This document shows, piece by piece, positions 1 to 64,000 of a stretch of 64,000 nucleotides of DNA; position 1 is the first letter of the stretch, and each line of letters opens with the position of its first letter. Below the pieces are notes generated by a model that was not told the origin of the DNA, made no database searches, and saw only the letters and a list, made by a program, of their open reading frames with translations. The position numbers were made by a program, and so were the translations under genes. This DNA is from Polymorphobacter multimanifer (GTDB lineage: Bacteria > Pseudomonadota > Alphaproteobacteria > Sphingomonadales > Sphingomonadaceae). Where the stretch lies: the NCBI RefSeq assembly GCF_014205635.1, contig NZ_JACIIV010000021.1:1-64000 (forward strand), given 5' to 3'.

Positions 1-102
1 ACCGCTTCGCTGTCCCAGGGGCGTCGAGCATCCCCAGTCTGCCCAGCCTCGTCAGGCTCGCTGCTGCCTAACGCCCGGCAATCTGCCCCGGTTACGATTC
101 CG

Positions 103-774
103 ATGGCCTTAAACTCGTCGTCAACAATGACTGATATCCAGCGTCCTTTCGTGCTGCTGCGTAGCGGTGCCATCATCGATCTCGCGGCGCCTGACCCCGG
201 CAGCTGGACTGACGAAGACCTTGCCGTCGGATTGTCACGTACCTTCCGCTGGGGTGGGCATTCGGCCTGGCCGCGCCCATTGTCAGTCGCACAGCATAGC
301 CTCGCAGTGCATGCGATCAGTGAAGCGATGTTCGGACCGCTTACCCCGCAGGCCGCGCTTTACGAGTTGCTCCACGATGCCGAGGAAGGCCTGATTGGGT
401 TTGACTGCATTGCGCCGCTCAAACCGTTTCTGGGCAAGCCATTTTCCGACATGTGCGAAAAGCTCAACCGCGCGGTCGCTTCACGCTACGGTCTCATGCC
501 TTTGATGGAAGCTTCTTGGCGTTGCCACAAAAAGGCCGATCGGATCGCGGCGGCCAGTGAAGCACTTCATGTCGTCAAATGGTCGCGCTATGAAATCCGC
601 ACATCGCTCAGCATCGCCGAAACACCGCTCGAGACCGATCCCCTCGACACGAGCGAGTTCCTCCCCTGGGAGCCTTGGCCAAGCGAATACGCTGCTGCGC
701 GCTGGCTGTCGGCGCTCGAGCATCAGTATCACCGGCTTTATTCCGCGACAGCTGTTTGCCGAGATCCATTGTGA
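103..774 (+). CDS. HD-domain phosphohydrolase (YfbR-like)
   Basis: Probable metal-dependent HD-superfamily hydrolase of the 5'-deoxynucleotidase/YfbR type. The first HD histidine is H65 in SVAQHSLAV and the His-Asp pair is H91-D92 in LLHDAEE, numbered from the first ATG. The total of 223 aa is normal for the small HD nucleotidases. The frame stays open to the left window edge, and a second ATG at 127 (MTDIQRPF) is the more usual start. Its stop overlaps the GTG start of the next gene, so the two are translationally coupled. Nucleotide hydrolysis is inferred from the family; the substrate is unknown. Confidence 0.75.
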   Translation: MALNSSSTMTDIQRPFVLLRSGAIIDLAAPDPGSWTDEDLAVGLSRTFRWGGHSAWPRPLSVAQHSLAVHAISEAMFGPLTPQAALYELLHDAEEGLIGFDCIAPLKPFLGKPFSDMCEKLNRAVASRYGLMPLMEASWRCHKKADRIAAASEALHVVKWSRYEIRTSLSIAETPLETDPLDTSEFLPWEPWPSEYAAARWLSALEHQYHRLYSATAVCRDPL

Positions 775-1688
775 CAACCGTTGGTTCGCGAACCAGCCTC
801 GAAGTCGAAGGTCGCGACCTCGTTGAATCGCTTCGCGGCAAATGGTCGAGCAATGGGAGCGGAGGGGGCGGCATGTGCTGCTGCCCGGCGCATAACGATA
901 CATCGCCGAGCCTGTCCGTCCGCGTCGGCGACCGCAGCCTTTTGTTTCATTGCTTCGCAGGCTGCGAAACCATTGACGTCATCCGCGCGCTGCGGCGCGG
1001 CGGTCAGGTCGGGAGGGACGGCCTTGGGGCAACCAACGAGGACCGACCCAAGAAAGCGTATACCGATAGCGGCATGGCGCTGCGCCTCTGGGACACAACC
1101 CATCCTGTCGCCGGCACGCTTGCCGAGGCCTATCTTGAGTACCGTGCCATCAGCATGCGCAGTGACCAGCTCCGCTTTCACCCCCGCGCGCAGCTCGGAA
1201 GCAAAGCTGACGCCCGGTTCTTGCCGGCACTGATTGCAGCCATTCGAGATGATTGCGGGCTTGTTGCCGTTCATCGGACGTTTCTGGATGAAAAAACAGG
1301 CTGGAAAGCAGACATTCGCGATCCGAAACGGCTGCTCGGCCGACCGGGCACCGGCGCAGTAAGGCTTCAGCCTGCCGGCGAAACGCTCGGCCTTGCCGAA
1401 GGCGTTGAGACTGCCATGTCGGCAAGCGAGCGACTTGGCTTCCCGGTCTGGGCCGTCGTTGGCAATGAACGGTTCGGGATCGTGTCGATACCGCCAATCG
1501 TGCGCCGACTGGTCATTTTACCCGACCCCGACAATGGCGGTCGCCGCGCCTGGCAGCTTGCCGCGCAAAGGTCGCGCGTTGCAAAAACGATCGAGTTGTT
1601 GCTGCCACCGCAGGCAGCTTCCAATGGCAAGGATGACTGGAATGCGATCGCCATGCGATTGAGAGGGGAGAAGGCAGCGGCCGATTGA
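771..1688 (+). CDS. CHC2 zinc-finger/Toprim domain protein (primase-like)
   Basis: 305 aa primase-related protein. Near the N terminus C38-x2-H41 and C61-x3-C65 form a CHC2-type zinc finger like that of DnaG and phage primases. Residues about 210-290 hold a Toprim domain, with GLAEGVETAMSA (catalytic Glu) and ILPDPDNGG (acidic cluster). The GTG start overlaps the preceding stop as GTGA, the best evidence for this start, although the frame is open further upstream. Such proteins are common on conjugative elements and may prime incoming single strands. There is no helicase domain, so it is not a full replicative primase-helicase. Confidence 0.75.
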   Translation: MTTVGSRTSLEVEGRDLVESLRGKWSSNGSGGGGMCCCPAHNDTSPSLSVRVGDRSLLFHCFAGCETIDVIRALRRGGQVGRDGLGATNEDRPKKAYTDSGMALRLWDTTHPVAGTLAEAYLEYRAISMRSDQLRFHPRAQLGSKADARFLPALIAAIRDDCGLVAVHRTFLDEKTGWKADIRDPKRLLGRPGTGAVRLQPAGETLGLAEGVETAMSASERLGFPVWAVVGNERFGIVSIPPIVRRLVILPDPDNGGRRAWQLAAQRSRVAKTIELLLPPQAASNGKDDWNAIAMRLRGEKAAAD

Positions 1689-1727
1689 GCCAGCCATGGT
1701 GGCAATGGCTCGACCGGAGACGACACC

Positions 1728-3722
1728 ATGACCATCCAGATGATCCAGGCGCGCAATTGTACCTTGAGCAAACAAAACGTCCGCCTCACCGCGGTCGAAG
1801 TCGGGCTCCAGGCCCAGCTTCAGGCCGATATCGCCGCGCGCGGCGTCTTGCAGAACCTGATCGGCTTTGCGGTTCCCAAAAAGACCGGCAAGTTCGAAAT
1901 CACTGCCGGCGGCCGTCGCCTGAGCAGCGTCCAGGCGCTGATTGCCGAAGGCGTGTTTCCCAAGGACTATGCCGTGCCGGTGCTGGTTCTCAACGACAGC
2001 AGCACGGCGGGCGAAACGAGCCTCGCCGAAAACTACCAGCGCCAGGCGATGAACCCGGCCGATGAATGCACGGCGTTTCGCCACTTCATCGAAGTTGATG
2101 GCGCGACGTGCGAAGACGTTGCCAAGCGCTTCGGCCTCACGGCGCGTTTCGTTGAAGGGCGCATCCGGCTTGCAAGCCTCGCAACAAATGTCTTCGAGGC
2201 GCTGCGCGATGGCAAGATCAGCCTCGATGCTGCCAAGGCCTATGGCACCACGACTGACATCGACCGGCAGGAAACGGTCTTTGCCCAGATGAGCAACAGC
2301 TATAATCGGCACGATGCCAACATCATCCGCCGGATGATGACCGATGAAACGATCAACAGCGATCATCGGCTCGCCAAACTGGTCGGTAGGGACGCCTATG
2401 TCGCTGCCGGCGGCCGCATCGAAAGCGACCTGTTCAGCGGGGATGAGGGCGAGATCTGGCTCGACAGCACACTTGTCGCAACTCTTGCCAACGAAAAGAT
2501 GGAAGCAGCAGCGGCAGCAGTCGAAGGCTTTGGGACTGTCCTGACCGTCCTCGATGGCCGCCCGGCCTGGGACCAGACGCAATATCTGCGCCCGGTTCAT
2601 ACAGCGCCAGTCGAACTGACCGACGCTGAAAAGCAGCGCATCATCGAGATCGAAGCCGAGATCGATGTCATCGAGGAGCTGGCCGAGAATGAAGGCCTGA
2701 ACGATGACGAGGATGCACGGTACGAGGCCCTGCGCGAAGAAGCCGACGCCATCGAGAACAAGACGGCCGAGGTTGATGCCGAAACCAAGGCGGTTGCAAC
2801 AGCGTTTCTGGTGATCAGCGATGATGGGACGCCGAAGCTCTACGAGCGGGTGTTCATCGATCCGCAGACCACCCGCACCACAGCAGAAGATGGCTCGGTC
2901 GTCATTGGCAGAACCGAAGACGACGACAAGGACAGCGGCAAGCCGGTCATCGGCAAGGTGCTTCGCGATGAACTGGCCGTCCAGCGCACGCAGTTGCTGG
3001 CGCTGCACGTCGCCAATGACGCCGGCACTGCCATCGATCTGGCGATCTTCCTTCTCGCCGATCGCGAAACCAAGACCGGCTACGGCTACAACAGTGGCTC
3101 GACCCTTTCTGGCGGCTCGCCGGGCCGCGTGCCGTTCGGCTTCAAACCCGAAGGCGCGGCGATCGACGCACTCCAGACCTTCCATGGCGGTCTTCGCCAT
3201 GGCTGGACCGAGCACAAGGACATCGGCACCCGCTTCGATGCCTTTCGCGCCCTCGACGCCGAACATCGCGGTGCCTGGGCGGGCTGGACGGTGGCACGCA
3301 CCCTCGAGGCCACTTTGGTAGACGAGGTGAACGCGCCGCTTCACAACCTGCTTGGTCGCAATCTTGGCATCGACGTCGCTGCCTGGTGGCGCCCGACCGC
3401 GGCCAACTACTTCGGCCGGGTGCGCAAATCGGCGGTTCTCGAAACCCTCGAAGCCATCGGCGGCACCGAGCTGAAGAGCCGCTACGCCAATGCCAAGAAG
3501 GGCGACATCGCAGCCGCCGCCGAAAAGCTTTGCGCCGGCGCATCGATTGTCGAAGCCAAGATCAGGGAGGCCGCACTGGCCTGGGTCCCCGACGTCATGA
3601 TGTTCACCACGGAGGCCGGGATTGCTGATGAGGCCGGCGAGCCGGGCGCCGATACCGAAGTCGAAGCCGGTACGGTGACCACGGATGATGCCGAAGGCGA
3701 CGATCTCGAAAAAGCCGCCTGA
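1728..3722 (+). CDS. ParB-like N-terminal domain protein
   Basis: 664 aa. Residues about 1-100 match the ParB/Srx-type domain (GGRRLSSVQAL, then AENYQRQAMNPADECTAF, the ParB box with Glu-Asn and Arg). About 110-160 are a KorB-like helix-turn-helix (DVAKRFGLTARFVEGRIRLA). An acidic coiled-coil stretch follows at about 300-350, and the C-terminal half is unrecognised. There is no ParA next to it, so a partition role is not supported. Large orphan ParB-like proteins are typical of plasmid leading regions, YubM of F being one example. It starts 39 bp after the Toprim gene and is followed by a terminator. Confidence 0.75.
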   Translation: MTIQMIQARNCTLSKQNVRLTAVEVGLQAQLQADIAARGVLQNLIGFAVPKKTGKFEITAGGRRLSSVQALIAEGVFPKDYAVPVLVLNDSSTAGETSLAENYQRQAMNPADECTAFRHFIEVDGATCEDVAKRFGLTARFVEGRIRLASLATNVFEALRDGKISLDAAKAYGTTTDIDRQETVFAQMSNSYNRHDANIIRRMMTDETINSDHRLAKLVGRDAYVAAGGRIESDLFSGDEGEIWLDSTLVATLANEKMEAAAAAVEGFGTVLTVLDGRPAWDQTQYLRPVHTAPVELTDAEKQRIIEIEAEIDVIEELAENEGLNDDEDARYEALREEADAIENKTAEVDAETKAVATAFLVISDDGTPKLYERVFIDPQTTRTTAEDGSVVIGRTEDDDKDSGKPVIGKVLRDELAVQRTQLLALHVANDAGTAIDLAIFLLADRETKTGYGYNSGSTLSGGSPGRVPFGFKPEGAAIDALQTFHGGLRHGWTEHKDIGTRFDAFRALDAEHRGAWAGWTVARTLEATLVDEVNAPLHNLLGRNLGIDVAAWWRPTAANYFGRVRKSAVLETLEAIGGTELKSRYANAKKGDIAAAAEKLCAGASIVEAKIREAALAWVPDVMMFTTEAGIADEAGEPGADTEVEAGTVTTDDAEGDDLEKAA

Positions 3723-3745
3723 CCCGTTTCCTGAGCGTCCAGCTG

Positions 3746-3774
3746 GGGAGTCGTCGCGAGACGGCTCCCTTTTT
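3746..3774 (+). terminator. Rho-independent terminator after the ParB-like gene
   Basis: Stem GGGAGTCGTC / GACGGCTCCC (one G-T pair) with a GCGA tetraloop, followed by a run of five T. It lies 24 bp past the ParB-like stop codon and closes the HD-Toprim-ParB transcription unit. Confidence 0.8.
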
Positions 3775-3928
3775 CTAGGGCATATGACAATAGGCCTTGC
3801 AGCGGCAGGCGGCCTCGTTGCCGGCTTTGGCGTTATGACCGGCATGATCGTGGTCGATTGTGGCCAATGATGCTTGGCGACGCACCAAGGATGTAATACA
3901 ATGTAGCATACCACTGGAGGATACGAAG

Positions 3929-4174
3929 ATGACCCAACGTGAAGGTCTGGCAAGCGTCAACCTGGGCGCAACCAAGGCTATCGGCCAGCGGCTCGTGACT
4001 GAAGGAAGATTTGAAAATCTGTCCGAGGCGTGCCGGGCTGGCCTGCGGCGGCTCGAGGACGATGCCCGGGTCATCGACCGGCTCGTGTCGCTTGGGCAGG
4101 AAGGAATGGCGTCGGGTATCGACGAAAGTTTCGACGTCGACAGCTTTGTTGATGAAATGTCAGCCACGACGTGA
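3929..4174 (+). CDS. parD: ParD-family antitoxin (module 1)
   Basis: 81 aa antitoxin. The N-terminal half (ASVNLGATKAIGQRLVTEGRFENLSEACRAGLRRLE) is a ribbon-helix-helix DNA-binding and dimerisation domain. The acidic tail (GIDESFDVDSFVDEM) is the toxin-binding segment. I chose ATG 3929 because GGAGG stands nine bases upstream at 3916-3920; an upstream ATG in frame lacks a site. It overlaps the toxin start as GTGA, the usual coupling that keeps antitoxin in excess. The complex presumably represses its own promoter in 3875-3915. Confidence 0.85.
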   Translation: MTQREGLASVNLGATKAIGQRLVTEGRFENLSEACRAGLRRLEDDARVIDRLVSLGQEGMASGIDESFDVDSFVDEMSATT

Positions 4175-4464
4175 AGCTGGCCTGGTCAAACCTGGCGCGA
4201 CAGGAAATGCAGGCACTTCAGCGCTACTCGGTCGACAACTGGGGCGCCGTTGTGGCCCGCCGCTATCTTGAAGACGTTCGCGATGCAGCAAAATTAGCGG
4301 CGGAACACCCCGAACGAACAAAGCCGCTGCGGGGCCAATTTCGTATTCAGCGCGTGCGATCGCATTATCTTATCCTCGAAGTCGATCCCGCAGCGCAACG
4401 AGTGACGGTCGCGAGGATCCTGCACGGTGCAATGGATATCGAACGGCATCTGCCCGAGGCATAG
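4171..4464 (+). CDS. parE: ParE/RelE-superfamily toxin (module 1)
   Basis: 97 aa, normal for ParE. It begins KLAWSNLARQEMQAL and has the typical mid-protein YLEDVRDAAKLAAEHPERTKPLRG, ending VARILHGAMDIERHL, the conserved C-terminal ParE signature. Members poison DNA gyrase or, in RelE-like cases, translation; which applies here is not visible. GTG start overlapping the antitoxin stop. Confidence 0.85.
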   Translation: MKLAWSNLARQEMQALQRYSVDNWGAVVARRYLEDVRDAAKLAAEHPERTKPLRGQFRIQRVRSHYLILEVDPAAQRVTVARILHGAMDIERHLPEA

Positions 4465-4665
4465 CCAGCGAGTTCGTGTCCCCGCCCAAGGCGACGTTTA
4501 TGATTACCTGAGCGCCATGCTCGAACAGACCGTCAGATGTGTCTGGCGTGTTTGGCAACGCGGCGGACACGAGGCGGCGCGCCCACAGATGGAATTCTGA
4601 GAGCAGAGAAGGCGGCAGCCTGTTGACCCGGCGATCCACAGCCCGGGCACGCCAGGAGACGCCCG

Positions 4666-7600
4666 ATGACCATGCAGCTCGACCTCGTCCCGACAATCAA
4701 CAGCACAGCGCGCAAAGCCGATCTCTTGATCAAGGTCGCCCAGCTGATCGCTGCCCGTCTGAAAGCCCGCACCGAAATCAGCCGCCGGGACCTGACCGGG
4801 TTCATGGAAAGCGCGTTCGGCACCAGCGATGCCAGCGGCGCATGGTCGATGCGTGATGCCTATGACGCCGCCGAGGTGGCACAGGTGCTGCTTCAACTCG
4901 CCGAGACGAGCGACGTATTCGCTCCCGCCAGCCCCCAATCCTCGCTCGGGGCGATCGAGGGCTTGAGCTACCTTTTGCCGACGCAGACCTACCGGTCCGA
5001 AACCCAGGTTGCCCTCCAGCAGTTTTCGACACCGGCGCCGCTCGCCTTTATCGCCGGCTTCGCTGCCCGGATGGGCAAGGGCGATACCGTCATCGAACCG
5101 TCCGCCGGAACGGGCCTGCTCGCTGTTCAAGCCGTTCTTGCCGGCGCCAATGTGCTGCTCAACGAACTCGACGACCAGCGTGCCGCCTTGCTCGCGCGCG
5201 TCTTCCAGCGGCTCAGCTTGACCCGCCACGATGCGGCGCAGATTCACGACCACATCCGCGAGCCAGTATCGGTCGTGCTGATGAACCCGCCCTATTCCAA
5301 ATCCGCCGGGATCGGCGACGACGCCTTCGCCGGCGCCCGGCATTTGCGCGCTGCCTTGATGACGCTCGTCGATGGCGGGCGCTGCGTCGCCATCATGCCG
5401 TCATGGTTCTCGCCCGACGCCAGCGGCGCTGCTGGCTACGGCGCTGTCGCCAAGGTTGTGCCGCCGACCTTTGACATGCTTTGCGATGGCAAATTCTACG
5501 CCAAGCACGGCACGGGCATTACCGTGCGTATCCTGGTCTACGACAAAGGTCGTACAAGCGAGACCGTCCGCGCCGTCGCCACCCATTACAGCGAAGCGAT
5601 GCACAAGATCGCCCTTGTTCCGGAGCGTCTGCCATTCGTTCTGCCTGCGACCAAAATGGCTCCGCACGTCGCTGTGACTCCGACGATCAAGCCCGCCGTC
5701 CGCAGCGCCAGCCTTCTGGCCTCGTCCGCGACGAAGAAGCCGATCGCCCCGCGCCCGCCGCAGCTTGACTTGAGCGGCGGCGATGCTTGCGAAATTCCCT
5801 ATACCTCGCGCACCAAAATCCGCGCCAGCGCTGCCCCTGTCGGCATCTATGTGCCCTATCGTGTCGCCCGTATCGACTTCGAGAATGCAACCGACCACCC
5901 GACACCGCTGGTTGAATCGCTTGCCATGGCGTCGATCGCGCCGCCGCCGGCCAACTATCGCCCCAAGCTGCCACTCCTTGCTTCCCGCGCCCTGTCAGCA
6001 GCGCAACTCGAGACGCTGATCTATGCCGGCCAATCGTTCGAACGCGACCTGCCCGGACGCTACCAGGCGGATGAGCATGGCCTCCAACTGACCGAGCATG
6101 CCGAAGGTGCCGCCTATCGGGCGGGGTTCTTCCTCGGCGACGGCACCGGAGCCGGCAAGGGTCGCCAGGTCGCCGGTATCGTGATGGACCAATGGTCGAA
6201 GGGCAATCGCCGCCATGTCTGGGTCTCGAAATCCGCCGCCTTGCTCGAGGACGCCCGCCGCGATTGGGCGGCGCTCGGCGGCATCGGGATCGACATCCAG
6301 AGCCTGACCGATTGGGGGCTGGGTGATCCCGTCACCATGGATTGCGGCATCCTGTTCACGACCTATGCAACGCTGCGGTCGTCGCGCCCTGACAAAGGGA
6401 GCCGTCTTGACCAGATATTGAAATGGTTGGGGGCAGGGGACGCAGAAGTGCCGGAACTTGCACCCGCGTTCGAAGGCCTGATCGTCTTTGATGAAGCGCA
6501 TGCCATGGCCAATGCCGCTGGTTCCGCCAGCACGCGCGGCCCGGTCAAGGGGTCCGAGCAGGGCATCTGCGGCGTCCGCCTCCAGCATCTGCTGCCGCGC
6601 GCCCGCATCCTCTACGTCTCGGCGACAGGCGCGACCGACATCGCCAACCTTGCTTATGCGACCCGCCTTGGCTTGTGGGGCACCGGCACTGCGTTCGAAT
6701 CCCGCGAGATCTTCATGACGCAGATGCGGGAAGGCGGCATGGCAGCAATGGAACTCGTTGCCCGCGACCTGAAGGCGCTCGGCCTCTACACCTCCCGCGC
6801 GCTGTCGTTCGAGGGCGTCGAATACGACATCCTCGATCACCAGCTGACGCCGGCGCAGATCAGCATTTACGATACTTATTGCGACGCCTGGGAGATTATC
6901 CACCAGAACCTCGATATCATCCTCGAGGCCACCAACGTCGTCGACGCCATGTCGGGCAAGACCCTCAACGGTAATGCCAAGGGTGCGGCGCTCTCCCGGT
7001 TCGAAAGCACCAAGCAGCGCTTCTTCGGCCAGATGCTGACCGCGATGAAGCTGCCAAGCCTGATCCCCGCGATTGAGGCCGACCTTGCCCGCGGCGATGC
7101 CGTTGTCATCCAGCTTGTCTCGACCGCCGAAGCCATGCTCGGGCGGCGCCTGGCCGACCTGTCGCCCGAGGAACGCGCCTCGCTCGATATCGAGCTGTCC
7201 CCGCGTGAATATGTGATCGACTATCTGACCAACGCCTTTCCAACCCGCGCCATGGAGATCTACACCGACGCCGAAGGCTTCCTGCGCTCGCGCCCGGCGC
7301 ATGACGAGGATGGCAATCCGCTGATCAGCAGCGAGGCGGTTGCTGCGCGTGACCGGCTGATCGAACAGCTTTGCGCCCTGCCGGCAGTCTCGGCCGCGCT
7401 CGATGAAATCATCAAGCACTTCAGTGCCGACATGGTCGCCGAGGTCACCGGGCGCACCAAGCGCCTCATCACCGACCGCAATGGCAACCAGAAGCTCGAA
7501 AGCCGCAGCCCCCGCACCAATCTGGCGGAAACCTCGGCATTCATGGACGGCGCCAAGCGCATCATCGTATTTTCGGACGCCGGCGGCACCGGGCGCAGCT

Positions 7601-9009
7601 ACCATGCCGACAAGGGCGCCCGGAACCAGGCGCGGCGCATCCATTATCTGCTCGAGCCGGGCTGGCGGGCCGATGCTGCCATCCAGGGGCTTGGCCGCTC
7701 GCACCGGACCCATCAAGCCTCAGCACCGCTGTTCCGGCCGGTCACCACCGATGTGAAAGGCGAGAAGCGCTTCATCTCGACAATCGCGCGCCGCCTCGAC
7801 AGCCTTGGCGCCCTGACCCGCGGCCAGCGTCAGACCGGCGGCCAAAACCTGTTCAATGCGGCCGACAATCTCGAAAGCGCCCATGCCAAGGAAGCGCTGA
7901 ACCGCTGGTATCACCTCCTCTACGAAAAGAAGCTGACCAGCATCGACTTCGCGACGTTCGAGCGGAAGTCGGGGCTGAAGCTAACGGACGTGGACGGCGG
8001 CGGCTTGAAAGACGATCTGCCGCCGATCCAGCGCTGGCTTAACCGCCTGCTCGCCTTCCCAATCGCGCTGCAGAACGCCGTGTTCGACGAGTATCTCGGG
8101 CTCGTCGAGGCCCGCATCGATGCGCTGCGCGAAGCTGGCAAGCTCGATGTCGGCGTCGAGACGATCGTTGCCGAACGCATGGTCGAGATCGAACGCCATC
8201 TGCTTCGGCGCGATGTTGATACCGGTGCCGAAAGCCACCTGCTCCGCCTCGAGATGCACTTTCGTCCGCGCATCCTGTCATTCGAGCGGATGATGGCAAC
8301 AAGCGGGACACGCCGCGGTGTCCGCTGGCTCCGCAACGGCCGGTCCCACATGGTCGCAGCGGCTGTGCCAGGCGTCAGCGTCATGGCTGACGACGGTGCC
8401 GTGCTGCCGGTCGAGCATCTGATCCGGCCGACTAAAGCCGAGCGCATCAAACGGTCGACCCTCGAAGAAAGCCACTGGGAGGAAATCGAGCTCGGCATGT
8501 TCGAGCCGCTCTGGCACGCCGAAGCAGCTGCCGCCGCTGAACGCATGGAGATCGAGACGATCAACATCGCCACCGGGCTCTTGCTGCCGATCTGGAACAA
8601 GCTGCCCCGCGACGAGGTGCGCGTCTGGCGCATTGCCGACAAAGCTGGTCAATCGTGGCTCGGCCGCATCGTTCCCGACGCCGACCTTGGCGAACTTTCG
8701 ACCAAGCTCGGCATCGCCATCAAGATCGATGTCGATCCAGAGGTGCTCGTGAAATCTGCCATCGCACAAGGCCGCAAGGTCGACCTGCCAGGCACGGAGA
8801 TGTCGATCTGGCCCTCACTGGTCAACGGCAGCCGCCGCATCGAGCTGAAGGGGTTCGCGCCCGAGAAGCTCGATTGGTACAAATCGCTCGGCGGCTTCAC
8901 CGAGATCATCTCCTACAAGACCCGATTGTTCCTGCCGGCGGACAGGGCAGCCGGGATTATATCGACGGTCATTGACCGCGACGCGCCGCACCAGTTGGCC
9001 GCGGCATAA
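4666..9009 (+). CDS. Strawberry-notch family methyltransferase-helicase
   Basis: 1447 aa. The N-terminal part is a class I SAM-dependent DNA methyltransferase, with motif I EPSAGTGLLA near residue 143 and catalytic NPPY at 207-210, typical of N6-adenine methylases. The central part is an SF2-type NTPase related to strawberry notch: Walker A region GDGTGAGKGRQ at about 491 and DEAH at 609-612. After it comes the strawberry-notch C-terminal helicase domain (FSDAGGTGRSYHAD, QGLGRSHRTHQ). An AGGAGA site precedes the ATG. The fusion suggests it modifies or remodels DNA during plasmid establishment, possibly as an anti-restriction or anti-defence factor; that role is inferred. A decayed copy of its last 117 bp lies at 9752-9868. 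Confidence 0.85.
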   Translation: MTMQLDLVPTINSTARKADLLIKVAQLIAARLKARTEISRRDLTGFMESAFGTSDASGAWSMRDAYDAAEVAQVLLQLAETSDVFAPASPQSSLGAIEGLSYLLPTQTYRSETQVALQQFSTPAPLAFIAGFAARMGKGDTVIEPSAGTGLLAVQAVLAGANVLLNELDDQRAALLARVFQRLSLTRHDAAQIHDHIREPVSVVLMNPPYSKSAGIGDDAFAGARHLRAALMTLVDGGRCVAIMPSWFSPDASGAAGYGAVAKVVPPTFDMLCDGKFYAKHGTGITVRILVYDKGRTSETVRAVATHYSEAMHKIALVPERLPFVLPATKMAPHVAVTPTIKPAVRSASLLASSATKKPIAPRPPQLDLSGGDACEIPYTSRTKIRASAAPVGIYVPYRVARIDFENATDHPTPLVESLAMASIAPPPANYRPKLPLLASRALSAAQLETLIYAGQSFERDLPGRYQADEHGLQLTEHAEGAAYRAGFFLGDGTGAGKGRQVAGIVMDQWSKGNRRHVWVSKSAALLEDARRDWAALGGIGIDIQSLTDWGLGDPVTMDCGILFTTYATLRSSRPDKGSRLDQILKWLGAGDAEVPELAPAFEGLIVFDEAHAMANAAGSASTRGPVKGSEQGICGVRLQHLLPRARILYVSATGATDIANLAYATRLGLWGTGTAFESREIFMTQMREGGMAAMELVARDLKALGLYTSRALSFEGVEYDILDHQLTPAQISIYDTYCDAWEIIHQNLDIILEATNVVDAMSGKTLNGNAKGAALSRFESTKQRFFGQMLTAMKLPSLIPAIEADLARGDAVVIQLVSTAEAMLGRRLADLSPEERASLDIELSPREYVIDYLTNAFPTRAMEIYTDAEGFLRSRPAHDEDGNPLISSEAVAARDRLIEQLCALPAVSAALDEIIKHFSADMVAEVTGRTKRLITDRNGNQKLESRSPRTNLAETSAFMDGAKRIIVFSDAGGTGRSYHADKGARNQARRIHYLLEPGWRADAAIQGLGRSHRTHQASAPLFRPVTTDVKGEKRFISTIARRLDSLGALTRGQRQTGGQNLFNAADNLESAHAKEALNRWYHLLYEKKLTSIDFATFERKSGLKLTDVDGGGLKDDLPPIQRWLNRLLAFPIALQNAVFDEYLGLVEARIDALREAGKLDVGVETIVAERMVEIERHLLRRDVDTGAESHLLRLEMHFRPRILSFERMMATSGTRRGVRWLRNGRSHMVAAAVPGVSVMADDGAVLPVEHLIRPTKAERIKRSTLEESHWEEIELGMFEPLWHAEAAAAAERMEIETINIATGLLLPIWNKLPRDEVRVWRIADKAGQSWLGRIVPDADLGELSTKLGIAIKIDVDPEVLVKSAIAQGRKVDLPGTEMSIWPSLVNGSRRIELKGFAPEKLDWYKSLGGFTEIISYKTRLFLPADRAAGIISTVIDRDAPHQLAAA

Positions 9010-9075
9010 TACCGACAAAACTATCGCGCGGCACCAATTCGTATGATAAAGTATGCACACATTTGGAGATGTCCC

Positions 9076-9351
9076 ATGTCGACGATTGAACGCCTGACGA
9101 TCACCGTGCCCGCCGAAATGGCGGCAACGGTCCGCAATGCCGTAGAAGCCGGCGACTATGCCTCGACGAGCGAAGTGGTGCGCGAAGCCTTGCGGGACTG
9201 GACGCGCCTTCATGACACCGAGCGTCGTGAACTGGAGACGCTACGGGAAGCTATCCGTGTCGGTCTGGACAGTGGCCCGGGCATCCCGGCCGACCAGGTG
9301 TATGCCGAGCTGCACGCTATCATCGCCGAACGCCGGGCAGCGCAAATCTAA
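9076..9351 (+). CDS. parD: ParD-family antitoxin (module 2)
   Basis: 91 aa ParD/CC2985-type antitoxin: RHH domain ERLTITVPAEMAATVRNAVEAGDYASTSEVVREALRDW followed by a helical tail that wraps the toxin. ATG 9076 has TGGAGAT nearby upstream; the in-frame ATG at 9043 would place residues within the probable promoter. It precedes a ParE gene by 24 bp. The AT-rich stretch 9040-9066 is the likely autoregulated promoter. Confidence 0.88.
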   Translation: MSTIERLTITVPAEMAATVRNAVEAGDYASTSEVVREALRDWTRLHDTERRELETLREAIRVGLDSGPGIPADQVYAELHAIIAERRAAQI

Positions 9352-9375
9352 AGAATCCGGACAGCGGCAACCTCC

Positions 9376-9669
9376 ATGAAACGCCTCGTCTACCTGCCTG
9401 CGGCGCTTGCCGACTTGAAGGCGATCACATTGTTCATTGCCGATGATAATCCCGATCGCGCAATCAGTTTCGTCGATGAACTCCAGAGCACCGCTGCTGA
9501 AACCGCCCGGCGACCGGCAAGCTTTCCGGCGCGCGACGACCTTGCGCCGGGTCTTCGCGCGGCTCGTCACGGTCGATACCTGATCTTCTTTCAGGAGATC
9601 GCCGATCAGATCCAGATCGTCCGCGTCCTGCACGGCGCCAGAGACTTACAGCGGTTATTCAACGGCTGA
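9376..9669 (+). CDS. parE: ParE-family toxin (module 2)
   Basis: 97 aa toxin. MKRLVYLPAALADLKAITLFIADDNP is the typical ParE N terminus, GLRAARHGRYLIFFQ the central strand pair, and RVLHGARDLQRLF the conserved end. It pairs with the antitoxin 24 bp upstream. The module sits between the intact strawberry-notch gene and a decayed copy of that gene's 3' end, which suggests the module arrived with a duplication. Confidence 0.88.
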   Translation: MKRLVYLPAALADLKAITLFIADDNPDRAISFVDELQSTAAETARRPASFPARDDLAPGLRAARHGRYLIFFQEIADQIQIVRVLHGARDLQRLFNG

Positions 9670-9751
9670 TGAAGGACATCTGAAGGGATCACCCAGAGGA
9701 CAGCAGGCGATCAGCGGTCAGCGCCGCCGCCCCTGTTGGTAAAAAACGCCA

Positions 9752-9868
9752 GGCGGGTTCACCGAGATAATCTCCTAAAAGACCCGGTCATCCCGGCTAC
9801 CGGATAAGACTGCAAACATCGTCGGTGTTGTCATTGGATTGTACGAACTGGAGCTGGCGGCCGCATAG
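9752..9868 (+). pseudogene. Decayed duplicate of the strawberry-notch gene 3' end
   Basis: This 117-bp stretch aligns with 8890-9009, the last 40 codons of the strawberry-notch gene. Both contain GGCGG-TTCACCGAGAT and ATCTCCTA-AAGACCCG and end on an Ala-Ala-Ala-stop codon run. The copy has an in-frame TAA after the first 10 codons, scattered substitutions and a short length difference. It is clearly non-coding now, a scar of duplication or recombination around ParDE module 2. Confidence 0.75.
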
Positions 9869-9892
9869 GCTTGCTACCAAGCACGCCCTCAT

Positions 9893-9908
9893 GTAGAAAC
9901 ATATCTAC
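9893..9908 (+). promoter_or_regulatory. Inverted repeat upstream of vapBC (operator candidate)
   Basis: GTAGA and TCTAC arms separated by AACATA, 20 bp before the antitoxin start and 7 bp before its GGAGG site. Position and AT-rich spacer fit an autoregulatory operator overlapping the promoter. Confidence 0.5.
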
Positions 9909-9927
9909 TTATACGGAGGCGCATGTC

Positions 9928-10185
9928 ATGAGCGTAACCACAGTATCGAGCCGCGAGTTCAACCAGGATGCAAGCGGCGCCAAGCGAGCCGCGCAAAATG
10001 GCCCGGTTTTCATTACCGATCGCGGCAGGCCGGCGCACGTCCTGTTGACCATCGACGATTATCGCCGCCTGTCAGCCTCGGCCGGCAGCATCGTCGAGCT
10101 TCTCGGGATGTCAGGAACAGAACCTATCGAGTTCGAGCCGCAGCGCCTGGAGGGCGAACTCTATCGTCCGGCCGACCTTTCCTGA
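9928..10185 (+). CDS. vapB: Phd/YefM-type antitoxin
   Basis: 85 aa. SREFNQDASGAKRAAQNGPVFITDRGRPAHVLLTIDDYRRL is the Phd/YefM DNA-binding fold, and the acidic C terminus is the toxin-binding tail. ATG 9928 is preceded by GGAGG at 9915-9919; an ATG five bases earlier is out of frame. Its stop overlaps the toxin start as TGATG. The fold is Phd-like although the partner is a PIN toxin, a common pairing. Confidence 0.88.
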   Translation: MSVTTVSSREFNQDASGAKRAAQNGPVFITDRGRPAHVLLTIDDYRRLSASAGSIVELLGMSGTEPIEFEPQRLEGELYRPADLS

Positions 10186-10610
10186 TGTATCTGCTCGATA
10201 CCAACGTCGTTTCGGAATTGCGCAAAGCCACATCAGGACGCGCCAATGCCAATGTCGTTGCCTGGGCCGCCAGCGTGGCGGTCCCGATGCTGTTCATCTC
10301 GAGCATCACCATCCTCGAAATCGAAATCGGCATTTTGCAGATCGAACGCAAAGACCCTGCCCAAGGCACCCTCCTGCGAGGCTGGCTCGAGAACAATGTC
10401 CTCACAGCTTTCGATGGCCGGATTATCGCGTTCGACACAGCGGCAGCGCGCCGTTGTGCAGCCTTGCATGTTCCTGACCGAAGGTCGGACCGGGACGCAA
10501 TGATCGCTGCGACCGCGCTTGTTCACGGTATGCAGGTCGTCACGCGAAACACGGCAGACTTCGAGGCTACGGGCGTTGAACTCATCAATCCCTGGGAGAT
10601 GAACGGATAG
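10185..10610 (+). CDS. vapC: PIN-domain ribonuclease toxin (VapC/FitB-like)
   Basis: 141 aa PIN-domain toxin expected to cleave RNA with a Mg2+ cluster. The acidic residues are visible: YLLDTNVVSEL (first Asp), SSITILEIEIGI (Glu), DRDAMIAATALVHGMQVVTRN (third Asp) and the final Asp of ADFEATG. The ending LINPW is typical of the FitB-like group. It is translationally coupled to the Phd-type antitoxin. Confidence 0.92.
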   Translation: MYLLDTNVVSELRKATSGRANANVVAWAASVAVPMLFISSITILEIEIGILQIERKDPAQGTLLRGWLENNVLTAFDGRIIAFDTAAARRCAALHVPDRRSDRDAMIAATALVHGMQVVTRNTADFEATGVELINPWEMNG

Positions 10611-10735
10611 GTTTTCGGGTGTGATGAAAGCGGATTTTGCGAGGCATATCCGCTCAAGAAAACACGATCAGAGGAAAGACGGTGGTGGGCAAGCAGCCCG
10701 GCCAATCCGGCGGGCTAAGCCCAAGGAGCCCCGTC

Positions 10736-11707
10736 ATGCCCTCTCCCAAGAGCCGATTTGCCGCAAGATCTCGTGCCGACACGGTCTCGCCGGCACGGAT
10801 CATCACCGATGCGATCATCAAACGCCTCGAGGAAGGCACAAGCCCATGGCGGCGGCCTTGGACAACCGCGTGCGATATCACCAGGCCGATGCGTGCCTGT
10901 GGCAAGCCTTATCGCGGCATCAACGTCATCTGGCTGTGGTGCGTCGCAGAAGAACGCGGCTTTTCGATGCCGACGTGGATGACCTACCGGCAAGCGACCG
11001 AACTGGGCGGCCAGGTCCGCAAGGGCGAGAAGTCTACAATCGCGGTCTTCTACAAGTCCTATGGCAAGACCGAACAGGACCCGGCCACCGGCGAGGAGCA
11101 GCGCTCGCAACGCCGCGTGATGAAGACCTACAACGTTTTCAACGTCTGCCAGATCGACGGCCTTCCCGATCGCTATGCGACGCCGCCGGTGCCGCGTGCC
11201 ATTCCCGACGAAGAACACCGCGAGACAATCGACGCATTCATTGCAGCATCAGGCGCGACGATCATCAGCGGCGGGTCGCGCGCGTGCTACATTCCCAGTC
11301 AAGATGTCATTCACATGCCGCACTGGCAGGACTTCGAAAGCTATGCCCAATATGGTGCTGTCGCCGGGCATGAACTGAGCCACTGGACAGGCCATTCGTC
11401 GAGACTCGACCGCAAGATCAGCAACGGCTTCGGGTCGGAAGACTATGCGAGGGAAGAACTTTTAGCAGAGATTTCAAGCGCTTATATAGGCGCTGAACTC
11501 GGATTACCTGTAACACATCTGGATAATCACGCCAGCTACATCGCGTCCTGGATCAAGATCCTGAAGGACGATGAGAAGGCGCTGCTGTCAGCCGCCGCCA
11601 AGGCTGAAGCTGCCGCTGGCTACCTGTTGACGCGAGCAGAACAGAACATGAACGATGCTGCCGAAATCGAGGAAGATTTCGACGACGCTTTGCCCATCGC
11701 AGCCTGA
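10736..11707 (+). CDS. ardC: ArdC-type antirestriction protein
   Basis: 323 aa ArdC. The N-terminal single-strand-DNA-binding domain covers about residues 15-140 (ITDAIIKRLEEGTSPWRRPW, RGINVIWLW). A zincin-like metallopeptidase domain follows, with the HExxH-type site in AGHELSHWTGH. ArdC protects incoming plasmid DNA from host restriction. ATG 10736 has AAGGAG at 10723-10728; upstream in-frame sequence is a GC-rich leader. The stretch after the active site (about 11458-11535) uses AT-rich codons such as TTA, ATA and GTA unlike the rest. Its place in a transfer leading region fits the role. Confidence 0.88.
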   Translation: MPSPKSRFAARSRADTVSPARIITDAIIKRLEEGTSPWRRPWTTACDITRPMRACGKPYRGINVIWLWCVAEERGFSMPTWMTYRQATELGGQVRKGEKSTIAVFYKSYGKTEQDPATGEEQRSQRRVMKTYNVFNVCQIDGLPDRYATPPVPRAIPDEEHRETIDAFIAASGATIISGGSRACYIPSQDVIHMPHWQDFESYAQYGAVAGHELSHWTGHSSRLDRKISNGFGSEDYAREELLAEISSAYIGAELGLPVTHLDNHASYIASWIKILKDDEKALLSAAAKAEAAAGYLLTRAEQNMNDAAEIEEDFDDALPIAA

Positions 11708-11756
11708 AAGGTTCAAAGCCACGGCGCCCAGAAAGTCACCTCCGGCGCCGCCTTAG

Positions 11757-11906
11757 GCAGAAAAGCTCGCCCGCTTTATCGAGAGCATCATCAGCCAGTC
11801 CGACGAAAGGATTCAACTCGTGGACGAGGACCTCGTCACCGGCGCCGTCATCGTCCTGTTCGAAGACGGATCGCGGTTCACCATCACCGTCGTGCAAGGC
11901 GACTGA
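11757..11906 (+). pseudogene. Possible 5'-truncated small gene
   Basis: An open frame directly after a TAG reads AEKLARFIESIISQSDERI, then VDEDLVTGAVIVLFEDGSRF, ending VVQGD. It looks protein-like but has no ATG, GTG or TTG before the GTG at 11820, which would leave only 28 residues. I read it as the remains of a small plasmid gene that lost its start, or a gene with an unrecognised start. No function can be named. Confidence 0.4.
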
Positions 11907-11963
11907 TCGGGAGGGGAGGGGGCGACCTGCGAGCGCCCTCAACCCGCAACCAGGAGACCTTTC

Positions 11964-12608
11964 ATGAGCTACGATACCGCGTTTCGCTTCCAGCAAGCCG
12001 TCGACCCATCGGCACTGAGCACGCTTACCAGCGCTGTCCACGGCCTGTCTGCCGCCATCGAAGATTGCCGCCGGTCTGGCAACGCCGCCGAGACCGACCC
12101 CGCTGTCTTGATGCTGGCACGACACCTTGGCGCCGTTGCCACCGCAAACGGCCGCTCCGATGCAGCGCTCCGCCAGGATTGCATGGAAGCCATCAGCGAC
12201 CTTCGCCGCAAGCCGATGCTGGTTACCCTGGCCTACCGCGGTGTCGCTTACGACGCCGACGCCAAAAAGGCCTTCCACTCGGAAGGCCGGAAGGCACTCA
12301 GCCGGCTTGCCGAAGCGCTCGGGTTTGAGCGCAGTGAATTCGACATCAGGTCGAGCCCCGGTGGCATTGCCGTGTCGGGCGAGATCATCCTGCACAGCGA
12401 CGAGCTTTACGTCTCCATGTCGTGCGGCGGCTTCTCGCAAAATGGCGAGATCATGTACCGCCGCTGTAATGGCCGCCGCGACTATTCCGGGATGCGGAAC
12501 CACTACGCCGGCATCCGGGAACTGACCAAGCCCGGGGTGTTCGCGGCCAGGCTGTGCCGGGACCTTGGCCTTGCTGTGCCTGTCTCCGACGATCGCCTCG
12601 TCGCCTGA
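11964..12608 (+). CDS. Hypothetical protein, 214 aa
   Basis: Not recognised. The N-terminal half is helical and acidic. A central segment (DLRRKPMLVTLAYRGVAYDADAKKAF) and the C terminus (SSPGGIAVSGEIILHSDELYVSMSCGG) look like an alpha/beta fold. There is no signal peptide or membrane segment. A CAGGAGA site precedes the ATG. It is the first of five closely spaced + strand genes (11.96-15.62 kb) with similar leaders, probably co-transcribed and all of unknown function apart from the GHKL ATPase. Confidence 0.65.
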   Translation: MSYDTAFRFQQAVDPSALSTLTSAVHGLSAAIEDCRRSGNAAETDPAVLMLARHLGAVATANGRSDAALRQDCMEAISDLRRKPMLVTLAYRGVAYDADAKKAFHSEGRKALSRLAEALGFERSEFDIRSSPGGIAVSGEIILHSDELYVSMSCGGFSQNGEIMYRRCNGRRDYSGMRNHYAGIRELTKPGVFAARLCRDLGLAVPVSDDRLVA

Positions 12609-12623
12609 CCAGCACGCCATCTC

Positions 12624-12644
12624 CAGCATTCAGCATTCAGCATT
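12624..12644. repeat. Three tandem copies of CAGCATT
   Basis: Three perfect 7-bp repeats in the spacer ahead of the next gene's AAAGGA site. The copy number is probably slippage-prone; no function is suggested. Confidence 0.7.
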
Positions 12645-12664
12645 CAATCGAGAAAGGACTTTTC

Positions 12665-13171
12665 GTGACCGACACAATCCACCCGGCAGCATTGCTGCAA
12701 ATCACGTCGACGACGACGAGCGCTCACATTGCTGACCGCGTCGTCAATTTTCTGGCGGCAACCGATGCGGCACTCGAAAGCACCATCGCGTTCAACAAGA
12801 CCGCCATCTTTCCCGCGCTTGCCGCCGCCAGCATCGCCTGTGTCACCATCGAATATGATGGCGGCGGCGATGAGGGCAATCTTGAACCCCCGCAAGCCTT
12901 TGACGCCGACAATCAGCCGCTCGAGTTCCCGGACACAAAGGTCGCGATCGTCACGCTTGGTTTCGACAACCTCACCCAGAACGAGGAAACCCATGCCCTG
13001 CGTGATGCCATCGAATCTGCTGCCTGCGCCCTTCTCGAAACCACCCATGGTGGCTGGGAGGACAATGAAGGCGCCTGCGGATTGATCACTTTCGCTGTTG
13101 CCAGCCAAACGATCACGCTCGAGCACCGATCGCGATTTGTCGATTACGACACCTCGGAACGCGCGTTCTGA
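12665..13171 (+). CDS. Hypothetical protein (DUF6878-like)
   Basis: 168 aa soluble acidic protein. It starts at a GTG (VTDTIHPAALLQ) seven bases after AAAGGA, and there is no better start. The central strand ACVTIEYDGGGDEGNLE and the later GGWEDNEGACGLITF look like a small alpha/beta fold. From memory it resembles the DUF6878 family of sphingomonad and rhizobial plasmids. Function unknown. It stops three bases before the next gene, so the two are likely co-translated. Confidence 0.65.
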   Translation: MTDTIHPAALLQITSTTTSAHIADRVVNFLAATDAALESTIAFNKTAIFPALAAASIACVTIEYDGGGDEGNLEPPQAFDADNQPLEFPDTKVAIVTLGFDNLTQNEETHALRDAIESAACALLETTHGGWEDNEGACGLITFAVASQTITLEHRSRFVDYDTSERAF

Positions 13172-13174
13172 GCC

Positions 13175-13534
13175 ATGTCACACTGCTATTATCATTCGAT
13201 CTCGAGCGTCCGCCAATGGGGCGGCAACCCCGAAGATTACCAGGTCCTCCACGACTGGTTCGACCAGAGCAAGGCGCACATCGGCGATCTCCGACACCGG
13301 GCACTGCGGCACCATACCGAGGGCATCTTCATGCTGGAGGCGATCTTTGGCACCACGCTCACCAACAGCGATGGCCGGATCGTGCCGGTCAGGCTGATCG
13401 GTGAGCAGCATGTCCGTGAAGACCTCGGACGTATCCCCAGCTTTGCCGATTGGGCCCGGGCGCTGCGCGTCGAACCCTGGATGACAAAGGGGCAGCGGCT
13501 TTCGCAGCAATTCGACGCGAGCGATTCCCAATAA
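13175..13534 (+). CDS. Hypothetical protein (DUF6915-like)
   Basis: 119 aa. The opening MSHCYYHSISSVRQWGG, the middle LHDWFDQSKA and RHRALRHHTEGIF, and the end GEQHVREDLGRIPSFADW match my memory of DUF6915. The His-rich pattern (HDWF, HRALRHH, GEQHV) could bind a metal and might indicate an enzyme. That is inference; no reaction is known to me. Confidence 0.7.
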   Translation: MSHCYYHSISSVRQWGGNPEDYQVLHDWFDQSKAHIGDLRHRALRHHTEGIFMLEAIFGTTLTNSDGRIVPVRLIGEQHVREDLGRIPSFADWARALRVEPWMTKGQRLSQQFDASDSQ

Positions 13535-13597
13535 CCGGACAGAGGGAAGGTGGCAGCGCCGCATCGAACCATCTCGTTCGACAAGAGGATCAGCACC

Positions 13598-15298
13598 ATG
13601 ACCGTTCATGCCATCAACGCCAGCGTCGACCCGGGCCTCATCGGCAAGGTAACGCGGCTGTTCAATCAGACCGAAGCCGACATCGCGACCGAGCTGCTGC
13701 AGAACGCGCGGCGTGCAGGCGCAACCCGAGTGGTGGTGACAACCACCCAGCACAGCCACCACAGCGCAACACTGACCATTGCCGACGATGGCCGCGGTAT
13801 CGAAGACCCGACCAAGCTGCTCCGCCTGGGCGCATCCGGGTGGGACAAGAACACGATGCGCAGCGAAGACCCCGCCGGCATGGGCGTGTTCAGTCTCGCC
13901 GGTCGCCGAGTCCGCGTCACGACACGCAGCACAAGCAGCCCTGGCTGGTCAGCCATCATTGAGGGCGCTGACTGGACATCGGGGCGCGACATCGAAGTGC
14001 ATGGCTGCGTGCGCGGCAATGGCACGACGTTCACCGTCGAGATTTCTGCCGGTCGTATCGACGACGCCTGCAAGGCTATCGCCGCCAGCGCCCGCTACTA
14101 TCCGATCGAGGTCGAATTGAACGGCACCGTGCTGGAACGCCTCGACTTCCTCGACGGCGCCGAAACCATCGCAGCGTTCGAAGGCCTGCGGATCGGCGTC
14201 TTCAACACGCCCGATCGCTACGGCGTGTTCCGGTCATCGATAAACTTTTACGGCCTCACCGTCGAGCACAAGCTGCCGATGGTAAAGGAGATCGACTCCG
14301 ACAAAATCTGGTGCACGAAGATCGACATTGTCGATTGCCCGGAACTCCAGCTGACGCTGCCCGCCCGCAAGGAAATCGTCGCAACCAGGTTCCTCGGGGA
14401 CCTCGATCGCGCCGTCGAGGAGGCCATTTACCGGGCCATCGCAAAACGCGGCCAGCACCGGCTTGCCTATGAGGACTGGTGCCGCGCCAAGGTCCTGGGG
14501 TTCGATCTGGCACCGGCCGCCGAGGGACTGACCGGCTTTGTGGCGATCACTGCCGACCCGGCGCTGGCCGACTACAAGGAACGGATAACGCGCACCGGGG
14601 ATGATCTCGTCGTCATCAAGACCATGGGCACTGCCGATGAGCAGAGCCTGTCCCGCGCCCTTGCCGTATCGAACACCGCCCTCTCAGAGCGCCTCGTGCG
14701 CGCCGAAGCACGACTTGCCGGCTATGATTGGTACGACAGGCTCGCCTGCGTCGACACCTTGCGCTTCGTCATCAAGCAAGGGTCGTCTATCTACGTCGAT
14801 ACACTTTGCGGCGATCTGCTCAACCTCGAACATCCTGCCGTCGACGCGATCGCGGCCGAACTCAGCGTCAACGAGCAGGGGCTTGAACAGGTCTATCAGC
14901 TGGGCACCGACATGCTGCTGCAAACCGACGACAACTGGGACCTCGAAGACGCCAGCATCGCTGTCGTCAGGGGGTTTGGGTCGGCCACATGCAAGCTCAC
15001 CCCCGGCATCCTCGCAGACTATCTAGATGCTGCTTACTTCTGCCATTCTGACGACCGGGACTGCGACAGCTTTGATACCCAGCTGCGCTACTGGCGGAGC
15101 CAAAGCATCATCCTCGCGACTTCGCTGCTGCAGGGCGCCGAGGCAGCAACGGTTGCGAGCATCGAAGCAGCGTTCCACGAAAACCTGCGCTGGTTGATCC
15201 CTGCAGATCGCGTCTTGCGGCTCGAGCATGGCCCGAGCGGCACGACCATCGTCCTTGAACCACTAGACGCAGCCGACACCGCTGCGCCGTCAGTCTGA
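13598..15298 (+). CDS. GHKL-fold ATPase (Hsp90/MutL/histidine-kinase type)
   Basis: 566 aa protein with an N-terminal GHKL ATPase domain: N box ELLQNARRAGA near residues 26-36, G1 box DDGRGIEDP near 61-69, and G2 GMGVFSLAGR near 93-102. The C-terminal 350 residues are unrecognised, with no histidine-kinase phosphoacceptor domain and no membrane segment. ATG 13598 follows AAGAGGA. Stand-alone GHKL ATPases are chaperone- or MORC/MutL-like and can act in DNA-linked or defence functions, but nothing here decides that. It is co-oriented and close to the DUF-type genes on both sides. Confidence 0.75.
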   Translation: MTVHAINASVDPGLIGKVTRLFNQTEADIATELLQNARRAGATRVVVTTTQHSHHSATLTIADDGRGIEDPTKLLRLGASGWDKNTMRSEDPAGMGVFSLAGRRVRVTTRSTSSPGWSAIIEGADWTSGRDIEVHGCVRGNGTTFTVEISAGRIDDACKAIAASARYYPIEVELNGTVLERLDFLDGAETIAAFEGLRIGVFNTPDRYGVFRSSINFYGLTVEHKLPMVKEIDSDKIWCTKIDIVDCPELQLTLPARKEIVATRFLGDLDRAVEEAIYRAIAKRGQHRLAYEDWCRAKVLGFDLAPAAEGLTGFVAITADPALADYKERITRTGDDLVVIKTMGTADEQSLSRALAVSNTALSERLVRAEARLAGYDWYDRLACVDTLRFVIKQGSSIYVDTLCGDLLNLEHPAVDAIAAELSVNEQGLEQVYQLGTDMLLQTDDNWDLEDASIAVVRGFGSATCKLTPGILADYLDAAYFCHSDDRDCDSFDTQLRYWRSQSIILATSLLQGAEAATVASIEAAFHENLRWLIPADRVLRLEHGPSGTTIVLEPLDAADTAAPSV

Positions 15299-15311
15299 AG
15301 GGGGTCCCGCC

Positions 15312-15623
15312 ATGCGTATCTCAGGGCTTGCTGTCCTTTCGCCAAGGCACCTGCCGCCAGCGGAATTGCGCACCATCGAACGGCTGATCAGGTCGGCGCC
15401 GATCACCGATGGACGTCCTGCAATCGATTTCCACGGCATCGCTGTTGAGGCACATCGCTACGGCTTCTTCCTGAACACGGCGCTTGTTCTGGAAGATGAC
15501 CGACCGGTCGACGTCTCCGACACGCTTTGGGCGATCCTCGAAGCGGCCGAGCGTCAGGGCTGTGACTGGCTGCTCATTGATCGTGACGAACCAGTGTGCA
15601 CCGAATTGCCGCTGCTCAGTTGA
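15312..15623 (+). CDS. Hypothetical protein (DUF5983-like)
   Basis: 103 aa. The opening ISGLAVLSPRHLPP, the middle YGFFLNTA and the end CDWLLIDRDEPVCTELPLLS match the layout I recall for DUF5983 plasmid proteins. It starts 13 bp after the GHKL gene with a GGGG-rich site. Function unknown. Confidence 0.65.
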   Translation: MRISGLAVLSPRHLPPAELRTIERLIRSAPITDGRPAIDFHGIAVEAHRYGFFLNTALVLEDDRPVDVSDTLWAILEAAERQGCDWLLIDRDEPVCTELPLLS

Positions 15624-15708
15624 TCAGAGCCGAGGCGGCATAGCCAGGGCGGGCAGCCGGCCGCGAAGAGAGTCCCCTTCGTCCCCTGCGGGTTCGTCGG
15701 CGAGAGGT

Positions 15709-15893
15709 GAGCCCTGACCGAAACCCCGATGCTCGGGAAGGCTCGGCGGTCCCCCCAATTTTGCGGTGGCCGCGTCGGCGCAAACGCTGCCGCCGGCACC
15801 ACAAAATCGGCTCCCCCACCGCCCGGAGGCGCAGCTTCGCTGCGGCGCATCCCGACCACCGTTGCCCCGGTCATTTTGGGCTCACGCCGACGG
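15709..15893 (+). repeat. Structured leader element B, copy 1
   Basis: About 185 bp without a gene, ending 32 bp before the DUF2493 start. Landmarks shared with copy 2 (26069-26269) are GAGCCCTGA, CCCCCAATTT, AAATCGGCTCCCCCACCGCC and a final GGCTCAC-CCG-CGG. Between CCCCCAATTT and AAATCGG lies a long hairpin whose arms are ATTTTGCGGTGGCCG and CGGCACCACAAAAT. A second smaller hairpin (GGCGCAG/CTGCGGCGC) follows. The arms differ from those of copy 2 but still pair, pointing to selected structure. Confidence 0.7.
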
Positions 15894-15925
15894 ATTTCCC
15901 GCAGGTGTAACTCAGGAGACCTTCA

Positions 15926-16870
15926 ATGCAGACCAGTCTTGCCGCCCAGCTTATCGCGCTCGGCCTTGAAAATCTGAACGTCCGCGATGCCGAATCCGGC
16001 ACACAGGAAATCCCCTCCGACGATGCAATGTGCCAGACCGTCACCGCTTGCTGGAACGATCTCTTTGGCCTGTTCGCGGACACGCCAATGGAGCGTGCCG
16101 GCGAAGACCTCGCCTGGGGGTTCGTCAACATCTTCCACAAGGCCGCCGAGAAACAGGAACGCCTGCTTGATGATGCGACCGACCAGATCCGTCTGGCAAT
16201 CGCTGAAGACGACCAGAGCGAAATCGCCTCGAGCAACCTGGAAGAAGCCATCGAAAAGGCACGCAAAGCCGAAGCGGCAATGCAGGCCTTCCAGACGATG
16301 CGGGAAGAAGCTGCCATGCTCTACTGCAGCGAAACCACCCACAGCTGGCGTCCGTTCAGCGGCGCGCGCAACGCCAAGGGGGTCACTTCGGCGATGGTCG
16401 AAGGCCGCGCCTACATCAAGGCTCGCTCCGACACCAAGCGCGCCCAGGCAATGCCACAAGGCACACCGGTGGTGTTCAGCGGGGGACGCATGAAGATCGA
16501 TGCGGCCGACGCAACCGAATTTGCCGACAACCTCTTCCGCACCCTCGACCGGGTTCGCGAGCGCGTTGGTGACATGGTTCTCGTCCATGGCGGCGACAGC
16601 AAGGGCATTGACCGCTTTGCCGCAGGCTGGGCCGAACGTCACAAGATCTCGCAGGTCATCTTCAACCTCGACATGCGGCTCGGGCAGCGCGCCGGGTTCA
16701 AGCGCAACGAGCAGTTCCTCAGCCTCAACCCGCGCTACGTCATCGCCTATCCGGGCAACGGCGTCCTCGAGCGCCTCGTCATCGACGCCAAGCAGCGCCG
16801 GATCAACGTGGTCGACCGCCGCGGGCCTCTTGGAACCCCGCCCGCGCAGGCTGCTGCCAAGGCCGCCTGA
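15926..16870 (+). CDS. DUF2493/YspA-like SLOG-family protein
   Basis: 314 aa. The first 150 residues are helical and acidic, with coiled-coil character around EEAIEKARKAEAAMQAF. The C-terminal domain is a Rossmann-like SLOG fold: VVFSGGRMK (first strand and Gly loop), VLVHGGDSKGIDRFAAGWA (nucleotide-binding signature) and YVIAYPGNG. This is DUF2493, related to YspA/YpsA. Such domains are thought to bind nucleotide ligands; no reaction is established. CAGGAGA precedes the ATG and a strong terminator follows. The upstream 200 bp is structured element B. Confidence 0.82.
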   Translation: MQTSLAAQLIALGLENLNVRDAESGTQEIPSDDAMCQTVTACWNDLFGLFADTPMERAGEDLAWGFVNIFHKAAEKQERLLDDATDQIRLAIAEDDQSEIASSNLEEAIEKARKAEAAMQAFQTMREEAAMLYCSETTHSWRPFSGARNAKGVTSAMVEGRAYIKARSDTKRAQAMPQGTPVVFSGGRMKIDAADATEFADNLFRTLDRVRERVGDMVLVHGGDSKGIDRFAAGWAERHKISQVIFNLDMRLGQRAGFKRNEQFLSLNPRYVIAYPGNGVLERLVIDAKQRRINVVDRRGPLGTPPAQAAAKAA

Positions 16871-16878
16871 CGCGCATC

Positions 16879-16916
16879 GCCGGCATCGACCTCCGGGTCG
16901 GTGCCGGCTCTTTTTT
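16879..16916 (+). terminator. Rho-independent terminator
   Basis: Stem GCCGGCATCGACC / GGGTCGGTGCCGGC with a short TCC loop, then TCTTTTTT, nine bases after the DUF2493 stop. Confidence 0.88.
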
Positions 16917-16945
16917 GAACCTCATCACCTTTACGGAGAACAGCG

Positions 16946-17158
16946 GTGTACAACCCCTTCATGGACCAGAGGCACCTGGCCCGGTTCGCGGTGCGACAGG
17001 CATATCAAACGGGCAATGTCTGTCATGTCGTTGCCACAGGCGAGCCGATCGCGCCTTTCACCGTCATCGATGATCACGCGCTATTCGCGCTTGCCGATCA
17101 GGTCGACCCGCGTGACGTGATGTTCAGTGCAGACCCCTTTGCCGATGCCGTGGCGTGA
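16946..17158 (+). CDS. Small hypothetical protein, 70 aa
   Basis: Not recognised. It starts at GTG 16946 (VYNPFMDQRHLARF) behind CGGAGAA. A soluble, acidic C terminus (DVMFSADPFADAVA) and the segment GNVCHVVATGEPIAPFTVIDDHALF suggest a small globular protein. It lies just after a terminator and so probably opens a new transcription unit. Confidence 0.55.
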   Translation: MYNPFMDQRHLARFAVRQAYQTGNVCHVVATGEPIAPFTVIDDHALFALADQVDPRDVMFSADPFADAVA

Positions 17159-17249
17159 CGGGCGCCCTGAACGTCCGGAAGTCCATCAGAGGAAAGCAGG
17201 CGCTGGCTTTACGCCGGCGCAGACCCGCCCGGCTGCGAGGAGACAGACC

Positions 17250-17822
17250 ATGGGCTGGACAACGGACATCGACCTGCCAAGAGGATCGACCCTCAAAGCC
17301 GAGGTCGACAAGCTGCTGACTTTCGAGAACGGCGAACATCGCAGCAAGGTGCTGGCATCCTCAATCGTCAGCTCGACCTATTATGCCGCCGTCGAGCAGC
17401 ACGGCATCAATGGCTATCACGCCATCTTTGCCGCCGTCATCCTGACCAGCACAGCCAAGAACCGCTACGGAGACCGCAGCTGGGGTTACAAGGATATGAG
17501 CGAAGACATGGGGCCGTATCGGTATGATTGCCCGGCACGCATCCTCGATTTTTTGACACCGACCGACAACGAAAGCGCCCTGAAATGGCGCGCGTCATGC
17601 CGCGAGGCACTCCATCGAAAATCGAAGTGCAAGACGCTGAAGGCAGGGATGGTCATCAAGCTGCATCACCCGATGAAGTTCACCGATGGCGCCGAAATCG
17701 ACACCTTCAAGGTCGTCGAACGGCTGTTCACGCGCGGGTTCGCCTTCGATCACGGCGGCCGGCTCTACAAGCCGAGCAAGGCCGCGCTGGTCGCAACCGG
17801 CTACGACGTCATGACAGGCTGA
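17250..17822 (+). CDS. Hypothetical protein (DUF6927-like)
   Basis: 190 aa. Start MGWTTDIDL at 17250 with GAGGAGA upstream. The segments LASSIVSSTYYAAVE, WGYKDMSEDMGPY, CPARILDFLTPTD and LKAGMVIKLHHPMKF match the family I remember as DUF6927, frequent on alphaproteobacterial plasmids. Soluble, function unknown. Upstream sequence in the same frame is leader-like and excluded. Confidence 0.7.
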   Translation: MGWTTDIDLPRGSTLKAEVDKLLTFENGEHRSKVLASSIVSSTYYAAVEQHGINGYHAIFAAVILTSTAKNRYGDRSWGYKDMSEDMGPYRYDCPARILDFLTPTDNESALKWRASCREALHRKSKCKTLKAGMVIKLHHPMKFTDGAEIDTFKVVERLFTRGFAFDHGGRLYKPSKAALVATGYDVMTG

Positions 17823-17895
17823 TCGGCCGCGCAGCGAAAAGGGAAGATGGCAGCGGGCGAGTGGTCAATGCCGACCGATCGAAAGGATCACCGCC

Positions 17896-18351
17896 ATGCG
17901 CGTCATCGTCATAAATCCATGGGACCAGAGCGTCACCGAAGCCGAGCATAACGGCCATTACAAAGACTATTACCGACTGCTGTCCGGCCCAACCCTCGAA
18001 GGCCTGCCCGATGCCGAGATCAATTGCTTCGACATCGCCCAGATCGGCGACCCCAACGGTCATATCATGTTCGTTGACGACGAAGGGCTCTACAGCGACC
18101 CGCAGGCGTATTTCACGCTCGGCGCCGGCGGCAATGTCTTTGCTGGACGCGGTGTCATCGCATGTGGTGGCCAGGGCGAGGATGAAACCGGCGCGACATT
18201 GGCCGTCGAAGAGGTCAGCGCCGCGATCAAATGGGTTCCGATCGGTGCTCAGATCTACCCGGGGCAACCGGTCATCGAGAGTTTCGACAGCTTCGAGGCG
18301 ATGATCGCCAAACTCGGCGAAGACGCGGCCAGACGCACCCCGATGATCTGA
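17896..18351 (+). CDS. Hypothetical protein (DUF3846-like)
   Basis: 151 aa. The start MRVIVINPWDQSV, the middle IMFVDDEGLYSD and NVFAGRGVIACGG, and the following DETGATLAVEEV resemble the layout of DUF3846, whose members bear a VDDEG-type strand. Function unknown. It is the last gene of the + strand run before the convergent minus-strand pair. A CTGAATTCAG palindrome at 18449-18458 lies in the convergent spacer. Confidence 0.6.
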   Translation: MRVIVINPWDQSVTEAEHNGHYKDYYRLLSGPTLEGLPDAEINCFDIAQIGDPNGHIMFVDDEGLYSDPQAYFTLGAGGNVFAGRGVIACGGQGEDETGATLAVEEVSAAIKWVPIGAQIYPGQPVIESFDSFEAMIAKLGEDAARRTPMI

Positions 18352-18459
18352 ACGCTATCAATCTTCCTGAGTAGGGCCGACTGCCATCGCAGCCGGTCCT
18401 TCTCTGATTCAACTGAATTAAAACAACGCGGGCCTGACCGCGCCCGGGCTGAATTCAGA

Positions 18460-19827
18460 TCAGACGCACTTGATCGATACAATTCGGCCAAACCCCTCCG
18501 GCTCCACAGCGACGACTCGCGATTTGATCTTCTTATGGATCTGATCGATCAGAAAACGCTGCAACATGTCGACCAGGCCAGCGCGCTTCAGCGATATGGC
18601 AATCGCTGGCATAGTTGGCAGTTCGGCTGCGCGCCGGACCATACGCTCGGCATCCGCCGCCAGAACAAGCGCGATGGCGCCGACAATTGGCGACAGGGAT
18701 TGAGGATCGACCACCGGGCGAGCGTGGTGAAGTTCGACATCGACCATCTCGGCGTAAAGCGTCCACTTATCATCCGTGATCTCGATGCGCCTCGACAGCA
18801 CGACGCTAACCCCACAACAATCGACGGCACCAGCATCAACAGCAACGACAAGCAACAACGAACGACCATCGATGCCACCGCGCTTCAACGCCTCTGGCAC
18901 CCACGGAAAGTCGTTCTGCTTGTAGCCATCGGCGAAAACACGAAGGTTCCACGGGTAAGCCGCAAAGACGCGGCGCGCATCCTTGGTCCAGCCTCTGAAT
19001 ATCGATGACGGACAAACTTCACCCCAATCCTGGAAACCGGGAACCCAGCGACCATCCATCGGCCGTAGTGCTCCAGGCGTAAGGTCCACCGAGTGCGGCG
19101 CTGGCCCGATACCGGCAGACCTGCCTGGCGATTGAGGATGGCGCTCAAGAATAGGGTCATCAACCCGCCCGCCGCGACGCCGATCAAAGATAAGCCGACA
19201 AGGCACAGCCAACGCTTCAAGATCAAGCAAATCGTCCTCGACGCCCGCGAGCAAGGGATGACGTTTCAGCCCGAACAGGCTGCGCTCCCGGAGCCAGGCT
19301 TCCTTTTCCCACCAATAGCGCAAAGACGGAAGGTCAGCCCCCGCTCTGTCGAAACGGTCTTCAACGCGAGCCTGATAGGCGTCATAGTCGTCGTCATCGG
19401 GCACGTTGCGCGAACAAATCATCGCAAGATCGATATCGCCAACTGTCTCTGCACGGCGCAAAACACTCCCGAACAGCCAGATCTCATCAACGAAGGAAAA
19501 TCCGTCAGAGTCGGCGTTAATGATCTCCGCACGACAGAGCAGCTGCTCCAATATCACATCCGCCCTGGCGATCGGCGTCCGGGGCTTGGCCTTCGCTCGC
19601 GCCATATGGTCGCCTGCATCGGTCCGTTTCAGGCTCGCCTGATCAATAAGTCCACGATCGAGGCACTCTTCGAACACAATCGCACCATCGCGGCGATTTG
19701 CGAACACGCTCTTCAGATCGACGAGATTGCCGGGATTTTCTGTCCGAGCATAGCTGCGGAGCGCCTGCTTGAATATCGCTGGCCGGTAACCAGCGATGGT
19801 ATCGTTGCGATCAAGCGTTAGCCCCAT
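18460..19827 (-). CDS. HTH-nucleotidyltransferase fusion protein
   Basis: 455 aa. The first 73 residues look like a winged-helix segment (YRPAIFKQALRSYARTE, CLDRGLIDQASLKRTDAG). A pol-beta-type nucleotidyltransferase domain follows: LFGSVLRR at about 118-125 (Gly-Ser of motif GS) and GDIDLAMIC at about 130-138 (the DxD metal ligands). The C-terminal 250 residues are unrecognised and begin with a region rich in Trp and Arg. Six bases separate it from the upstream RHH gene. Minimal nucleotidyltransferases act as toxins, antitoxins or tRNA/protein modifiers; which applies here is unknown. An internal Met (MARAKAKP) is a possible shorter start. Confidence 0.65.
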   Translation of the reverse strand: MGLTLDRNDTIAGYRPAIFKQALRSYARTENPGNLVDLKSVFANRRDGAIVFEECLDRGLIDQASLKRTDAGDHMARAKAKPRTPIARADVILEQLLCRAEIINADSDGFSFVDEIWLFGSVLRRAETVGDIDLAMICSRNVPDDDDYDAYQARVEDRFDRAGADLPSLRYWWEKEAWLRERSLFGLKRHPLLAGVEDDLLDLEALAVPCRLIFDRRRGGRVDDPILERHPQSPGRSAGIGPAPHSVDLTPGALRPMDGRWVPGFQDWGEVCPSSIFRGWTKDARRVFAAYPWNLRVFADGYKQNDFPWVPEALKRGGIDGRSLLLVVAVDAGAVDCCGVSVVLSRRIEITDDKWTLYAEMVDVELHHARPVVDPQSLSPIVGAIALVLAADAERMVRRAAELPTMPAIAISLKRAGLVDMLQRFLIDQIHKKIKSRVVAVEPEGFGRIVSIKCV

Positions 19828-19833
19828 GACAGT

Positions 19834-20280
19834 CTACGAGCCGGAATCTGGACAGGCGGCATGATCACCATCAGCACCCGACTTCACTGACGTGCGCCAA
19901 GCGGCAGAAGAATGAAAAGCGTTGCCAGCCCCGAAGCAAGGCTCAAACCTTGTCGACGGCCGGCGGCTGAACAAACGCATGGCCGCAAAAACAGCACCTT
20001 GAGTCATGGCCAGACTATCGCGTGTCCGATACCATTCCCCACCAGTAAGTTGCTCGATATCGGAAAGGACAACACCCAACATTTCGAAAAGCCTGTCGTG
20101 CGGCTGAGACGACGGCGACACGCTATTTGTTCGCGATAGTTCGAGCCTTTTTTCAATCTCCTGGGTGAAAGAACAGCCGCTCTTGGCCGCTGAATCCTGG
20201 AGGTGCTTCAGCAAGTTTGCATCAAGCCTGACGCTTATCGGTGCGCGTTTGACGTCCGTTCCGTGTCGTGGCCGACCCAT
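19834..20280 (-). CDS. Arc-like ribbon-helix-helix protein
   Basis: 148 aa. Residues 11-50 (KRAPISVRLDANLLKHLQDSAAKSGCSF, then TQEIEKRLELSR) form a classic Arc/MetJ RHH domain. A helical segment (LFEMLGVVLSDIEQL) and a low-complexity basic tail follow. I chose ATG 20280 (MGRPRHGTD), preceded on this strand by GGAAAGGAGCG; the longer in-frame start adds an unlikely leader. It sits directly upstream of the nucleotidyltransferase and probably regulates the pair. Confidence 0.7.
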   Translation of the reverse strand: MGRPRHGTDVKRAPISVRLDANLLKHLQDSAAKSGCSFTQEIEKRLELSRTNSVSPSSQPHDRLFEMLGVVLSDIEQLTGGEWYRTRDSLAMTQGAVFAAMRLFSRRPSTRFEPCFGAGNAFHSSAAWRTSVKSGADGDHAACPDSGS

Positions 20281-20343
20281 CACGCGCTCCTTTCCGAGGA
20301 TAGATTTATCCCACAAGGACGAAATGCGGACAAGCACAACTTT

Positions 20344-20440
20344 GGGCGCCTCGGCCGTCCCCGGCCGACCGAGCTCTACTCGCTACACTCCCCGAGCCAG
20401 CTTCGCTGTCTCGGCCCTGCGGGTCACGATCCCATGGCGC
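20344..20440. repeat. Hairpin repeat A, copy 1
   Basis: 97 bp, close to 90% identical by eye to 22078-22175. The motifs GGGCGCCTCGGCCG, GCTCTACTCGC, CTCCCCGAGCCAGC and ACGATCCCATGGCGC are shared. Internal hairpins are CGGCCG-CGGCCG and CCGAGCCAGC / GCTGTCTCGG. It begins 64 bp upstream of the RHH start. Confidence 0.8.
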
Positions 20441-21171
20441 ACCAGCTTGCCGCCGCGGTGCGGGGCTGACGGCCACTCCAACGACTTTTCGGAGAGGGCA
20501 TATTGTTGGGCGCGGGCAGCAACCAGCCCCTGGAATGCTGGTGACGCCATCAAATGTAAGCAGCGTAGAACGGACCGCCGCCCTGGGGCGGCAGATAACA
20601 TTGAATGACGCTCCGAAGCGGCCGCAACCCGTTGGGCCTGCTCCAAGCGGCAACCCCGGCGGGACGCCGCTCGAGGGTGACGAGGATCAATTGAACACCG
20701 TCTCCACGTCCGCGCCTCTCGACCATTGCCTCCGCGCATCCCTGCAAGAGCCTTGGTTTCGGCAGGCGCCACCGGCTCCGGGGCCGGTCGAAAGAACCTC
20801 GTCGGCAGATCCGACGCCCAAGCAGCACCGTCACGGCCAGTCCACTGGCGAAAAGGCAACCATGCACCGGCTTTGCAACCCGGCGAGACGGTCGGCGCAG
20901 TCGCCAAGGCCAAAGCTGGCGCAGCGCCTTCGGCCGGTCAGTGGAGCCGGCGCCTTGAAGCACGAGGTGGCAACCGGGACGGCGACCTGGCGCACAGGCC
21001 AGACCGGCCAAGGGTCAGTACCGACATTGCCTGATCGAACGAGAACGGGACAAAATGGCCATCGGAAAACTTCTCCTGCGAGCCACTTAAACGGCCGGGC
21101 CTTCCCCGAACGACCGGCATTCCTAAGTCGTGGAATGGCAGCCATGCAACCTTCATAATCGGGGCCGTGTT
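20441..21171. other. Gene-poor GC-rich stretch upstream of ssb
   Basis: About 730 bp. Several frames are open on both strands because of base composition, but none shows a recognisable domain, a convincing ribosome site or biased codon use. I see no feature I can support here apart from short GC inverted repeats. Confidence 0.5.
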
Positions 21172-21340
21172 GCCGGTGCGCGTCTTCGCTTCGCTCGCCG
21201 CACCGGCTGCCCGCACCACCCCGCGATTTTAAAGGTTTCCCGCGCGCGTCATCGTCTCCACGAATTTGTGGAGACGCGCGCGGTGCACGGCCACCATCCC
21301 ACGCCTCTTTACGGAGCCTGTCGCCGGGAAAGGCCCGGCG
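21172..21340 (+). promoter_or_regulatory. Three-hairpin leader of ssb
   Basis: Hairpin 1 (21172-21207) has perfect 9-bp arms GCCGGTGCG / CGCACCGGC. Hairpin 2 (about 21241-21281) has CGTCTCCAC / GTGGAGACG around GAATTT, extended by CGCGCG on both sides. Hairpin 3 (21322-21340) has CGCCGGG / CCCGGCG, just ahead of the CAGGAGA site of ssb. This is far more structure than an ordinary leader needs. It could fold in mRNA or in single-stranded transfer DNA. Confidence 0.65.
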
Positions 21341-21362
21341 TCATAAGCTCAGGAGAACACCA

Positions 21363-21797
21363 ATGACCAATATCGTCGTACTCGTCGGCAACGTCGGCGC
21401 AGACCCCATCGCCCGGATGACCCAGGGCGGCACCAGCATCACCTCCCTCTCGGTCGCCACCTCGCGCCGCTTCAAGAACAGCTCCGGCGAAACCACCGAA
21501 CAGACCGAATGGCACCGCATCACCTGCTTCAACGGCCTCGGCAAGATCTGCGCCGACTATGTCCGCAAGGGCATGAAGGTCTCGGTGCAGGGCCGCCTCC
21601 ACTACACCAAGTGGACCGACCAGGACGGCACCGACCGCTACGGCGTCGAAATCTATGCCGACGAGGTCAACTTCCTCACCAAGGCCCCGCAGGCCCAGGA
21701 GGAAGCGCCCGCCGAAACCAAGGCTCCCGCCAAGGGACGCGGCAAGAAGGCGCCGGTCGAACAGGATCTCGAACTGGCAGACGACATTCCGTTCTGA
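21363..21797 (+). CDS. ssb: Single-stranded DNA-binding protein
   Basis: 144 aa plasmid-type SSB. The OB fold covers residues 1-110 (MTNIVVLVGNVGADPIARMTQGG, FNGLGKICADYVRKGMKVSVQGRL). A short Ala/Pro/Lys linker leads to the acidic tip DDIPF that binds replication and repair partners. SSB coats the incoming strand after conjugation and damps SOS induction. It is followed by a strong terminator, so it is transcribed alone from its hairpin-rich leader. Confidence 0.97.
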   Translation: MTNIVVLVGNVGADPIARMTQGGTSITSLSVATSRRFKNSSGETTEQTEWHRITCFNGLGKICADYVRKGMKVSVQGRLHYTKWTDQDGTDRYGVEIYADEVNFLTKAPQAQEEAPAETKAPAKGRGKKAPVEQDLELADDIPF

Positions 21798-21809
21798 CCC
21801 CGACACACG

Positions 21810-21838
21810 CCCCGGCGGGCTTCGCCCGCCGGGGTTTT
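21810..21838 (+). terminator. Rho-independent terminator after ssb
   Basis: Perfect 11-bp stem CCCCGGCGGGC / GCCCGCCGGGG with loop TTC, then TTTT, 12 bases after the ssb stop. Confidence 0.92.
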
Positions 21839-21840
21839 GT

Positions 21841-22077
21841 CATGTCTCCGCAGAGACACAAAGCGCCCACGAAGCGGTTTATCGGTGCTGCGGGCGCAAG
21901 CTGCTGCCGGGTCCAATGTTGATCTGTGCAGAATTGCACATGATCGCGATGATGAAGTGACGTGCCGACTTTCCTCGCTGAATTCCAGTTTGGAGTGGCT
22001 GTGACGCTCTGTGTCGTTTGAGGATTTGAGCAACAGGCTTGGCTGCTGATCGAGAATGATAATGCGAAAACCAGTCC
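21841..22077. other. Intergenic stretch between ssb and repeat A
   Basis: 237 bp, somewhat lower in GC than its surroundings, with no supported gene. I see no conserved element in it. Confidence 0.5.
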
Positions 22078-22175
22078 GGGCGCCTCGGCCGCACGCGGCC
22101 GACCGGGCTCTACTCGCCTTGCTCCCCGAGCCAGCTGACGCTGTCTCGGCCCTTCGGGTTACGATCCCATGGCGC
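22078..22175. repeat. Hairpin repeat A, copy 2
   Basis: 98 bp copy of 20344-20440 in the same orientation, ending 117 bp before the next gene. The hairpin loops vary between copies (CCAGC-TTC-GCTG versus CCAGC-TGAC-GCTG) while the stems are kept. The two copies bracket ssb. Confidence 0.8.
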
Positions 22176-22292
22176 GCCCAAGAATATGACACGACGCCGT
22201 CCCTGCACTGGCTTGGCGGCGTGCGTCTAAAAATGACGAGAGGGGAGGAGGCCGGCACCGGGTGACGATCCCGTCACGACCGGAGAACCACC

Positions 22293-22985
22293 ATGCCGCA
22301 ATACGACACTCTGCGCGAAGTCGCGATTCTGCCCTGCCTGCACCACGACCTCAGCGTCGAGGATGAGCGGCTCGAGGCCAATGCACCCAGCTTCGGGCTC
22401 GAACACGTGCGGCCCAACGCGATGCTCGGCCGCGTGCTCGGCTTTCTCAATGTCTCGAAGCCGAAGTTTTTCGCGCTCGTCGAGGCGCACAAAGGCGTCA
22501 AGCTGGCCTCGGGCAAGGCTCATGGCACCAGCGCCGGCCCATGGCGCTATCGCCCCGAGGATGCCCCGGCATGGCGCGCCCTGAAGGTTCCGCACGACCC
22601 GTCGATCCCGCAGCTGCTCGCCGACGACGAAATCGTCGAAATCTTCGACAATGCGAGCTATGGCGGCCAACTGGCGATCGCCAGCATGGTCGACGCCAAC
22701 TTCTGCCTGCCAAAAGCTCCCTATCCGGCGCTCCGTCTGACCGGCCGCTTCCAGATCGGCATCATCGATTATATCTGCGGGTCGGGCCACACCGTTACCT
22801 GGGACGGCGAACTGACCGTCGACATGCGCGACGGCCAGGCCGGCGACCCGATGGGATACGCCTTCAACGACGTTTGCGACTTCACGATCTCGTACTTCCG
22901 GTTCGCGATGATCGCACGCGGCGACCTTCCCGCCGGAACCCGCTGGCAGGCTTCGCGCACCCCGCGTCTTGCAGCCGCTGCATGA
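22293..22985 (+). CDS. Hypothetical protein, 230 aa
   Basis: Not recognised. A mixed alpha/beta soluble protein. Segments such as MLGRVLGFLNVSKPKFFALVEAHKGV, GPWRYRPEDAPAWRALKVP and IIDYICGSGHTVTWDGELTVDM stand out. No membrane or signal sequence. It is the first of a three-gene overlapping run (ATGA overlaps to 23535), so the three products are probably made together. Confidence 0.6.
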   Translation: MPQYDTLREVAILPCLHHDLSVEDERLEANAPSFGLEHVRPNAMLGRVLGFLNVSKPKFFALVEAHKGVKLASGKAHGTSAGPWRYRPEDAPAWRALKVPHDPSIPQLLADDEIVEIFDNASYGGQLAIASMVDANFCLPKAPYPALRLTGRFQIGIIDYICGSGHTVTWDGELTVDMRDGQAGDPMGYAFNDVCDFTISYFRFAMIARGDLPAGTRWQASRTPRLAAAA

Positions 22986-23272
22986 GCGCGCTGCAGATCC
23001 ACAGCGGCCCGGTGATTTGCAACCGTCCGGGCTGCGACCGCGAATGGGCGACAGACCCCATCCTGGCCGTCAGCTGCCCCGACTGCCGTGCCGGCGTCGG
23101 GGTACGCTGCAAAAGGCCGTCAGGGCACAGCGGGCCGTTCGTTGATGCCCACGCCTCCCGCGACCTCGAGGCCGACCGGCAAGGCGCCTATGGCGCTTGC
23201 CCGCTCGGCCTTTGCGGTATCGGCAACCTTTCGGCTGCCCAGCGGCCGGCGCAACAGGCTTTGCTGCTATGA
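22982..23272 (+). CDS. Small zinc-finger-like protein
   Basis: 96 aa. C13-x4-C18, then CPDCRAGVGVRCKRPSGHSG and HASRDLEADRQGAY form a pattern like the short zinc-binding proteins of phages and plasmids (Cys-x2-Cys, Cys, then His...His). The ATG overlaps the upstream stop as ATGA, and the downstream gene starts inside its last codon. Likely DNA-binding; function unknown. Confidence 0.65.
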   Translation: MSALQIHSGPVICNRPGCDREWATDPILAVSCPDCRAGVGVRCKRPSGHSGPFVDAHASRDLEADRQGAYGACPLGLCGIGNLSAAQRPAQQALLL

Positions 23273-23535
23273 TCCGAGCAAAGTTCGACGGAATCGAGGA
23301 TGCCCAGATCGAGGCCTTGATGGCGTTTCGCGCGCGGCATGGCCGCTTTTGGAAGGCTGCGCTGCTGACGGCCTGGATGAATGGCAGCGATGCGAGCGAG
23401 CCGGGCGGCAGCGCGCTGCGGCGCTTGCGCAACTGTAGCGGGCCAACGTGGCTCGACACGCTGCGACCGAAAGACCTCGCTGCCGAGAGGGACCGGCGCA
23501 GCCAGGCCCATAGCATCGACGTCGTCCTGCGATAG
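23269..23535 (+). CDS. Small hypothetical protein, 88 aa
   Basis: Not recognised. Sequence RHGRFWKAALLTAWMNGSDASEPGG followed by ALRRLRNCSGPTWLDTLRP is basic and helical, and could bind nucleic acid. The start overlaps the stop of the zinc-finger gene. It is the last gene of the three-gene run. Confidence 0.6.
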   Translation: MIRAKFDGIEDAQIEALMAFRARHGRFWKAALLTAWMNGSDASEPGGSALRRLRNCSGPTWLDTLRPKDLAAERDRRSQAHSIDVVLR

Positions 23536-23554
23536 GGCGGCGATGACCGAGCTT

Positions 23555-23574
23555 GTATAATTATAAAATTATAC
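23555..23574 (+). promoter_or_regulatory. Palindromic operator/promoter of brnTA
   Basis: GTATAATT and AATTATAC, a perfect 8-bp inverted repeat around ATAA. It contains TATAAT, a perfect -10 box, and lies 12 bp before the brnT start. An antitoxin complex bound here would block RNA polymerase directly, matching BrnTA autoregulation. Confidence 0.75.
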
Positions 23575-23586
23575 TTATATCGGCTC

Positions 23587-23883
23587 ATGGATGATGCCGA
23601 CTTTGAATGGGACGAGGCCAAGGACCTTTCGAACCAGAAAAAGCACCGCATTAGCTTTGAAGACGCAGCCAGAGTGTTTGGCGACTCGCTCATGGTGTTG
23701 TTCCCTGACGGGGAGACGGACGGAGAGGAACGATGGCGGGCCTTCGGCCAAGTTGGCGGCGTTGCGGTCATCATGGTGGCGCACACATATCGCAATCGTG
23801 ACGGCCATGAGAAAATCCGCATTATTTCGGCCCGAGTGGCAACCCGGCATGAAAGGCAAGCATATGAACGAGAAAATGGTTAG
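23587..23883 (+). CDS. brnT: BrnT-family ribonuclease toxin
   Basis: 98 aa. FEWDEAKDLSNQKKHRISFEDAARVFGD is the hallmark N terminus (W-D-x-x-K ... N-x-x-K-H-x-I-x-F), and HEKIRIISARVATRHERQAYE the conserved C-terminal strand and helix. BrnT is a RelE-fold endoribonuclease. It is encoded before its antitoxin, the usual order for this family, and overlaps it by 20 bp. Confidence 0.92.
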   Translation: MDDADFEWDEAKDLSNQKKHRISFEDAARVFGDSLMVLFPDGETDGEERWRAFGQVGGVAVIMVAHTYRNRDGHEKIRIISARVATRHERQAYERENG

Positions 23884-24181
23884 CAAGAAGCTGGAAGATC
23901 TGCCCCCGCTCACCGAGGCCGATCGTGAACGGCTTGCTGTGCTTGCAGCACGGCCCGACAGCGAGATCGATCTCAGCGACATGCCGGAGTTGACGGAAGA
24001 GGACTGGAAAACCGCGGTCCGTGGCAAGCACTATCGCCCCGTAAAAGCGCAAATCACTGCACATCTCGACAAGGATGTTCTCGCCTGGCTGAAAGCCGAC
24101 GGACGTGGATATCAAACCCGTATGAACGCCATCCTGCGTCGCGAAATGCTCCAGTCGCGCGCATCGAACCAACAGCAGTGA
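23864..24181 (+). CDS. brnA: BrnA-family antitoxin
   Basis: 105 aa. The C-terminal RHH domain VKAQITAHLDKDVLAWLKADGRGYQTRMNAILRREM is the BrnA DNA-binding dimer, and the N-terminal half (LTEADRERLAVLAARPDSEIDLSDMPELTEEDW) is the toxin-contacting part. ATG 23864 is chosen because it lies within the usual overlap; ATG 23876 is an alternative. Confidence 0.9.
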   Translation: MNEKMVSKKLEDLPPLTEADRERLAVLAARPDSEIDLSDMPELTEEDWKTAVRGKHYRPVKAQITAHLDKDVLAWLKADGRGYQTRMNAILRREMLQSRASNQQQ

Positions 24182-24245
24182 GGGCTGCAGCAGCAACATC
24201 CCTCATATAGGTTTTCGTTCCACTGCTACCGCGGCCCCAATGCTT

Positions 24246-25346
24246 TCATGCTGCGTTCGCCAGCATCGCGCGATAGACATCGCGCTTGGCGTCGAGAACC
24301 ACCAGCTGCTCAGCTTCGACAACGTGCCAGAACGTCCAGCCATTGCATGTGGCAGCTCCCATCGCAGCGGCCCCGACCTGATGGATCGAGCCGCACTGGT
24401 CGCCCATGGCGACCGTGCCGTCGGCTCGCACCAGCGCCTCGCCCCGACGGGCGGGCGCATGAAGCATTGACCCCGGCCGGACGATGCCGGCCTCGACGAG
24501 AGCGCCAAACGGAATCCGCGCTTCACCGCGCCTGCCCTGGCTTACAGCCAAGGCGCCGCCAGCAAGCGGCAGCAGCCCAGCGATGCGCTCCTCGGCTATC
24601 GCTGCATACACACAATCCTCCTCGATACCGATCCAGTGGCGGCCGAGCAGTTTGGCCACGGCACCTGTTGTGCCTGTGCCAAAGAACGGGTCAACGACAA
24701 CGTCACCCGGCGCGGAGCAGGCAAGCAGAATGCGATACAAAAGCGCCTCGGGCTTTTGCGTCGGATGCGCCTTCGCGCCCCTGCGCTTCAGTCGCTCATT
24801 GCCGCCGCATATCGGAATCAACCAGTCCGATCGCATCTGCAAATCATCATTCATGGCCTTCATGGCATGATAGTTGAAACGGTACTTTGACCGCTCCGAC
24901 CGGGCAGCCCAGATCAGCGTTTCATGGGCATTGGTAAACCGCGTACCCCGAAAGTTGGGCATCGGATTGCACTTGCGCCAAATGATATCGTTGAGCACCC
25001 AGAAGCCAGCATCCTGAAGTGCCGCGCCAACCCGAAAGACATTGTGATAGCTGCCGATGGCCCAGATGGTGCCATCGGGTTTGAGGATACGGCGAGCAGC
25101 CTTCAGCCACGCGCGCGTGAACGCATCATAGCTCTCAAAGCCGTCGAACAAATCCCATTCTTCACTGACGCCGGCGACCATGCCGCCCTCCGGGCGCTGC
25201 AGGTCGCGGCGCAGCTGAAGATTATATGGCGGGTCAGCGAAAACCACGTCCGCGCAGCCTTCCGGCAGCGCGTTCATCGCAGCGATACAATCGCCGACAA
25301 TGACGCGATCGAGCGCAAGATGCCCGGAGGATTTGACCCTCGGCAC
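24246..25346 (-). CDS. ccrM: CcrM-type DNA adenine methyltransferase
   Basis: 366 aa beta-class N6-adenine methylase. Catalytic DPPYNLQL lies at 38-45 and the SAM-binding FFGTGTTGAVAKLLGR near 225. The C-terminal RAMA-type DNA-recognition domain reads IPFGALVEAGIVRPGSMLHAP, then GSIHQVGAAAM. The length and C-terminal domain fit CcrM, which methylates GANTC in alphaproteobacteria. A mobile-element copy may protect plasmid DNA or disturb host methylation timing. It is the last gene of a minus-strand trio. Confidence 0.9.
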   Translation of the reverse strand: MPRVKSSGHLALDRVIVGDCIAAMNALPEGCADVVFADPPYNLQLRRDLQRPEGGMVAGVSEEWDLFDGFESYDAFTRAWLKAARRILKPDGTIWAIGSYHNVFRVGAALQDAGFWVLNDIIWRKCNPMPNFRGTRFTNAHETLIWAARSERSKYRFNYHAMKAMNDDLQMRSDWLIPICGGNERLKRRGAKAHPTQKPEALLYRILLACSAPGDVVVDPFFGTGTTGAVAKLLGRHWIGIEEDCVYAAIAEERIAGLLPLAGGALAVSQGRRGEARIPFGALVEAGIVRPGSMLHAPARRGEALVRADGTVAMGDQCGSIHQVGAAAMGAATCNGWTFWHVVEAEQLVVLDAKRDVYRAMLANAA

Positions 25347-25349
25347 CGG

Positions 25350-25592
25350 CTACGCCGCGCCAGGTCTGGGTGATAACGGAAGCGCAGTCGTCACGGCAGG
25401 GTCGGCGCCCATGCAGCAGATCAAATGCGCTTGAAGAATCTCGAGCAAGATCTCTGCATCCCTGACCGCATCGACCGGGTCGCGCTCGATCGCCGACAGT
25501 ACCGAATCCCGAAGCCAATAACTGCATGAACGCCCCGCCGTGATTTCGGCAAAGCGGCGCTGGAGTACCGCGACGGGATCGCTAACCGACAT
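25350..25592 (-). CDS. Small hypothetical protein, 80 aa
   Basis: Not recognised. A helical protein (VAVLQRRFAEITAG, AIERDPVDAVRDAEILLEILQAHLICCMG) with no motif I know. It overlaps the upstream gene by 11 bp and stops three bases before the methylase start, so all three are co-expressed. Confidence 0.6.
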   Translation of the reverse strand: MSVSDPVAVLQRRFAEITAGRSCSYWLRDSVLSAIERDPVDAVRDAEILLEILQAHLICCMGADPAVTTALPLSPRPGAA

Positions 25593-25872
25593 GATCGGTC
25601 GCCAAGGCAGGAGCGGCAGTGGCAGGCGATTTCCGACCCGAAGCCGGCGGCATCAGCAGCGCCATTGCGCCGTCGAAGCCATGTTTCAAAACGGCAGCCA
25701 TGACGTCCGAAACCTGCACCGGATCAAGGGCAAGATCAGCGGCCTTCAGTACCGCCTCGCCAAGTTCGATCGCCGCGTCCCTGCGCGCGTCACGCTCCCG
25801 ATTGTCGAACGCCTCCCGCTCAGCACGCAGCCGGGCAAGGGCCTTCACACTCGTCGATTTTACAGCAGCCAT
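25582..25872 (-). CDS. Small helical protein (DUF6437-like)
   Basis: 96 aa. The N terminus VKALARLRAEREAFDNRERDARRDAAIELGEAVLKA is a charged helix followed by a short domain. From memory it resembles DUF6437, a family of small plasmid proteins that may bind DNA. AGGTCTCC on the + strand before the start is weakly ribosome-site-like when read on the minus strand (GGAGACCT). First gene of the trio. Confidence 0.6.
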   Translation of the reverse strand: MAAVKSTSVKALARLRAEREAFDNRERDARRDAAIELGEAVLKAADLALDPVQVSDVMAAVLKHGFDGAMALLMPPASGRKSPATAAPALATDHVG

Positions 25873-26068
25873 AAGTCAGGTCTCCGCGCATCAATGGTGC
25901 GAGCGGCAGACTTGTGGACCAGCGTCAGAATGCCCGATCAGGCCGGCCAGTTCAAGCCGCATCCTCACCGCCACCGGTCGGCATCGATCCCCAGCGGCGG
26001 CAGCCTCAGCGTTGACGAGTCCGTCACATCTCCCCGCATCACCGCCTGGGCAGGCCGCCGGTGATAGA

Positions 26069-26269
26069 GAGCCCTGAGCGGAACTGCCGGGGCGTGCAAG
26101 AAGCTCCGGTTGCCCCCAATTTAGCCGGGCATCGGCGGCGCGTCTGCGCTTCGCTCGCCGCCGCCGACACCCAACTAAATCGGCTCCCCCACCGCCCGCA
26201 AGCGGCGCGCTGACGCGCATTCCTGCACGCCCCGGCAGCTCCGCTCACGAAAGGGGCTCACACCGGCGG
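26069..26269 (+). repeat. Structured leader element B, copy 2
   Basis: About 200 bp, ending 36 bp before the 26306 gene. It carries the same landmarks as copy 1 in the same order. The main hairpin (26119-26180) has arms ATTTAGCCGGGCATCGGCGG and CCGCCGACACCCAACTAAAT. These differ from the copy 1 arms at many places but still pair. A GGCGCGC/GCGCGC-type second stem follows. The divergent upstream part (25873-26068) holds the start region of the minus-strand trio and no other gene. Confidence 0.7.
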
Positions 26270-26305
26270 ACCACCCCGCCGGCGCCGCTCACAGGGAGAC
26301 ACGAC

Positions 26306-26539
26306 ATGCAGACCGCAACGCTCGATACGCCCACCACCGCCGAAGACCTCAGCCTGTTCATGGCGGCCTATGACAACGCGGTCGTGCGCTCGAGGGTTTC
26401 GAGCTTCGACATCCACGTCATCCAGAACACCGATGGCTCTTACTGGTGCGCCGACGAGGGCGACTATACCAGCCTGCCGCAATGGCTCATCGACCGGATC
26501 GTCCACACCGTTCCTGGACGCATGAGCGGGGAATATTGA
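26306..26539 (+). CDS. Small hypothetical protein, 77 aa
   Basis: Not recognised. Acidic and soluble: TAEDLSLFMAAYDNAVVRSR, NTDGSYWCADEGDYTSLPQWL. GGGAGA precedes the ATG. It follows structured element B and runs straight into the DUF4326 gene three bases on. Confidence 0.6.
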   Translation: MQTATLDTPTTAEDLSLFMAAYDNAVVRSRVSSFDIHVIQNTDGSYWCADEGDYTSLPQWLIDRIVHTVPGRMSGEY

Positions 26540-26542
26540 CCC

Positions 26543-26812
26543 ATGTGCAAGGTGCTGAACAAACGCATTCATGGCATCCCGCTAGGCGCGGTTTACATCG
26601 GTCGACCGTCGATCTGGGGCAACCCATTCGTCATCGGCAAAGATGGATCACGCAGCGACGTCATCGCCAGATACGAGACATGGCTGCTCGGTAACGCGTA
26701 TCTGGTTGACCAGCTGCACACGCTCACTGGCAAGGATCTTGTGTGCTGGTGCGCACCGGCCTCATGTCAGGGCGACGTACTGGTGCGATTGGCCAGCAAG
26801 CCGCCCAACTGA
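26543..26812 (+). CDS. DUF4326 protein
   Basis: 89 aa. VYIGRPSIWGNPFVIGKDGSR and LTGKDLVCWCAPASCQGDVLVRLA are the two signatures of DUF4326 (a GRPxxxGNPF motif and a CxCxPxxCHGD-like motif, here with Gln for His). Widespread in phages and plasmids, function unknown. A terminator follows. Confidence 0.85.
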   Translation: MCKVLNKRIHGIPLGAVYIGRPSIWGNPFVIGKDGSRSDVIARYETWLLGNAYLVDQLHTLTGKDLVCWCAPASCQGDVLVRLASKPPN

Positions 26813-26835
26813 ACGCTGTCAGCACTGCAAAAAGG

Positions 26836-26859
26836 ACGGGGGCTTCGGCCTCTTTTTTT
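26836..26859 (+). terminator. Rho-independent terminator
   Basis: GGGGGC / GGCCTC stem with a TTCG loop (one G-T pair), then seven T, 24 bases after the DUF4326 stop. It marks the end of the leading-side gene run. Confidence 0.8.
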
Positions 26860-27406
26860 ATGACTGTGGCGAGGCGGCTCCGGGGGCATCGAGCCCCCAT
26901 CGCCGCCCGCACTTTGTGCTGCCGACGGAACGGCGAGGAGACGCAACTCGGATCAGCTTCGCCGGACACAGCTAAAGACGATTGTCCTGGCCCAGCCATG
27001 GACAGTCGAACAGGATAAGTCGGGTCCCCCGTGCCATCACGAAAGCGATACCAACGCACCGGCCAAAACCAGGAAGTCACGGTGGCAAACAAGACATATC
27101 GAGTGGGTATATCGTCACACACCATCCACCTGAAGGTGTCAGCCAGGTGTAATTTTTTTCAACTGCTTAGAAGCTGTATGCAGAAGATTCTATTACAACT
27201 GCAATACATGGTATACCTTATGGCAGTTGCCTGCAATACCGTACTTTAGGTGCTGCTGTACCATATGGCATGGTGCAACCTCGCAACCCCTTGTTATCAC
27301 GACGTTGTTCTTGTGAAAAAAGACTTGCGTTTGCCAGTTCGTCGACGCTATTCTGTATAGGCCTTACGTAAGACGAGCCAGCCTGCCGCTTCCGATAAGG
27401 TGGCAG
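26860..27406. other. AT-rich intergenic region, candidate oriT
   Basis: 547 bp without a supported gene. From about 27090 it is clearly AT-richer than the neighbourhood. It contains CACCTGAAGGTG (27128-27139, perfect arms), GGTATACC, and CTTACGTAAG (27363-27372). The stretch CTATTCTGTATAGGCC at about 27348-27363 resembles the R388 nic region TATTGTCT/ATAGCCC as I remember it. Gene order to the right (RHH protein, coupling protein, MobF relaxase) is that of oriT-trwABC. The oriT assignment is inference from position, composition and inverted repeats. Confidence 0.45.
27325..27354 (+). promoter_or_regulatory. Sigma-70-like promoter of the transfer genes
   Basis: TTGCGT, 18 bp, TATTCT, placed 52 bp before the RHH start. 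The palindrome CTTACGTAAG just downstream is well positioned as an operator for that protein. The same bases overlap the nic-like sequence. Confidence 0.45.
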
Positions 27407-27691
27407 ATGGACAGACGCCTAAAACAAGCAAGCGCATATCTCGACCCAGAGACTTATGCCGCATTTGCAGCGCTCTCGGGCCAACATCAACGCTCGATAA
27501 GCGGCCATCTCAAGCATCTTATCGAGCGCGAAATAGCGCGTGACGACGTCACCAAATCGCTGGTCGAGACACAGATCAAGATACTGATCGGCGTCGACGG
27601 CCTCCTCAAGTACCACGACAACAATGAACTGTTCGGGATCGTCAAGGCGACCCGCAACAGCAGGCTCGGGAGTGCTCCCGATGAAGCCTAA
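27407..27691 (+). CDS. Small relaxosome/regulatory protein (TrwA-like position)
   Basis: 94 aa. LKQASAYLDPETYAAFAALSGQHQRSISGHLKHLIEREI reads as a ribbon-helix-helix domain, followed by a helical tail. AAGGTGG stands before the ATG. In MobF plasmids of the R388 type the gene between oriT and the coupling protein encodes TrwA, an RHH protein that binds oriT and represses the operon; the same role is inferred here. Its last 11 bp overlap traD. Confidence 0.7.
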   Translation: MDRRLKQASAYLDPETYAAFAALSGQHQRSISGHLKHLIEREIARDDVTKSLVETQIKILIGVDGLLKYHDNNELFGIVKATRNSRLGSAPDEA

Positions 27692-30170
27692 GTTCGGCAA
27701 TTTCACGCGCGGAAGTCAGATCATCGAAGCGTTCAGCATGATGTTCGCCGCCGGCCTCAAACCGATGCTGTGGGTGATCGTCACGCTGTTCTCGGTGAGC
27801 CTGGGCTTCCTTATCTGGAAGAACATGGAAGCGGCCGATCTCTACCGGGTCGGCATGAAAGGCTACAGCTGGTTTTGGGATTACCTGAAGCTCAATCCCT
27901 TGAAGCCCGTCAACGTCGTTGGGGCGTCCGGCAACCCCGTCCAGATGTCCGTTGGCAGCGTCGATGAATACCCACCTGTAGTCGCCTCTTGGGGGCAATT
28001 GATGTCAACCCTTGGCGCCGCTGCCCTGTTCACAGCATTCGTCGCCTTGCCGGTCTGCTTTGCCTATGCCTGGTTCTCGCAATGGCTCGGCCGCAATGTC
28101 CTCAAACGCAACCATGAACGCGGCGCAACGATCGCCGAGTTATATCAGCTGAAGGAGGAAATCGCGGCGTTCAACAGCGCAGCGCGGCGCGCGGAACGAC
28201 GCGAGGATTTTCGTCGCCTGTTCGGCCCCTGGTGGGCGCTGAAGGCACCCTTCGCCAGCAAGAAGGATTGCGCCGAGCTTGGGCTGTACGAGCCCTACAC
28301 GGTCGCCGGCGTGTCCTATCCGTGGCGCACCGAGCAGACCCATATGTTCAGCATCGGTACCACCGGCACCGGCAAGTCGACAATGATGCGCGACCTCCTC
28401 GACCAGATCCGCACGCGCAACAAAAAAGCCGTCGTGTTCGATCTCACCGGCACGTTCATCGAATCCTTTTATGACCCGGAGCGCGACGTCATCCTCAACC
28501 CGTTCGACGAACGCTGCCCGCAATGGTCGATCTTCAACGACTGTCAGTCCCGGGCCGAGTTCACATCGGCGGCCGAGGCCCTGATCCCAAGCGACGGCGG
28601 CGGCGCTGAACCGTTTTGGGTGCAGGCAGCCAGGTTGCTGTTCGTCGAAGCCTGTGTGGCCCTGGCGCAGGACGGCAAGACCACCAACCGTGCGCTTTAT
28701 GAGCACCTGATGACGGCCGCGCTGAAAGAGGTGAACGCCATGGTCGGCGGGTCGGTTGCCTCGCCGCTGACCGACCCGCAAGCCGCCCGCATGGCGGAAT
28801 CAATCCGGGCAACGATGAATACCAACATCAACGCCATCCAGTGCCTCCCTCACACCGGCAAACCCTTCTCGATCAAGGAATGGGTCATGGCCGACAAGGA
28901 GCACGGTTCGATCCTGTTCATCTCCGCCCGCCATGTCGATCTGTCGACGGTCAAGGTGCTGCTGACGTTGTGGATGGATATGACGATCAACGCCATGATG
29001 TCGGGGAGCCCAAGCCCGCGCGACGTGAAGATCTGGTTCCTGTTCGATGAGCTTGGCGCACTCCACCGCTTGCCCGCCATCGAGAAGGGAATGCAGACCG
29101 CCCGCAACTATGGCGGGGCCTTCGTCCTGGGTGTCCATACCATCGCCAAATTGCGCGACACCTATGGTGACAAAATCGCCGAGACGCTGGGCAGTCTGGC
29201 CCGCACCAAACTCATTCTTTCGACTGCCGACTACACCTCGGCGAAATGGTGTTCAGAGCAGATCGGCAATGGCGAATGGAGCGAAATGGAGCAGGGCGTC
29301 AGCTTCGGCGTCTCGAACGTCCGCGACGCCATTACACTGACGAACAAGCGCCAGCTCGAGCCGCTGGTGCTGCCCGACGACATCTCCAAACTGCGCGACC
29401 TCAATGGCTGGCTGGTGTTCCCGCAAAAGATGCCGGCGGCCAAGGTCAAGCTGGAATACCGGCACTGGCCCAGGATCGCCAACGGGTTCATCGAGCGGCC
29501 CGATCTGAAAGAGCATCTTCGCGTCATCAGCAACGGACCAAAGGGCGGTGACCCCAACCCGCTTCCTGCCGATGGCGGCTATGGCATCGTCAACCGCGCC
29601 ATCGACTTTGCCAAGGAGCAGGCAGCGAAGATCGAGGCGCCTGGCGTCCTCGACACAAGCCCAGAGGCGCTGGCCAAGATCGATACCAGCAAGACAATGG
29701 TAAACGGGGTGATCACCGTCGTTGCCAGCAAGGTTGTGATGGGCGAGGCAACCGCCAGCCCCAGATCGGGAGGGCCGGTCCAACTCTCATTGCCGGTGCC
29801 GTATGATGCCGAAAAGGCCAACGATGTAACCAAGGACGGCCGCGTCAGCGGTGCCGACAAGAGCAGCGCCGTGGACCGGCCTCAATCAGCGGCCATCGGC
29901 AGCGAGATCAGGGGCAAATCGGACATCGAACGCAGCCGCGACGATGATGGCGTCATCAGGCCGATCGAGATCAAGGACCAAGGCGACACGCCGGACAACA
30001 TCAGTCTTCAGGGACAACAGCGCCCGGTGACGCTCAGCCTTGAGGAGGACGAACTCAAGAAGACGCCGGGGCAGCGCGAGCAAACCGAAAACCTGACACA
30101 GCAGGAAGCTCGCAGCAATTTTACCGCCGGCAAGGAACCGCCCGAACAGGATGCGGAGCTGGGACGGTGA
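27681..30170 (+). CDS. traD: Type IV coupling protein TraD/TrwB
   Basis: 829 aa. Two membrane segments (MLWVIVTLFSVSLGFLIW, near residues 30-47, and STLGAAALFTAFVALPVCFAYAWF, near 110-135) anchor a cytoplasmic hexameric ATPase. Walker A is TTGTGKSTMM. The Walker B region is WFLFDELGAL, and a QTARNYGGAFVLGVH-type motif follows. It links the relaxosome to the secretion channel. The C-terminal 200 residues are polar and probably disordered, as in TraD. ATG 27681 overlaps the upstream stop; the longer frame is discarded. Confidence 0.93.
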   Translation: MKPKFGNFTRGSQIIEAFSMMFAAGLKPMLWVIVTLFSVSLGFLIWKNMEAADLYRVGMKGYSWFWDYLKLNPLKPVNVVGASGNPVQMSVGSVDEYPPVVASWGQLMSTLGAAALFTAFVALPVCFAYAWFSQWLGRNVLKRNHERGATIAELYQLKEEIAAFNSAARRAERREDFRRLFGPWWALKAPFASKKDCAELGLYEPYTVAGVSYPWRTEQTHMFSIGTTGTGKSTMMRDLLDQIRTRNKKAVVFDLTGTFIESFYDPERDVILNPFDERCPQWSIFNDCQSRAEFTSAAEALIPSDGGGAEPFWVQAARLLFVEACVALAQDGKTTNRALYEHLMTAALKEVNAMVGGSVASPLTDPQAARMAESIRATMNTNINAIQCLPHTGKPFSIKEWVMADKEHGSILFISARHVDLSTVKVLLTLWMDMTINAMMSGSPSPRDVKIWFLFDELGALHRLPAIEKGMQTARNYGGAFVLGVHTIAKLRDTYGDKIAETLGSLARTKLILSTADYTSAKWCSEQIGNGEWSEMEQGVSFGVSNVRDAITLTNKRQLEPLVLPDDISKLRDLNGWLVFPQKMPAAKVKLEYRHWPRIANGFIERPDLKEHLRVISNGPKGGDPNPLPADGGYGIVNRAIDFAKEQAAKIEAPGVLDTSPEALAKIDTSKTMVNGVITVVASKVVMGEATASPRSGGPVQLSLPVPYDAEKANDVTKDGRVSGADKSSAVDRPQSAAIGSEIRGKSDIERSRDDDGVIRPIEIKDQGDTPDNISLQGQQRPVTLSLEEDELKKTPGQREQTENLTQQEARSNFTAGKEPPEQDAELGR

Positions 30171-30201
30171 GAAAGATGCCACGCCTTTTCGGAGGTAGCC
30201 T

Positions 30202-33200
30202 ATGCTTTCGATAGCGTCCGTTGGCTCGTCGGGTGCTGCTTCGAGCTATTACACCAAGGACAATTACTACACCGCAGATGCCAGTCAGGAGACAAGCCTG
30301 TGGGCAGGCGAGGGGGCCGAGAAGGCAGGCCTTTCAGGGCAGGTCGAGATCGAAGCATTCAAGGCCATTCTCGATGGCAAAATGCCCGATGGCACCTTGA
30401 TCGGAACGGGCGGCAGGGACGGCAATCGCGCCGTCGGGTTCGACATGACATTCTCCGCGCCAAAGACACTCTCGATGCTGGCCTATGTGGGCGGTGACGA
30501 AAGACTGCTGGCCGCCAACCTCAAAGCCGCACAAACAGCGATTGCCTGGGCAGAGAGGAACCTCGCCGAGACCAGAATGAAGGGTGCAGACGGGAAGATG
30601 CAGGCGGTCAAGACCGGCAATCTTGTAGCGGCATTATTCCAGCACGACACCAATCGCAATCTCGACCCTCAGGCCCATGTCCATGCGGTAATTGCCAATG
30701 CCACACGCGGGCCGGACGGCAAGTGGCGAGCGCTGCGCAACGGGAAGATCTGGCAAAATTACGCGACGATCGCATCGATTTATAACGCCCAACTACGCAC
30801 CGAGGTCGAAAGCCTAGGTTACAAGATTGAGCCTGTTGCCAAGCACGGCCAGTTTGAGATCGTTGGAATCAGCCGTGAGGCTGTCATGGCATTCTCGACC
30901 AGGCGGGCAGAAATCAACGAGGCTGTCAGCAAACTCGATATCCAGAATGATACGACCCGTGACGCCGCCACGCTGAAAACACGCGCCCGCAAGGCGACAG
31001 TCGAGAATCGGGCAGAACTTCGTGCGGAATGGGCAGAGCGCGCGGCAGGACTAGGCCTCGATCTGCCCGCGCAGGTAGCGGCGGCGCGCGAAGTGGCGCG
31101 CGAGGGCAAGGATGTCTGGCAGCGCGCGGTAGGTGCAGCCCGCTCGGGCGCCGAGCGGGCGGCGCTGGTAGTCGAGTTCATCAAGGAGCGGATCGGTGGC
31201 GGCGACAAGGACCTGCTGATGCCCGACAAGCTTTGGTCAATGACCCCGACCGCTATCGGCGCTGCAAAATCAGATGCGTCGGCAATTCGCAGTCTGAGCG
31301 AACGCGAAGCTGCCTTTGATGCTGTGCAGCTCACCAAGACGGCACTCGATCTGGGTCTCCCTATCACCGTTGCCGAGGTCGAGAAGCGCATCGCTGTTCT
31401 CGAGCGCATGGGCCAGCTGGTGCGCGGCCTACACGGCGACAAGGGCCGGCTGACCACGCCGGGTGCCATATCGACCGAAAGAGCGATCCTTGAATTTGTT
31501 TCCGCCGGACGCGGCCGCGGCGATCGGGTGATCGATCGCCCTGAGGCCGCCGGTGAGCGACTTCAGGCAGCAGCAATAGCCGGGGCGATGGGGAAGAAAG
31601 GGTTCGCCCTCAATCCGGGACAGGAGGCAGCCGGGCGACTTCTGCTGGCTGGAACAGACCGCATCGTGGCGGTTCAGGGGGTGGCGGGCGCTGGTAAAAG
31701 CTCGGCCCTTGGCGCGGTTGCCACCGTCGCCCGCGAGGAAGGCCGCAACGTCATCGGACTTGGGTTGCAGAACACGCTGGTACGTATGCTCGAGACCGAA
31801 ACGGGCATTCCTTCGATGACGGTCGCACGGTTCCTTGGAACGCACGGCAGGCTGCTCAGTGACAAGACCAGTCCGCAACGGCTCGAGATGGCCAAGGCCA
31901 TGTTCAAGGGGTCGGTGCTGGTTGTCGACGAAGCCTCGATGATCTCGAACGACCAGGTCTACAAACTGACAGCGCTTGCCGAACGCCTCGAGGTCGGCAG
32001 GCTCGCCTTTGTCGGCGACAAGCGGCAGCTCGGCGCCATCGATGCCGGAAAACCATTCGAGGTGCTGCAAGCCGCCAACACCGCCACCGCCGAAATGAAC
32101 ATCAACCTGCGCGCCCGCTCGGCGGCACTGATCAGCGCGGCGGCCGCCGCCAACGATTACAGGCCGGCCGACGCTTTCAAGGCACTGAAGGAAATGACCA
32201 CCGAGGTTCCCAATGGCGGGGCAGCACTGGCCGCCCGGCGTTGGACCGCGCTTCCGGCCGATGAGCGCGACAGGACAGTGCTGCTCGCATCCGGCCGGCA
32301 GGTTCGCGCAGACATCAACAGCGAGGTGCAAGCTGGCCTGCTTGCCAAGGGTGAGCTTGGCGGCAACGCGGCGGACCTGACAGTTCTCGACAAGGTCACG
32401 ACCACGCGCGAGGAGGAACGTTTCACGCAGACCTATGCCAAAGGCCAGCGGGTCGATTTTCAAAGAGGCGTGCCGTCACAAAACATACCGCCAGGCGCCG
32501 CCAATGTCGTGGGCATCGACAAGGCGGCAGGTCAGGTGACGCTGATCGATAGCAAAGGCCAGATGCACAAGTTCTACCCTCAGCGACTTTCAACAAATCG
32601 CCATGAAAACACAGTAAGAATAAGTCGGCCCAAACCGCTCCGCATCCATGAAGGCGATCGCATTCGCTGGACGGAAACCGACCGTGATCGCGGACTGATC
32701 AACGCCGACCGGGCGCGGGTGCTCAAGATCGACGCCGCTGGTATAACTGTCGAGACATCAACCAAGATGCAGGTCACGCTACCGGCCGGCGACCCGATGC
32801 TCCAGCGTCTCGATCTTGGCTATGCGCTCAATGCCCACATGGCGCAGGGGCTCACTGCCGATCGCGGGATCGCGGTGTTCGACAGCCGCGAGACCAAGCT
32901 TACCAATGAGAAACTGTTCCTCGTCAACATCACCCGCGTCCGCGACAGCCTCGAGCTGATCGTCGACAACGGCGAGCGTGTCGAACGCGGTGTCATGCGC
33001 AATGCCGGCGAGAAAACCTCGGCCCTCGAAACGACAGGCGAGGTGACGATCGATCGGGGTGCGCGCCCGCCAGGGCGGCAGGGACCAATAAACCCGACAC
33101 CGAGCCAGGGCCCTTCCCCTGGCCCGGCGCCGCAACCCGCAGTCAACGAACCCGCGGTAGAGCCGGCCAAGGATGGCAAGACGTCGGTCTGGCCGGCAAG

Positions 33201-33264
33201 GCCGGAGCCGGTCGAGCAGACGCGGCTGCCCCTCCCTGAGCGGCAACTGGATATCGGGCTATGA
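30202..33264 (+). CDS. MobF-family conjugative relaxase-helicase
   Basis: 1020 aa TrwC/TraI-type protein. The relaxase domain has the catalytic tyrosine cluster Y16-Y17 and Y22-Y23 and the metal-binding histidines H148, H159 and H161 (QHDTNRNLDPQAHVHAV). The SF1 helicase domain has Walker A VAGAGKSS at 494-501 and VVDEASMIS, with later motifs up to GYALNAHMAQG near 880. It nicks oriT, stays bound to the 5' end and unwinds the plasmid. GGAGG precedes the ATG. Together with traD this makes the element at least mobilisable; mating-channel genes are not in the window. Confidence 0.95.
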   Translation: MLSIASVGSSGAASSYYTKDNYYTADASQETSLWAGEGAEKAGLSGQVEIEAFKAILDGKMPDGTLIGTGGRDGNRAVGFDMTFSAPKTLSMLAYVGGDERLLAANLKAAQTAIAWAERNLAETRMKGADGKMQAVKTGNLVAALFQHDTNRNLDPQAHVHAVIANATRGPDGKWRALRNGKIWQNYATIASIYNAQLRTEVESLGYKIEPVAKHGQFEIVGISREAVMAFSTRRAEINEAVSKLDIQNDTTRDAATLKTRARKATVENRAELRAEWAERAAGLGLDLPAQVAAAREVAREGKDVWQRAVGAARSGAERAALVVEFIKERIGGGDKDLLMPDKLWSMTPTAIGAAKSDASAIRSLSEREAAFDAVQLTKTALDLGLPITVAEVEKRIAVLERMGQLVRGLHGDKGRLTTPGAISTERAILEFVSAGRGRGDRVIDRPEAAGERLQAAAIAGAMGKKGFALNPGQEAAGRLLLAGTDRIVAVQGVAGAGKSSALGAVATVAREEGRNVIGLGLQNTLVRMLETETGIPSMTVARFLGTHGRLLSDKTSPQRLEMAKAMFKGSVLVVDEASMISNDQVYKLTALAERLEVGRLAFVGDKRQLGAIDAGKPFEVLQAANTATAEMNINLRARSAALISAAAAANDYRPADAFKALKEMTTEVPNGGAALAARRWTALPADERDRTVLLASGRQVRADINSEVQAGLLAKGELGGNAADLTVLDKVTTTREEERFTQTYAKGQRVDFQRGVPSQNIPPGAANVVGIDKAAGQVTLIDSKGQMHKFYPQRLSTNRHENTVRISRPKPLRIHEGDRIRWTETDRDRGLINADRARVLKIDAAGITVETSTKMQVTLPAGDPMLQRLDLGYALNAHMAQGLTADRGIAVFDSRETKLTNEKLFLVNITRVRDSLELIVDNGERVERGVMRNAGEKTSALETTGEVTIDRGARPPGRQGPINPTPSQGPSPGPAPQPAVNEPAVEPAKDGKTSVWPARPEPVEQTRLPLPERQLDIGL

Positions 33265-33384
33265 CGCCGAAGTTCGCAAGCAAACAACACGGTGCGGCGA
33301 CCGGCAATCGCAAACCGGGTGTGACCATGGATGTTGCTGTAGATTTAACCAACCCTCTGACATATCTTTGAAAGGAGCGAAGTT

Positions 33385-33573
33385 ATGAGCTATTTCTGGC
33401 GCAAGGTCGGCAGCTTCAATACCGCAGCCGAAGCAGATGACTGGTGCCGGCGACAAGGCATCGCGCAAAATGATATGCGCATCGACAACTTCAGGAGCGG
33501 CGTTGAACTTTCCATCCGGGAAAGCGCGCCGGGCGACAAAGCCGATACGGACCCGAGACCCTACGGATACTGA
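33385..33573 (+). CDS. Small hypothetical protein, 62 aa
   Basis: Not recognised. SYFWRKVGSFNTAAEADDWCRRQGI looks like a compact alpha/beta domain, and the tail is polar. GAAAGGAG precedes the ATG at good spacing, the main reason to accept it. Confidence 0.6.
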   Translation: MSYFWRKVGSFNTAAEADDWCRRQGIAQNDMRIDNFRSGVELSIRESAPGDKADTDPRPYGY

Positions 33574-33610
33574 CAACCGGATACTCCGATCACGATAAAC
33601 AAGGCGCGTA

Positions 33611-35035
33611 GTGAGACCGACAGCCCAGCAGGAAGCCATTCTTGCTTGCCCTCCAGACAGGACGATCAAAGTTGCCGCCGGCGCTGGTTGCGGGAAGACG
33701 TCGACATTGGCGGAGTACGGCCGGCGCTGGCCGGCACGAGGCCTGTATGTTGCCTTCAACAAGTCGATTGCTGACGAAGCCCGGCGCAAATTTCCCCAGA
33801 GCATCGACACCCGCACCGGTCACTCCGTAGCGTTTCGCGCGCTGAAAATCCACGAACGAGGCCAGCTGATCAGCACGTTCCGGTTCGAGCATCTTCGCGC
33901 CTATGACGAATTGATCAGCGGTGTTCCTGGCATGACGGACGGTCAGGTCCGGGCATCGATCCTTCGCACCCTCAACAATTTCCTGATCGATGGCGGCACT
34001 TCGCTCAAAGCGGCACATTGTGCTCTCGACGACACCAGCCAACGCAACGCCGTCAGGCGGATGACGCTGGCGGTGGCCAACAAGCTGCTGCGCTTCCGAA
34101 AGCATGATCTGCCGATCACTCACGACACCTATCTGAAGGCGTTCGAACTCTGGCACCGCATCGAGGGTGATCTCCAATATCTGCTGCTTGACGAGGCGCA
34201 GGACCTCAACCCCGTCATGATCTCGATCGCGGCCAAATCGAACCTGCCAACGATCGTCGTTGGCGACAGCCACCAAAGCATTTACCGTTTCCGCGGCGCC
34301 GTTGATGCGATGGACCAGTTCGCGGTCGACGCGATGCCGCTGAGCCAAAGCTGGCGGTTCGGCGCTGACGTCGCAAAGCTCGCCAACCGGATCCTCCTTC
34401 ATCATTCGGCGCCGCCGCGGCACCCGCTGACCGGCAATCCGGCGCGGTTTACAGAAATCCTCAAATACGGCGGGCATGTCCGCACCGGCCCGGGTACTGC
34501 AGTTCTGGCCCGGACCAACGCACGACTTTTCGAAAGCCTCGCCAACATCCAGAAGCCGTTTCATCTGATTGGTGGCATCGAGGACCTGCAGCGCCAGCTC
34601 TCGTCGGCCTATGCGCTGCGCCACCACCGGCTGAACCTCGTCATCGACGAAACAGTCTCGCGGTTCACGTCCTGGCCAGCCCTCGATAATGCCGCCGAGC
34701 GCGGCGATCCCGATGCCAGGAAGTTGCGCGAAATCGTGGAGCGCTATGGCGTGCAGCTGCCGGCCATCCTCGATCGTCTTGGCCGTCTGCATTGCTCGCG
34801 CGAGGCAGACGCACCGCTGATCGTCTCGACCGCCCACAAGGCAAAGGGGCGAGAATTTGCCACCGTCGTTGTGCTCGACGATTTTGATCTGCCGTCCGAA
34901 CTTGTGAAGCGTCGGCGAAAGGACGCGAGCCAGCTTCACGAGACCAACCAGCTGATCAACCTGCTCTATGTTGCCTGCACCCGCGCCACCGATCGGCTCT
35001 ATCTGGCCGAAGGGCTCTTCAACGAATTGTGCTGA
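33611..35035 (+). CDS. UvrD/Rep-type SF1 helicase
   Basis: 474 aa, short for UvrD (about 720). Walker A is AAGAGCGKTS near the N terminus, motif II is LLLDEAQDLNP, motif III GDSHQSIYRFRGA, and motifs V/VI are STAHKAKGREF and LLYVACTRATDRLYLAEG. All helicase motifs are present, so the protein looks complete despite the reduced insertion domains. It starts at a GTG. A second, decayed copy of the last 20 codons is found at 37619-37677. Role in DNA processing is inferred from the fold only. Confidence 0.88.
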   Translation: MRPTAQQEAILACPPDRTIKVAAGAGCGKTSTLAEYGRRWPARGLYVAFNKSIADEARRKFPQSIDTRTGHSVAFRALKIHERGQLISTFRFEHLRAYDELISGVPGMTDGQVRASILRTLNNFLIDGGTSLKAAHCALDDTSQRNAVRRMTLAVANKLLRFRKHDLPITHDTYLKAFELWHRIEGDLQYLLLDEAQDLNPVMISIAAKSNLPTIVVGDSHQSIYRFRGAVDAMDQFAVDAMPLSQSWRFGADVAKLANRILLHHSAPPRHPLTGNPARFTEILKYGGHVRTGPGTAVLARTNARLFESLANIQKPFHLIGGIEDLQRQLSSAYALRHHRLNLVIDETVSRFTSWPALDNAAERGDPDARKLREIVERYGVQLPAILDRLGRLHCSREADAPLIVSTAHKAKGREFATVVVLDDFDLPSELVKRRRKDASQLHETNQLINLLYVACTRATDRLYLAEGLFNELC

Positions 35036-35091
35036 GGAATCCAGGAAGGCTCGAAGCGAATTTAGACACTCACTCCCCCCGCGCTCCTTGT

Positions 35092-35706
35092 TCAGCGCGC
35101 CACGGGCAGCATCACCTCGTTCCGCCGCATGAACCACAGCGTCCAAGGCGGGTCATACTGCGCCAGCGACGGCGGCCCGATCACCTGCAGATTTTGAGCC
35201 TTCACGAACTGCGATAGTGCGGCGGTCCTCGCATCGACATCATCCTGCCGCGCAAGGCCGCTGAACTTGACCACTGCGACGCGCGCTGGCGCGAGACCGC
35301 GAAGCCTGACGGCAGGATTGTTCGGCTTTGGCAGGGTCTCGAGCGTCGATCCTCGGGGCATGATGAACCGGATCACCCAGGTGCCGTTGCCGCCAATCTG
35401 CATCACCGGCGCCGTCATGGCGATCTTCTCGCTGGCAGCGGCCTGCGTCACCGGCGCGGTCATGGCGATGCTGCGCTTGGCGGTGTTGCCGCCGAAGATA
35501 TAGCCAGCGAGCAAGCGGAAGCCCTTGCTGGCTGCGTCCTTGCGGTCACCCGGCACCGAGACTTCCGCCGCCACCAGCGCAGGATAGTCGCGCACCTCGA
35601 AGTTGCCCTTGGCGAGGTGGACAGTGAAGGGCGGCTCTTCGGTGGCCATGGCAGGGCTTCCCAACAGGTTGAGCCCGAGCATCAGGGCAAAGAACAATGG
35701 CTTCAC
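35092..35706 (-). CDS. SOUL-family haem-binding protein, exported
   Basis: 204 aa from GTG 35706: signal peptide MKPLFFALMLGLNLLGSPAMA, then the SOUL domain (FEVRDYPALVAAEVSVPGD, IAMTAPVTQ repeated as IAMTAPVMQ, WVIRFIMPRGSTLETLPKP). Bacterial SOUL proteins bind haem or tetrapyrroles; a periplasmic location follows from the signal. The reading frame is open further upstream, but those residues are not signal-like. Nothing in the neighbourhood explains its presence on a plasmid. Confidence 0.85.
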   Translation of the reverse strand: MKPLFFALMLGLNLLGSPAMATEEPPFTVHLAKGNFEVRDYPALVAAEVSVPGDRKDAASKGFRLLAGYIFGGNTAKRSIAMTAPVTQAAASEKIAMTAPVMQIGGNGTWVIRFIMPRGSTLETLPKPNNPAVRLRGLAPARVAVVKFSGLARQDDVDARTAALSQFVKAQNLQVIGPPSLAQYDPPWTLWFMRRNEVMLPVAR

Positions 35707-35816
35707 AAAATCTCGATCGGTCTTTCCACGCCGCTCAGCGCGCCATGGTTCGAGGTTCTCATACCACAAGGTGGGTCGCGCATTGCGGTTGCAGTGTGTC
35801 GCATTGATCCTGGGCG

Positions 35817-35972
35817 GTGGCACCCGACCTCACTGTCGTCTATCACGATCACGACGACTGGCGGCTGATCGGCGTGATCGACGAAACATCGACAGTAATT
35901 TGGCGAGCCGTGGCCGTTAGATTGCGCAATGGGCCGGCTCGCCGGACAAACAGGATATCGCACGATGGATGA
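35817..35972 (+). CDS. Possible small protein, 51 aa
   Basis: GTG-started frame reading APDLTVVYHDHDDWRLIGV, then IDETSTVIWRAVAV, ending NRISHDG. Composition is protein-like and it overlaps the MucR start by 8 bp, an arrangement suggesting coupling. The ribosome site is poor (GGGCGG close to the start). It is unrecognised and may be a fragment. Confidence 0.35.
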   Translation: MAPDLTVVYHDHDDWRLIGVIDETSTVIWRAVAVRLRNGPARRTNRISHDG

Positions 35973-36426
35973 AGACGAAGTGATGGCGCTGACCGAGGTT
36001 ACGGCGAGTATTGTTGGCGCCTATCTGACCCATAACAAGGTTGGTGCTGCCGAATTGCCGGCGCTGATCTCATCGACCTATGCGGCGCTGGCACAGACCG
36101 CTGCGCCCCTTGTCGCTGAAGCCGCTGCGCCGGAATATGTGCCGGCGGTTACCGTCCGCAAGAGCCTGGCTTCGCCCGAGTTCATCATCTCGATGATCGA
36201 CGGCAAACCCTATCGCGTCCTGCGCCGCCACCTGACAACGCACGGCCTGTCGCCCGACGAATATCGCGCTCGCTACAATCTACCGGCTGACTATCCGATC
36301 GTGGCGCCGGCCTATGCGGCCAAGCGCAGCGAGATGGCGAAGAGCCTCGGCCTTGGCCGCAAGAAGGTTGAGGAAAAGCCGGTCAATGCCCGGCGCAAGC
36401 TCAAGATCGCCATTCCGGCCGCATAG
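35965..36426 (+). CDS. Ros/MucR-family transcriptional regulator
   Basis: 153 aa. The C-terminal domain (GKPYRVLRRHLTTHGLSPDEYRARYNLP, then YPIVAPAYAAKRSEMAKSLGLG) is the MucR DNA-binding fold. The usual zinc-ligand cysteine (I-x-C-L-E-D in most members) is serine here (ISMID), while the Asp and both His (RRHLTTH) remain. ATG 35965 is chosen over the upstream in-frame start because MDEDEVMALTEVTA is the normal family N terminus. MucR proteins silence horizontally acquired and surface genes. Confidence 0.88.
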   Translation: MDEDEVMALTEVTASIVGAYLTHNKVGAAELPALISSTYAALAQTAAPLVAEAAAPEYVPAVTVRKSLASPEFIISMIDGKPYRVLRRHLTTHGLSPDEYRARYNLPADYPIVAPAYAAKRSEMAKSLGLGRKKVEEKPVNARRKLKIAIPAA

Positions 36427-36838
36427 CCGCTCAGGCCTGTGAGAATTCCACATCTTCAGGCGACCGAGCCGCGGCCCATCGCAACACAGGCCGCTGGACA
36501 AGACGATCGCCGCGCTGAAAAGGGAGGTCCCATCGGCGCTGGTCGTCAACGCCAACGATCAGGCGTTAATTGTGCGGGCGGCCCGGCTGCTGTTCAGGGA
36601 GCCAACGAACGCTGGCATCAACTGAAAGACAGGGCCTGCAGGGTTACGAGCTGTACGAGAACGGAGGCGCACTGGCGTCGACTTCGTTGGTGTGGTCCCC
36701 AGGCATTATGGGCCAGGTCGGCGTATAAAACGTTGTCCTGACACGCAGCGGGCGATCGCCATAAACAAATGTCTGGGTAAAGACTTGCAGCCTTGCGGTC
36801 GGAACGGCACAGTAATAGCCGAACACACGGAGGTTCAA
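36427..36838. other. Gene-poor stretch with a possible coding remnant
   Basis: 412 bp. From 36494 a frame reads LDKTIAALKREVPSALVVNA, then NDQALIVRAARLLFREPTNAGIN, ending at the stop 36623-36625. It looks like part of a real protein but no start codon lies upstream before the in-frame TGA at 36440. The rest shows no gene. Confidence 0.4.
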
Positions 36839-37144
36839 ATGGCAAAGACACCAGCAGCAAAACCCGCCAAGGCGGCATCGGCAGCCGTCAAGGCACCGCG
36901 CAAATCCGATGCGCTGCAAAAGCCGCTTACGCCGTCGGCCGAGCTGGCGGTGATTGTGGGGGCGGACCCGCTATCCCGGGGCCAGGTCGTTGCCAAGGTC
37001 TGGGAGTATATCAAGAAGCACGGCCTGCAGGACGCCACTGACCGGCGGCAGATCAACGCCGACGCAGCGCTGAAAAAGATCTTTGGCAAGGACAGCTGCT
37101 CGATGTTCGAGATGAACAAGCATATCGCTGGCCATCTGAGATAG
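36839..37144 (+). CDS. SWIB/MDM2-domain protein
   Basis: 101 aa: a Lys/Ala-rich tail (AKTPAAKPAKAASAAVKAPRKS) followed by a full SWIB domain (LTPSAELAVIVGADPLSRGQVVAKVWEYIKKHGLQD, then RRQINADAALKKIFG). GGAGG lies six bases before the ATG. The histone-H1-like basic tail suggests DNA binding, as proposed for bacterial and chlamydial SWIB proteins. Function on a plasmid is unknown. Confidence 0.88.
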   Translation: MAKTPAAKPAKAASAAVKAPRKSDALQKPLTPSAELAVIVGADPLSRGQVVAKVWEYIKKHGLQDATDRRQINADAALKKIFGKDSCSMFEMNKHIAGHLR

Positions 37145-37219
37145 CCCGTTGCCGCGGAAGGGACTCGCGTTGCCGAGCGCTTTATCCGACCCTGCCAACA
37201 GGTGGCAGCTGGTGGCATC

Positions 37220-37549
37220 ATGAAACCAAGAGCAAACACCTTTTACGTGATCGACACCCGGCACTATCTCGACGAGAAAGGCGACATCGAGCCGAAGAAA
37301 GGTCCCGCCCGCAAACTGGCAGACTTCACCACCGCGGTAATCGCCCATGCGTCCGATTTCAACCGATCTGAAAGCACGCACGGCCCTGTCTGCTTCAAGT
37401 GTCGAAAGCGCGACAACCACCACGTCGACACCGGCATGACTGACGACGACGCGGTTGTCTGGCATTGCCCTGCTTGCGGAACTGAGGGACGCGTCTCGAA
37501 CTGGCGGGGGACGTTGTGGGACTTCAGCCATGGCATGCTATCCAACTGA
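37220..37549 (+). CDS. Hypothetical zinc-ribbon protein
   Basis: 109 aa. CFKCRKRDNHHV and CPACGTEGRVSNW give two Cys-x2-Cys pairs about 30 residues apart, a zinc-ribbon pattern. The N-terminal part is unrecognised (FYVIDTRHYLDEKGDIEPKKGPARKLADF). GGTGG before the ATG is a weak site. Confidence 0.6.
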   Translation: MKPRANTFYVIDTRHYLDEKGDIEPKKGPARKLADFTTAVIAHASDFNRSESTHGPVCFKCRKRDNHHVDTGMTDDDAVVWHCPACGTEGRVSNWRGTLWDFSHGMLSN

Positions 37550-37618
37550 CTTCAGGGTCCGAAAATCAGCGGAGCAGAAAATCTGCACAAAAGCCACAAG
37601 TCGGTGTTTGTTTCAGGA

Positions 37619-37677
37619 TGCACGCGTGCGACCGATCATTTGTGTCTGACCGAGGGGCTGTTCGAAGAGCTTTGCTG
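37619..37677 (+). pseudogene. Decayed 3' end of a second UvrD-like helicase gene
   Basis: In frame this reads CTRATDHLCLTEGLFEELC and then a stop. The end of the intact helicase at 34976-35035 reads CTRATDRLYLAEGLFNELC and stop. Nothing upstream of 37619 continues the match. It is a 3' scar of a duplicated or replaced helicase gene. Confidence 0.75.
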
Positions 37678-37736
37678 ATCGCACCCGGATCTGGCACTGT
37701 GCAGTCGATCGTTTGAAGCGAAGGGGCTGGGGTCAG

Positions 37737-38264
37737 ATGCCGGGGATGAGCCAGATCGTCGCTGCGATCGATCTGCGTGTCGTCCAGCTGGAAAAACAGG
37801 GCGTCACCGGCATGGCGTTGGCCAATCAGATGATGGGCCACATGGCGGATCTGCAAATGATCTACAACACCGCCTCCGACCGCGACTTGCGAAAACTCTG
37901 CCAGCGGTTCCCCGGCTTCGGGCGCTACGCCATGCTGATGGAAGAGGTGTCCGAGCAGAACCAGACAATGGCGATGTCCGGCACGCATCCCTATGGCGAT
38001 CTGCCTGATCTGCCAGAGCCACTGAAGACAGCGCTGGTCCATGTCCTGCGCGCGGCCGCCGATCTGGAGCGCGACTTTCAGGCTACCGCCGACGATGGGC
38101 GCGGCGACAATCAGGGCCGGCTGACCACCGCGCGGTGGCGCTGGGCCGACGACCTCGAAAAACTGATCTACCAGTTCCAGTCCGCCGAACTGCCGCTGCA
38201 AACCCAGGCGCTGGTGCAGCAGATCATAAAGGCCACAGCGGAGCGGATCGGGAGAATGGGATAG
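37737..38264 (+). CDS. Hypothetical protein, 175 aa
   Basis: Not recognised. All-helical and acidic (LANQMMGHMADLQMIYNT, LKTALVHVLRAAADLERDFQ, DDLEKLIYQFQSAEL). There is no membrane segment. Start ATG 37737 (MPGMSQ), with MSQIVAAID at 37746 as alternative; AAGGGG lies upstream. Confidence 0.55.
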   Translation: MPGMSQIVAAIDLRVVQLEKQGVTGMALANQMMGHMADLQMIYNTASDRDLRKLCQRFPGFGRYAMLMEEVSEQNQTMAMSGTHPYGDLPDLPEPLKTALVHVLRAAADLERDFQATADDGRGDNQGRLTTARWRWADDLEKLIYQFQSAELPLQTQALVQQIIKATAERIGRMG

Positions 38265-38456
38265 GAAAAAACCCGGGGGAATGGCTCTCAAAGCGGAAAG
38301 GAAATCTCGCCGGACTAAGCCAGCGAGATCCAGCCAGACCATCCCCGACTAGGTCATAAAATAATGGAAGTCCGCTGCGACGGCGATATACAATCTCGAT
38401 ACACCGGGCCAAGGCAGCAGGACTTGTCCCAAGATCCATGCCTGCGAGGGAGCCCG

Positions 38457-39107
38457 ATGGCACAGTCGAAAACCAGAGCTTCAAGCGAGCGAGCAATCCG
38501 CGCGCTGCTTGATCGGCACGCCTGTCCGGTTCCCTTCCATGCGGTCCGGACACGGTTTCTGGGCAGCATTGCCTGCCTCGACCCTGATCTGAAACCGATG
38601 ACGGTGGTCGCCAGTCTGTGGGGCGGAGAATTGCCTGAATTCGACAGCGTCGACGATGTCAACGAATTGCTCGGCGCGTTGATCATGGGTTTGTGGAACG
38701 AACTCGCCCGTCATCAGAATCCAAGGGCGCCGTTTCGCGCCATTTGGGTGCCGCTGGAGCCGACCAGCGCCAATCTTGGCAACTTCGGCATGATCCGCGC
38801 CCAAGAGGTCGAAGGGTTCGTTGAAGCCTTTTTCAATGGCGAGAACGAAACCAGCCTTCCCAAGCGCGCTCATGTGGCGGTCACCAACCTTGGTGAAATC
38901 AGAGCCATAATGCTCGGTATCGCTAATCTGATCGAACGCACAAAGGGCGAACCTGAGGATCGCGAAGAGATCAAGCAGACCATCAAGAACCTGCGCGACT
39001 TGACCGGCATTATGGAGACTGAAATCCACGCCGCCGTTGTTTCGTGTGTGGGGGCTCGGGGGAAGGGGGGCGCGGGCTTTACCGCACCGCCGTCGACCCG
39101 CCATTGA
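38457..39107 (+). CDS. UPF0149/YecA-like protein
   Basis: 216 aa. FHAVRTRFLGSIACLDPDLKPMTVVASLWGG, then LPEFDSVDDVNELLGALIMGLWNEL has the layout of the UPF0149/YecA fold (a helical domain with an L-W-G-G ... E-F motif). The C-terminal Cys-rich SEC-C zinc motif seen in YecA is missing. GGGAG precedes the ATG. Function unknown. Confidence 0.55.
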   Translation: MAQSKTRASSERAIRALLDRHACPVPFHAVRTRFLGSIACLDPDLKPMTVVASLWGGELPEFDSVDDVNELLGALIMGLWNELARHQNPRAPFRAIWVPLEPTSANLGNFGMIRAQEVEGFVEAFFNGENETSLPKRAHVAVTNLGEIRAIMLGIANLIERTKGEPEDREEIKQTIKNLRDLTGIMETEIHAAVVSCVGARGKGGAGFTAPPSTRH

Positions 39108-39121
39108 ACCCAGGTCGGGAT

Positions 39122-39559
39122 ATGGACGCCGAGCAACGCCTTCGCGAAAAGCTGCGCAAGATCGAAGCGCTGTTTGCGGGCGCTGCGACCCCTGGTGAAA
39201 AGGCGGCCGCTGGCGCCGCGGCCGATCGCATCCGGCGACAGTTTGCCGAGACGAGCAAGCGCGAAAAGGCGCAAGAGTTCAAATTCTCGATCCCGGATCC
39301 CTGGTCGCGGCAACTCTTTACGGCCCTGTGCCGCCGCTATGGGCTCAAGCCTTTCCGCTATTCGCGCATGCACCGCCAGACGGTGATGGTCCTGGCGCCG
39401 GCGAGCATCATAAAGGGTGTGCTTTGGCCCGAGTTCGAGGCGCTCAGCGACGCACTGTCGGCCCACCTTCTCGAGATCACCAACAGGATCATTCGCGAGG
39501 AGGTCTATGCCACGACCGAAGAGGCCGAAGAAATCGCCGAGCCCGGTTTGCTGCGATGA
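39122..39559 (+). CDS. Hypothetical protein (DUF2786-like N terminus)
   Basis: 145 aa. EQRLREKLRKIEALFAGAATPGEKAAAGAAADRIRRQFAE resembles the helical DUF2786 segment. The following FTALCRRYGLKPFRYSRMHRQTVMVLAP and the helical C terminus are of unknown fold. It starts 14 bp after the previous gene and ends three bases before the convergent recD2. Confidence 0.6.
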   Translation: MDAEQRLREKLRKIEALFAGAATPGEKAAAGAAADRIRRQFAETSKREKAQEFKFSIPDPWSRQLFTALCRRYGLKPFRYSRMHRQTVMVLAPASIIKGVLWPEFEALSDALSAHLLEITNRIIREEVYATTEEAEEIAEPGLLR

Positions 39560-39562
39560 GCG

Positions 39563-41755
39563 TCACGACGAGAGCCGATCACGCAGCAGCGACCACCGCC
39601 GTGGCTGGCGGCGCTTGACCGCGATCGCCAGCGCCTTTGTGGGTCCAACGATGACCAGCAGCTTTCGCGCCCGGGTAACGGCGGTGTAGATCAATTCGCG
39701 GCCGAGCATGGTGTAGGCCTGCATGGTCAATGGCAGCACTACCACCGGGTACTCAGACCCTTGTGATTTGTGGATCGTCATCGCGTAGGCCAGCTGAAGC
39801 GCGTCGAGTTCGCCGAAATCGAATACCGTCTCGGTCTGGCCGAACCGGGCGGTCAATTCGCCCTCGCTATGGTCGACCCGGGTCACGATGCCGAGATCGC
39901 CGTTGTAAAGGTCGCGCTCGCGGTCGTTGATGATGTGCATGACCTTGTCGCCGGGGCCGTACCGGTGACCGAACTTCTCGATCGCCTGGTCTGTCGGCGG
40001 GTTCAGCCGCCCCTGCAGCAGCGCGTTCAGCGCCCGGGCGCCGGCACCGCCGCGTTGCATCGGGCTGAGCACCTGAATATCGCGTGCCGGGTCGAACCCG
40101 AACCGCCGCGGGATATGGCGCGACACGAGTTCGACGACCTTGTCGGCGACTTCGCCGGGATCGTCGGCGGGAACGTAGAAGAAATCGCCTTCGTCCCGGG
40201 CCGACAGGTCGGGCATCAACCCCTTGTTGATCCGGTGCGCGCTGACAATGATCCGGCTCGTTGCTGCCTGGCGGAAGACTTCGGTCAGCCGCACAACGGG
40301 AACGGCCCCGCTGGCGATCACGTCCTTCAGTACCTGCCCTGGGCCGACCGAGGGCAGCTGGTCGACGTCGCCGACGAGCAACAGCGCGCTTGCGGCCGGC
40401 AGGGCCTTGAGCATGGCGTTCATCAGCGGCACATCGACCATGCTGGTTTCGTCGACGACCAGCAGCTGGCAACCCAGCGGGTTGTCCTGATTGCGCTTGA
40501 ACCCGCCCTCCTTGGGATCGGTCTCGAGCAGGCGATGGAGTGTCATGCCATCCATGCCGGTTGATTCCGACAGCCGCTTGGCAGCCCGCCCGGTTGGCGC
40601 CGCCAGGGCAATGTCGAGCTTGCGCGCTGCAAGCACCTTGAGCACCGCATTGACCAGCGTTGTCTTGCCGACGCCGGGGCCGCCGGTGATGACGCAGACC
40701 TTCGACGTCAACGCGAGGCGCATCGCCTGCGACTGGCTCGCCGATAATGTCACGCCGGTTTTTTGCTCGACCCATGGAATCGCTTTTGCCGCATCGATCG
40801 CCGCCCATGGCAGAGGTCCTTCGCGCAATCGCCGCAGCCGTTCGGCGATACCCTGTTCTGCGCGGAACAGCCCTGCAAGGAAGATCACCTCGCGCTCGTC
40901 AGTGATCCCGGCAATGACCTCACCGGCGGCAAGCTCGGCCGCCACCGCGAGTTCGATGAGCGGTGCCGGGACCTCGAGCAGCTCGGCGCCTGAGCGGATC
41001 AGATCATGCACCGGCAGACCGCAGTGGCCATCATCCATTGCCGTGGTCAGTGCATGGGCGACGCCGGCACGGACACGCCGTGGATCATCCTTGCCATAGC
41101 CAAGGCTGGCGGCGATGGCGTCGGCGGTCTTGAAGCCGATGCCGGTAATATCACGCGCCAGGCGATAGGGGTCCGCCATGATGATCGCGATCGCTTCCTC
41201 GCCATAGGTCTTGAAGATCCGCACTGCCCGCGCCGAACTGACGCCATGACTGTAAAGCCAGACGATGATCTCGCGGATGGCGCGCTGATCGGTCCAGCCA
41301 CGAATGATTTTTGCCTCGCGTCCCGGACCGATGCCGGTAACCTCGCGCAGCCGCGCCGGCTCGCGCTCGATAATGTCAAACACGTCCTGGCCAAACGCTG
41401 TCACCAGCTTTTTTGCATAAACTGGTCCGATCCCCTTGATCATCCCGGAGCCAAGATACTTTTCGAGGCCCTCAAGCGTTGTCGGCACTGTTGTACGAAT
41501 GGAGTCTGCCTTGAACTGCAAGCCGTGCTGACGGTCGTTGATCCAGACACCCATTGCTTCGACATGCTCGCCAGCGCCGATCGCAGCGGCATGGCCGACC
41601 ATCGTCACGAGATCCCGCTGGCCGCGCACTTTGACCCGCAGCACACAGTAGCCGGTCTCGGCACTGTGAAAGGTGATGCGCTCGACAGCGCCAGAAAGCG
41701 GCTCGGCGCCGGGCCGCCGGGCTGGCTGCGATGAGGAGGCGACACCATTGGCCAT
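39563..41755 (-). CDS. recD2: RecD2-type 5'-3' DNA helicase
   Basis: 730 aa from ATG 41755; a GTG at 41836 would add 27 residues that do not look like the family. The N-terminal OB-like part (GAVERITFHSAETGYCVLRVKVRG) is followed by helix-hairpin-helix repeats (MIKGIGPVYAKKLV, ITGIGFKTADAIA). SF1B motifs are Walker A GGPGVGKTT, LLVVDETSMVDV, GDVDQLPSVGPG and AMTIHKSQGSEYPVV. RecD2 is the stand-alone helicase of bacteria without RecBC partners. Confidence 0.93.
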   Translation of the reverse strand: MANGVASSSQPARRPGAEPLSGAVERITFHSAETGYCVLRVKVRGQRDLVTMVGHAAAIGAGEHVEAMGVWINDRQHGLQFKADSIRTTVPTTLEGLEKYLGSGMIKGIGPVYAKKLVTAFGQDVFDIIEREPARLREVTGIGPGREAKIIRGWTDQRAIREIIVWLYSHGVSSARAVRIFKTYGEEAIAIIMADPYRLARDITGIGFKTADAIAASLGYGKDDPRRVRAGVAHALTTAMDDGHCGLPVHDLIRSGAELLEVPAPLIELAVAAELAAGEVIAGITDEREVIFLAGLFRAEQGIAERLRRLREGPLPWAAIDAAKAIPWVEQKTGVTLSASQSQAMRLALTSKVCVITGGPGVGKTTLVNAVLKVLAARKLDIALAAPTGRAAKRLSESTGMDGMTLHRLLETDPKEGGFKRNQDNPLGCQLLVVDETSMVDVPLMNAMLKALPAASALLLVGDVDQLPSVGPGQVLKDVIASGAVPVVRLTEVFRQAATSRIIVSAHRINKGLMPDLSARDEGDFFYVPADDPGEVADKVVELVSRHIPRRFGFDPARDIQVLSPMQRGGAGARALNALLQGRLNPPTDQAIEKFGHRYGPGDKVMHIINDRERDLYNGDLGIVTRVDHSEGELTARFGQTETVFDFGELDALQLAYAMTIHKSQGSEYPVVVLPLTMQAYTMLGRELIYTAVTRARKLLVIVGPTKALAIAVKRRQPRRWSLLRDRLSS

Positions 41756-41912
41756 CTTCGGACTATGGGTGTTAAGCCGGCCGCCTGCCAGTCCGGCGGC
41801 GAGATCATAAGGGTCGACTGATATCCGGACCGCCACCTGAAGCCGAAGCCGAAAGCAAACGCTTGGTTGTTCGGCTTTGCCTCAAATCTGTAGCAACACA
41901 GGCGAGAAGATT

Positions 41913-42401
41913 TTAACGCCCTTCTGGATAGCGACCAGCGAACAAGTCACCGAGCGCACGACGATAGAACAGGGTAACCCAGCGCTGCCGGCGATGTGCC
42001 GATCGATCATGCGCGAGATGGCAGCGTTGGCAAAGCGCCGCGAGATTGTGCGGAGCGTTGTTCCCGGGGTTCTGATCCAGATGGGCGGTGGCCAGCACCA
42101 CATATGACCTTGGCAATGGCGGCGGCGTGAAGCCTGAAAACGCTGGTTGCAGCGCGACCAGGTGGGCAAGGGAGGGCAATGTCCGCGTCCGCCGCCCGCG
42201 ATGATCCCGCCATCCTTGCAGTTCTTCATTCCACCAAACACCATCCGGGCCGACGATGACCCATTGAAGATGCGGTCGCCCGCATTGCTCGCAGCGACCG
42301 CCAGCGCGGTCGAAGCGGATGACTTGCGACAGTTCGCGCCAGTCGATGGGGTAGAACCAACGCTGGCTTGGGCGGATCGGCATGACGATTCTATGAGTCA
42401 T
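41913..42401 (-). CDS. HNH-type nuclease-like protein
   Basis: 162 aa. CEQCGRPH and LCQRCHLAHD supply four zinc cysteines, and LATAHLDQNPGNNAPHNLAALCQRCH has the His-Asn-His spacing of HNH nucleases (AHLD as the first His). The insert between the Cys pairs is long. Start chosen at MTHRIVMP; an MPIRPSQ start 18 bp later is possible. No partner gene identifies the substrate. Confidence 0.7.
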   Translation of the reverse strand: MTHRIVMPIRPSQRWFYPIDWRELSQVIRFDRAGGRCEQCGRPHLQWVIVGPDGVWWNEELQGWRDHRGRRTRTLPSLAHLVALQPAFSGFTPPPLPRSYVVLATAHLDQNPGNNAPHNLAALCQRCHLAHDRSAHRRQRWVTLFYRRALGDLFAGRYPEGR

Positions 42402-42640
42402 CTTGCTGGAGAACAAAAGAGGTAAATTGTGCGAAATTCAGTTTCCGGGACATTCCCAATTCAGCGCAAAGGCCGTTGTGCCCCGGCGACCGGCGTTCGA
42501 GGGGGCTTAGTGACCGAAGCGATGAAAACTTTGTCTCGCAAAGCCTGACGCGAACGCCCCCGTATCACTTGATTTACAGGAATGATCGCGCCAATATGCA
42601 CCAATAGTATGATTTCCGAGTTATTTTGGAAGGGCAAGCA

Positions 42641-42886
42641 GTGGGCACGGTACGCAAAACTATCACGCTGACCGATCAGCAGGATGCCTGGATTGCCGAT
42701 CAGATCGCTGGTGGCAGCTACACCAACGACAGCGAAGCCATTCGTGACCTGATCCGCCGCGCCCAGGAGCGTGACGTCGCAATGCAGGACCTTCGCCAGG
42801 CCTTGATTGCAGGCGAAGACAGCGGCGAGCCTGAGCCTTTTGATTTTGATGCCTTCAGAAAGCGCAAGATTGCCCAGCATGGCTGA
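42641..42886 (+). CDS. parD: ParD-family antitoxin (module 3)
   Basis: 81 aa. RKTITLTDQQDAWIADQIAGGSYTNDSEAIRDLIRRAQER is the RHH domain, and GEPEPFDFDAFRKRKIAQHG the toxin-binding tail. GTG 42641 is preceded by GGAAGGG at a seven-base distance. It overlaps the toxin gene by 8 bp. Confidence 0.88.
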   Translation: MGTVRKTITLTDQQDAWIADQIAGGSYTNDSEAIRDLIRRAQERDVAMQDLRQALIAGEDSGEPEPFDFDAFRKRKIAQHG

Positions 42887-43169
42887 ATTCCGGCTTAGTC
42901 CGGCGGCCAAGCTGGACCTGAACAAGATATTTGATCGGAGTGTCGCGGCATGGGGATTAACGAAGGCGCTTGAGTATGACGAAGCCCTCGAGAAAACACT
43001 TTTTATGTTGGCGCGAGCGCCGCAACGAGCGCAGCAATGCGACAGGATACGGATCGGCTACCGCCGCCAAAGCGTTGGCAGCCACGTAATTTATCTGAAG
43101 CCGACGGACTATGGAATCGCGGTCATCCGCATTCTACACCAGCGCATGGACGCTGCGCGCCATCTCTGA
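42879..43169 (+). CDS. parE: ParE-family toxin (module 3)
   Basis: 96 aa. AEFRLSPAAKLDLNKIFDRSVAAWGLTKALEYDEALEKTL is the ParE N-terminal helix hairpin, and VIRILHQRMDAARHL the conserved C terminus. The full length is kept even though an IS5-family element begins at the base after its stop codon. The TGA stop itself is the duplicated target (TGA 43167-43169 and 44127-44129), so the toxin is intact. Confidence 0.9.
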   Translation: MAEFRLSPAAKLDLNKIFDRSVAAWGLTKALEYDEALEKTLFMLARAPQRAQQCDRIRIGYRRQSVGSHVIYLKPTDYGIAVIRILHQRMDAARHL

Positions 43170-44126
43170 GAGTCTGACTCATAAGGTCGCTAATTTGGAT
43201 TAACCTCTTGCGATTCTGCGTGTTATGAACTGGACGGAGGCGAGGAACAGCCACGCGGTGGCGCTTTCGATCTTTTGCTCGAAGTCTTTGGCGAGACGCC
43301 GATTACGGTTCAGCCAGGCGAAGGTTCTTTCCACCACCCATCGGCGTGGCAGCAGTTCGAAGCCCTTGGCGGTATCGGATCGCTTGATGATCTCAAGCGT
43401 CCAGGTTCCGATCCTGGCCAGGGCATTCCTGAGCTTGTCGCCGGCATAGCCGCCATCGGCAAACACGTGCCGGAGCCAGGGGAACCGCTGGATGATGGCG
43501 GCCAGCACCAGCGGCGCGCCATCGCGGTCTTGAATATCGGCGGCGTGAACCACGGCGTGAACGAGATAGCCGCAGGTATCGGTGAGGATATGACGTTTGC
43601 GGCCCTTGATCTTCTTGCCGGCGTCGTAACCCCGAACACCGCCGCTTTCCGTGATTTTCACACTCTGGCTGTCGATGACCCCGGCGCTGGGCGCGGCCTC
43701 GCGACCCTCGGCAACGCGCAGATCCATCAGCAGATAATGGTTGATCCTCTGCCAGACACCACTGTCGCGCCATGCGTAGAAGTAGCGCTGTACCGTCGTC
43801 ATCGGCGGAAACCCGGATGGCAGCATCCGCCACGGGAGACCGCCTCGAAGCATATACAGCATCGCCTCCACAAGTCGCCGTGTCGGCCATTTGCGTGGCC
43901 GACCACCCGGCAAGGCCAGCGGCAGAAACGGCTCGAGCACAGCCCATTCCGCATCCGTCAAATCGCTTGGCAAAGCCAACCCCTTGCGCGCATGAATGGC
44001 GCGGGTGGTATCGGTCCACATCATTGATCTCCAGAAAGTTCTTCGCAAAACCTCCTGAATCAACGATGCGTCAGCACGTCAAGCGCAACAGACTGATATC
44101 ACTCAACTTACTTTTGGGTCAGCCTC
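43170..44126 (-). mobile_element. IS5-family insertion sequence, 957 bp
   Basis: Terminal inverted repeats: right end GAGTCTGACTCATAAG (43170) and left end, read inward, GAGGCTGACCCAAAAG, identical at 13 of 16 bases. A 3-bp TGA sits on each side, of the TNA type seen in several IS5 subgroups. One transposase gene on the minus strand fills it. The ends are well preserved, so the element may be recent. Confidence 0.88.
43200..44021 (-). CDS. IS5-family transposase
   Basis: 273 aa DDE transposase from ATG 44021 (MWTDTTRAIHARKGLALPSDLTDAEW, the typical family N terminus); the frame opens 14 codons earlier. Catalytic residues are visible in VIDSQSVKITESGG (Asp), HVFADGGYAGD (Asp) and WVVERTFAWLNRNRRL (Glu, with the Y-(2)-R-(3)-E-(6)-K-like signature degenerate at the last position). 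Single frame, no programmed frameshift. Confidence 0.95.
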   Translation of the reverse strand: MWTDTTRAIHARKGLALPSDLTDAEWAVLEPFLPLALPGGRPRKWPTRRLVEAMLYMLRGGLPWRMLPSGFPPMTTVQRYFYAWRDSGVWQRINHYLLMDLRVAEGREAAPSAGVIDSQSVKITESGGVRGYDAGKKIKGRKRHILTDTCGYLVHAVVHAADIQDRDGAPLVLAAIIQRFPWLRHVFADGGYAGDKLRNALARIGTWTLEIIKRSDTAKGFELLPRRWVVERTFAWLNRNRRLAKDFEQKIESATAWLFLASVQFITRRIARG

Positions 44127-44129
44127 TGA

Positions 44130-44421
44130 CGTAAGAACCATCAAGTTAAGCACCGTGACCTGGCGGTGCCCGCAGACCCGATCATCGCTGCTGGTTTCCT
44201 TTGCGAGAGAAACATACTTCTCAACCAGAGCCGGTCCAGCCATAGCAACGTCTGTTATGACAGTTCTACTATAACTCATTGATATTATGTAGTGTAATTG
44301 ACGGTGTCGAAACTTTCGAATGATGACACAAAACGGGAATGTACCCATCCATAGCCATCGCCGAATTCGGCAGCACGGTCACACTGGTTTGCGGCAATCC
44401 ATCCCTGCTGCTGAAGGCATG
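44130..44421. other. Intergenic stretch after the IS
   Basis: 292 bp, AT-richer than the surroundings, containing the original downstream flank of parE module 3. Short frames exist on the minus strand but none is convincing. No terminator is evident for the SNF2 gene that ends at 44422. Confidence 0.5.
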
Positions 44422-47400
44422 TCACCCAAGCAGAAAATCGATATCCGCCTCGGTCAGCTTGGCCGGCGTAGCATCATCGCCTTCCCAGAGCATCGCGGCC
44501 AATGCACGCTTTTTGTCCTGAAGGCCGAGGATCTTCTCCTCGATCGTGTCACGCGCGATGAGTCTGTGGACAAAGACAGGCTTTGACTGACCGATGCGAT
44601 GGGCGCGGTCGATCGCTTGCGCTTCCACCGCCGGGTTCCACCATGGATCGTAGAGGATCACGGTGTCGGCCGCGGTCAGGTTCAGCCCGGTGCCACCGGC
44701 CTTCAGGCTGACGAGAATGAGCGGAACCTCGCCGGCTTGAAACCGGCGGACCGGGGTTTCGCGGTCCTGGGTGCTGCCTCGAATTTCAACATGCGCAATC
44801 TGCAACGCGTCGAGTTCGGGCTTGATCAGGTCGAGCATCGAGGTGAACTGGCTGAACAGCAGAATCCGGCGTCCCTCGCGAAGCAATTCCGGCAGCATTT
44901 CGAGAAGCCGGGCGAGCTTTGCCGAGCCAGCGCCTTTGCCACTCAACTGCGGCACGAGCCGCGGATCGCAGCAGAGCTGGCGCAGCTTCAGCAACGCATC
45001 GAGGAAGACGATTTGCGATCTGAGCAGGCCAACGCGAGCGATCTCGTCGCGGACCCGCTTCTGCATCAGCAGCCGCAAACTCTCATAGCTGGCCAACTGG
45101 TTCTTCTCGAGATCGATCCATTCCGGAATCTCGGTCTTTTCCGGCAGATCGCGGGCCACCTCGTCCTTGGTGCGGCGGAGCATGAAGGGCTTGAGGCGCC
45201 GGCGCAGCAGCGCCTTGGCTGCGAGGTCATTGTCGCGTGTGATCGGTTTGTCGATGATGCGCTTGAACTGGTCGAGCGGGCCGAGCAGATTGGGTGTCAC
45301 GAGGTCCGTCAGGCTCCAGATGTCGGTCAACTGATTTTCGACAGGCGTTCCCGACAGCGCAATCACCTGCGCGGCTTTCAGCGTCTTGGCGGCCTTGAAG
45401 CCTGCGGTCTTGGGGTTTTTCAACACCTGGGCTTCATCGAAAAGGATCAAGCCGAAGTTTTGCGCGGCGAACAGCTTCTGGTCGCGGAGCAGCAGGGGGT
45501 AACTCGACAGGATGATGTCGGCCGCGGCGAGGCTATCGTTCTGGCTTTGCCTGTCGTTACCATGCCAGAGCACAACGCGAAGTTCTGACGTAAACTGGGC
45601 GATCTCGGCTTGCCAGTTGGGCAGCACCGAGGTCGGACAGATAATCAGCGCGGGCGCGCCGAGATTGCCGGCAGCTTTGAGCGTAGCGATATGCGCCAGG
45701 GCCTGCACGGTTTTGCCCAGCCCCATATCGTCCGCAAGCATGCCGCCGAACCCGGCGCTGTGAAGGGCCTGCAACCAGTCCAGCCCTTGCTGTTGATAAG
45801 GCCGCAGTACCGCCTTGAAGCTGACTGGAGTGACGGTTGTTTCCATCTCGATACGGGTGAGCGCGCGAGCAAGCAGCCGAAGTGCATCGCCGCCGCGCCA
45901 GCCAATATGGCCGGTGCTGGCGTTCTCCAGATCGGCCAGCACTGCAATGTCGCTGCTCGGAAGACGCAGGCGCCCGGAGGCTTCGCGTTCATGCAGCGCC
46001 ATGTCGAGCAGCGTCGCCAGCACCGGCTTGATCTGCTCGGTCGACAGTTGCGCGAGCTTGCCGGGACCAATCGCGACGGTGATGGTGTCGCCCGCCTGCT
46101 CAAGCAGCGCTGGTCCGTAGAGCGCCAGCAACTGGCGCAGCATGGGAAGGATATCGAAAACCTTGCCATCGATGCGAGCCCCAAGACTAATGTCGAACCA
46201 GTCTGTGCCAGAAGGGGCGACATCGAACTGCATGTCGTCGCCACCCACGTCGATGAGGGTCAGTTGCCATTTCGGGCCATATTCGATCCGCCAACCCTCG
46301 GTGCGCAACGGCGGGAGTGCGGTCTGCATGAACGCGGCAAAGTCCGTTGCCTCTGCAAGCGGGTGCGGTGCAAAATCCCAGCGCTGGGCGTGCCTGGTCT
46401 TGATCTCGTCGAACGCTTCCACTGGCATGAGCCCATGCGAAAACAACCGATCGAGCGCCTGCGCTTCCGCCGCTAGGTCGCGGCTAAAGCGAACAAAGCC
46501 GGCTTCCCCGTTGCTGGTAATATCGGCGCCATTTGTCGATGACGTGACGCGGGTGCCGGCATAATCGAAGCTCAGCCGCGTGATGGCCATGTCGGCTTTA
46601 TAGGTAGACGATGAGTAATAGCCCCGGCGGCGAGGCGAGATGGCATCGACTTTTTCCTGGACAAATGTCAGCACCGGCGCTGGGGCAATGCGGCCGAGGT
46701 TCTGCAAATTGTCCAATTCGGGCGCCGGCACCGCAGCGCCGACAATGCCGGGCCATTGGGTTGCCAATTGCGCAACTGCCTCCGGCGGAACTGGCGGCAT
46801 CAGCAACAGGCGCTGGGCAAGCGTGGCTTCGGCATCGCATTGCACCCGGTGCATCAAGCCGGTCTCTTCATCGACGACGATCGGCGGCGCTGTCGCGAGC
46901 AGGATCTGGCTTTGAGCAAGGCCATACAACGCAAGCCGCTGCTCTCCGCCGGCGAGTGTTACCCAGCGCCATTGTGCCGCTTGATCGTCGCCCCAGTGCA
47001 GCACCGGCCCGTCGGCCTTGCGCCAGCGCGCCCGGCCAGTGGCGATGACCTTCTCGATCCAGTCGCCACCGGCCGCACCTTTTGGTGTGCCGTGGTTGTC
47101 GAGATCGCCGCCATAGTTGCTCATGCGGCGGACCAGCCATTGGTCTACCGGTCCAAGCGAGAGACCTCCGTCACGTAGCGCATAGGAACTGGGCTGGAGA
47201 CATTTTGGCTGGCTGCGACCAAACTGGCCGCCAGCGTCCTGCCCCCACAGCCAAACGCTCACCACCAGACGCTGCGCCAGTGGTTCGCCAGCTGCGGGGA
47301 GAGCTTTGCCCTTCTTGCTCTTTCCATCATGCAGCGCGCGCGGCGCAAAAACATAGACCAGATCGAAAACACTGCGCTTTGCAGCCTGGACTTCGCTTTG

Positions 47401-47799
47401 CGCCTCTGCGAGCCATTGTAGCAGCGGCTGTGGTAGCGGCACCGGGCGGACAGACACTTGAGGCGCGACGCGCGCAAGATGCTGTGACGCCCCCGGCGCA
47501 GTGGACTGTTGAGCTTGCGCCGCAAACAACACGGCCGCCCCATGTTTGCAATCGAACCCGACCGGACAGGAGCAGTCGATAAGGGCCTCCATAGGACCCC
47601 CAACGTTATCGGGAAATAAAATGGTCACTTCATAGGGCTTGGCCACACCGCCCCTGACCTCGGCGGATATCAATGCCAGGCCCATATCGATGTCCAGCGC
47701 GCCCACCCGGCCTTGCAGCCAATAGGCGTGTCCGGCGCTCACCATGTTGGTCGTTTGAATAGCATCCGCTATCAGCGCGTTGGTGATCGGCGGTATCAT
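44422..47799 (-). CDS. SWIM zinc-finger SNF2-family helicase
   Basis: 1125 aa from ATG 47799; a TTG start 12 codons upstream is possible. The SWIM motif CSCPVGFDCKH (C-x-C...C-x-H, residues 76-86) is followed by a long middle region and a C-terminal SNF2 motor: DDMGLGKTVQALAHI (Walker A), LILFDEAQVLKNP (DEAQ box, not DEAH) and the helicase end FSQFTSMLDLI, LKAGGTGLNLTAAD. Bacterial SWIM-SNF2 proteins move along DNA; their cellular role is poorly known. It is divergent from the Fic gene, with about 130 bp between. Confidence 0.9.
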   Translation of the reverse strand: MIPPITNALIADAIQTTNMVSAGHAYWLQGRVGALDIDMGLALISAEVRGGVAKPYEVTILFPDNVGGPMEALIDCSCPVGFDCKHGAAVLFAAQAQQSTAPGASQHLARVAPQVSVRPVPLPQPLLQWLAEAQSEVQAAKRSVFDLVYVFAPRALHDGKSKKGKALPAAGEPLAQRLVVSVWLWGQDAGGQFGRSQPKCLQPSSYALRDGGLSLGPVDQWLVRRMSNYGGDLDNHGTPKGAAGGDWIEKVIATGRARWRKADGPVLHWGDDQAAQWRWVTLAGGEQRLALYGLAQSQILLATAPPIVVDEETGLMHRVQCDAEATLAQRLLLMPPVPPEAVAQLATQWPGIVGAAVPAPELDNLQNLGRIAPAPVLTFVQEKVDAISPRRRGYYSSSTYKADMAITRLSFDYAGTRVTSSTNGADITSNGEAGFVRFSRDLAAEAQALDRLFSHGLMPVEAFDEIKTRHAQRWDFAPHPLAEATDFAAFMQTALPPLRTEGWRIEYGPKWQLTLIDVGGDDMQFDVAPSGTDWFDISLGARIDGKVFDILPMLRQLLALYGPALLEQAGDTITVAIGPGKLAQLSTEQIKPVLATLLDMALHEREASGRLRLPSSDIAVLADLENASTGHIGWRGGDALRLLARALTRIEMETTVTPVSFKAVLRPYQQQGLDWLQALHSAGFGGMLADDMGLGKTVQALAHIATLKAAGNLGAPALIICPTSVLPNWQAEIAQFTSELRVVLWHGNDRQSQNDSLAAADIILSSYPLLLRDQKLFAAQNFGLILFDEAQVLKNPKTAGFKAAKTLKAAQVIALSGTPVENQLTDIWSLTDLVTPNLLGPLDQFKRIIDKPITRDNDLAAKALLRRRLKPFMLRRTKDEVARDLPEKTEIPEWIDLEKNQLASYESLRLLMQKRVRDEIARVGLLRSQIVFLDALLKLRQLCCDPRLVPQLSGKGAGSAKLARLLEMLPELLREGRRILLFSQFTSMLDLIKPELDALQIAHVEIRGSTQDRETPVRRFQAGEVPLILVSLKAGGTGLNLTAADTVILYDPWWNPAVEAQAIDRAHRIGQSKPVFVHRLIARDTIEEKILGLQDKKRALAAMLWEGDDATPAKLTEADIDFLLG

Positions 47800-47883
47800 T
47801 GCATCAACATGCCCGATGCCGCGCGTTGCGATCAAGCGCAGGCATCGCCGATACAGCGCCCCACCAGGCCATGAAGGTTAGTA

Positions 47884-47945
47884 TCCGGTCTAATCCGGTC
47901 TCTATTCGGGTGGACATTCCGGTCTAATCCGGTATGAAGTCCGGT
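47884..47945 (+). promoter_or_regulatory. Phased TCCGGT repeats in front of the Fic gene
   Basis: TCCGGT occurs at 47884, 47894, 47918, 47928 and 47940, with a degenerate TTCGGG at 47905. The spacings are 10, 11, 13, 10 and 12 bp, close to one helical turn. The start codon of the Fic gene lies inside the array. This fits an operator bound on one face by the winged-helix C terminus of the Fic protein. Confidence 0.65.
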
Positions 47946-48995
47946 ATGCTCAACGCAGGCACCATTCATATCACGCCGGAATTGCTGGCGCTGCTCTCGG
48001 AACTCGATGAGTTCAAGGGCGCCTGGCGCTTGCTGGGTACCCTCGCACCAGAGCGTTTGAACGCCCTGCGACGCGTGGCAACGATTGAAAGCATCGGATC
48101 ATCAACCCGAATAGAGGGTAGCAAGCTCAGCGACCGCGAGGTCGAGCAACTGCTCGCCAAGCTGGAGATCAAATCGTTCGACAGCCGCGACGAGCAGGAA
48201 GTCGCTGGCTATGCCAACGTCATGGAAACGGTGTTTCATGCCTGGGAAGACATCCCCATCAACGAAAACCACATCCGTCAGTTGCACCGCGATCTGCTGC
48301 GCCACAGCAACAAGGATGAGCGGCACCGTGGCGAATACAAAAAGGTGCGAAACGACGTTGGCGCCTTTGACTCATCCGGCAGGATGATCGGCGTCGTATT
48401 CGAAACGGCTTCCCCGTTCGATACGCCACGCCGAATGGCGGAACTCGTCGCCTGGTTCACACAGGAACGCGATCTCAGGCGACTGCATCCATTGATCATT
48501 ATTGCGCTTTTCGTTGTCACCTTTCTGGAAATACACCCTTTTCAGGATGGCAACGGTCGCTTGAGCCGTGTCCTGACGACCCTGCTTTTGCTGCAGGCCG
48601 GCTACGCCTATGTGCCCTACAGCTCGCTCGAAAGCGTCATCGAGCGCAACAAGGAAGGCTATTATCTAGGCCTCCGCCAGACGCAGACTACCATAAACAG
48701 CGAAGCGCCCGACTGGCAGCCCTGGTTGCTGTTTTTCATGCGCGCCCTCCAGACGCAAAAGCGGCACCTGGCGGTGAAAGTCGAGCGCGAGAAGAACGCT
48801 CTGGCAAAGCTCCCCATGCTTGCGGTGCACATCCTCGACTACGCCAAGGAGCATGGCCGCGTGGCGACACGAGATATGGTACGCGAACACGGGGGCAGTC
48901 CCAATACGCTGAAGACAGTTTTCAGTGGTTTGGTGGCGAAGGGCATGATTGTTCGTCATGGCGGCGGACGCTCTACCTGGTATAGTCTTCCGTGA
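47934..48995 (+). CDS. Fic-domain protein (AMPylase type)
   Basis: 353 aa. The Fic core motif HPFQDGNGRLSR starts at H201, with the catalytic His and anion-binding Asn-Gly-Arg present. The inhibitory helix motif SSTRIEG (S57-x3-E61-G62) lies N-terminal to the Fic core, making this a self-inhibited class II protein. The last 80 residues are a winged helix (ATRDMVREHGGSPNTLKTVFSGLVAKGMI). ATG 47934 or 47946 could be used. Targets are unknown; such proteins AMPylate host proteins and often bind their own promoter. Confidence 0.92.
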   Translation: MKSGMLNAGTIHITPELLALLSELDEFKGAWRLLGTLAPERLNALRRVATIESIGSSTRIEGSKLSDREVEQLLAKLEIKSFDSRDEQEVAGYANVMETVFHAWEDIPINENHIRQLHRDLLRHSNKDERHRGEYKKVRNDVGAFDSSGRMIGVVFETASPFDTPRRMAELVAWFTQERDLRRLHPLIIIALFVVTFLEIHPFQDGNGRLSRVLTTLLLLQAGYAYVPYSSLESVIERNKEGYYLGLRQTQTTINSEAPDWQPWLLFFMRALQTQKRHLAVKVEREKNALAKLPMLAVHILDYAKEHGRVATRDMVREHGGSPNTLKTVFSGLVAKGMIVRHGGGRSTWYSLP

Positions 48996-49111
48996 TTTTT
49001 CTGTGAAATCGACGCGGCTAGGCTACTGATATTATTTAACATAAGATAAATTATCAAGATTCTATATTGGGTTTTGGTCCTCAACTAGGACTTTGATGCG
49101 ACTGAAGCCCG

Positions 49112-49669
49112 TTACTGTGCGGAAATCCATTCGAGACGCATAATTTTCCAACCATCGGGCATCTTCGCCAATACGGCGTTTTCTTCGATCACCGTATCGG
49201 TCGGCTTGTCGCTGCGATTGCCAATCATGCGGATCTTGGACACGATCCGTACCTTTGATGGACCATCGTTGAGAACAGTGCGTTCGAGCAGCACCGTCTT
49301 GACGGATTTCTGGTACTCAATATCAGCGGCAAGATGCCCGCCGATATAATCGGCCCGGCTTTCCTCGACGCCATCTTCGACGACTGTAAGATCGGGTGCC
49401 AGGCGGGCGATTGCGAGTTTGCGGTTGCCGACCTCGAGGGCGTCGGAGAAGGCCTTGAGCGCGAATTCTGCTGGACCGATATTCGTGCGGACCATCGCTT
49501 TGGGGGTTGGCGCCATATGCATGCCGCCATGGTCCATCATGCTATGATCCATCGCCGGTTGGGCTGCCGCTTCGGTAATGGCGTGACCGGCATGAGGATC
49601 AACCGGCTGCGCCATTGATGGCGTGGTGCCCAGCAAAACCCAACCTGTCCAAACAGCTGCGCGCATCAT
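49112..49669 (-). CDS. Exported NTF2-like protein of the copper operon
   Basis: 185 aa. Signal peptide MRAAVWTGWVLLGTTPSMA, then a Met/His-rich segment (DHSMMDHGGMHM) that could bind copper, then a SnoaL/DUF4440-like NTF2 fold (ALKAFSDALEVGNRKLAIARLAPDLTVVEDG ... WKIMRLEW). Its start overlaps the stop of the DUF305 gene (ATGA). Periplasmic; role in copper binding inferred from the Met/His segment and operon. Confidence 0.75.
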   Translation of the reverse strand: MMRAAVWTGWVLLGTTPSMAQPVDPHAGHAITEAAAQPAMDHSMMDHGGMHMAPTPKAMVRTNIGPAEFALKAFSDALEVGNRKLAIARLAPDLTVVEDGVEESRADYIGGHLAADIEYQKSVKTVLLERTVLNDGPSKVRIVSKIRMIGNRSDKPTDTVIEENAVLAKMPDGWKIMRLEWISAQ

Positions 49670-50190
49670 TGTGAAATTTCCTGGTTGGCGGGAAGGTCGG
49701 CTGCTCCCTTCGGAGTCGGCGTCGCTTCCAGTCTGGCGATCATGCGCTTCATCTCGGCAATTTCGCGAACCTGCGCATTGATGATGCCATCGGCGAGCTT
49801 GCGGACCTCGGGGTCCTTTATGTGGGCGCGCTTGCTGGTCATGATCGCAATCGAATGATGCGGAATCATCGCCTTCATCCAGGAAACGTCATCGACTGTT
49901 TCCTGGCTGCGCACCAGCCAGAGCGCGCCCGCGAACACGATCACGCTGCCGGCAATAATGAGCAGATTGGTGCGCTTGTTCGCATACATCGACCACATGA
50001 AGCCCAGCATGATGACCGCCATCACCGCGCCCATATAGACCGCCATCCAGGTGCGGGTCTGGCTGTAGAAGACGTGGTCGAGCGCATAGCTATTGAGGTA
50101 CATCAGCCCGAACATGACAACCGTAGATGTCACGATCATCGCGGCGAACCGGCCATAGCCCATTTTCATCTTGTCGCTCTGTTCCTGCAT
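49666..50190 (-). CDS. DUF305 membrane protein
   Basis: 174 aa. Three membrane helices (FAAMIVTSTVVMFGLMYLNS, AVYMGAVMAVIMLGFMW, NLLIIAGSVIVFAGALWLV) precede a DUF305 tail with MIPHHSIAIMTSKRAHIKD. The MIPHH motif and Met residues may bind copper. It lies 56 bp after the multicopper oxidase. Confidence 0.85.
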   Translation of the reverse strand: MQEQSDKMKMGYGRFAAMIVTSTVVMFGLMYLNSYALDHVFYSQTRTWMAVYMGAVMAVIMLGFMWSMYANKRTNLLIIAGSVIVFAGALWLVRSQETVDDVSWMKAMIPHHSIAIMTSKRAHIKDPEVRKLADGIINAQVREIAEMKRMIARLEATPTPKGAADLPANQEISQ

Positions 50191-50246
50191 TGCCCGTCTC
50201 CCGTGTCATCCAATCTGGACAGTTGTCAGCTCTGCGCCGTGGAGCG

Positions 50247-51611
50247 TCAGATGCTGCGGCGCACCGGCGCGCCGAAATTCGGGTCGGTGCTGACCCGGCG
50301 TGCGACGGTCCCTTTTGGAAACTGGTAGAAGCCCGGATCCCGGTAATCGCCGCGCGCCAGATCATCGCGCACCTTTACGGTGGTGAACATGCCTCCCATC
50401 TCGATATTACCGAACTGGCCGTTTCCGACCATCATCGCCATGGTGTTGGGGGGGCCGGGGTGGCCACCATCGGTGTGCTCCTGGTGCTCAGCCATGCCGT
50501 TTCGGCCCATCTTCATGTATCCCGGCAGCATCGCCTTTACCTTGGCTTCGAGATCATCCTGATCGACGCCAGTGGGGTTGGGCACGCCGTGGCCCATGGC
50601 GTTCATCGTGTGGTGCGCCATGTGACAGTGGAAGGCCCAGTCGCCGGGGACGGCGGTGAATTCGATATCGCGCATCTGGCCGACGCCGACGATGCTGGTG
50701 ACATCGCGCCGCCACTGCGATTGCGGCCAGCGACCGCCGTCTGAGCCCGTCACGACATATTCGACGCCGTGGAGGTGGATGGGGTGGTTCCACATCGACA
50801 AATTGCCCATGCGGATGCGGACGCGATCACCGGTCCGCGCGACGATCGGGTCGATGGCGGGAAAGACCTTCGAATTAAACGTCCACAGGTCGAAATCCAC
50901 CATCACCGAAGGGTCGGGCCGCCAGGTGCCGGGATGCAGCGCCCAATTGTGCAGGATGAACGCATAGTCGCGATCGATCGGCACCGCCTCCCCTCCGCGC
51001 GGATGGATGATGAACAGGCCCATCATACCGAACGCCATCTGGGTCATTTCATCGGCGTGCGGGTGGTACATATGGCTGCCGTGCTGGCGCAGCGTGAATT
51101 CATAAACGAAGGTCTCGCCCGGCTTGATGTGCGGCTGATTGAGGCCGCCGACGCCATCCATGCCCGATGGCAGGATGAGGCCGTGCCAGTGGACGGTGGT
51201 GTGTTCCTGCAGCCTGTTGGTGACATAGATGCGCACCCGGTCGCCCTCCACCGCCTCGATGGTTGGGCCGGGGGTGGAGCCGTTATAGCCCCAGCAGGTT
51301 GCCTTTGAGCCGGGGCCGAATTCGTGGACGATCTCCTCTGCCACCAGATGGAACTCCTTGGCGCCGTCGACCATTTTCCACGGCAGGGTCCACCCATTAA
51401 GAGTCCGAACCGGCGTGTAGCGCGGATCGCGCGGACCGGTTGGCGTTGGTGCCGGCGGGCGCGTAGCCGGCATCTGCATCGCGGAATGGTCCATCGTCGA
51501 ATGGTCCATCCCGGCCATGTCATGTGTCTGCCCCGCGGCGCGATCGGCGACGACAAGGGCGGCAGCGGCAGCGCCGGTGCGGAGCAGCAGGCTGCGACGA
51601 TCGACGATCAT
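50247..51611 (-). CDS. Multicopper oxidase
   Basis: 454 aa. Twin-arginine signal RRSLLLRTGAAAAALVVADRAAG, a Met/His-rich linker (DMAGMDHSTMDHSAMQM), then three cupredoxin domains. Copper ligands are visible: HWHG (T2/T3), HPHAD, HPIHLHG and HCHMAHH (T1/T3). It oxidises Cu(I) to the less toxic Cu(II) in the periplasm. The start overlaps the stop of the TolC-like gene (ATGA). Confidence 0.93.
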   Translation of the reverse strand: MIVDRRSLLLRTGAAAAALVVADRAAGQTHDMAGMDHSTMDHSAMQMPATRPPAPTPTGPRDPRYTPVRTLNGWTLPWKMVDGAKEFHLVAEEIVHEFGPGSKATCWGYNGSTPGPTIEAVEGDRVRIYVTNRLQEHTTVHWHGLILPSGMDGVGGLNQPHIKPGETFVYEFTLRQHGSHMYHPHADEMTQMAFGMMGLFIIHPRGGEAVPIDRDYAFILHNWALHPGTWRPDPSVMVDFDLWTFNSKVFPAIDPIVARTGDRVRIRMGNLSMWNHPIHLHGVEYVVTGSDGGRWPQSQWRRDVTSIVGVGQMRDIEFTAVPGDWAFHCHMAHHTMNAMGHGVPNPTGVDQDDLEAKVKAMLPGYMKMGRNGMAEHQEHTDGGHPGPPNTMAMMVGNGQFGNIEMGGMFTTVKVRDDLARGDYRDPGFYQFPKGTVARRVSTDPNFGAPVRRSI

Positions 51612-53182
51612 GATGGGCTTCCTGGATGTCGGTGAGCGGGCGGCGGCGGCTCGGGCGATGCTGCCGGCGCGCCGTGCGCGGAATGATCCATGCCCGGCAT
51701 GTCAGCCATGGGTTGGGGCGCTACCCCTGCCCCACCGCCTGCCGCGCCGTGCCCGCTATGGTCCATAGCAATGCCGCGCGGTGTCAGGATTTCGCTGACG
51801 CTTGGCGTCTGGCCGGTGGCTTCCTGTTCGCTCGGCAGCCGCGCCCCGACGACGCGCATCAGGTCAAGGCGCGCCAGCCAATAGTCGCGGATCGCTTCCA
51901 GATAACCCTGATAGGCGTCATATTCCTGGGTTTTGGCCTGGATCAGTTCGAAAACGCCGATCAGCATGAAATTCTGCTCCTGCTGACTGCGTTCGACCAC
52001 TGTCTCGCGCGCAGGGATCAGCGCGTCGCGGTGGGTCTTGACGATATCGCTGAGCACGCGCACCCGCTCTGCGCCGAGCCGCACGGCATTGTCGGTCTTC
52101 AGCTGCAGCGCCAGCAATTGCGCGCGGGCCTGGAGATAACGCGCTTCGGCGCGCTGAACCCGAGCGCCGCCCTGGTTGAAGATCGGGATTTCGATACTGC
52201 CGGTCGGCCCCTGGATGACCGAGCCGTCGGTTTCACGCTCGCGCTCGAAGCCGATCTGGGCATCGCCGATCAGTCTTGTCTTGCGCGTTATGCCGGCAGC
52301 GTCGCGAAGGATATCGACCTCGCGCGACTGCGCCAGGAGAGCGAGGTTGCCCTGGTTCGCCATGGTTTCGAGCAAGACAGGATCGTCCTCGGCGGCGACC
52401 GGCAACGGCAGCCGGTCGCTCGTCTGCCATTCGGCATCGGCGCCGGACAGGCCGATGGTCGTATTCAGGTGCAACCGCGCCATGCGTGCCGCCACCAGGG
52501 CGCGCGCGGCCCCGATCCGCGCTTGAGCAGCGGCAGCTTCCTCGCGCTTCAGCTGGAGTTCGCTGATGTTACCGGCAGCGTAGAAGCGCCGGGCTAGCTC
52601 GGCCGATGTTGACATGCCCGACGCAACCGCCGCCCGCATGTCGGCGACTTGCTGGGTGCCGACATAATCATACCAGGCCGATTCGACATCGAACCCGACG
52701 CCAAGAACAGAGGCCGCAATAGCCAGCTTGGCACGTTCAAAGTCGGACCGGGCCAACCGAGCACGGGCCGGGAGGACAAGAAGGTCAACCAGCGGCATCG
52801 CCAGCCCCAGCGTCAGCTGACTACCGGGACCCCCCAACGCATTGAGGTTCCCGATTGTGAAGCGTGGATTGGCGACCTGAACAGCTTCCATGATATCGGC
52901 GCGCGCCAGGCCGAGCCGGGCATATTCCTCTTGCAGCCGCGGGCTGCGCAGCATGGCGACCCGAACGGCGCGCTCGGCCGTCATCGGCTCACCGAGCCAT
53001 TTCGTAACCAGCGCTTCATCGGCGCCGCTGCCGTTCTGCTCCCACCCCAGTTGCGGCGCGCCGCGCGCGGCCAGTAGCCGGTTGATTTGCGGCGGATCGA
53101 GCCCGGGCTGCACTGTTGCACAGCCCGAAAGCAACACGGCAATCGACACGAGGCTGACGACCAAGCCCTTTTGCTTCACCAT
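51608..53182 (-). CDS. TolC-family outer-membrane factor, lipoprotein
   Basis: 524 aa from ATG 53182 (MVKQKGLVVSLVSIAVLLSGC, lipobox cysteine at residue 21). The frame opens at 53236, but promoter motif P3 sits right there, so that start would precede any P3 transcript. Two helical OEP repeats follow, typical of TolC or CusC. The C-terminal tail (DHSGHGAAGGGAGVAP, DMPGMDHSAHG) is Met/His-rich and probably binds copper, unusual for a TolC. No RND pump or adaptor is adjacent. Confidence 0.88.
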   Translation of the reverse strand: MVKQKGLVVSLVSIAVLLSGCATVQPGLDPPQINRLLAARGAPQLGWEQNGSGADEALVTKWLGEPMTAERAVRVAMLRSPRLQEEYARLGLARADIMEAVQVANPRFTIGNLNALGGPGSQLTLGLAMPLVDLLVLPARARLARSDFERAKLAIAASVLGVGFDVESAWYDYVGTQQVADMRAAVASGMSTSAELARRFYAAGNISELQLKREEAAAAQARIGAARALVAARMARLHLNTTIGLSGADAEWQTSDRLPLPVAAEDDPVLLETMANQGNLALLAQSREVDILRDAAGITRKTRLIGDAQIGFERERETDGSVIQGPTGSIEIPIFNQGGARVQRAEARYLQARAQLLALQLKTDNAVRLGAERVRVLSDIVKTHRDALIPARETVVERSQQEQNFMLIGVFELIQAKTQEYDAYQGYLEAIRDYWLARLDLMRVVGARLPSEQEATGQTPSVSEILTPRGIAMDHSGHGAAGGGAGVAPQPMADMPGMDHSAHGAPAASPEPPPPAHRHPGSPS

Positions 53183-53240
53183 TTGCCGATCAACACTGTT
53201 GCTGCATTCCCTGATGTGCGGCTGCGCCACCGTCATGGGT

Positions 53241-53270
53241 TATACGCATGTCAGGATAGCGGCCCTCAAG
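53241..53270 (-). promoter_or_regulatory. ECF promoter P3 for the tolC operon
   Basis: Read on the minus strand: CTTGAGGGCC, 13 bp, GCGTATA. It is the same design as P1 and P2. The -35 part overlaps the end of the sigma gene, and the start codon 53182 lies about 59 bp downstream. Confidence 0.75.
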
Positions 53271-53862
53271 TGTCGCCCAAAATCACCGTCAGCCGCGCCC
53301 GGGCGCGACGTATCCGCGTCTCGACGGCTTTTTCACTGATCCCCAGCACAGAAGCGGCATCCGCTTGGGACAAGCCATCGACGGTGCAGAGAATGAGCGG
53401 CTCCTTCAGCTGGGCCGGCAATTGCGGAAGCGCTCGCGCCACCGCCGCCATACGTTGTCGATCGCTGACGGTTATGTCGGCCGCGATGCTTTCATCCGGG
53501 ATTTCCAGCACATCACCGCCGAGTGGCGCCGCGAAAGTGAAGAACGCACGCACCGCGCGGCGCCGCCCCCAATCGCGCGATTTGTTGATGGCAATCCTTG
53601 CCAGCCAGGTGCCGAATGGCCGCGCGGGGTCATAGGTGCTCAGCGCAAGCCAGGCTGCAACAAAGCTTTCCTGAACAAGATCGATCGCGTCATTGTTTTG
53701 GCCGACATAGCTGCGAATAAGGCGGTAGATACGGGTCTCGTAACGCTGCATCAAAATGGCGAACGCCGCATTGGCCCGATCGAGTGCCAGCACCGCCAAC
53801 TCGCCGTCGGAACACAATTCAAGGTCATGCCTTACCGCCACCTGGCGGTCGGAAGGTTTCAC
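53266..53862 (-). CDS. ECF sigma factor (CnrH-like)
   Basis: 198 aa. Region 2 is visible as ANAAFAILMQRYETRIYRLIRSYVG, then DAIDLVQESFVAAWLALSTYDPARPFGTWLARIA. Region 4 HTH is GLSQADAASVLGISEKAVETRIRRARARL. There is no C-terminal extension. It overlaps the CnrX-like gene by 4 bp and is probably released from the membrane when metal binds that sensor. It likely transcribes its own operon, the tolC operon and copC from the P1-P3 motifs. Confidence 0.93.
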   Translation of the reverse strand: MKPSDRQVAVRHDLELCSDGELAVLALDRANAAFAILMQRYETRIYRLIRSYVGQNNDAIDLVQESFVAAWLALSTYDPARPFGTWLARIAINKSRDWGRRRAVRAFFTFAAPLGGDVLEIPDESIAADITVSDRQRMAAVARALPQLPAQLKEPLILCTVDGLSQADAASVLGISEKAVETRIRRARARLTVILGDT

Positions 53863-54302
53863 TTTCCTTCAGCGGTGAGTGCCCGCGTCACGGCGGCGTC
53901 GAACTTTGCCGCCTGGTCGGGGCGCATCAGCGCCCGCATCGAGAATATGTGAGCGAGCGTCGCCTTCTGTAGCTCGCCCATCACCTGATGCGATTTGTCG
54001 ACCGCCGCCGTCACCTCTGGCCCCTCGCCGTGTTCCACGTCGATGGCATGGGCAAGTTCAGCATTGTTGGAACGTAGTTCGGCCTCTAGCGCGCGCTTTT
54101 TGACCCCGAAGCCGGACTCCAGAGCTTCGAGCCTGGCGCGCTGACCAGCATCGAGATCGAGATTATTATGCAGAAAATCATGCAGCTCGGCCGGCGGAGA
54201 CTCTGGCGCAGGTAAAATTGTCCGCCCGACCCAGGCGCCGGCGAGCCCGGCGCAAAAAGCGATCAACGCGACCAGCAGCGCATGACGCAGCCTCGGCGTC
54301 AT
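53859..54302 (-). CDS. cnrX: CnrX-like periplasmic metal sensor
   Basis: 147 aa (CnrX is 148). One N-terminal anchor helix (LLVALIAFCAGLAGAWVG) is followed by a periplasmic helical domain. The CnrX metal ligands as I recall them (H42, H46, E63, H119, M123) all appear here, shifted by one: H41, H45, E62, H118, M122. In Cupriavidus CnrX senses Ni/Co and controls CnrH through CnrY. Here the regulated genes are copper genes, so metal choice may differ. Confidence 0.85.
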   Translation of the reverse strand: MTPRLRHALLVALIAFCAGLAGAWVGRTILPAPESPPAELHDFLHNNLDLDAGQRARLEALESGFGVKKRALEAELRSNNAELAHAIDVEHGEGPEVTAAVDKSHQVMGELQKATLAHIFSMRALMRPDQAAKFDAAVTRALTAEGK

Positions 54303-54586
54303 CCTTCAGTCGCCAGCAGTGTCGCCGGCGCAAACGCCGCCTTTGCGGAAAATACCGACAGTTCCAGCGGCACCTTTTCTGGCACCGGCGTGACACTGAC
54401 ACTGGCCAACCCAATGGTCATCGCCACCGCGGCGGCGCCCAAACCGACCCCAAACGATGGACGCGCTTCACGCGCACGCACCCTCACGTCGATCCGCGCC
54501 ATCACGCCGCGTTGAAGATCGTCCGACGCCAGCGGCAGAGCCGACTGCCCGAGCATTTGCAACGCCCGATCGATACTGTCTGTCAT
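54299..54586 (-). CDS. Membrane anti-sigma candidate (CnrY-like)
   Basis: 95 aa. Start ATG 54586 behind GGGAGAA. A cytoplasmic helix-rich N terminus (MTDSIDRALQMLGQSALPLASDDLQRGVM) and a single membrane helix (VGLGAAAVAMTIGLASVSV) are followed by a short periplasmic tail. Size, topology and position before cnrX fit CnrY, which holds CnrH at the membrane. Sequence similarity to CnrY was not tested, so the assignment is by context. Confidence 0.7.
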   Translation of the reverse strand: MTDSIDRALQMLGQSALPLASDDLQRGVMARIDVRVRAREARPSFGVGLGAAAVAMTIGLASVSVTPVPEKVPLELSVFSAKAAFAPATLLATEG

Positions 54587-54611
54587 CTCGTTCTCCCGCC
54601 TCGACACGCTA

Positions 54612-54641
54612 GATACGCACATCAAGCAAACGGCCCTCAAA
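54612..54641 (-). promoter_or_regulatory. ECF promoter P1 for the sigma operon
   Basis: Read on the minus strand: TTTGAGGGCC, 13 bp, GCGTATC, ending 25 bp before the anti-sigma start codon. It is the mirror image of P2, so the intergenic region carries a pair of divergent autoregulated promoters. Confidence 0.8.
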
Positions 54642-54682
54642 TCGCCGGCAGCTTTGCCCAAGTTTTGGGCGTCGGCCGCGTT

Positions 54683-54712
54683 TTTGAGGGCCAGGTGCGC
54701 TGGCTGCGTATC
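54683..54712 (+). promoter_or_regulatory. ECF promoter P2 for copC
   Basis: TTTGAGGGCC, 13 bp, GCGTATC, 29 bp before the copC start codon. The same elements occur in P1 (reverse strand) and P3. Confidence 0.8.
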
Positions 54713-54741
54713 ATCAATGATCACCAGCAGGAGACATTGTC

Positions 54742-55143
54742 ATGCCGTTTCGTTCGCGCCCCCCTATCAAGCTCGCCACGTTCGCCTTTGCCCTCGGCAC
54801 GCTGGCGCTTGCGACGGCAGTCGAGGCGCATCCTCGTCTTGTTGCATCGTCGCCGGCGGCAAATGGCACGATCGCCAGCACCAACGAGCTCAAACTGACA
54901 TTCAGTGAAGCATTGGTCGCGCAATTCTCAGGAATGAATGTCCTGATGACCGATATGCCGGGCATGAAGATGACGTCACCGATGTCCGTTGGCGCGGTGA
55001 CTTCGACAGTCGCCGCCGACGGCAAGACACTGGTCGGCACTTTGAAAACGCCGCTGCCTGCCGGCACCTACACGCTGGGCTGGCATGCCGTTACTGCCGA
55101 CACCCACCGTGTCGAAGGCAGTTACAGCTTTACGGTTAAGTAG
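54742..55143 (+). CDS. copC: Periplasmic copper-binding protein CopC
   Basis: 133 aa. The signal peptide ends ATAVEA, and the mature protein begins HPRLVASSPAANG, whose His1 is a Cu(II) ligand. DTHRVEGSYSF supplies the other Asp and His ligands. Its Met-rich loop MTDMPGMKM is the likely Cu(I) site. CopC passes copper to CopD, encoded two bases downstream. Confidence 0.93.
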   Translation: MPFRSRPPIKLATFAFALGTLALATAVEAHPRLVASSPAANGTIASTNELKLTFSEALVAQFSGMNVLMTDMPGMKMTSPMSVGAVTSTVAADGKTLVGTLKTPLPAGTYTLGWHAVTADTHRVEGSYSFTVK

Positions 55144-55145
55144 CG

Positions 55146-56057
55146 GTGGACGCCGCGCTCGGCATAATGGCGCGGTGGGCATTGGTCGCCGATCTCATGC
55201 TGCTGTTCGGCGTTCCAATGTTCGTGATCTATTCTGACGACAGCGTCGGTGCGAGGGTGTTCGCGCCCTTGCCCATCGTCGTCCTGTTCGCGGCTTCGGG
55301 CGGATTCCTGCTTTCCGCGCTGGGACTGGCGATTGCAGCGGCGACAATGAGTGGCGTGCCGCTGGCGCAGCTCGACGCTGCAACACTTGCGATGCTCGTC
55401 AACCAGACGGCCGTCGGAACAACATTTCTCGTGCGGATGAGCGTGCTCGTAGTTGCCGCCGCCTTGGCGCTGAGCCGCCGAGACGGCCGCAAACAACTAG
55501 CGGCCATCGCCCTATGCGGCGCAGTCGCGCTTGGGTCACTGGCCTGGTCGGGACATGGCGTTATGGATGACGGTCGCACTGGCATTGTCCACCTTGGTGC
55601 CGACATCGCGCATTTGCTCGCTGCCGGCGTCTGGGTAGGCGCGCTCGCATCGCTGCTGTGGTTGGTTGCCACTGGACAAAACGATGCCCCGGAATCGCAT
55701 CGCGCGCTATCAGGGTTCGCATCGGTCGGCACTGCAAGTGTGGCAGTGGTCCTGATCACCGGGCTCGTAAATTCCTGGCTGCTTGTCGGCCCTTCGAACC
55801 TGCTTTCCCTCGGCAAATCACTCTATGGCCAACTGCTGTTGATCAAACTGTCGCTGTTCGCCGGCATGCTTGCCCTGGCGGCGCTCAACCGCTTTCACTT
55901 TACCCCTGCCCTCGACCTCGCAGTGACTGCCCCTGCCTCGCGGCACGCACTGCAGCGGCTTCGCCTTAGCCTGACGCTGGAGACACTTGCCGGAATCGCG
56001 ATCCTGGGACTTGTCGCGTGGATTGGCAGCCTCGAGCCCCCGGTATCGATGCCATGA
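55146..56057 (+). CDS. copD: Copper resistance membrane protein CopD
   Basis: 303 aa. About eight membrane helices, with the CopD core (GRTGIVHLGADIAHLLAAGVWVGALASLLWL; GQLLLIKLSLFAGMLALAALNRF). GTG start two bases after the copC stop. It is thought to import copper to the cytoplasm or work with CopC. Confidence 0.9.
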   Translation: MDAALGIMARWALVADLMLLFGVPMFVIYSDDSVGARVFAPLPIVVLFAASGGFLLSALGLAIAAATMSGVPLAQLDAATLAMLVNQTAVGTTFLVRMSVLVVAAALALSRRDGRKQLAAIALCGAVALGSLAWSGHGVMDDGRTGIVHLGADIAHLLAAGVWVGALASLLWLVATGQNDAPESHRALSGFASVGTASVAVVLITGLVNSWLLVGPSNLLSLGKSLYGQLLLIKLSLFAGMLALAALNRFHFTPALDLAVTAPASRHALQRLRLSLTLETLAGIAILGLVAWIGSLEPPVSMP

Positions 56058-56149
56058 GCACCATTGACCCGTTTCAAACGTTAAACACGCGACGACACGG
56101 CCCCGGTTGCATTTCACACTCGGGGAAATAGCCAAGAAAGGCCACGAAA

Positions 56150-56635
56150 ATGCACAAATATCTCACACTCGCGGCATTGCTCATCGCCGCACCGATCGCC
56201 GCCCAGACCCCGCCAACCGACAATGCTGGCATGCAGAGTATGAAGCATGACGGCATGGCCGGGATGAACCACGACACGATGCCGAAACCAGCGATGCCGA
56301 CGTCCGCCACGGAGCATAGCAAGATGCAGATGATGGACCACGCGCAGATGGGTGGCATGGGCGAAATGATGAAAAATACGCCCGCCAACCCCTATGCCGA
56401 AGCTGGAATGGCGATGCACCACAAGATGATGGTTGTCGGTGCTGACGCCTCGGAAACCTGGGCCCGCCAGATGATCGAGCACCATCGCGGCGCGATCGCC
56501 ATGTCGAAGATTGCAGTGACGAATGCCAAGGACAAGGAGGTCCGCACAATGGCGCAGAAAGACATCGCCATGCAGGAGAAGGATATCGCTAGCCTGCAAT
56601 CGTGGCTGAAGCGTCATGGTGACAAGCCGCAATAG
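56150..56635 (+). CDS. DUF305/CopM-type periplasmic copper chaperone
   Basis: 161 aa. Signal peptide (YLTLAALLIAAPIAAQ), a Met/His-rich region (GMQSMKHDGMAGMNHDTM; KMQMMDHAQMGGM), then DUF305 with MIEHHRGAIAMSKIA. Similar cyanobacterial proteins (CopM) bind copper in the periplasm. No P1-P3-like motif precedes it; expression probably continues from copCD. Confidence 0.85.
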   Translation: MHKYLTLAALLIAAPIAAQTPPTDNAGMQSMKHDGMAGMNHDTMPKPAMPTSATEHSKMQMMDHAQMGGMGEMMKNTPANPYAEAGMAMHHKMMVVGADASETWARQMIEHHRGAIAMSKIAVTNAKDKEVRTMAQKDIAMQEKDIASLQSWLKRHGDKPQ

Positions 56636-56780
56636 CGCGATGCCGCCATCGGCAGCGCTTTGAAAGGCACATAATTCGCAGGGTGATCAGCGTCGGCAGG
56701 ACGATGCCTCATCATATGAAAAAGCAAACGAAAGCCGGCGCCGGGCTGAGCCTTTGGCGCGTATCGAAAGGAGACCTGAC

Positions 56781-57134
56781 ATGAAGACTTTTTTCGCAGC
56801 GTCACTTCTGGCGGCAACTTTGTTCATGGCACAACCGGCGTTGGCGCAGGGCATGGGACACACGTTTATCATGCGAGGGCAGGTCGTCGGGATGACCGAT
56901 GGCAAGCCCGTCGTCTGCATCGGAAAGGCTGACGGCGCCAAGGTTGGCCAAGTGCTCGACACCTATAGAGTGACCTATACACCGGGGTCGTCGAAATCGA
57001 CGATTTCCCCATATCGTCGCGAAAAAGTCGGACAGGTCACGATCAATGACCTGTTCGACGACCATTTCGCCCATGCCACTGTCACGAGCGGCGCGGCGGC
57101 GCTTCACGACATCGTCGAAACAAAATCGCAATAG
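56781..57134 (+). CDS. Exported hypothetical protein, 117 aa
   Basis: A cleavable signal MKTFFAASLLAATLFMAQPALA is clear. The mature part (FIMRGQVVGMTDGKPVVCIGKADGAKVGQVLDTYRV; KVGQVTINDLFDDHFAHATV) looks like a small beta-barrel domain of the sort seen after G-K-x-D-G-A-x-V-G motifs. AAAGGAGA precedes the ATG at 56781. Function unknown; it sits inside the copper cluster. Confidence 0.7.
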   Translation: MKTFFAASLLAATLFMAQPALAQGMGHTFIMRGQVVGMTDGKPVVCIGKADGAKVGQVLDTYRVTYTPGSSKSTISPYRREKVGQVTINDLFDDHFAHATVTSGAAALHDIVETKSQ

Positions 57135-57240
57135 TACCGAGTCTGAAGAGGTCGTTGCGGCTGCGCGCAATTTTTGCCGCAGCGGTTGACGGCAGTGCCT
57201 GCGCCGCAAGCCGCCACGATCACTTCGAAGGATCATATCC

Positions 57241-59601
57241 ATGTCCATCTTGCCAGCTGAAGCCGCGTCAACCGCCATCGACCCGCAGCATGGGGACGCC
57301 GCTTTGTCCAAAACAGAACGCGACCCGGTTTGCGGCATGATGGTCGATCCGCACACCACGGCGCATCGCTCGGCGCATGACGGTCATCCTTACTATTTCT
57401 GCTCCGCCGGATGCCGCGCCAAGTTCATCGCGGACCCGGTGAAGTATATGACCCCTGCCGAGTTGCAGTCGCATGAGCCTGTCCCTGAAGGCACGATCTA
57501 CACCTGCCCGATGCACCCACAGATCCGTCAGATCGGCCCCGGTGCATGCCCCATTTGCGGGATGGCGCTCGAGCCAGCGGTGATGACCGCCGAGACACCG
57601 CCGAACCCGGAACTCGCCGATTTTACCAGGCGTTTCTGGATCGGGCTTGCGCTGACCATTCCGGTGTTTGTGCTCGAAATGGGCGGGCATCTGTTCAACA
57701 TCGACCATCTGGTCGCGCCGCAGGTTTCCAATTGGATCCAGCTTCTGCTGGCAACGCCGGTGGTGCTCTGGGCCGGTTGGCCGTTTTTCGAACGTGGGTG
57801 GCGGTCCATCGTCAACCGCAGCCTGAACATGTTCACGCTCGTTGCCATGGGCACAGGCGTGGCCTGGACGTACAGCGTTCTCGCCACCGTGGCGCCGCAT
57901 CTGTTTCCGCCCGCTTTCCGAGCAATGAATGGCGCTGTCGCGGTCTATTTCGAAGCCGCAGCCGTCATTGTCGTCCTGGTCTTACTCGGCCAGTTGCTCG
58001 AGCTTCGGGCTCGGGAGGCGACCGGCGGCGCAATTCGCGCGCTGCTCGACCTGGCTCCCAAGACGGCGCGTCGGCTCAAGGCCGACGGCTCCGATGAGGA
58101 GGTCTCGCTCGGACTGGTGGTTGCCGGCGATCGTTTGCGTGTTCGACCCGGTGAGGCGGTGCCGGTCGACGGCACCGTCATGGAAGGTCGATCGACGATC
58201 GATGAGTCGATGGTCACCGGAGAATCGATGCCGGTTACCAAGGAGAGCGGCGATACTGTCATCGCCGGCACCATCAACCAGACCGGTGCCATCGCCATGC
58301 GTGCCGACAAGGTCGGCAGCGACACCATGCTGGCCCGCATCGTCCAGATGGTTGCCGACGCCCAACGCAGTCGCGCTCCGATCCAGCGCGTCGCCGACCA
58401 GGTGGCTGGTTGGTTTGTGCCCACAGTTATCGCTGTCGCTATACTGGCATTCATCGTCTGGGCGAGCTTTGGGCCAGAACCGCGCTTCACCTATGGCTTT
58501 GTCGCAGCGGTGACCGTCCTCATCATCGCCTGTCCTTGCGCGCTGGGTCTGGCCACGCCGATGTCGATCATGGTCGGGGTCGGGCGGGGTGCAGCAGCCG
58601 GCGTGCTGGTAAAAAATGCCGAAGCGCTGGAACGAATGGAAAAGGTTGACACGCTGCTCGTCGACAAGACGGGGACGCTGACCGAAGGCAAGCCCAAGGT
58701 CGTCGCCATCGAACCGTTTGCCGGCATCAGCGAGGCAGACCTGCTGCGCTTTGCGGCGGCAGTGGAGCGACCAAGCCAGCATCCCCTTGCCGCCGCCATT
58801 GTCGCGGAGGCCGGAGTCCGCGGCCTGGCAGTAGAGACGGCGACCGACTTCGATGCGCCGACCGGCAAAGGTGTCATCGGAACGCTCGATGGCCGGCATA
58901 TCGCGATTGGCAACCCCGCCTATCTATCCGAACTCGGTGTCGATACCGCGGCACTGACCGAGGCTGCCGACCGCCACCGCCGCGAGGGCGCGACTGCCAT
59001 ACTGGTCGCGATCGACGGCAAGGCTGCGGGTGTCGTAGCCATCGCCGATCCGGTCAAGGAGTCTACGCCGAGCGCGCTTGCGGCCCTCAAGGCTGAAGGT
59101 ATCCGGGTGATAATGGTGACCGGCGACAACCGCGTTACCGCCGAAGCCGTCGCACGCCGCCTCGGGCTGGACGAAATCGAAGCCGATGTCCTGCCCGATG
59201 CTAAAAATGCTGTCGTCGCGCGGCTTAAGGCGGAAGGGCGGATCGTCGCCATGGCCGGCGATGGCGTGAACGATGCGCCGGCACTGGCCGCAGCCGACGT
59301 AGGCATCGCCATGGGCACTGGCACCGATGTGGCCATCGAAAGCGCCGGGGTGACCCTGGTCAAGGGTGACCTGAATGGCATCGTCCGCGCGCGGCGCCTC
59401 AGCCATGCCACCATGCGCAATATCCGGCAGAACCTGTTCCTGGCTTTTGTCTATAACGCCATCGGCGTGCCCGTGGCTGCCGGTGTGCTGTATCCATGGT
59501 TTGGCCTGCTGCTATCGCCTGCGATCGCCGCCGCCGCTATGGCGCTTTCGTCGATTTCCGTCGTGGGCAATGCGCTTCGGCTGCGCACCGCCGAGCTATG
59601 A
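57241..59601 (+). CDS. copA: P1B-type copper/silver-exporting ATPase
   Basis: 786 aa. The N terminus carries a YHS domain ([10 protein letters not shown] ... [18 protein letters not shown]) and a heavy-metal-binding domain ([22 protein letters not shown]) in place of a CxxC HMA domain. The P-type core has TGES, the CPC transport motif [19 protein letters not shown] (phosphorylated Asp) and [10 protein letters not shown]. It pumps copper out of the cytoplasm. The stop overlaps the next start (ATGA). Confidence 0.95.
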
Positions 59602-60047
59602 CGAGGGTCGTCGACCACCCGGCGTTCAACATCGCAATCTTTGCGTTGTTGCTCAGCCTGCCCTGGGAGTTTGGCCAGATGTGGCTGTATGCCGGTGTCG
59701 GGCAGATGTCGCATCTACAAGGCATCGGCATCTGCTCCGCCGCAACCGTCGGGGATGCCATGATCATGCTGGCAGCGTTCGGCATCGTTGCGCTTGGCGC
59801 CCGCTCGCAGGATTGGGTTCGCGCGCCAACCAGGGCGCAGGTCGCGGGCTTTGTGTTGATCGGCCTTGCCGTCACCGTTGCGGTGGAAGTGTTTGCGACT
59901 CGGTCCAGCAGCATTTTTAGTTGGCGTTATGCGGCGACGATGCCGGTTACGCCCTTTCTCGGAGTCGGGTTTGCTCCGATTTTGATGTGGCTGATCGTGC
60001 CACTTCTCGTGCTCTGGTTTGTCCGCCGTCAAATCGGAGCATCTTGA
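59598..60047 (+). CDS. Membrane protein, 149 aa
   Basis: Four predicted membrane helices ([71 protein letters not shown]). The ATG overlaps the copA stop, so it is coupled to the pump. No family recognised; E and R in helix 1 and 3 edges (PWEFGQ, EVFATR) may be functional. Confidence 0.65.
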
Positions 60048-60128
60048 TGTTAGGGCCAATGGACTGGTCCCCGGCAGCTGGTCGGGCGTTGAAGAACATT
60101 GGCTCAAATTTTTCGGGAGGCTTCACAG

Positions 60129-60500
60129 ATGACGACAACCTCTAACGACACACCAGAACCGAGCGGCCAAAATCGGCCGTTGTCCGCATGGGACTATGAA
60201 GGCGGCGCGGGACGCTGTGGCCCCAATGAGAGCACAGCCGGGCTAGCCGCGGCCGATATCCCGGAACTGTCGAACACAGAGTTGGTCCAACTTCGCGTTC
60301 GCGTCATTGCGCTTGAGAATCTGGTGACCGCATTGCTCAGCGGTGCGCCAGAGCGTCAGCACGAACTTGTCCGTGCAATGGCCGCGCAAATCTCGCCGCG
60401 CCCAGGAATGACACCGCATCCGCTGACGACCCAGGCGGCGTCGCACATGAACGAACTTGTCGATCGGGCAATCCATTATCGTGATGTGTTGCCCGAATGA
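60129..60500 (+). CDS. Hypothetical protein, 123 aa
   Basis: Not recognised. ATG 60129 follows GGGAGG. A polar N terminus (TTTSNDTPEPSGQNRPLSAWDYEGGAGRCGPNE) is followed by a helical part (LSNTELVQLRVRVIALENLVTALLSG) and a short His-containing tail. It is followed 14 bp later by the ATP-grasp-like gene, so the two may act together. Confidence 0.55.
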   Translation: MTTTSNDTPEPSGQNRPLSAWDYEGGAGRCGPNESTAGLAAADIPELSNTELVQLRVRVIALENLVTALLSGAPERQHELVRAMAAQISPRPGMTPHPLTTQAASHMNELVDRAIHYRDVLPE

Positions 60501-60514
60501 CGGCGCTCTGAAAC

Positions 60515-61837
60515 ATGGTGATGCGAGATTTACAGACCGTGCCAACGGACCCTTCGGCAGCCGATACGGCAGACCGTCTCAATCAGGGGTGCTTTTGCGT
60601 CACCCTCGATCGTCAGGCGCTAGCACAGACCCTCGACATCCAGGTCGGGATTGCTGGCTTCGCCGCGGCTCTGGCCGATTCTCATTCTTCGCTTTTCTCG
60701 AATGTTCCGGTTTTTGTTTCGCGGGCAATGATCGCAGCGATGGAAGACGTTGTTGCGGCCGTAGAAGCGGCAGCTCATCTCCCTGGATACCGCGCGGCCG
60801 CGATGGCCTGGGCGCCGGCAATTGCAATGGCGGATTTCGGCCCTGTCGGCGTCCTCATGGGCTATGATTTTCACATAACTGCGGATGGCCCGCGTCTTAT
60901 CGAAGTCAACACAAACGCCGGCGGAGCCTTTCTCAATCATGCCCTCGCCGCCGCGCAGCGCGCGTGTTGCCGTGAGGTGCAGTCGCATATTCGAACCATC
61001 CTTCCGGCGGCAGACTTCAGCAACCAAGTCGCAGAAATGTTCACTGCCGAGTGGCGGCTGCAGCGCGGGGCCGGGCGACCCTCGACAATTGCCATCGTCG
61101 ATGATGATCCGGACACGCAATTCATGCTGCCTGAGTTTAGGCTTGCCCGTGAGATTCTTGAAGCAAGCGGGATCAAAACCGTTATCGCCGACCCGGCCGC
61201 GCTGAGCTTTGACGGCTCGGTACTTTCTTACGACGGCTTGCCAATCGACCTCGTCTACAATCGATTGGTTGATTTTGCATTGGGCGACGCCCGCCACGCT
61301 TCCCTGCGTGCGGCCTATGAAAGCGGCAAAGTCGTCCTTTCGCCGAACCCGCATAATCATGCGCTTCTGGCGGACAAGCGCAATCTGACGCTGCTGTCTG
61401 ACCCTGCAGCCCTCGATCAGTGGGGACTGGACGCAAGGCACGGCAAAGTCCTGGCTGCTGCCGTTCCCGCAACAATTGTGGTCGGGGCTGCCAATGCCGA
61501 CGACCTATGGGCAGACCGTCGGAACCGCTTTTTTAAACCTGCTGGCGGGCATGGTAGCAAGGCTGCCTATCGCGGCGAGAAGCTGACCCGCAAGGTTTGG
61601 GCCGAAATCCTCGGCTGCGACTATGTCGCGCAAGCCTATGCGCCGCCAAGCCAAAGGGTAGTTGTTCTCGATGGTGTGCCATCTGAGTTCAAACTCGATA
61701 TCCGGCTCTATACTTACGCCGGCGCAACGCTGCTCGCCGCTGCCCGGCTATATCAAGGCCAAACCACAAATATGCGAACGCCGGGCGGCGGCTTTGCGCC
61801 GGTTATGGAAGTCGCGGGCAGCGAAACGCTCACCTGA
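60515..61837 (+). CDS. ATP-grasp-like protein
   Basis: 440 aa. FGPVGVLMGYDFHITADGPRLIEVNTNAGGAFLNH resembles the metal-binding end of an ATP-grasp domain (E-x-N-T-N), and RFFKPAGGHGSKAAYRGEKL a phosphate-binding loop. This order (catalytic end before the nucleotide-binding part) suggests a circularly permuted ATP-grasp or glutathione-synthetase-like ligase. DIRLYTYAGATLLAAARLYQGQTTN near the end fits the family. The substrate is unknown; in a copper island a metal-chelating peptide ligase would make sense. Confidence 0.6.
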   Translation: MVMRDLQTVPTDPSAADTADRLNQGCFCVTLDRQALAQTLDIQVGIAGFAAALADSHSSLFSNVPVFVSRAMIAAMEDVVAAVEAAAHLPGYRAAAMAWAPAIAMADFGPVGVLMGYDFHITADGPRLIEVNTNAGGAFLNHALAAAQRACCREVQSHIRTILPAADFSNQVAEMFTAEWRLQRGAGRPSTIAIVDDDPDTQFMLPEFRLAREILEASGIKTVIADPAALSFDGSVLSYDGLPIDLVYNRLVDFALGDARHASLRAAYESGKVVLSPNPHNHALLADKRNLTLLSDPAALDQWGLDARHGKVLAAAVPATIVVGAANADDLWADRRNRFFKPAGGHGSKAAYRGEKLTRKVWAEILGCDYVAQAYAPPSQRVVVLDGVPSEFKLDIRLYTYAGATLLAAARLYQGQTTNMRTPGGGFAPVMEVAGSETLT

Positions 61838-62189
61838 CACCCACCGCTGAAGATGCCATGGATTTCGATATAGCCAGTGTGGCATCGACGGCTCCTGCGA
61901 ATACTGTTGGCCGCTGCACACCGGCCGCCCGATATTGCGCGCGGGTTTTTCTTGCTGTAGGTTCTTGTTGGTCCTCTCTCAGAGGCGACATTGAACTGAA
62001 GCTAGGAGCTGCGCCCCTGTCGGAAAACTACTGTTTTTCGTCAGCAGATCCTATGCATAATCTTCGTTATCAAGATTCCTGTGATGCTGCACTGAGGCGC
62101 TGCGTGCAGCTACCGGGCACGTGAACGCTCGACAATCCCGCGCCACTCGGCCTCGTGGCTCCCAGAATTGTTCTCCATCCCGGCCTTGG
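61838..62189. other. Spacer between the copper island and the transposon
   Basis: 352 bp. An 88-codon frame on the + strand (61858-62124) has low-complexity composition, no ribosome site and no family resemblance; I do not accept it. Nothing else was seen. Confidence 0.5.
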
Positions 62190-62196
62190 TGTCACG

Positions 62197-62316
62197 TTGA
62201 CCTTAATTATGCGACTCCTCCACCATGGTTGACCACCGGAAAGCGTTGACGTTAATTTGCGACATTGACCTTAAATGTGCGACGGATTAGTTGCCGAATT
62301 GACGTTTATGTGCGCC
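62197..62316. repeat. Four terminal repeats, transposase-binding sites
   Basis: Repeats at 62197-62215, 62246-62263, 62265-62283 and 62299-62316 follow TTGAC(C/G)TTAA(T/A)-TGCGAC; the last is degenerate (TTGACGTTTATGTGCGCC). Distances between starts are 49, 19 and 34 bp. Multiple spaced end repeats are a hallmark of TnsB/TniA transposons. Confidence 0.8.
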
Positions 62317-62325
62317 AATATTTTG

Positions 62326-63978
62326 ATGGAGGATACCGCTGACAATAACGGTTCCGAACCTGACGAGCCAACCTGGCGCGCGGCTGTTCGACGTGCTTCC
62401 ATCATAAGCCGGACCTTCGATGACGCGGACGCAGGCTCTCGATTGAGCTCAAAGGAAGCCGCGGCGTTGCTGGGTGTTGACCGGGCGACGGTCTACCGCT
62501 GGCGGGCCGCCTACCAAACTGACCGCCGAGCTTCATCACTTCTACCAAGGCAACGAGGCCGACCGCAGGGCCATCGCTTTGTCGCGGACGATGTCGATGC
62601 GATTATCGTTAATCAGATCAACGATTTCTACCTCGCCGACACCAGGCCCGGAATGGCGGAATTGCTGAGGCGCATCCATGCGAGTTGCCACGCTGCCGGC
62701 CTGAGCAAACCTGCATGGCGGACCGTGAAGCGCCGCGTGAATGAGGTCGAGCAGCGCGAGGCTGCACTTCGTCGTGACGGCCCGGCCGCCGCCTTTGCGT
62801 TGACCCCGGCCATTGGCTGTTACGAAGCGGCACTGCCATTGGACGTCGTCCAGATCGACCATACAGTGGCTGACGTATTCGTGGTCGACGAGGTGACCCG
62901 CCAAGTCATCGACCGCCCCGTGCTGACCCTCGCGATCGACGTCTGCACGCGAATGGTCGTCGGCTATTATGTCGGCCTCGACGACCCGTCGACGACGCGG
63001 ACGGGTGTCACCTTTGCGCAAGCCGTATTCGAGAAAAGCAAATGGCTCGGCGACCGCGCTCTCGACCTGCCATGGCCTGTCGCAGGACTGCCGCGCGTGG
63101 TTCATGTCGACAACGGCTCGGATTTCCGCAGCCACGACTTCACTCGTGCATTGGAAGATTTTGGCGTCGAAGTCGTGCACCGGCCGGTTGCCCGCCCGCA
63201 TTATGGCGGCCACATTGAACGGCTGATCGGCACCACCATGGGTGCGCTGCATATGTTACCCGGCACGACCTTTTCGAACGTGCAGAAGCGGGGCCGCTAT
63301 CCATCAGAGGCGCGGGCGGCACTGACGTTGCGCGAGCTCGATATCTGGCTCGCCCATGAGATACTCGGAAAATACCATCAGCGTGTCCATCAAGCGCTGA
63401 AGCGGCCGCCGGCGGCGGTCTGGGCCGAACTGTCACCACGTTCAAACCTGCGTATGCCAAGTGACCGCATGGCATTTCTGGTCCATCTGCTGCCCTCGCA
63501 GTGGCGACTGGTCCGGCGCGACGGTGTCCACCTGTTTGGCATCCGCTACTGGGCGGACACGCTCACCCGCTTCATCGGGCGCGAGGGCAAGCTGCAGGTC
63601 CGCTACGATCCCCGCGATCTGTCGAGCATCTATGTGAGACTGCCCGGCGAGGATCGCTATGTCGAGGCCGGCTATGCCGACACAAAGCACCCGGCGGTAA
63701 GCCTTTCAGAATGGCGCCGTGCTGCAACGCGTCTCGCCGAGCAGGGTCGGCGCGAAACCAATGAAGACATGATCTTCGGCAGCATCGACGCCCAGCGCGC
63801 CATCGAAAACGCAGCGGTGTCGCGGACCAAATCGGCACGCAAAGCGGTAGCCAAGCGACCGGCGCAGCCAGTCGCGTCTCCTGCTGAGACCATCGAGCTG
63901 GAGCCGATCGACAGCCGCGATCCTGCGCTGCCGGTGTTCGCGATGGAGATGAAGGATGATCCGAGGAGACGACGCTGA
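62326..63978 (+). CDS. Mu/TniA/TnsB-type DDE transposase
   Basis: 550 aa from ATG 62326; the frame opens at 62275 but that ATG lies inside a terminal repeat. N-terminal HTH region (LSSKEAAALLGVDRATVYRWRAAYQ), rve catalytic core with DVVQIDHTVADVFVVDE (first Asp), VHVDNGSDFRS (second Asp) and HYGGHIERLIGTTM (Glu), then a Mu-type C-terminal domain (RDGVHLFGIRYWADTL). No integrase zinc finger. Partner ATPase genes should follow. Confidence 0.93.
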   Translation: MEDTADNNGSEPDEPTWRAAVRRASIISRTFDDADAGSRLSSKEAAALLGVDRATVYRWRAAYQTDRRASSLLPRQRGRPQGHRFVADDVDAIIVNQINDFYLADTRPGMAELLRRIHASCHAAGLSKPAWRTVKRRVNEVEQREAALRRDGPAAAFALTPAIGCYEAALPLDVVQIDHTVADVFVVDEVTRQVIDRPVLTLAIDVCTRMVVGYYVGLDDPSTTRTGVTFAQAVFEKSKWLGDRALDLPWPVAGLPRVVHVDNGSDFRSHDFTRALEDFGVEVVHRPVARPHYGGHIERLIGTTMGALHMLPGTTFSNVQKRGRYPSEARAALTLRELDIWLAHEILGKYHQRVHQALKRPPAAVWAELSPRSNLRMPSDRMAFLVHLLPSQWRLVRRDGVHLFGIRYWADTLTRFIGREGKLQVRYDPRDLSSIYVRLPGEDRYVEAGYADTKHPAVSLSEWRRAATRLAEQGRRETNEDMIFGSIDAQRAIENAAVSRTKSARKAVAKRPAQPVASPAETIELEPIDSRDPALPVFAMEMKDDPRRRR

Positions 63979-64000
63979 TCCTGCGCACGCGGCATGGGTG
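63956..64000 (+). CDS. Possible start of the next transposition gene (partial)
   Basis: An ATG at 63956 opens a frame (MIRGDDADPAHAAWV) that overlaps the transposase stop and runs to the window edge. In TniA/TnsB elements the next gene is an AAA ATPase (TniB/TnsC). Only 15 codons are visible, so identity is inference from order. Confidence 0.35.
   Translation, partial: MIRGDDADPAHAAWV

Follow-up and report, generated by a model that had tools for sequence, protein, structure and literature searches.

A putative CnrYXH-type sigma factor module wired to copper genes, with three promoter-like motifs of one design, in Polymorphobacter multimanifer

Known metal-responsive ECF systems and the copper locus

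In the current model of the Cnr system of Cupriavidus metallidurans, binding of metal to the sensor CnrX frees the sigma factor CnrH from CnrYX, and CnrH then drives cnrYXH and cnrCBAT (PMC4803752). Transcription was reported to start 24 nt ahead of cnrY and 25 nt ahead of cnrC (PMC9045368). Examination of the two promoters on pMOL28 shows AAGGG in cnrYp and GAGGG in cnrCp, each followed by N17-CGTATA, with the reported start falling 8 nt past CGTAT in both cases. The same elements, with CGTAT, are found in the homologous promoters of Cupriavidus sp. USMAA2-4. ECF sigma factors linked to copper have been described elsewhere: CorE of Myxococcus xanthus (ECF238) depends on copper and turns on the genes of a multicopper oxidase and a copper ATPase (PMC10141476), and the SigAb-AabA-AabB system of Acinetobacter baumannii comprises a copper-induced ECF factor and a small anti-sigma factor modelled as wrapping the sigma factor like CnrY (PMC12153292).

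The locus described here lies in a stretch of 64,000 nucleotides of P. multimanifer, hereafter the window (Table 1). The gene assignments of the first-pass annotation hold: the locus encodes an ECF sigma factor, a PF13801 sensor, CopC, CopD, an OEP/TolC protein and a multicopper oxidase. What that annotation missed is the kind of module to which the sigma factor belongs, as well as additional distal targets in relatives. Judged by sequence comparison, the module is of the CnrYXH type, wired to copper genes: the genes for a putative anti-sigma factor (Y), a sensor (X) and the sigma factor (H) follow each other in the order Y-X-H and overlap. The start of tolC given in Table 1 opens a lipoprotein-like signal, and it is probably the true start, since transcription is predicted to begin only downstream of the ATG at 53236.

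Table 1. Genes and promoter-like motifs of the locus (window positions)
Feature	Position	Strand	Basis or remark
His/Met-rich protein, probably the final gene of the P3 operon	49112..49669	-	no family
DUF305/CopM-like protein, probably further down the P3 operon	49666..50190	-	family profile match
Multicopper oxidase (CopA-like)	50247..51611	-	family profile match; 4-bp overlap with tolC
Outer membrane protein of the TolC family, opening the P3 operon	51608..53182	-	PF02321 (OEP/TolC)
P3 promoter-like motif, upstream of tolC-multicopper oxidase operon	53242..53269	-	exact match; kept at sigma 3' end in one orientation
H, ECF sigma factor	53266..53862	-	best solved relative CnrH
X, periplasmic metal sensor, CnrX/NccX family	53859..54302	-	PF13801; five CnrX ligand positions kept
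Y, putative single-helix membrane anti-sigma factor, 95 aa	54299..54586	-	CnrY-like size, position and layout; no Pfam hit
P1 promoter-like motif, upstream of Y-X-H (sigma) operon	54613..54640	-	exact match; kept in relatives
P2 promoter-like motif, upstream of copC	54684..54711	+	exact match; in relatives with a divergent copC
copC, first gene behind P2	54742..55143	+	NCBIfam NF033814 above cut-off
copD	55146..56057	+	NCBIfam NF033808 above cut-off
DUF305/CopM-like protein, possible member of the P2 unit	56150..56635	+	family profile match
Heavy-metal P-type ATPase (copper-type, CPC motif), downstream of copCD	57241..59601	+	sequence

The likeness to Cnr extends from the gene order, the sensor ligand positions and a sigma factor closest to CnrH to the placement of promoters: in both systems one promoter precedes Y and another stands just after H, feeding an outer-membrane (TolC-like) gene, and both promoters carry (A/G)AGGG and CGTAT elements. 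Unlike Cnr, the window has copC-copD and tolC-multicopper oxidase as its output instead of the RND nickel/cobalt exporter CnrCBAT, it has a third, divergent promoter serving copC, and its GAGGG-N16-CGTAT spacer is 1 bp shorter than the N17 of cnr. Because its output consists of copper genes, we did not file the locus as a cnr or ncc determinant. The NccYXH system of nickel-cobalt-cadmium resistance, which provides the best solved relative of the sensor (NccX), likewise differs in its metal output. CorE resembles H as a copper-linked ECF factor with multicopper oxidase and copper ATPase targets, but copper is sensed by a Cys-rich C-terminal extension of CorE itself, without an anti-sigma factor, whereas H ends at residue 198, directly after region 4, and is accompanied by Y and X. 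The SigAb system differs in having the sigma gene in first place and a direct regulon of sigAb, relA and an sRNA, with the metal genes responding indirectly. In the literature searched we found neither a copper CnrYXH system nor its ECF group; the 2021 ECF reclassification and the 2019 review of metal-related ECF factors may describe the group.

We consider it very probable that a copper-wired CnrYXH-type switch drives three promoters, P1, P2 and P3, through a common promoter design. In the proposed mechanism, the small membrane protein Y and the periplasmic sensor X would hold H, and binding of a metal, most likely copper, to X would release it by the same logic as in Cnr. Free H would then guide RNA polymerase to promoters that read (T/C)GAGGG-N15-GCGTA(T/A), which in this genome would be P1 in front of its own YXH operon (a positive feedback), P2 in front of copC-copD, and P3 in front of tolC-multicopper oxidase.

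Sensor, sigma factor and candidate anti-sigma factor

The solved structures closest to X are those of NccX and CnrX (6e-20). At the positions H42, H46, E63, H119 and M123, which we take to be the metal ligand positions of CnrX, the X family keeps the first four in 77/78 members and M123 in 69/78. The best solved relative of H is CnrH (1.9e-30), the next solved ECF factor following at 9e-16. The recognition helices in region 4 of H and CnrH have K-A-V-E-x-R-x-x-R-A-R in common; conservation of the residues K, E, R, R, A and R of this helix reaches 98% or more in the family, and most of this genome's ECF paralogues depart from the pattern. In a sigma factor tree the family stands apart from these paralogues; the long branches leading to the paralogues and to CnrH do not allow the root to be placed firmly.

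The window protein Y matches the profile of the family Y proteins (2e-13), and it has the same length as CnrY, a similar start and one hydrophobic stretch. As for a class II anti-sigma factor (a CnrY homologue), the family Y profile gives CnrY no better score than shuffled sequences, and a tblastn search with CnrY found matches in Cupriavidus only. By position and layout, Y is a candidate anti-sigma factor, which would inhibit H.

The same genome encodes a second ECF sigma factor beside a PF13801 sensor-like gene (contig C4:102192-103533; L123, L129), in the order sigma to sensor; the recognition helix of this sigma factor, KAIEG, resembles that of CnrH. Near the sigma region there is a GAGGG-N16-CGTAT string, which may be there by chance.

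The nature of the natural signal deserves separate consideration. The sensor retains the five ligand positions of a nickel/cobalt sensor and has nickel/cobalt sensors as its best solved relatives, so that the promoters and the sigma factor could be as we describe them while the signal is nickel, cobalt or several metals, the copper genes being part of a general metal response. We regard this as unlikely, given what adjoins the module: CopC, CopD, a multicopper oxidase, CopM and a copper-type ATPase are the neighbouring targets in nearly all loci with enough flank, and no RND nickel exporter stands behind P1-P3 in the window, while in relatives the profiles, built from window genes, could miss other targets. 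Copper thus appears to be the inducer on the basis of the target genes, with a ligand set in the sensor that equals that of a nickel/cobalt sensor.

The promoter-like motif in the genome and in relatives

The first-pass annotation had proposed that one motif, TTGAGGGCC-N13-GCGTAT, preceded by T or C and followed by C or A, stands upstream of the sigma operon, copC and the tolC-multicopper oxidase operon. All three are exact matches with the 13-bp spacer, and the two flanking positions are correct as given. P1 and P2 do stand back to back in the divergent gap between Y and copC, which measures 155 bp, and P3 does lie at the sigma gene's own end, where it spans the stop codon, TGA (53268-53266) being part of TTGAGGG. 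The three are the only perfect matches in the 3.92-Mb genome, the rest of which contains a single match with one mismatch. The 10-base core, GAGGG-N15-GCGTA, has five matches in the 3.92 Mb (P1, P2, P3, one antisense in the copper ATPase gene and one elsewhere), and its reversed-pattern control has six. The antisense near-copy at 59063-59090 (-), which has one mismatch, was considered as a conserved promoter and rejected, being absent inside the ATPase gene of relatives; it is probably a coincidence in a codon-constrained stretch. By the rule of 8 nt past CGTAT, taken from the reported cnrYp and cnrCp starts, transcription is predicted to start at about 54605 from P1 (some 19 nt before the start codon of Y), at about 54719 from P2 (some 23 nt before that of copC) and at about 53234 from P3.

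Scanning species genomes with the sigma factor yielded 80 loci, which gave dereplicated sets of 60 regions upstream of Y and 61 regions at the sigma end. Sphingobium sp. SYK-6 also has the module, with a homologue on plasmid NC_015974.1. When spaced dyads were counted without bias, AGGG-N16-CGTA ranked first, present in 56/60 regions upstream of Y and 48/61 sigma ends, against at most 12 in shuffled sequences. GAGGG-N15-GCGTA precedes Y in 51/60; 33/60 have a divergent copy, and 47/61 have one at the sigma 3' end, where the wrong orientation occurred in 0/61; a coding control gave one match. When spacings from 8 to 25 were scanned in the 60-61 dereplicated loci, GAGGG and GCGTA were always separated by 15, the sole exception being an N16 match on the divergent strand. 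The aligned sites read (T/C)GAGGG-(G/A)T-N13-GCGTA(T/A), where AGGG and GCGTA were fixed in collecting the sites and only the remaining columns are informative. The broad consensus is (T/C)GAGGG-N15-GCGTA(T/A). The recognition motif of the first-pass annotation was therefore right in its elements, which return in relatives, and too long in its conserved core, which is (T/C)GAGGG-N15-GCGTA and not the full TTGAGGGCC: the 'GCC' after GAGG is rejected as part of the consensus, since relatives mostly have (G/A)T after GAGGG.

The three positions are conserved along with the genes. Most loci with enough flank, queried with the window's own genes, have CopD-CopC in one direction and Y-X-H-multicopper oxidase in the opposite one. 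The divergent motif tracks a divergent copC, with 44 loci having both, 29 neither, and 4 and 1 being discordant (Fisher p 5e-16). In 22/67 loci, the TGA within the -35 element doubles as the stop codon of the sigma gene. The sigma-end motif occurs at several offsets, mostly -10 or -2, and because the offset varies it is not kept merely as coding sequence. In Polymorphobacter/Sandarakinorhabdus-type loci, an additional motif was observed before a CopM-like gene inside the copCD unit (L031 2838, L038 2848, L039 2823), and in one relative (L109 4150), whose sigma homologue is a divergent one, the motif precedes a methyltransferase-like gene that runs divergently from Y-X-H in the usual place of copC.

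Enrichment of the motif upstream of genes adjoining homologous sigma factors had been set beforehand as the test of the claim that the encoded ECF factor is its user, and the enrichment is decisive. Across 150 genomes from the family, TGAGGG-N15-GCGTAT was matched 130 times, compared to 12 times for the reversed pattern. At a threshold of E 1e-30 or better, 40 of these genomes carry 49 sigma homologues. Sixty of the 130 matches lie within 3 kb of a homologue, and all 60 are in the position and orientation of P1, P2 or P3. A nearby exact match was present in 34 of the 40 sigma-bearing genomes and missing in six, two of which (L098 and L099) have near matches. Outside the family the sigma factor is rare: a class-wide draw added three other alphaproteobacterial genomes, which also have the motif, one of them (L118) at all three places. 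One distant homologue (L084 4902-6079) has the order sigma to sensor, against the rest of the family.

These data bear on a further possibility, namely that a different copper regulator, such as one of the CopR or CueR type, uses the motif as its operator and acts with the main sigma factor, the sigma gene being a mere neighbour. A position upstream of copper genes would be expected in this case as well. The motif is however asymmetric and in every case directed towards the gene; in most loci 20-30 nt separate it from the start codon of Y. Its two parts keep one fixed spacing, it follows the sigma gene across families, and it matches the CnrH promoters, all of which makes such an operator very improbable. 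The comparison thus strongly supports the ECF factor as the user of the motif, through the conserved tie to the sigma family and the presence of the same elements in CnrH promoters, and it is H that would bind the motif. That the three copies, identical at 15 fixed positions, are recent functionless duplicates or products of chance is hardly credible: chance is ruled out by the genome-wide and reversed-pattern counts, and functionless duplication is refuted by the conservation data, the 13-bp spacers and flanks being unrelated here and relatives with different spacers retaining the same three places.

Wider regulon and significance

In relatives, the motif also occurs away from the three standard places. 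It lies at a near-constant distance of about 118-127 nt before large TonB-dependent receptor genes in four loci of three genomes (L107 1871, L111 1482, L112 6149, L114 7625), the receptor identity being confirmed by Pfam in 2/4. This suggests that a copper-responsive outer membrane receptor belongs to the regulon. Several kb from the sigma gene, the motif precedes DUF411 genes (L106 1561, L107 7560) and a DUF305 (CopM-like) gene (L108 1510). In the window's genome, none of these distal targets (TonB receptors, DUF411, DUF305) was found behind the motif.

It is tempting to speculate that a large clade of CnrYXH-type switches in sphingomonads, for the most part undescribed, has been re-tuned from nickel/cobalt to copper with unchanged sensor ligands, works with a promoter spacer that lacks 1 bp relative to that of CnrH, and has extended its regulon beyond detoxification to TonB-dependent receptors. 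We advance this view tentatively, as one about which doubt slightly prevails. If it is true, the shorter spacer could insulate the regulon from that of CnrH. The family would offer a test case for how a CnrX-type sensor picks copper over nickel and cobalt with the same ligand residues, and for how a change of 1 bp in the spacer separates related sigma factors. ECF regulons usually need experiments to be defined; here the sequences of dozens of genomes reveal the sigma factor, the sensor and the promoter grammar, including three fixed promoter positions, and the motif can be used to search sphingomonads for their copper regulons, many of which are on plasmids.
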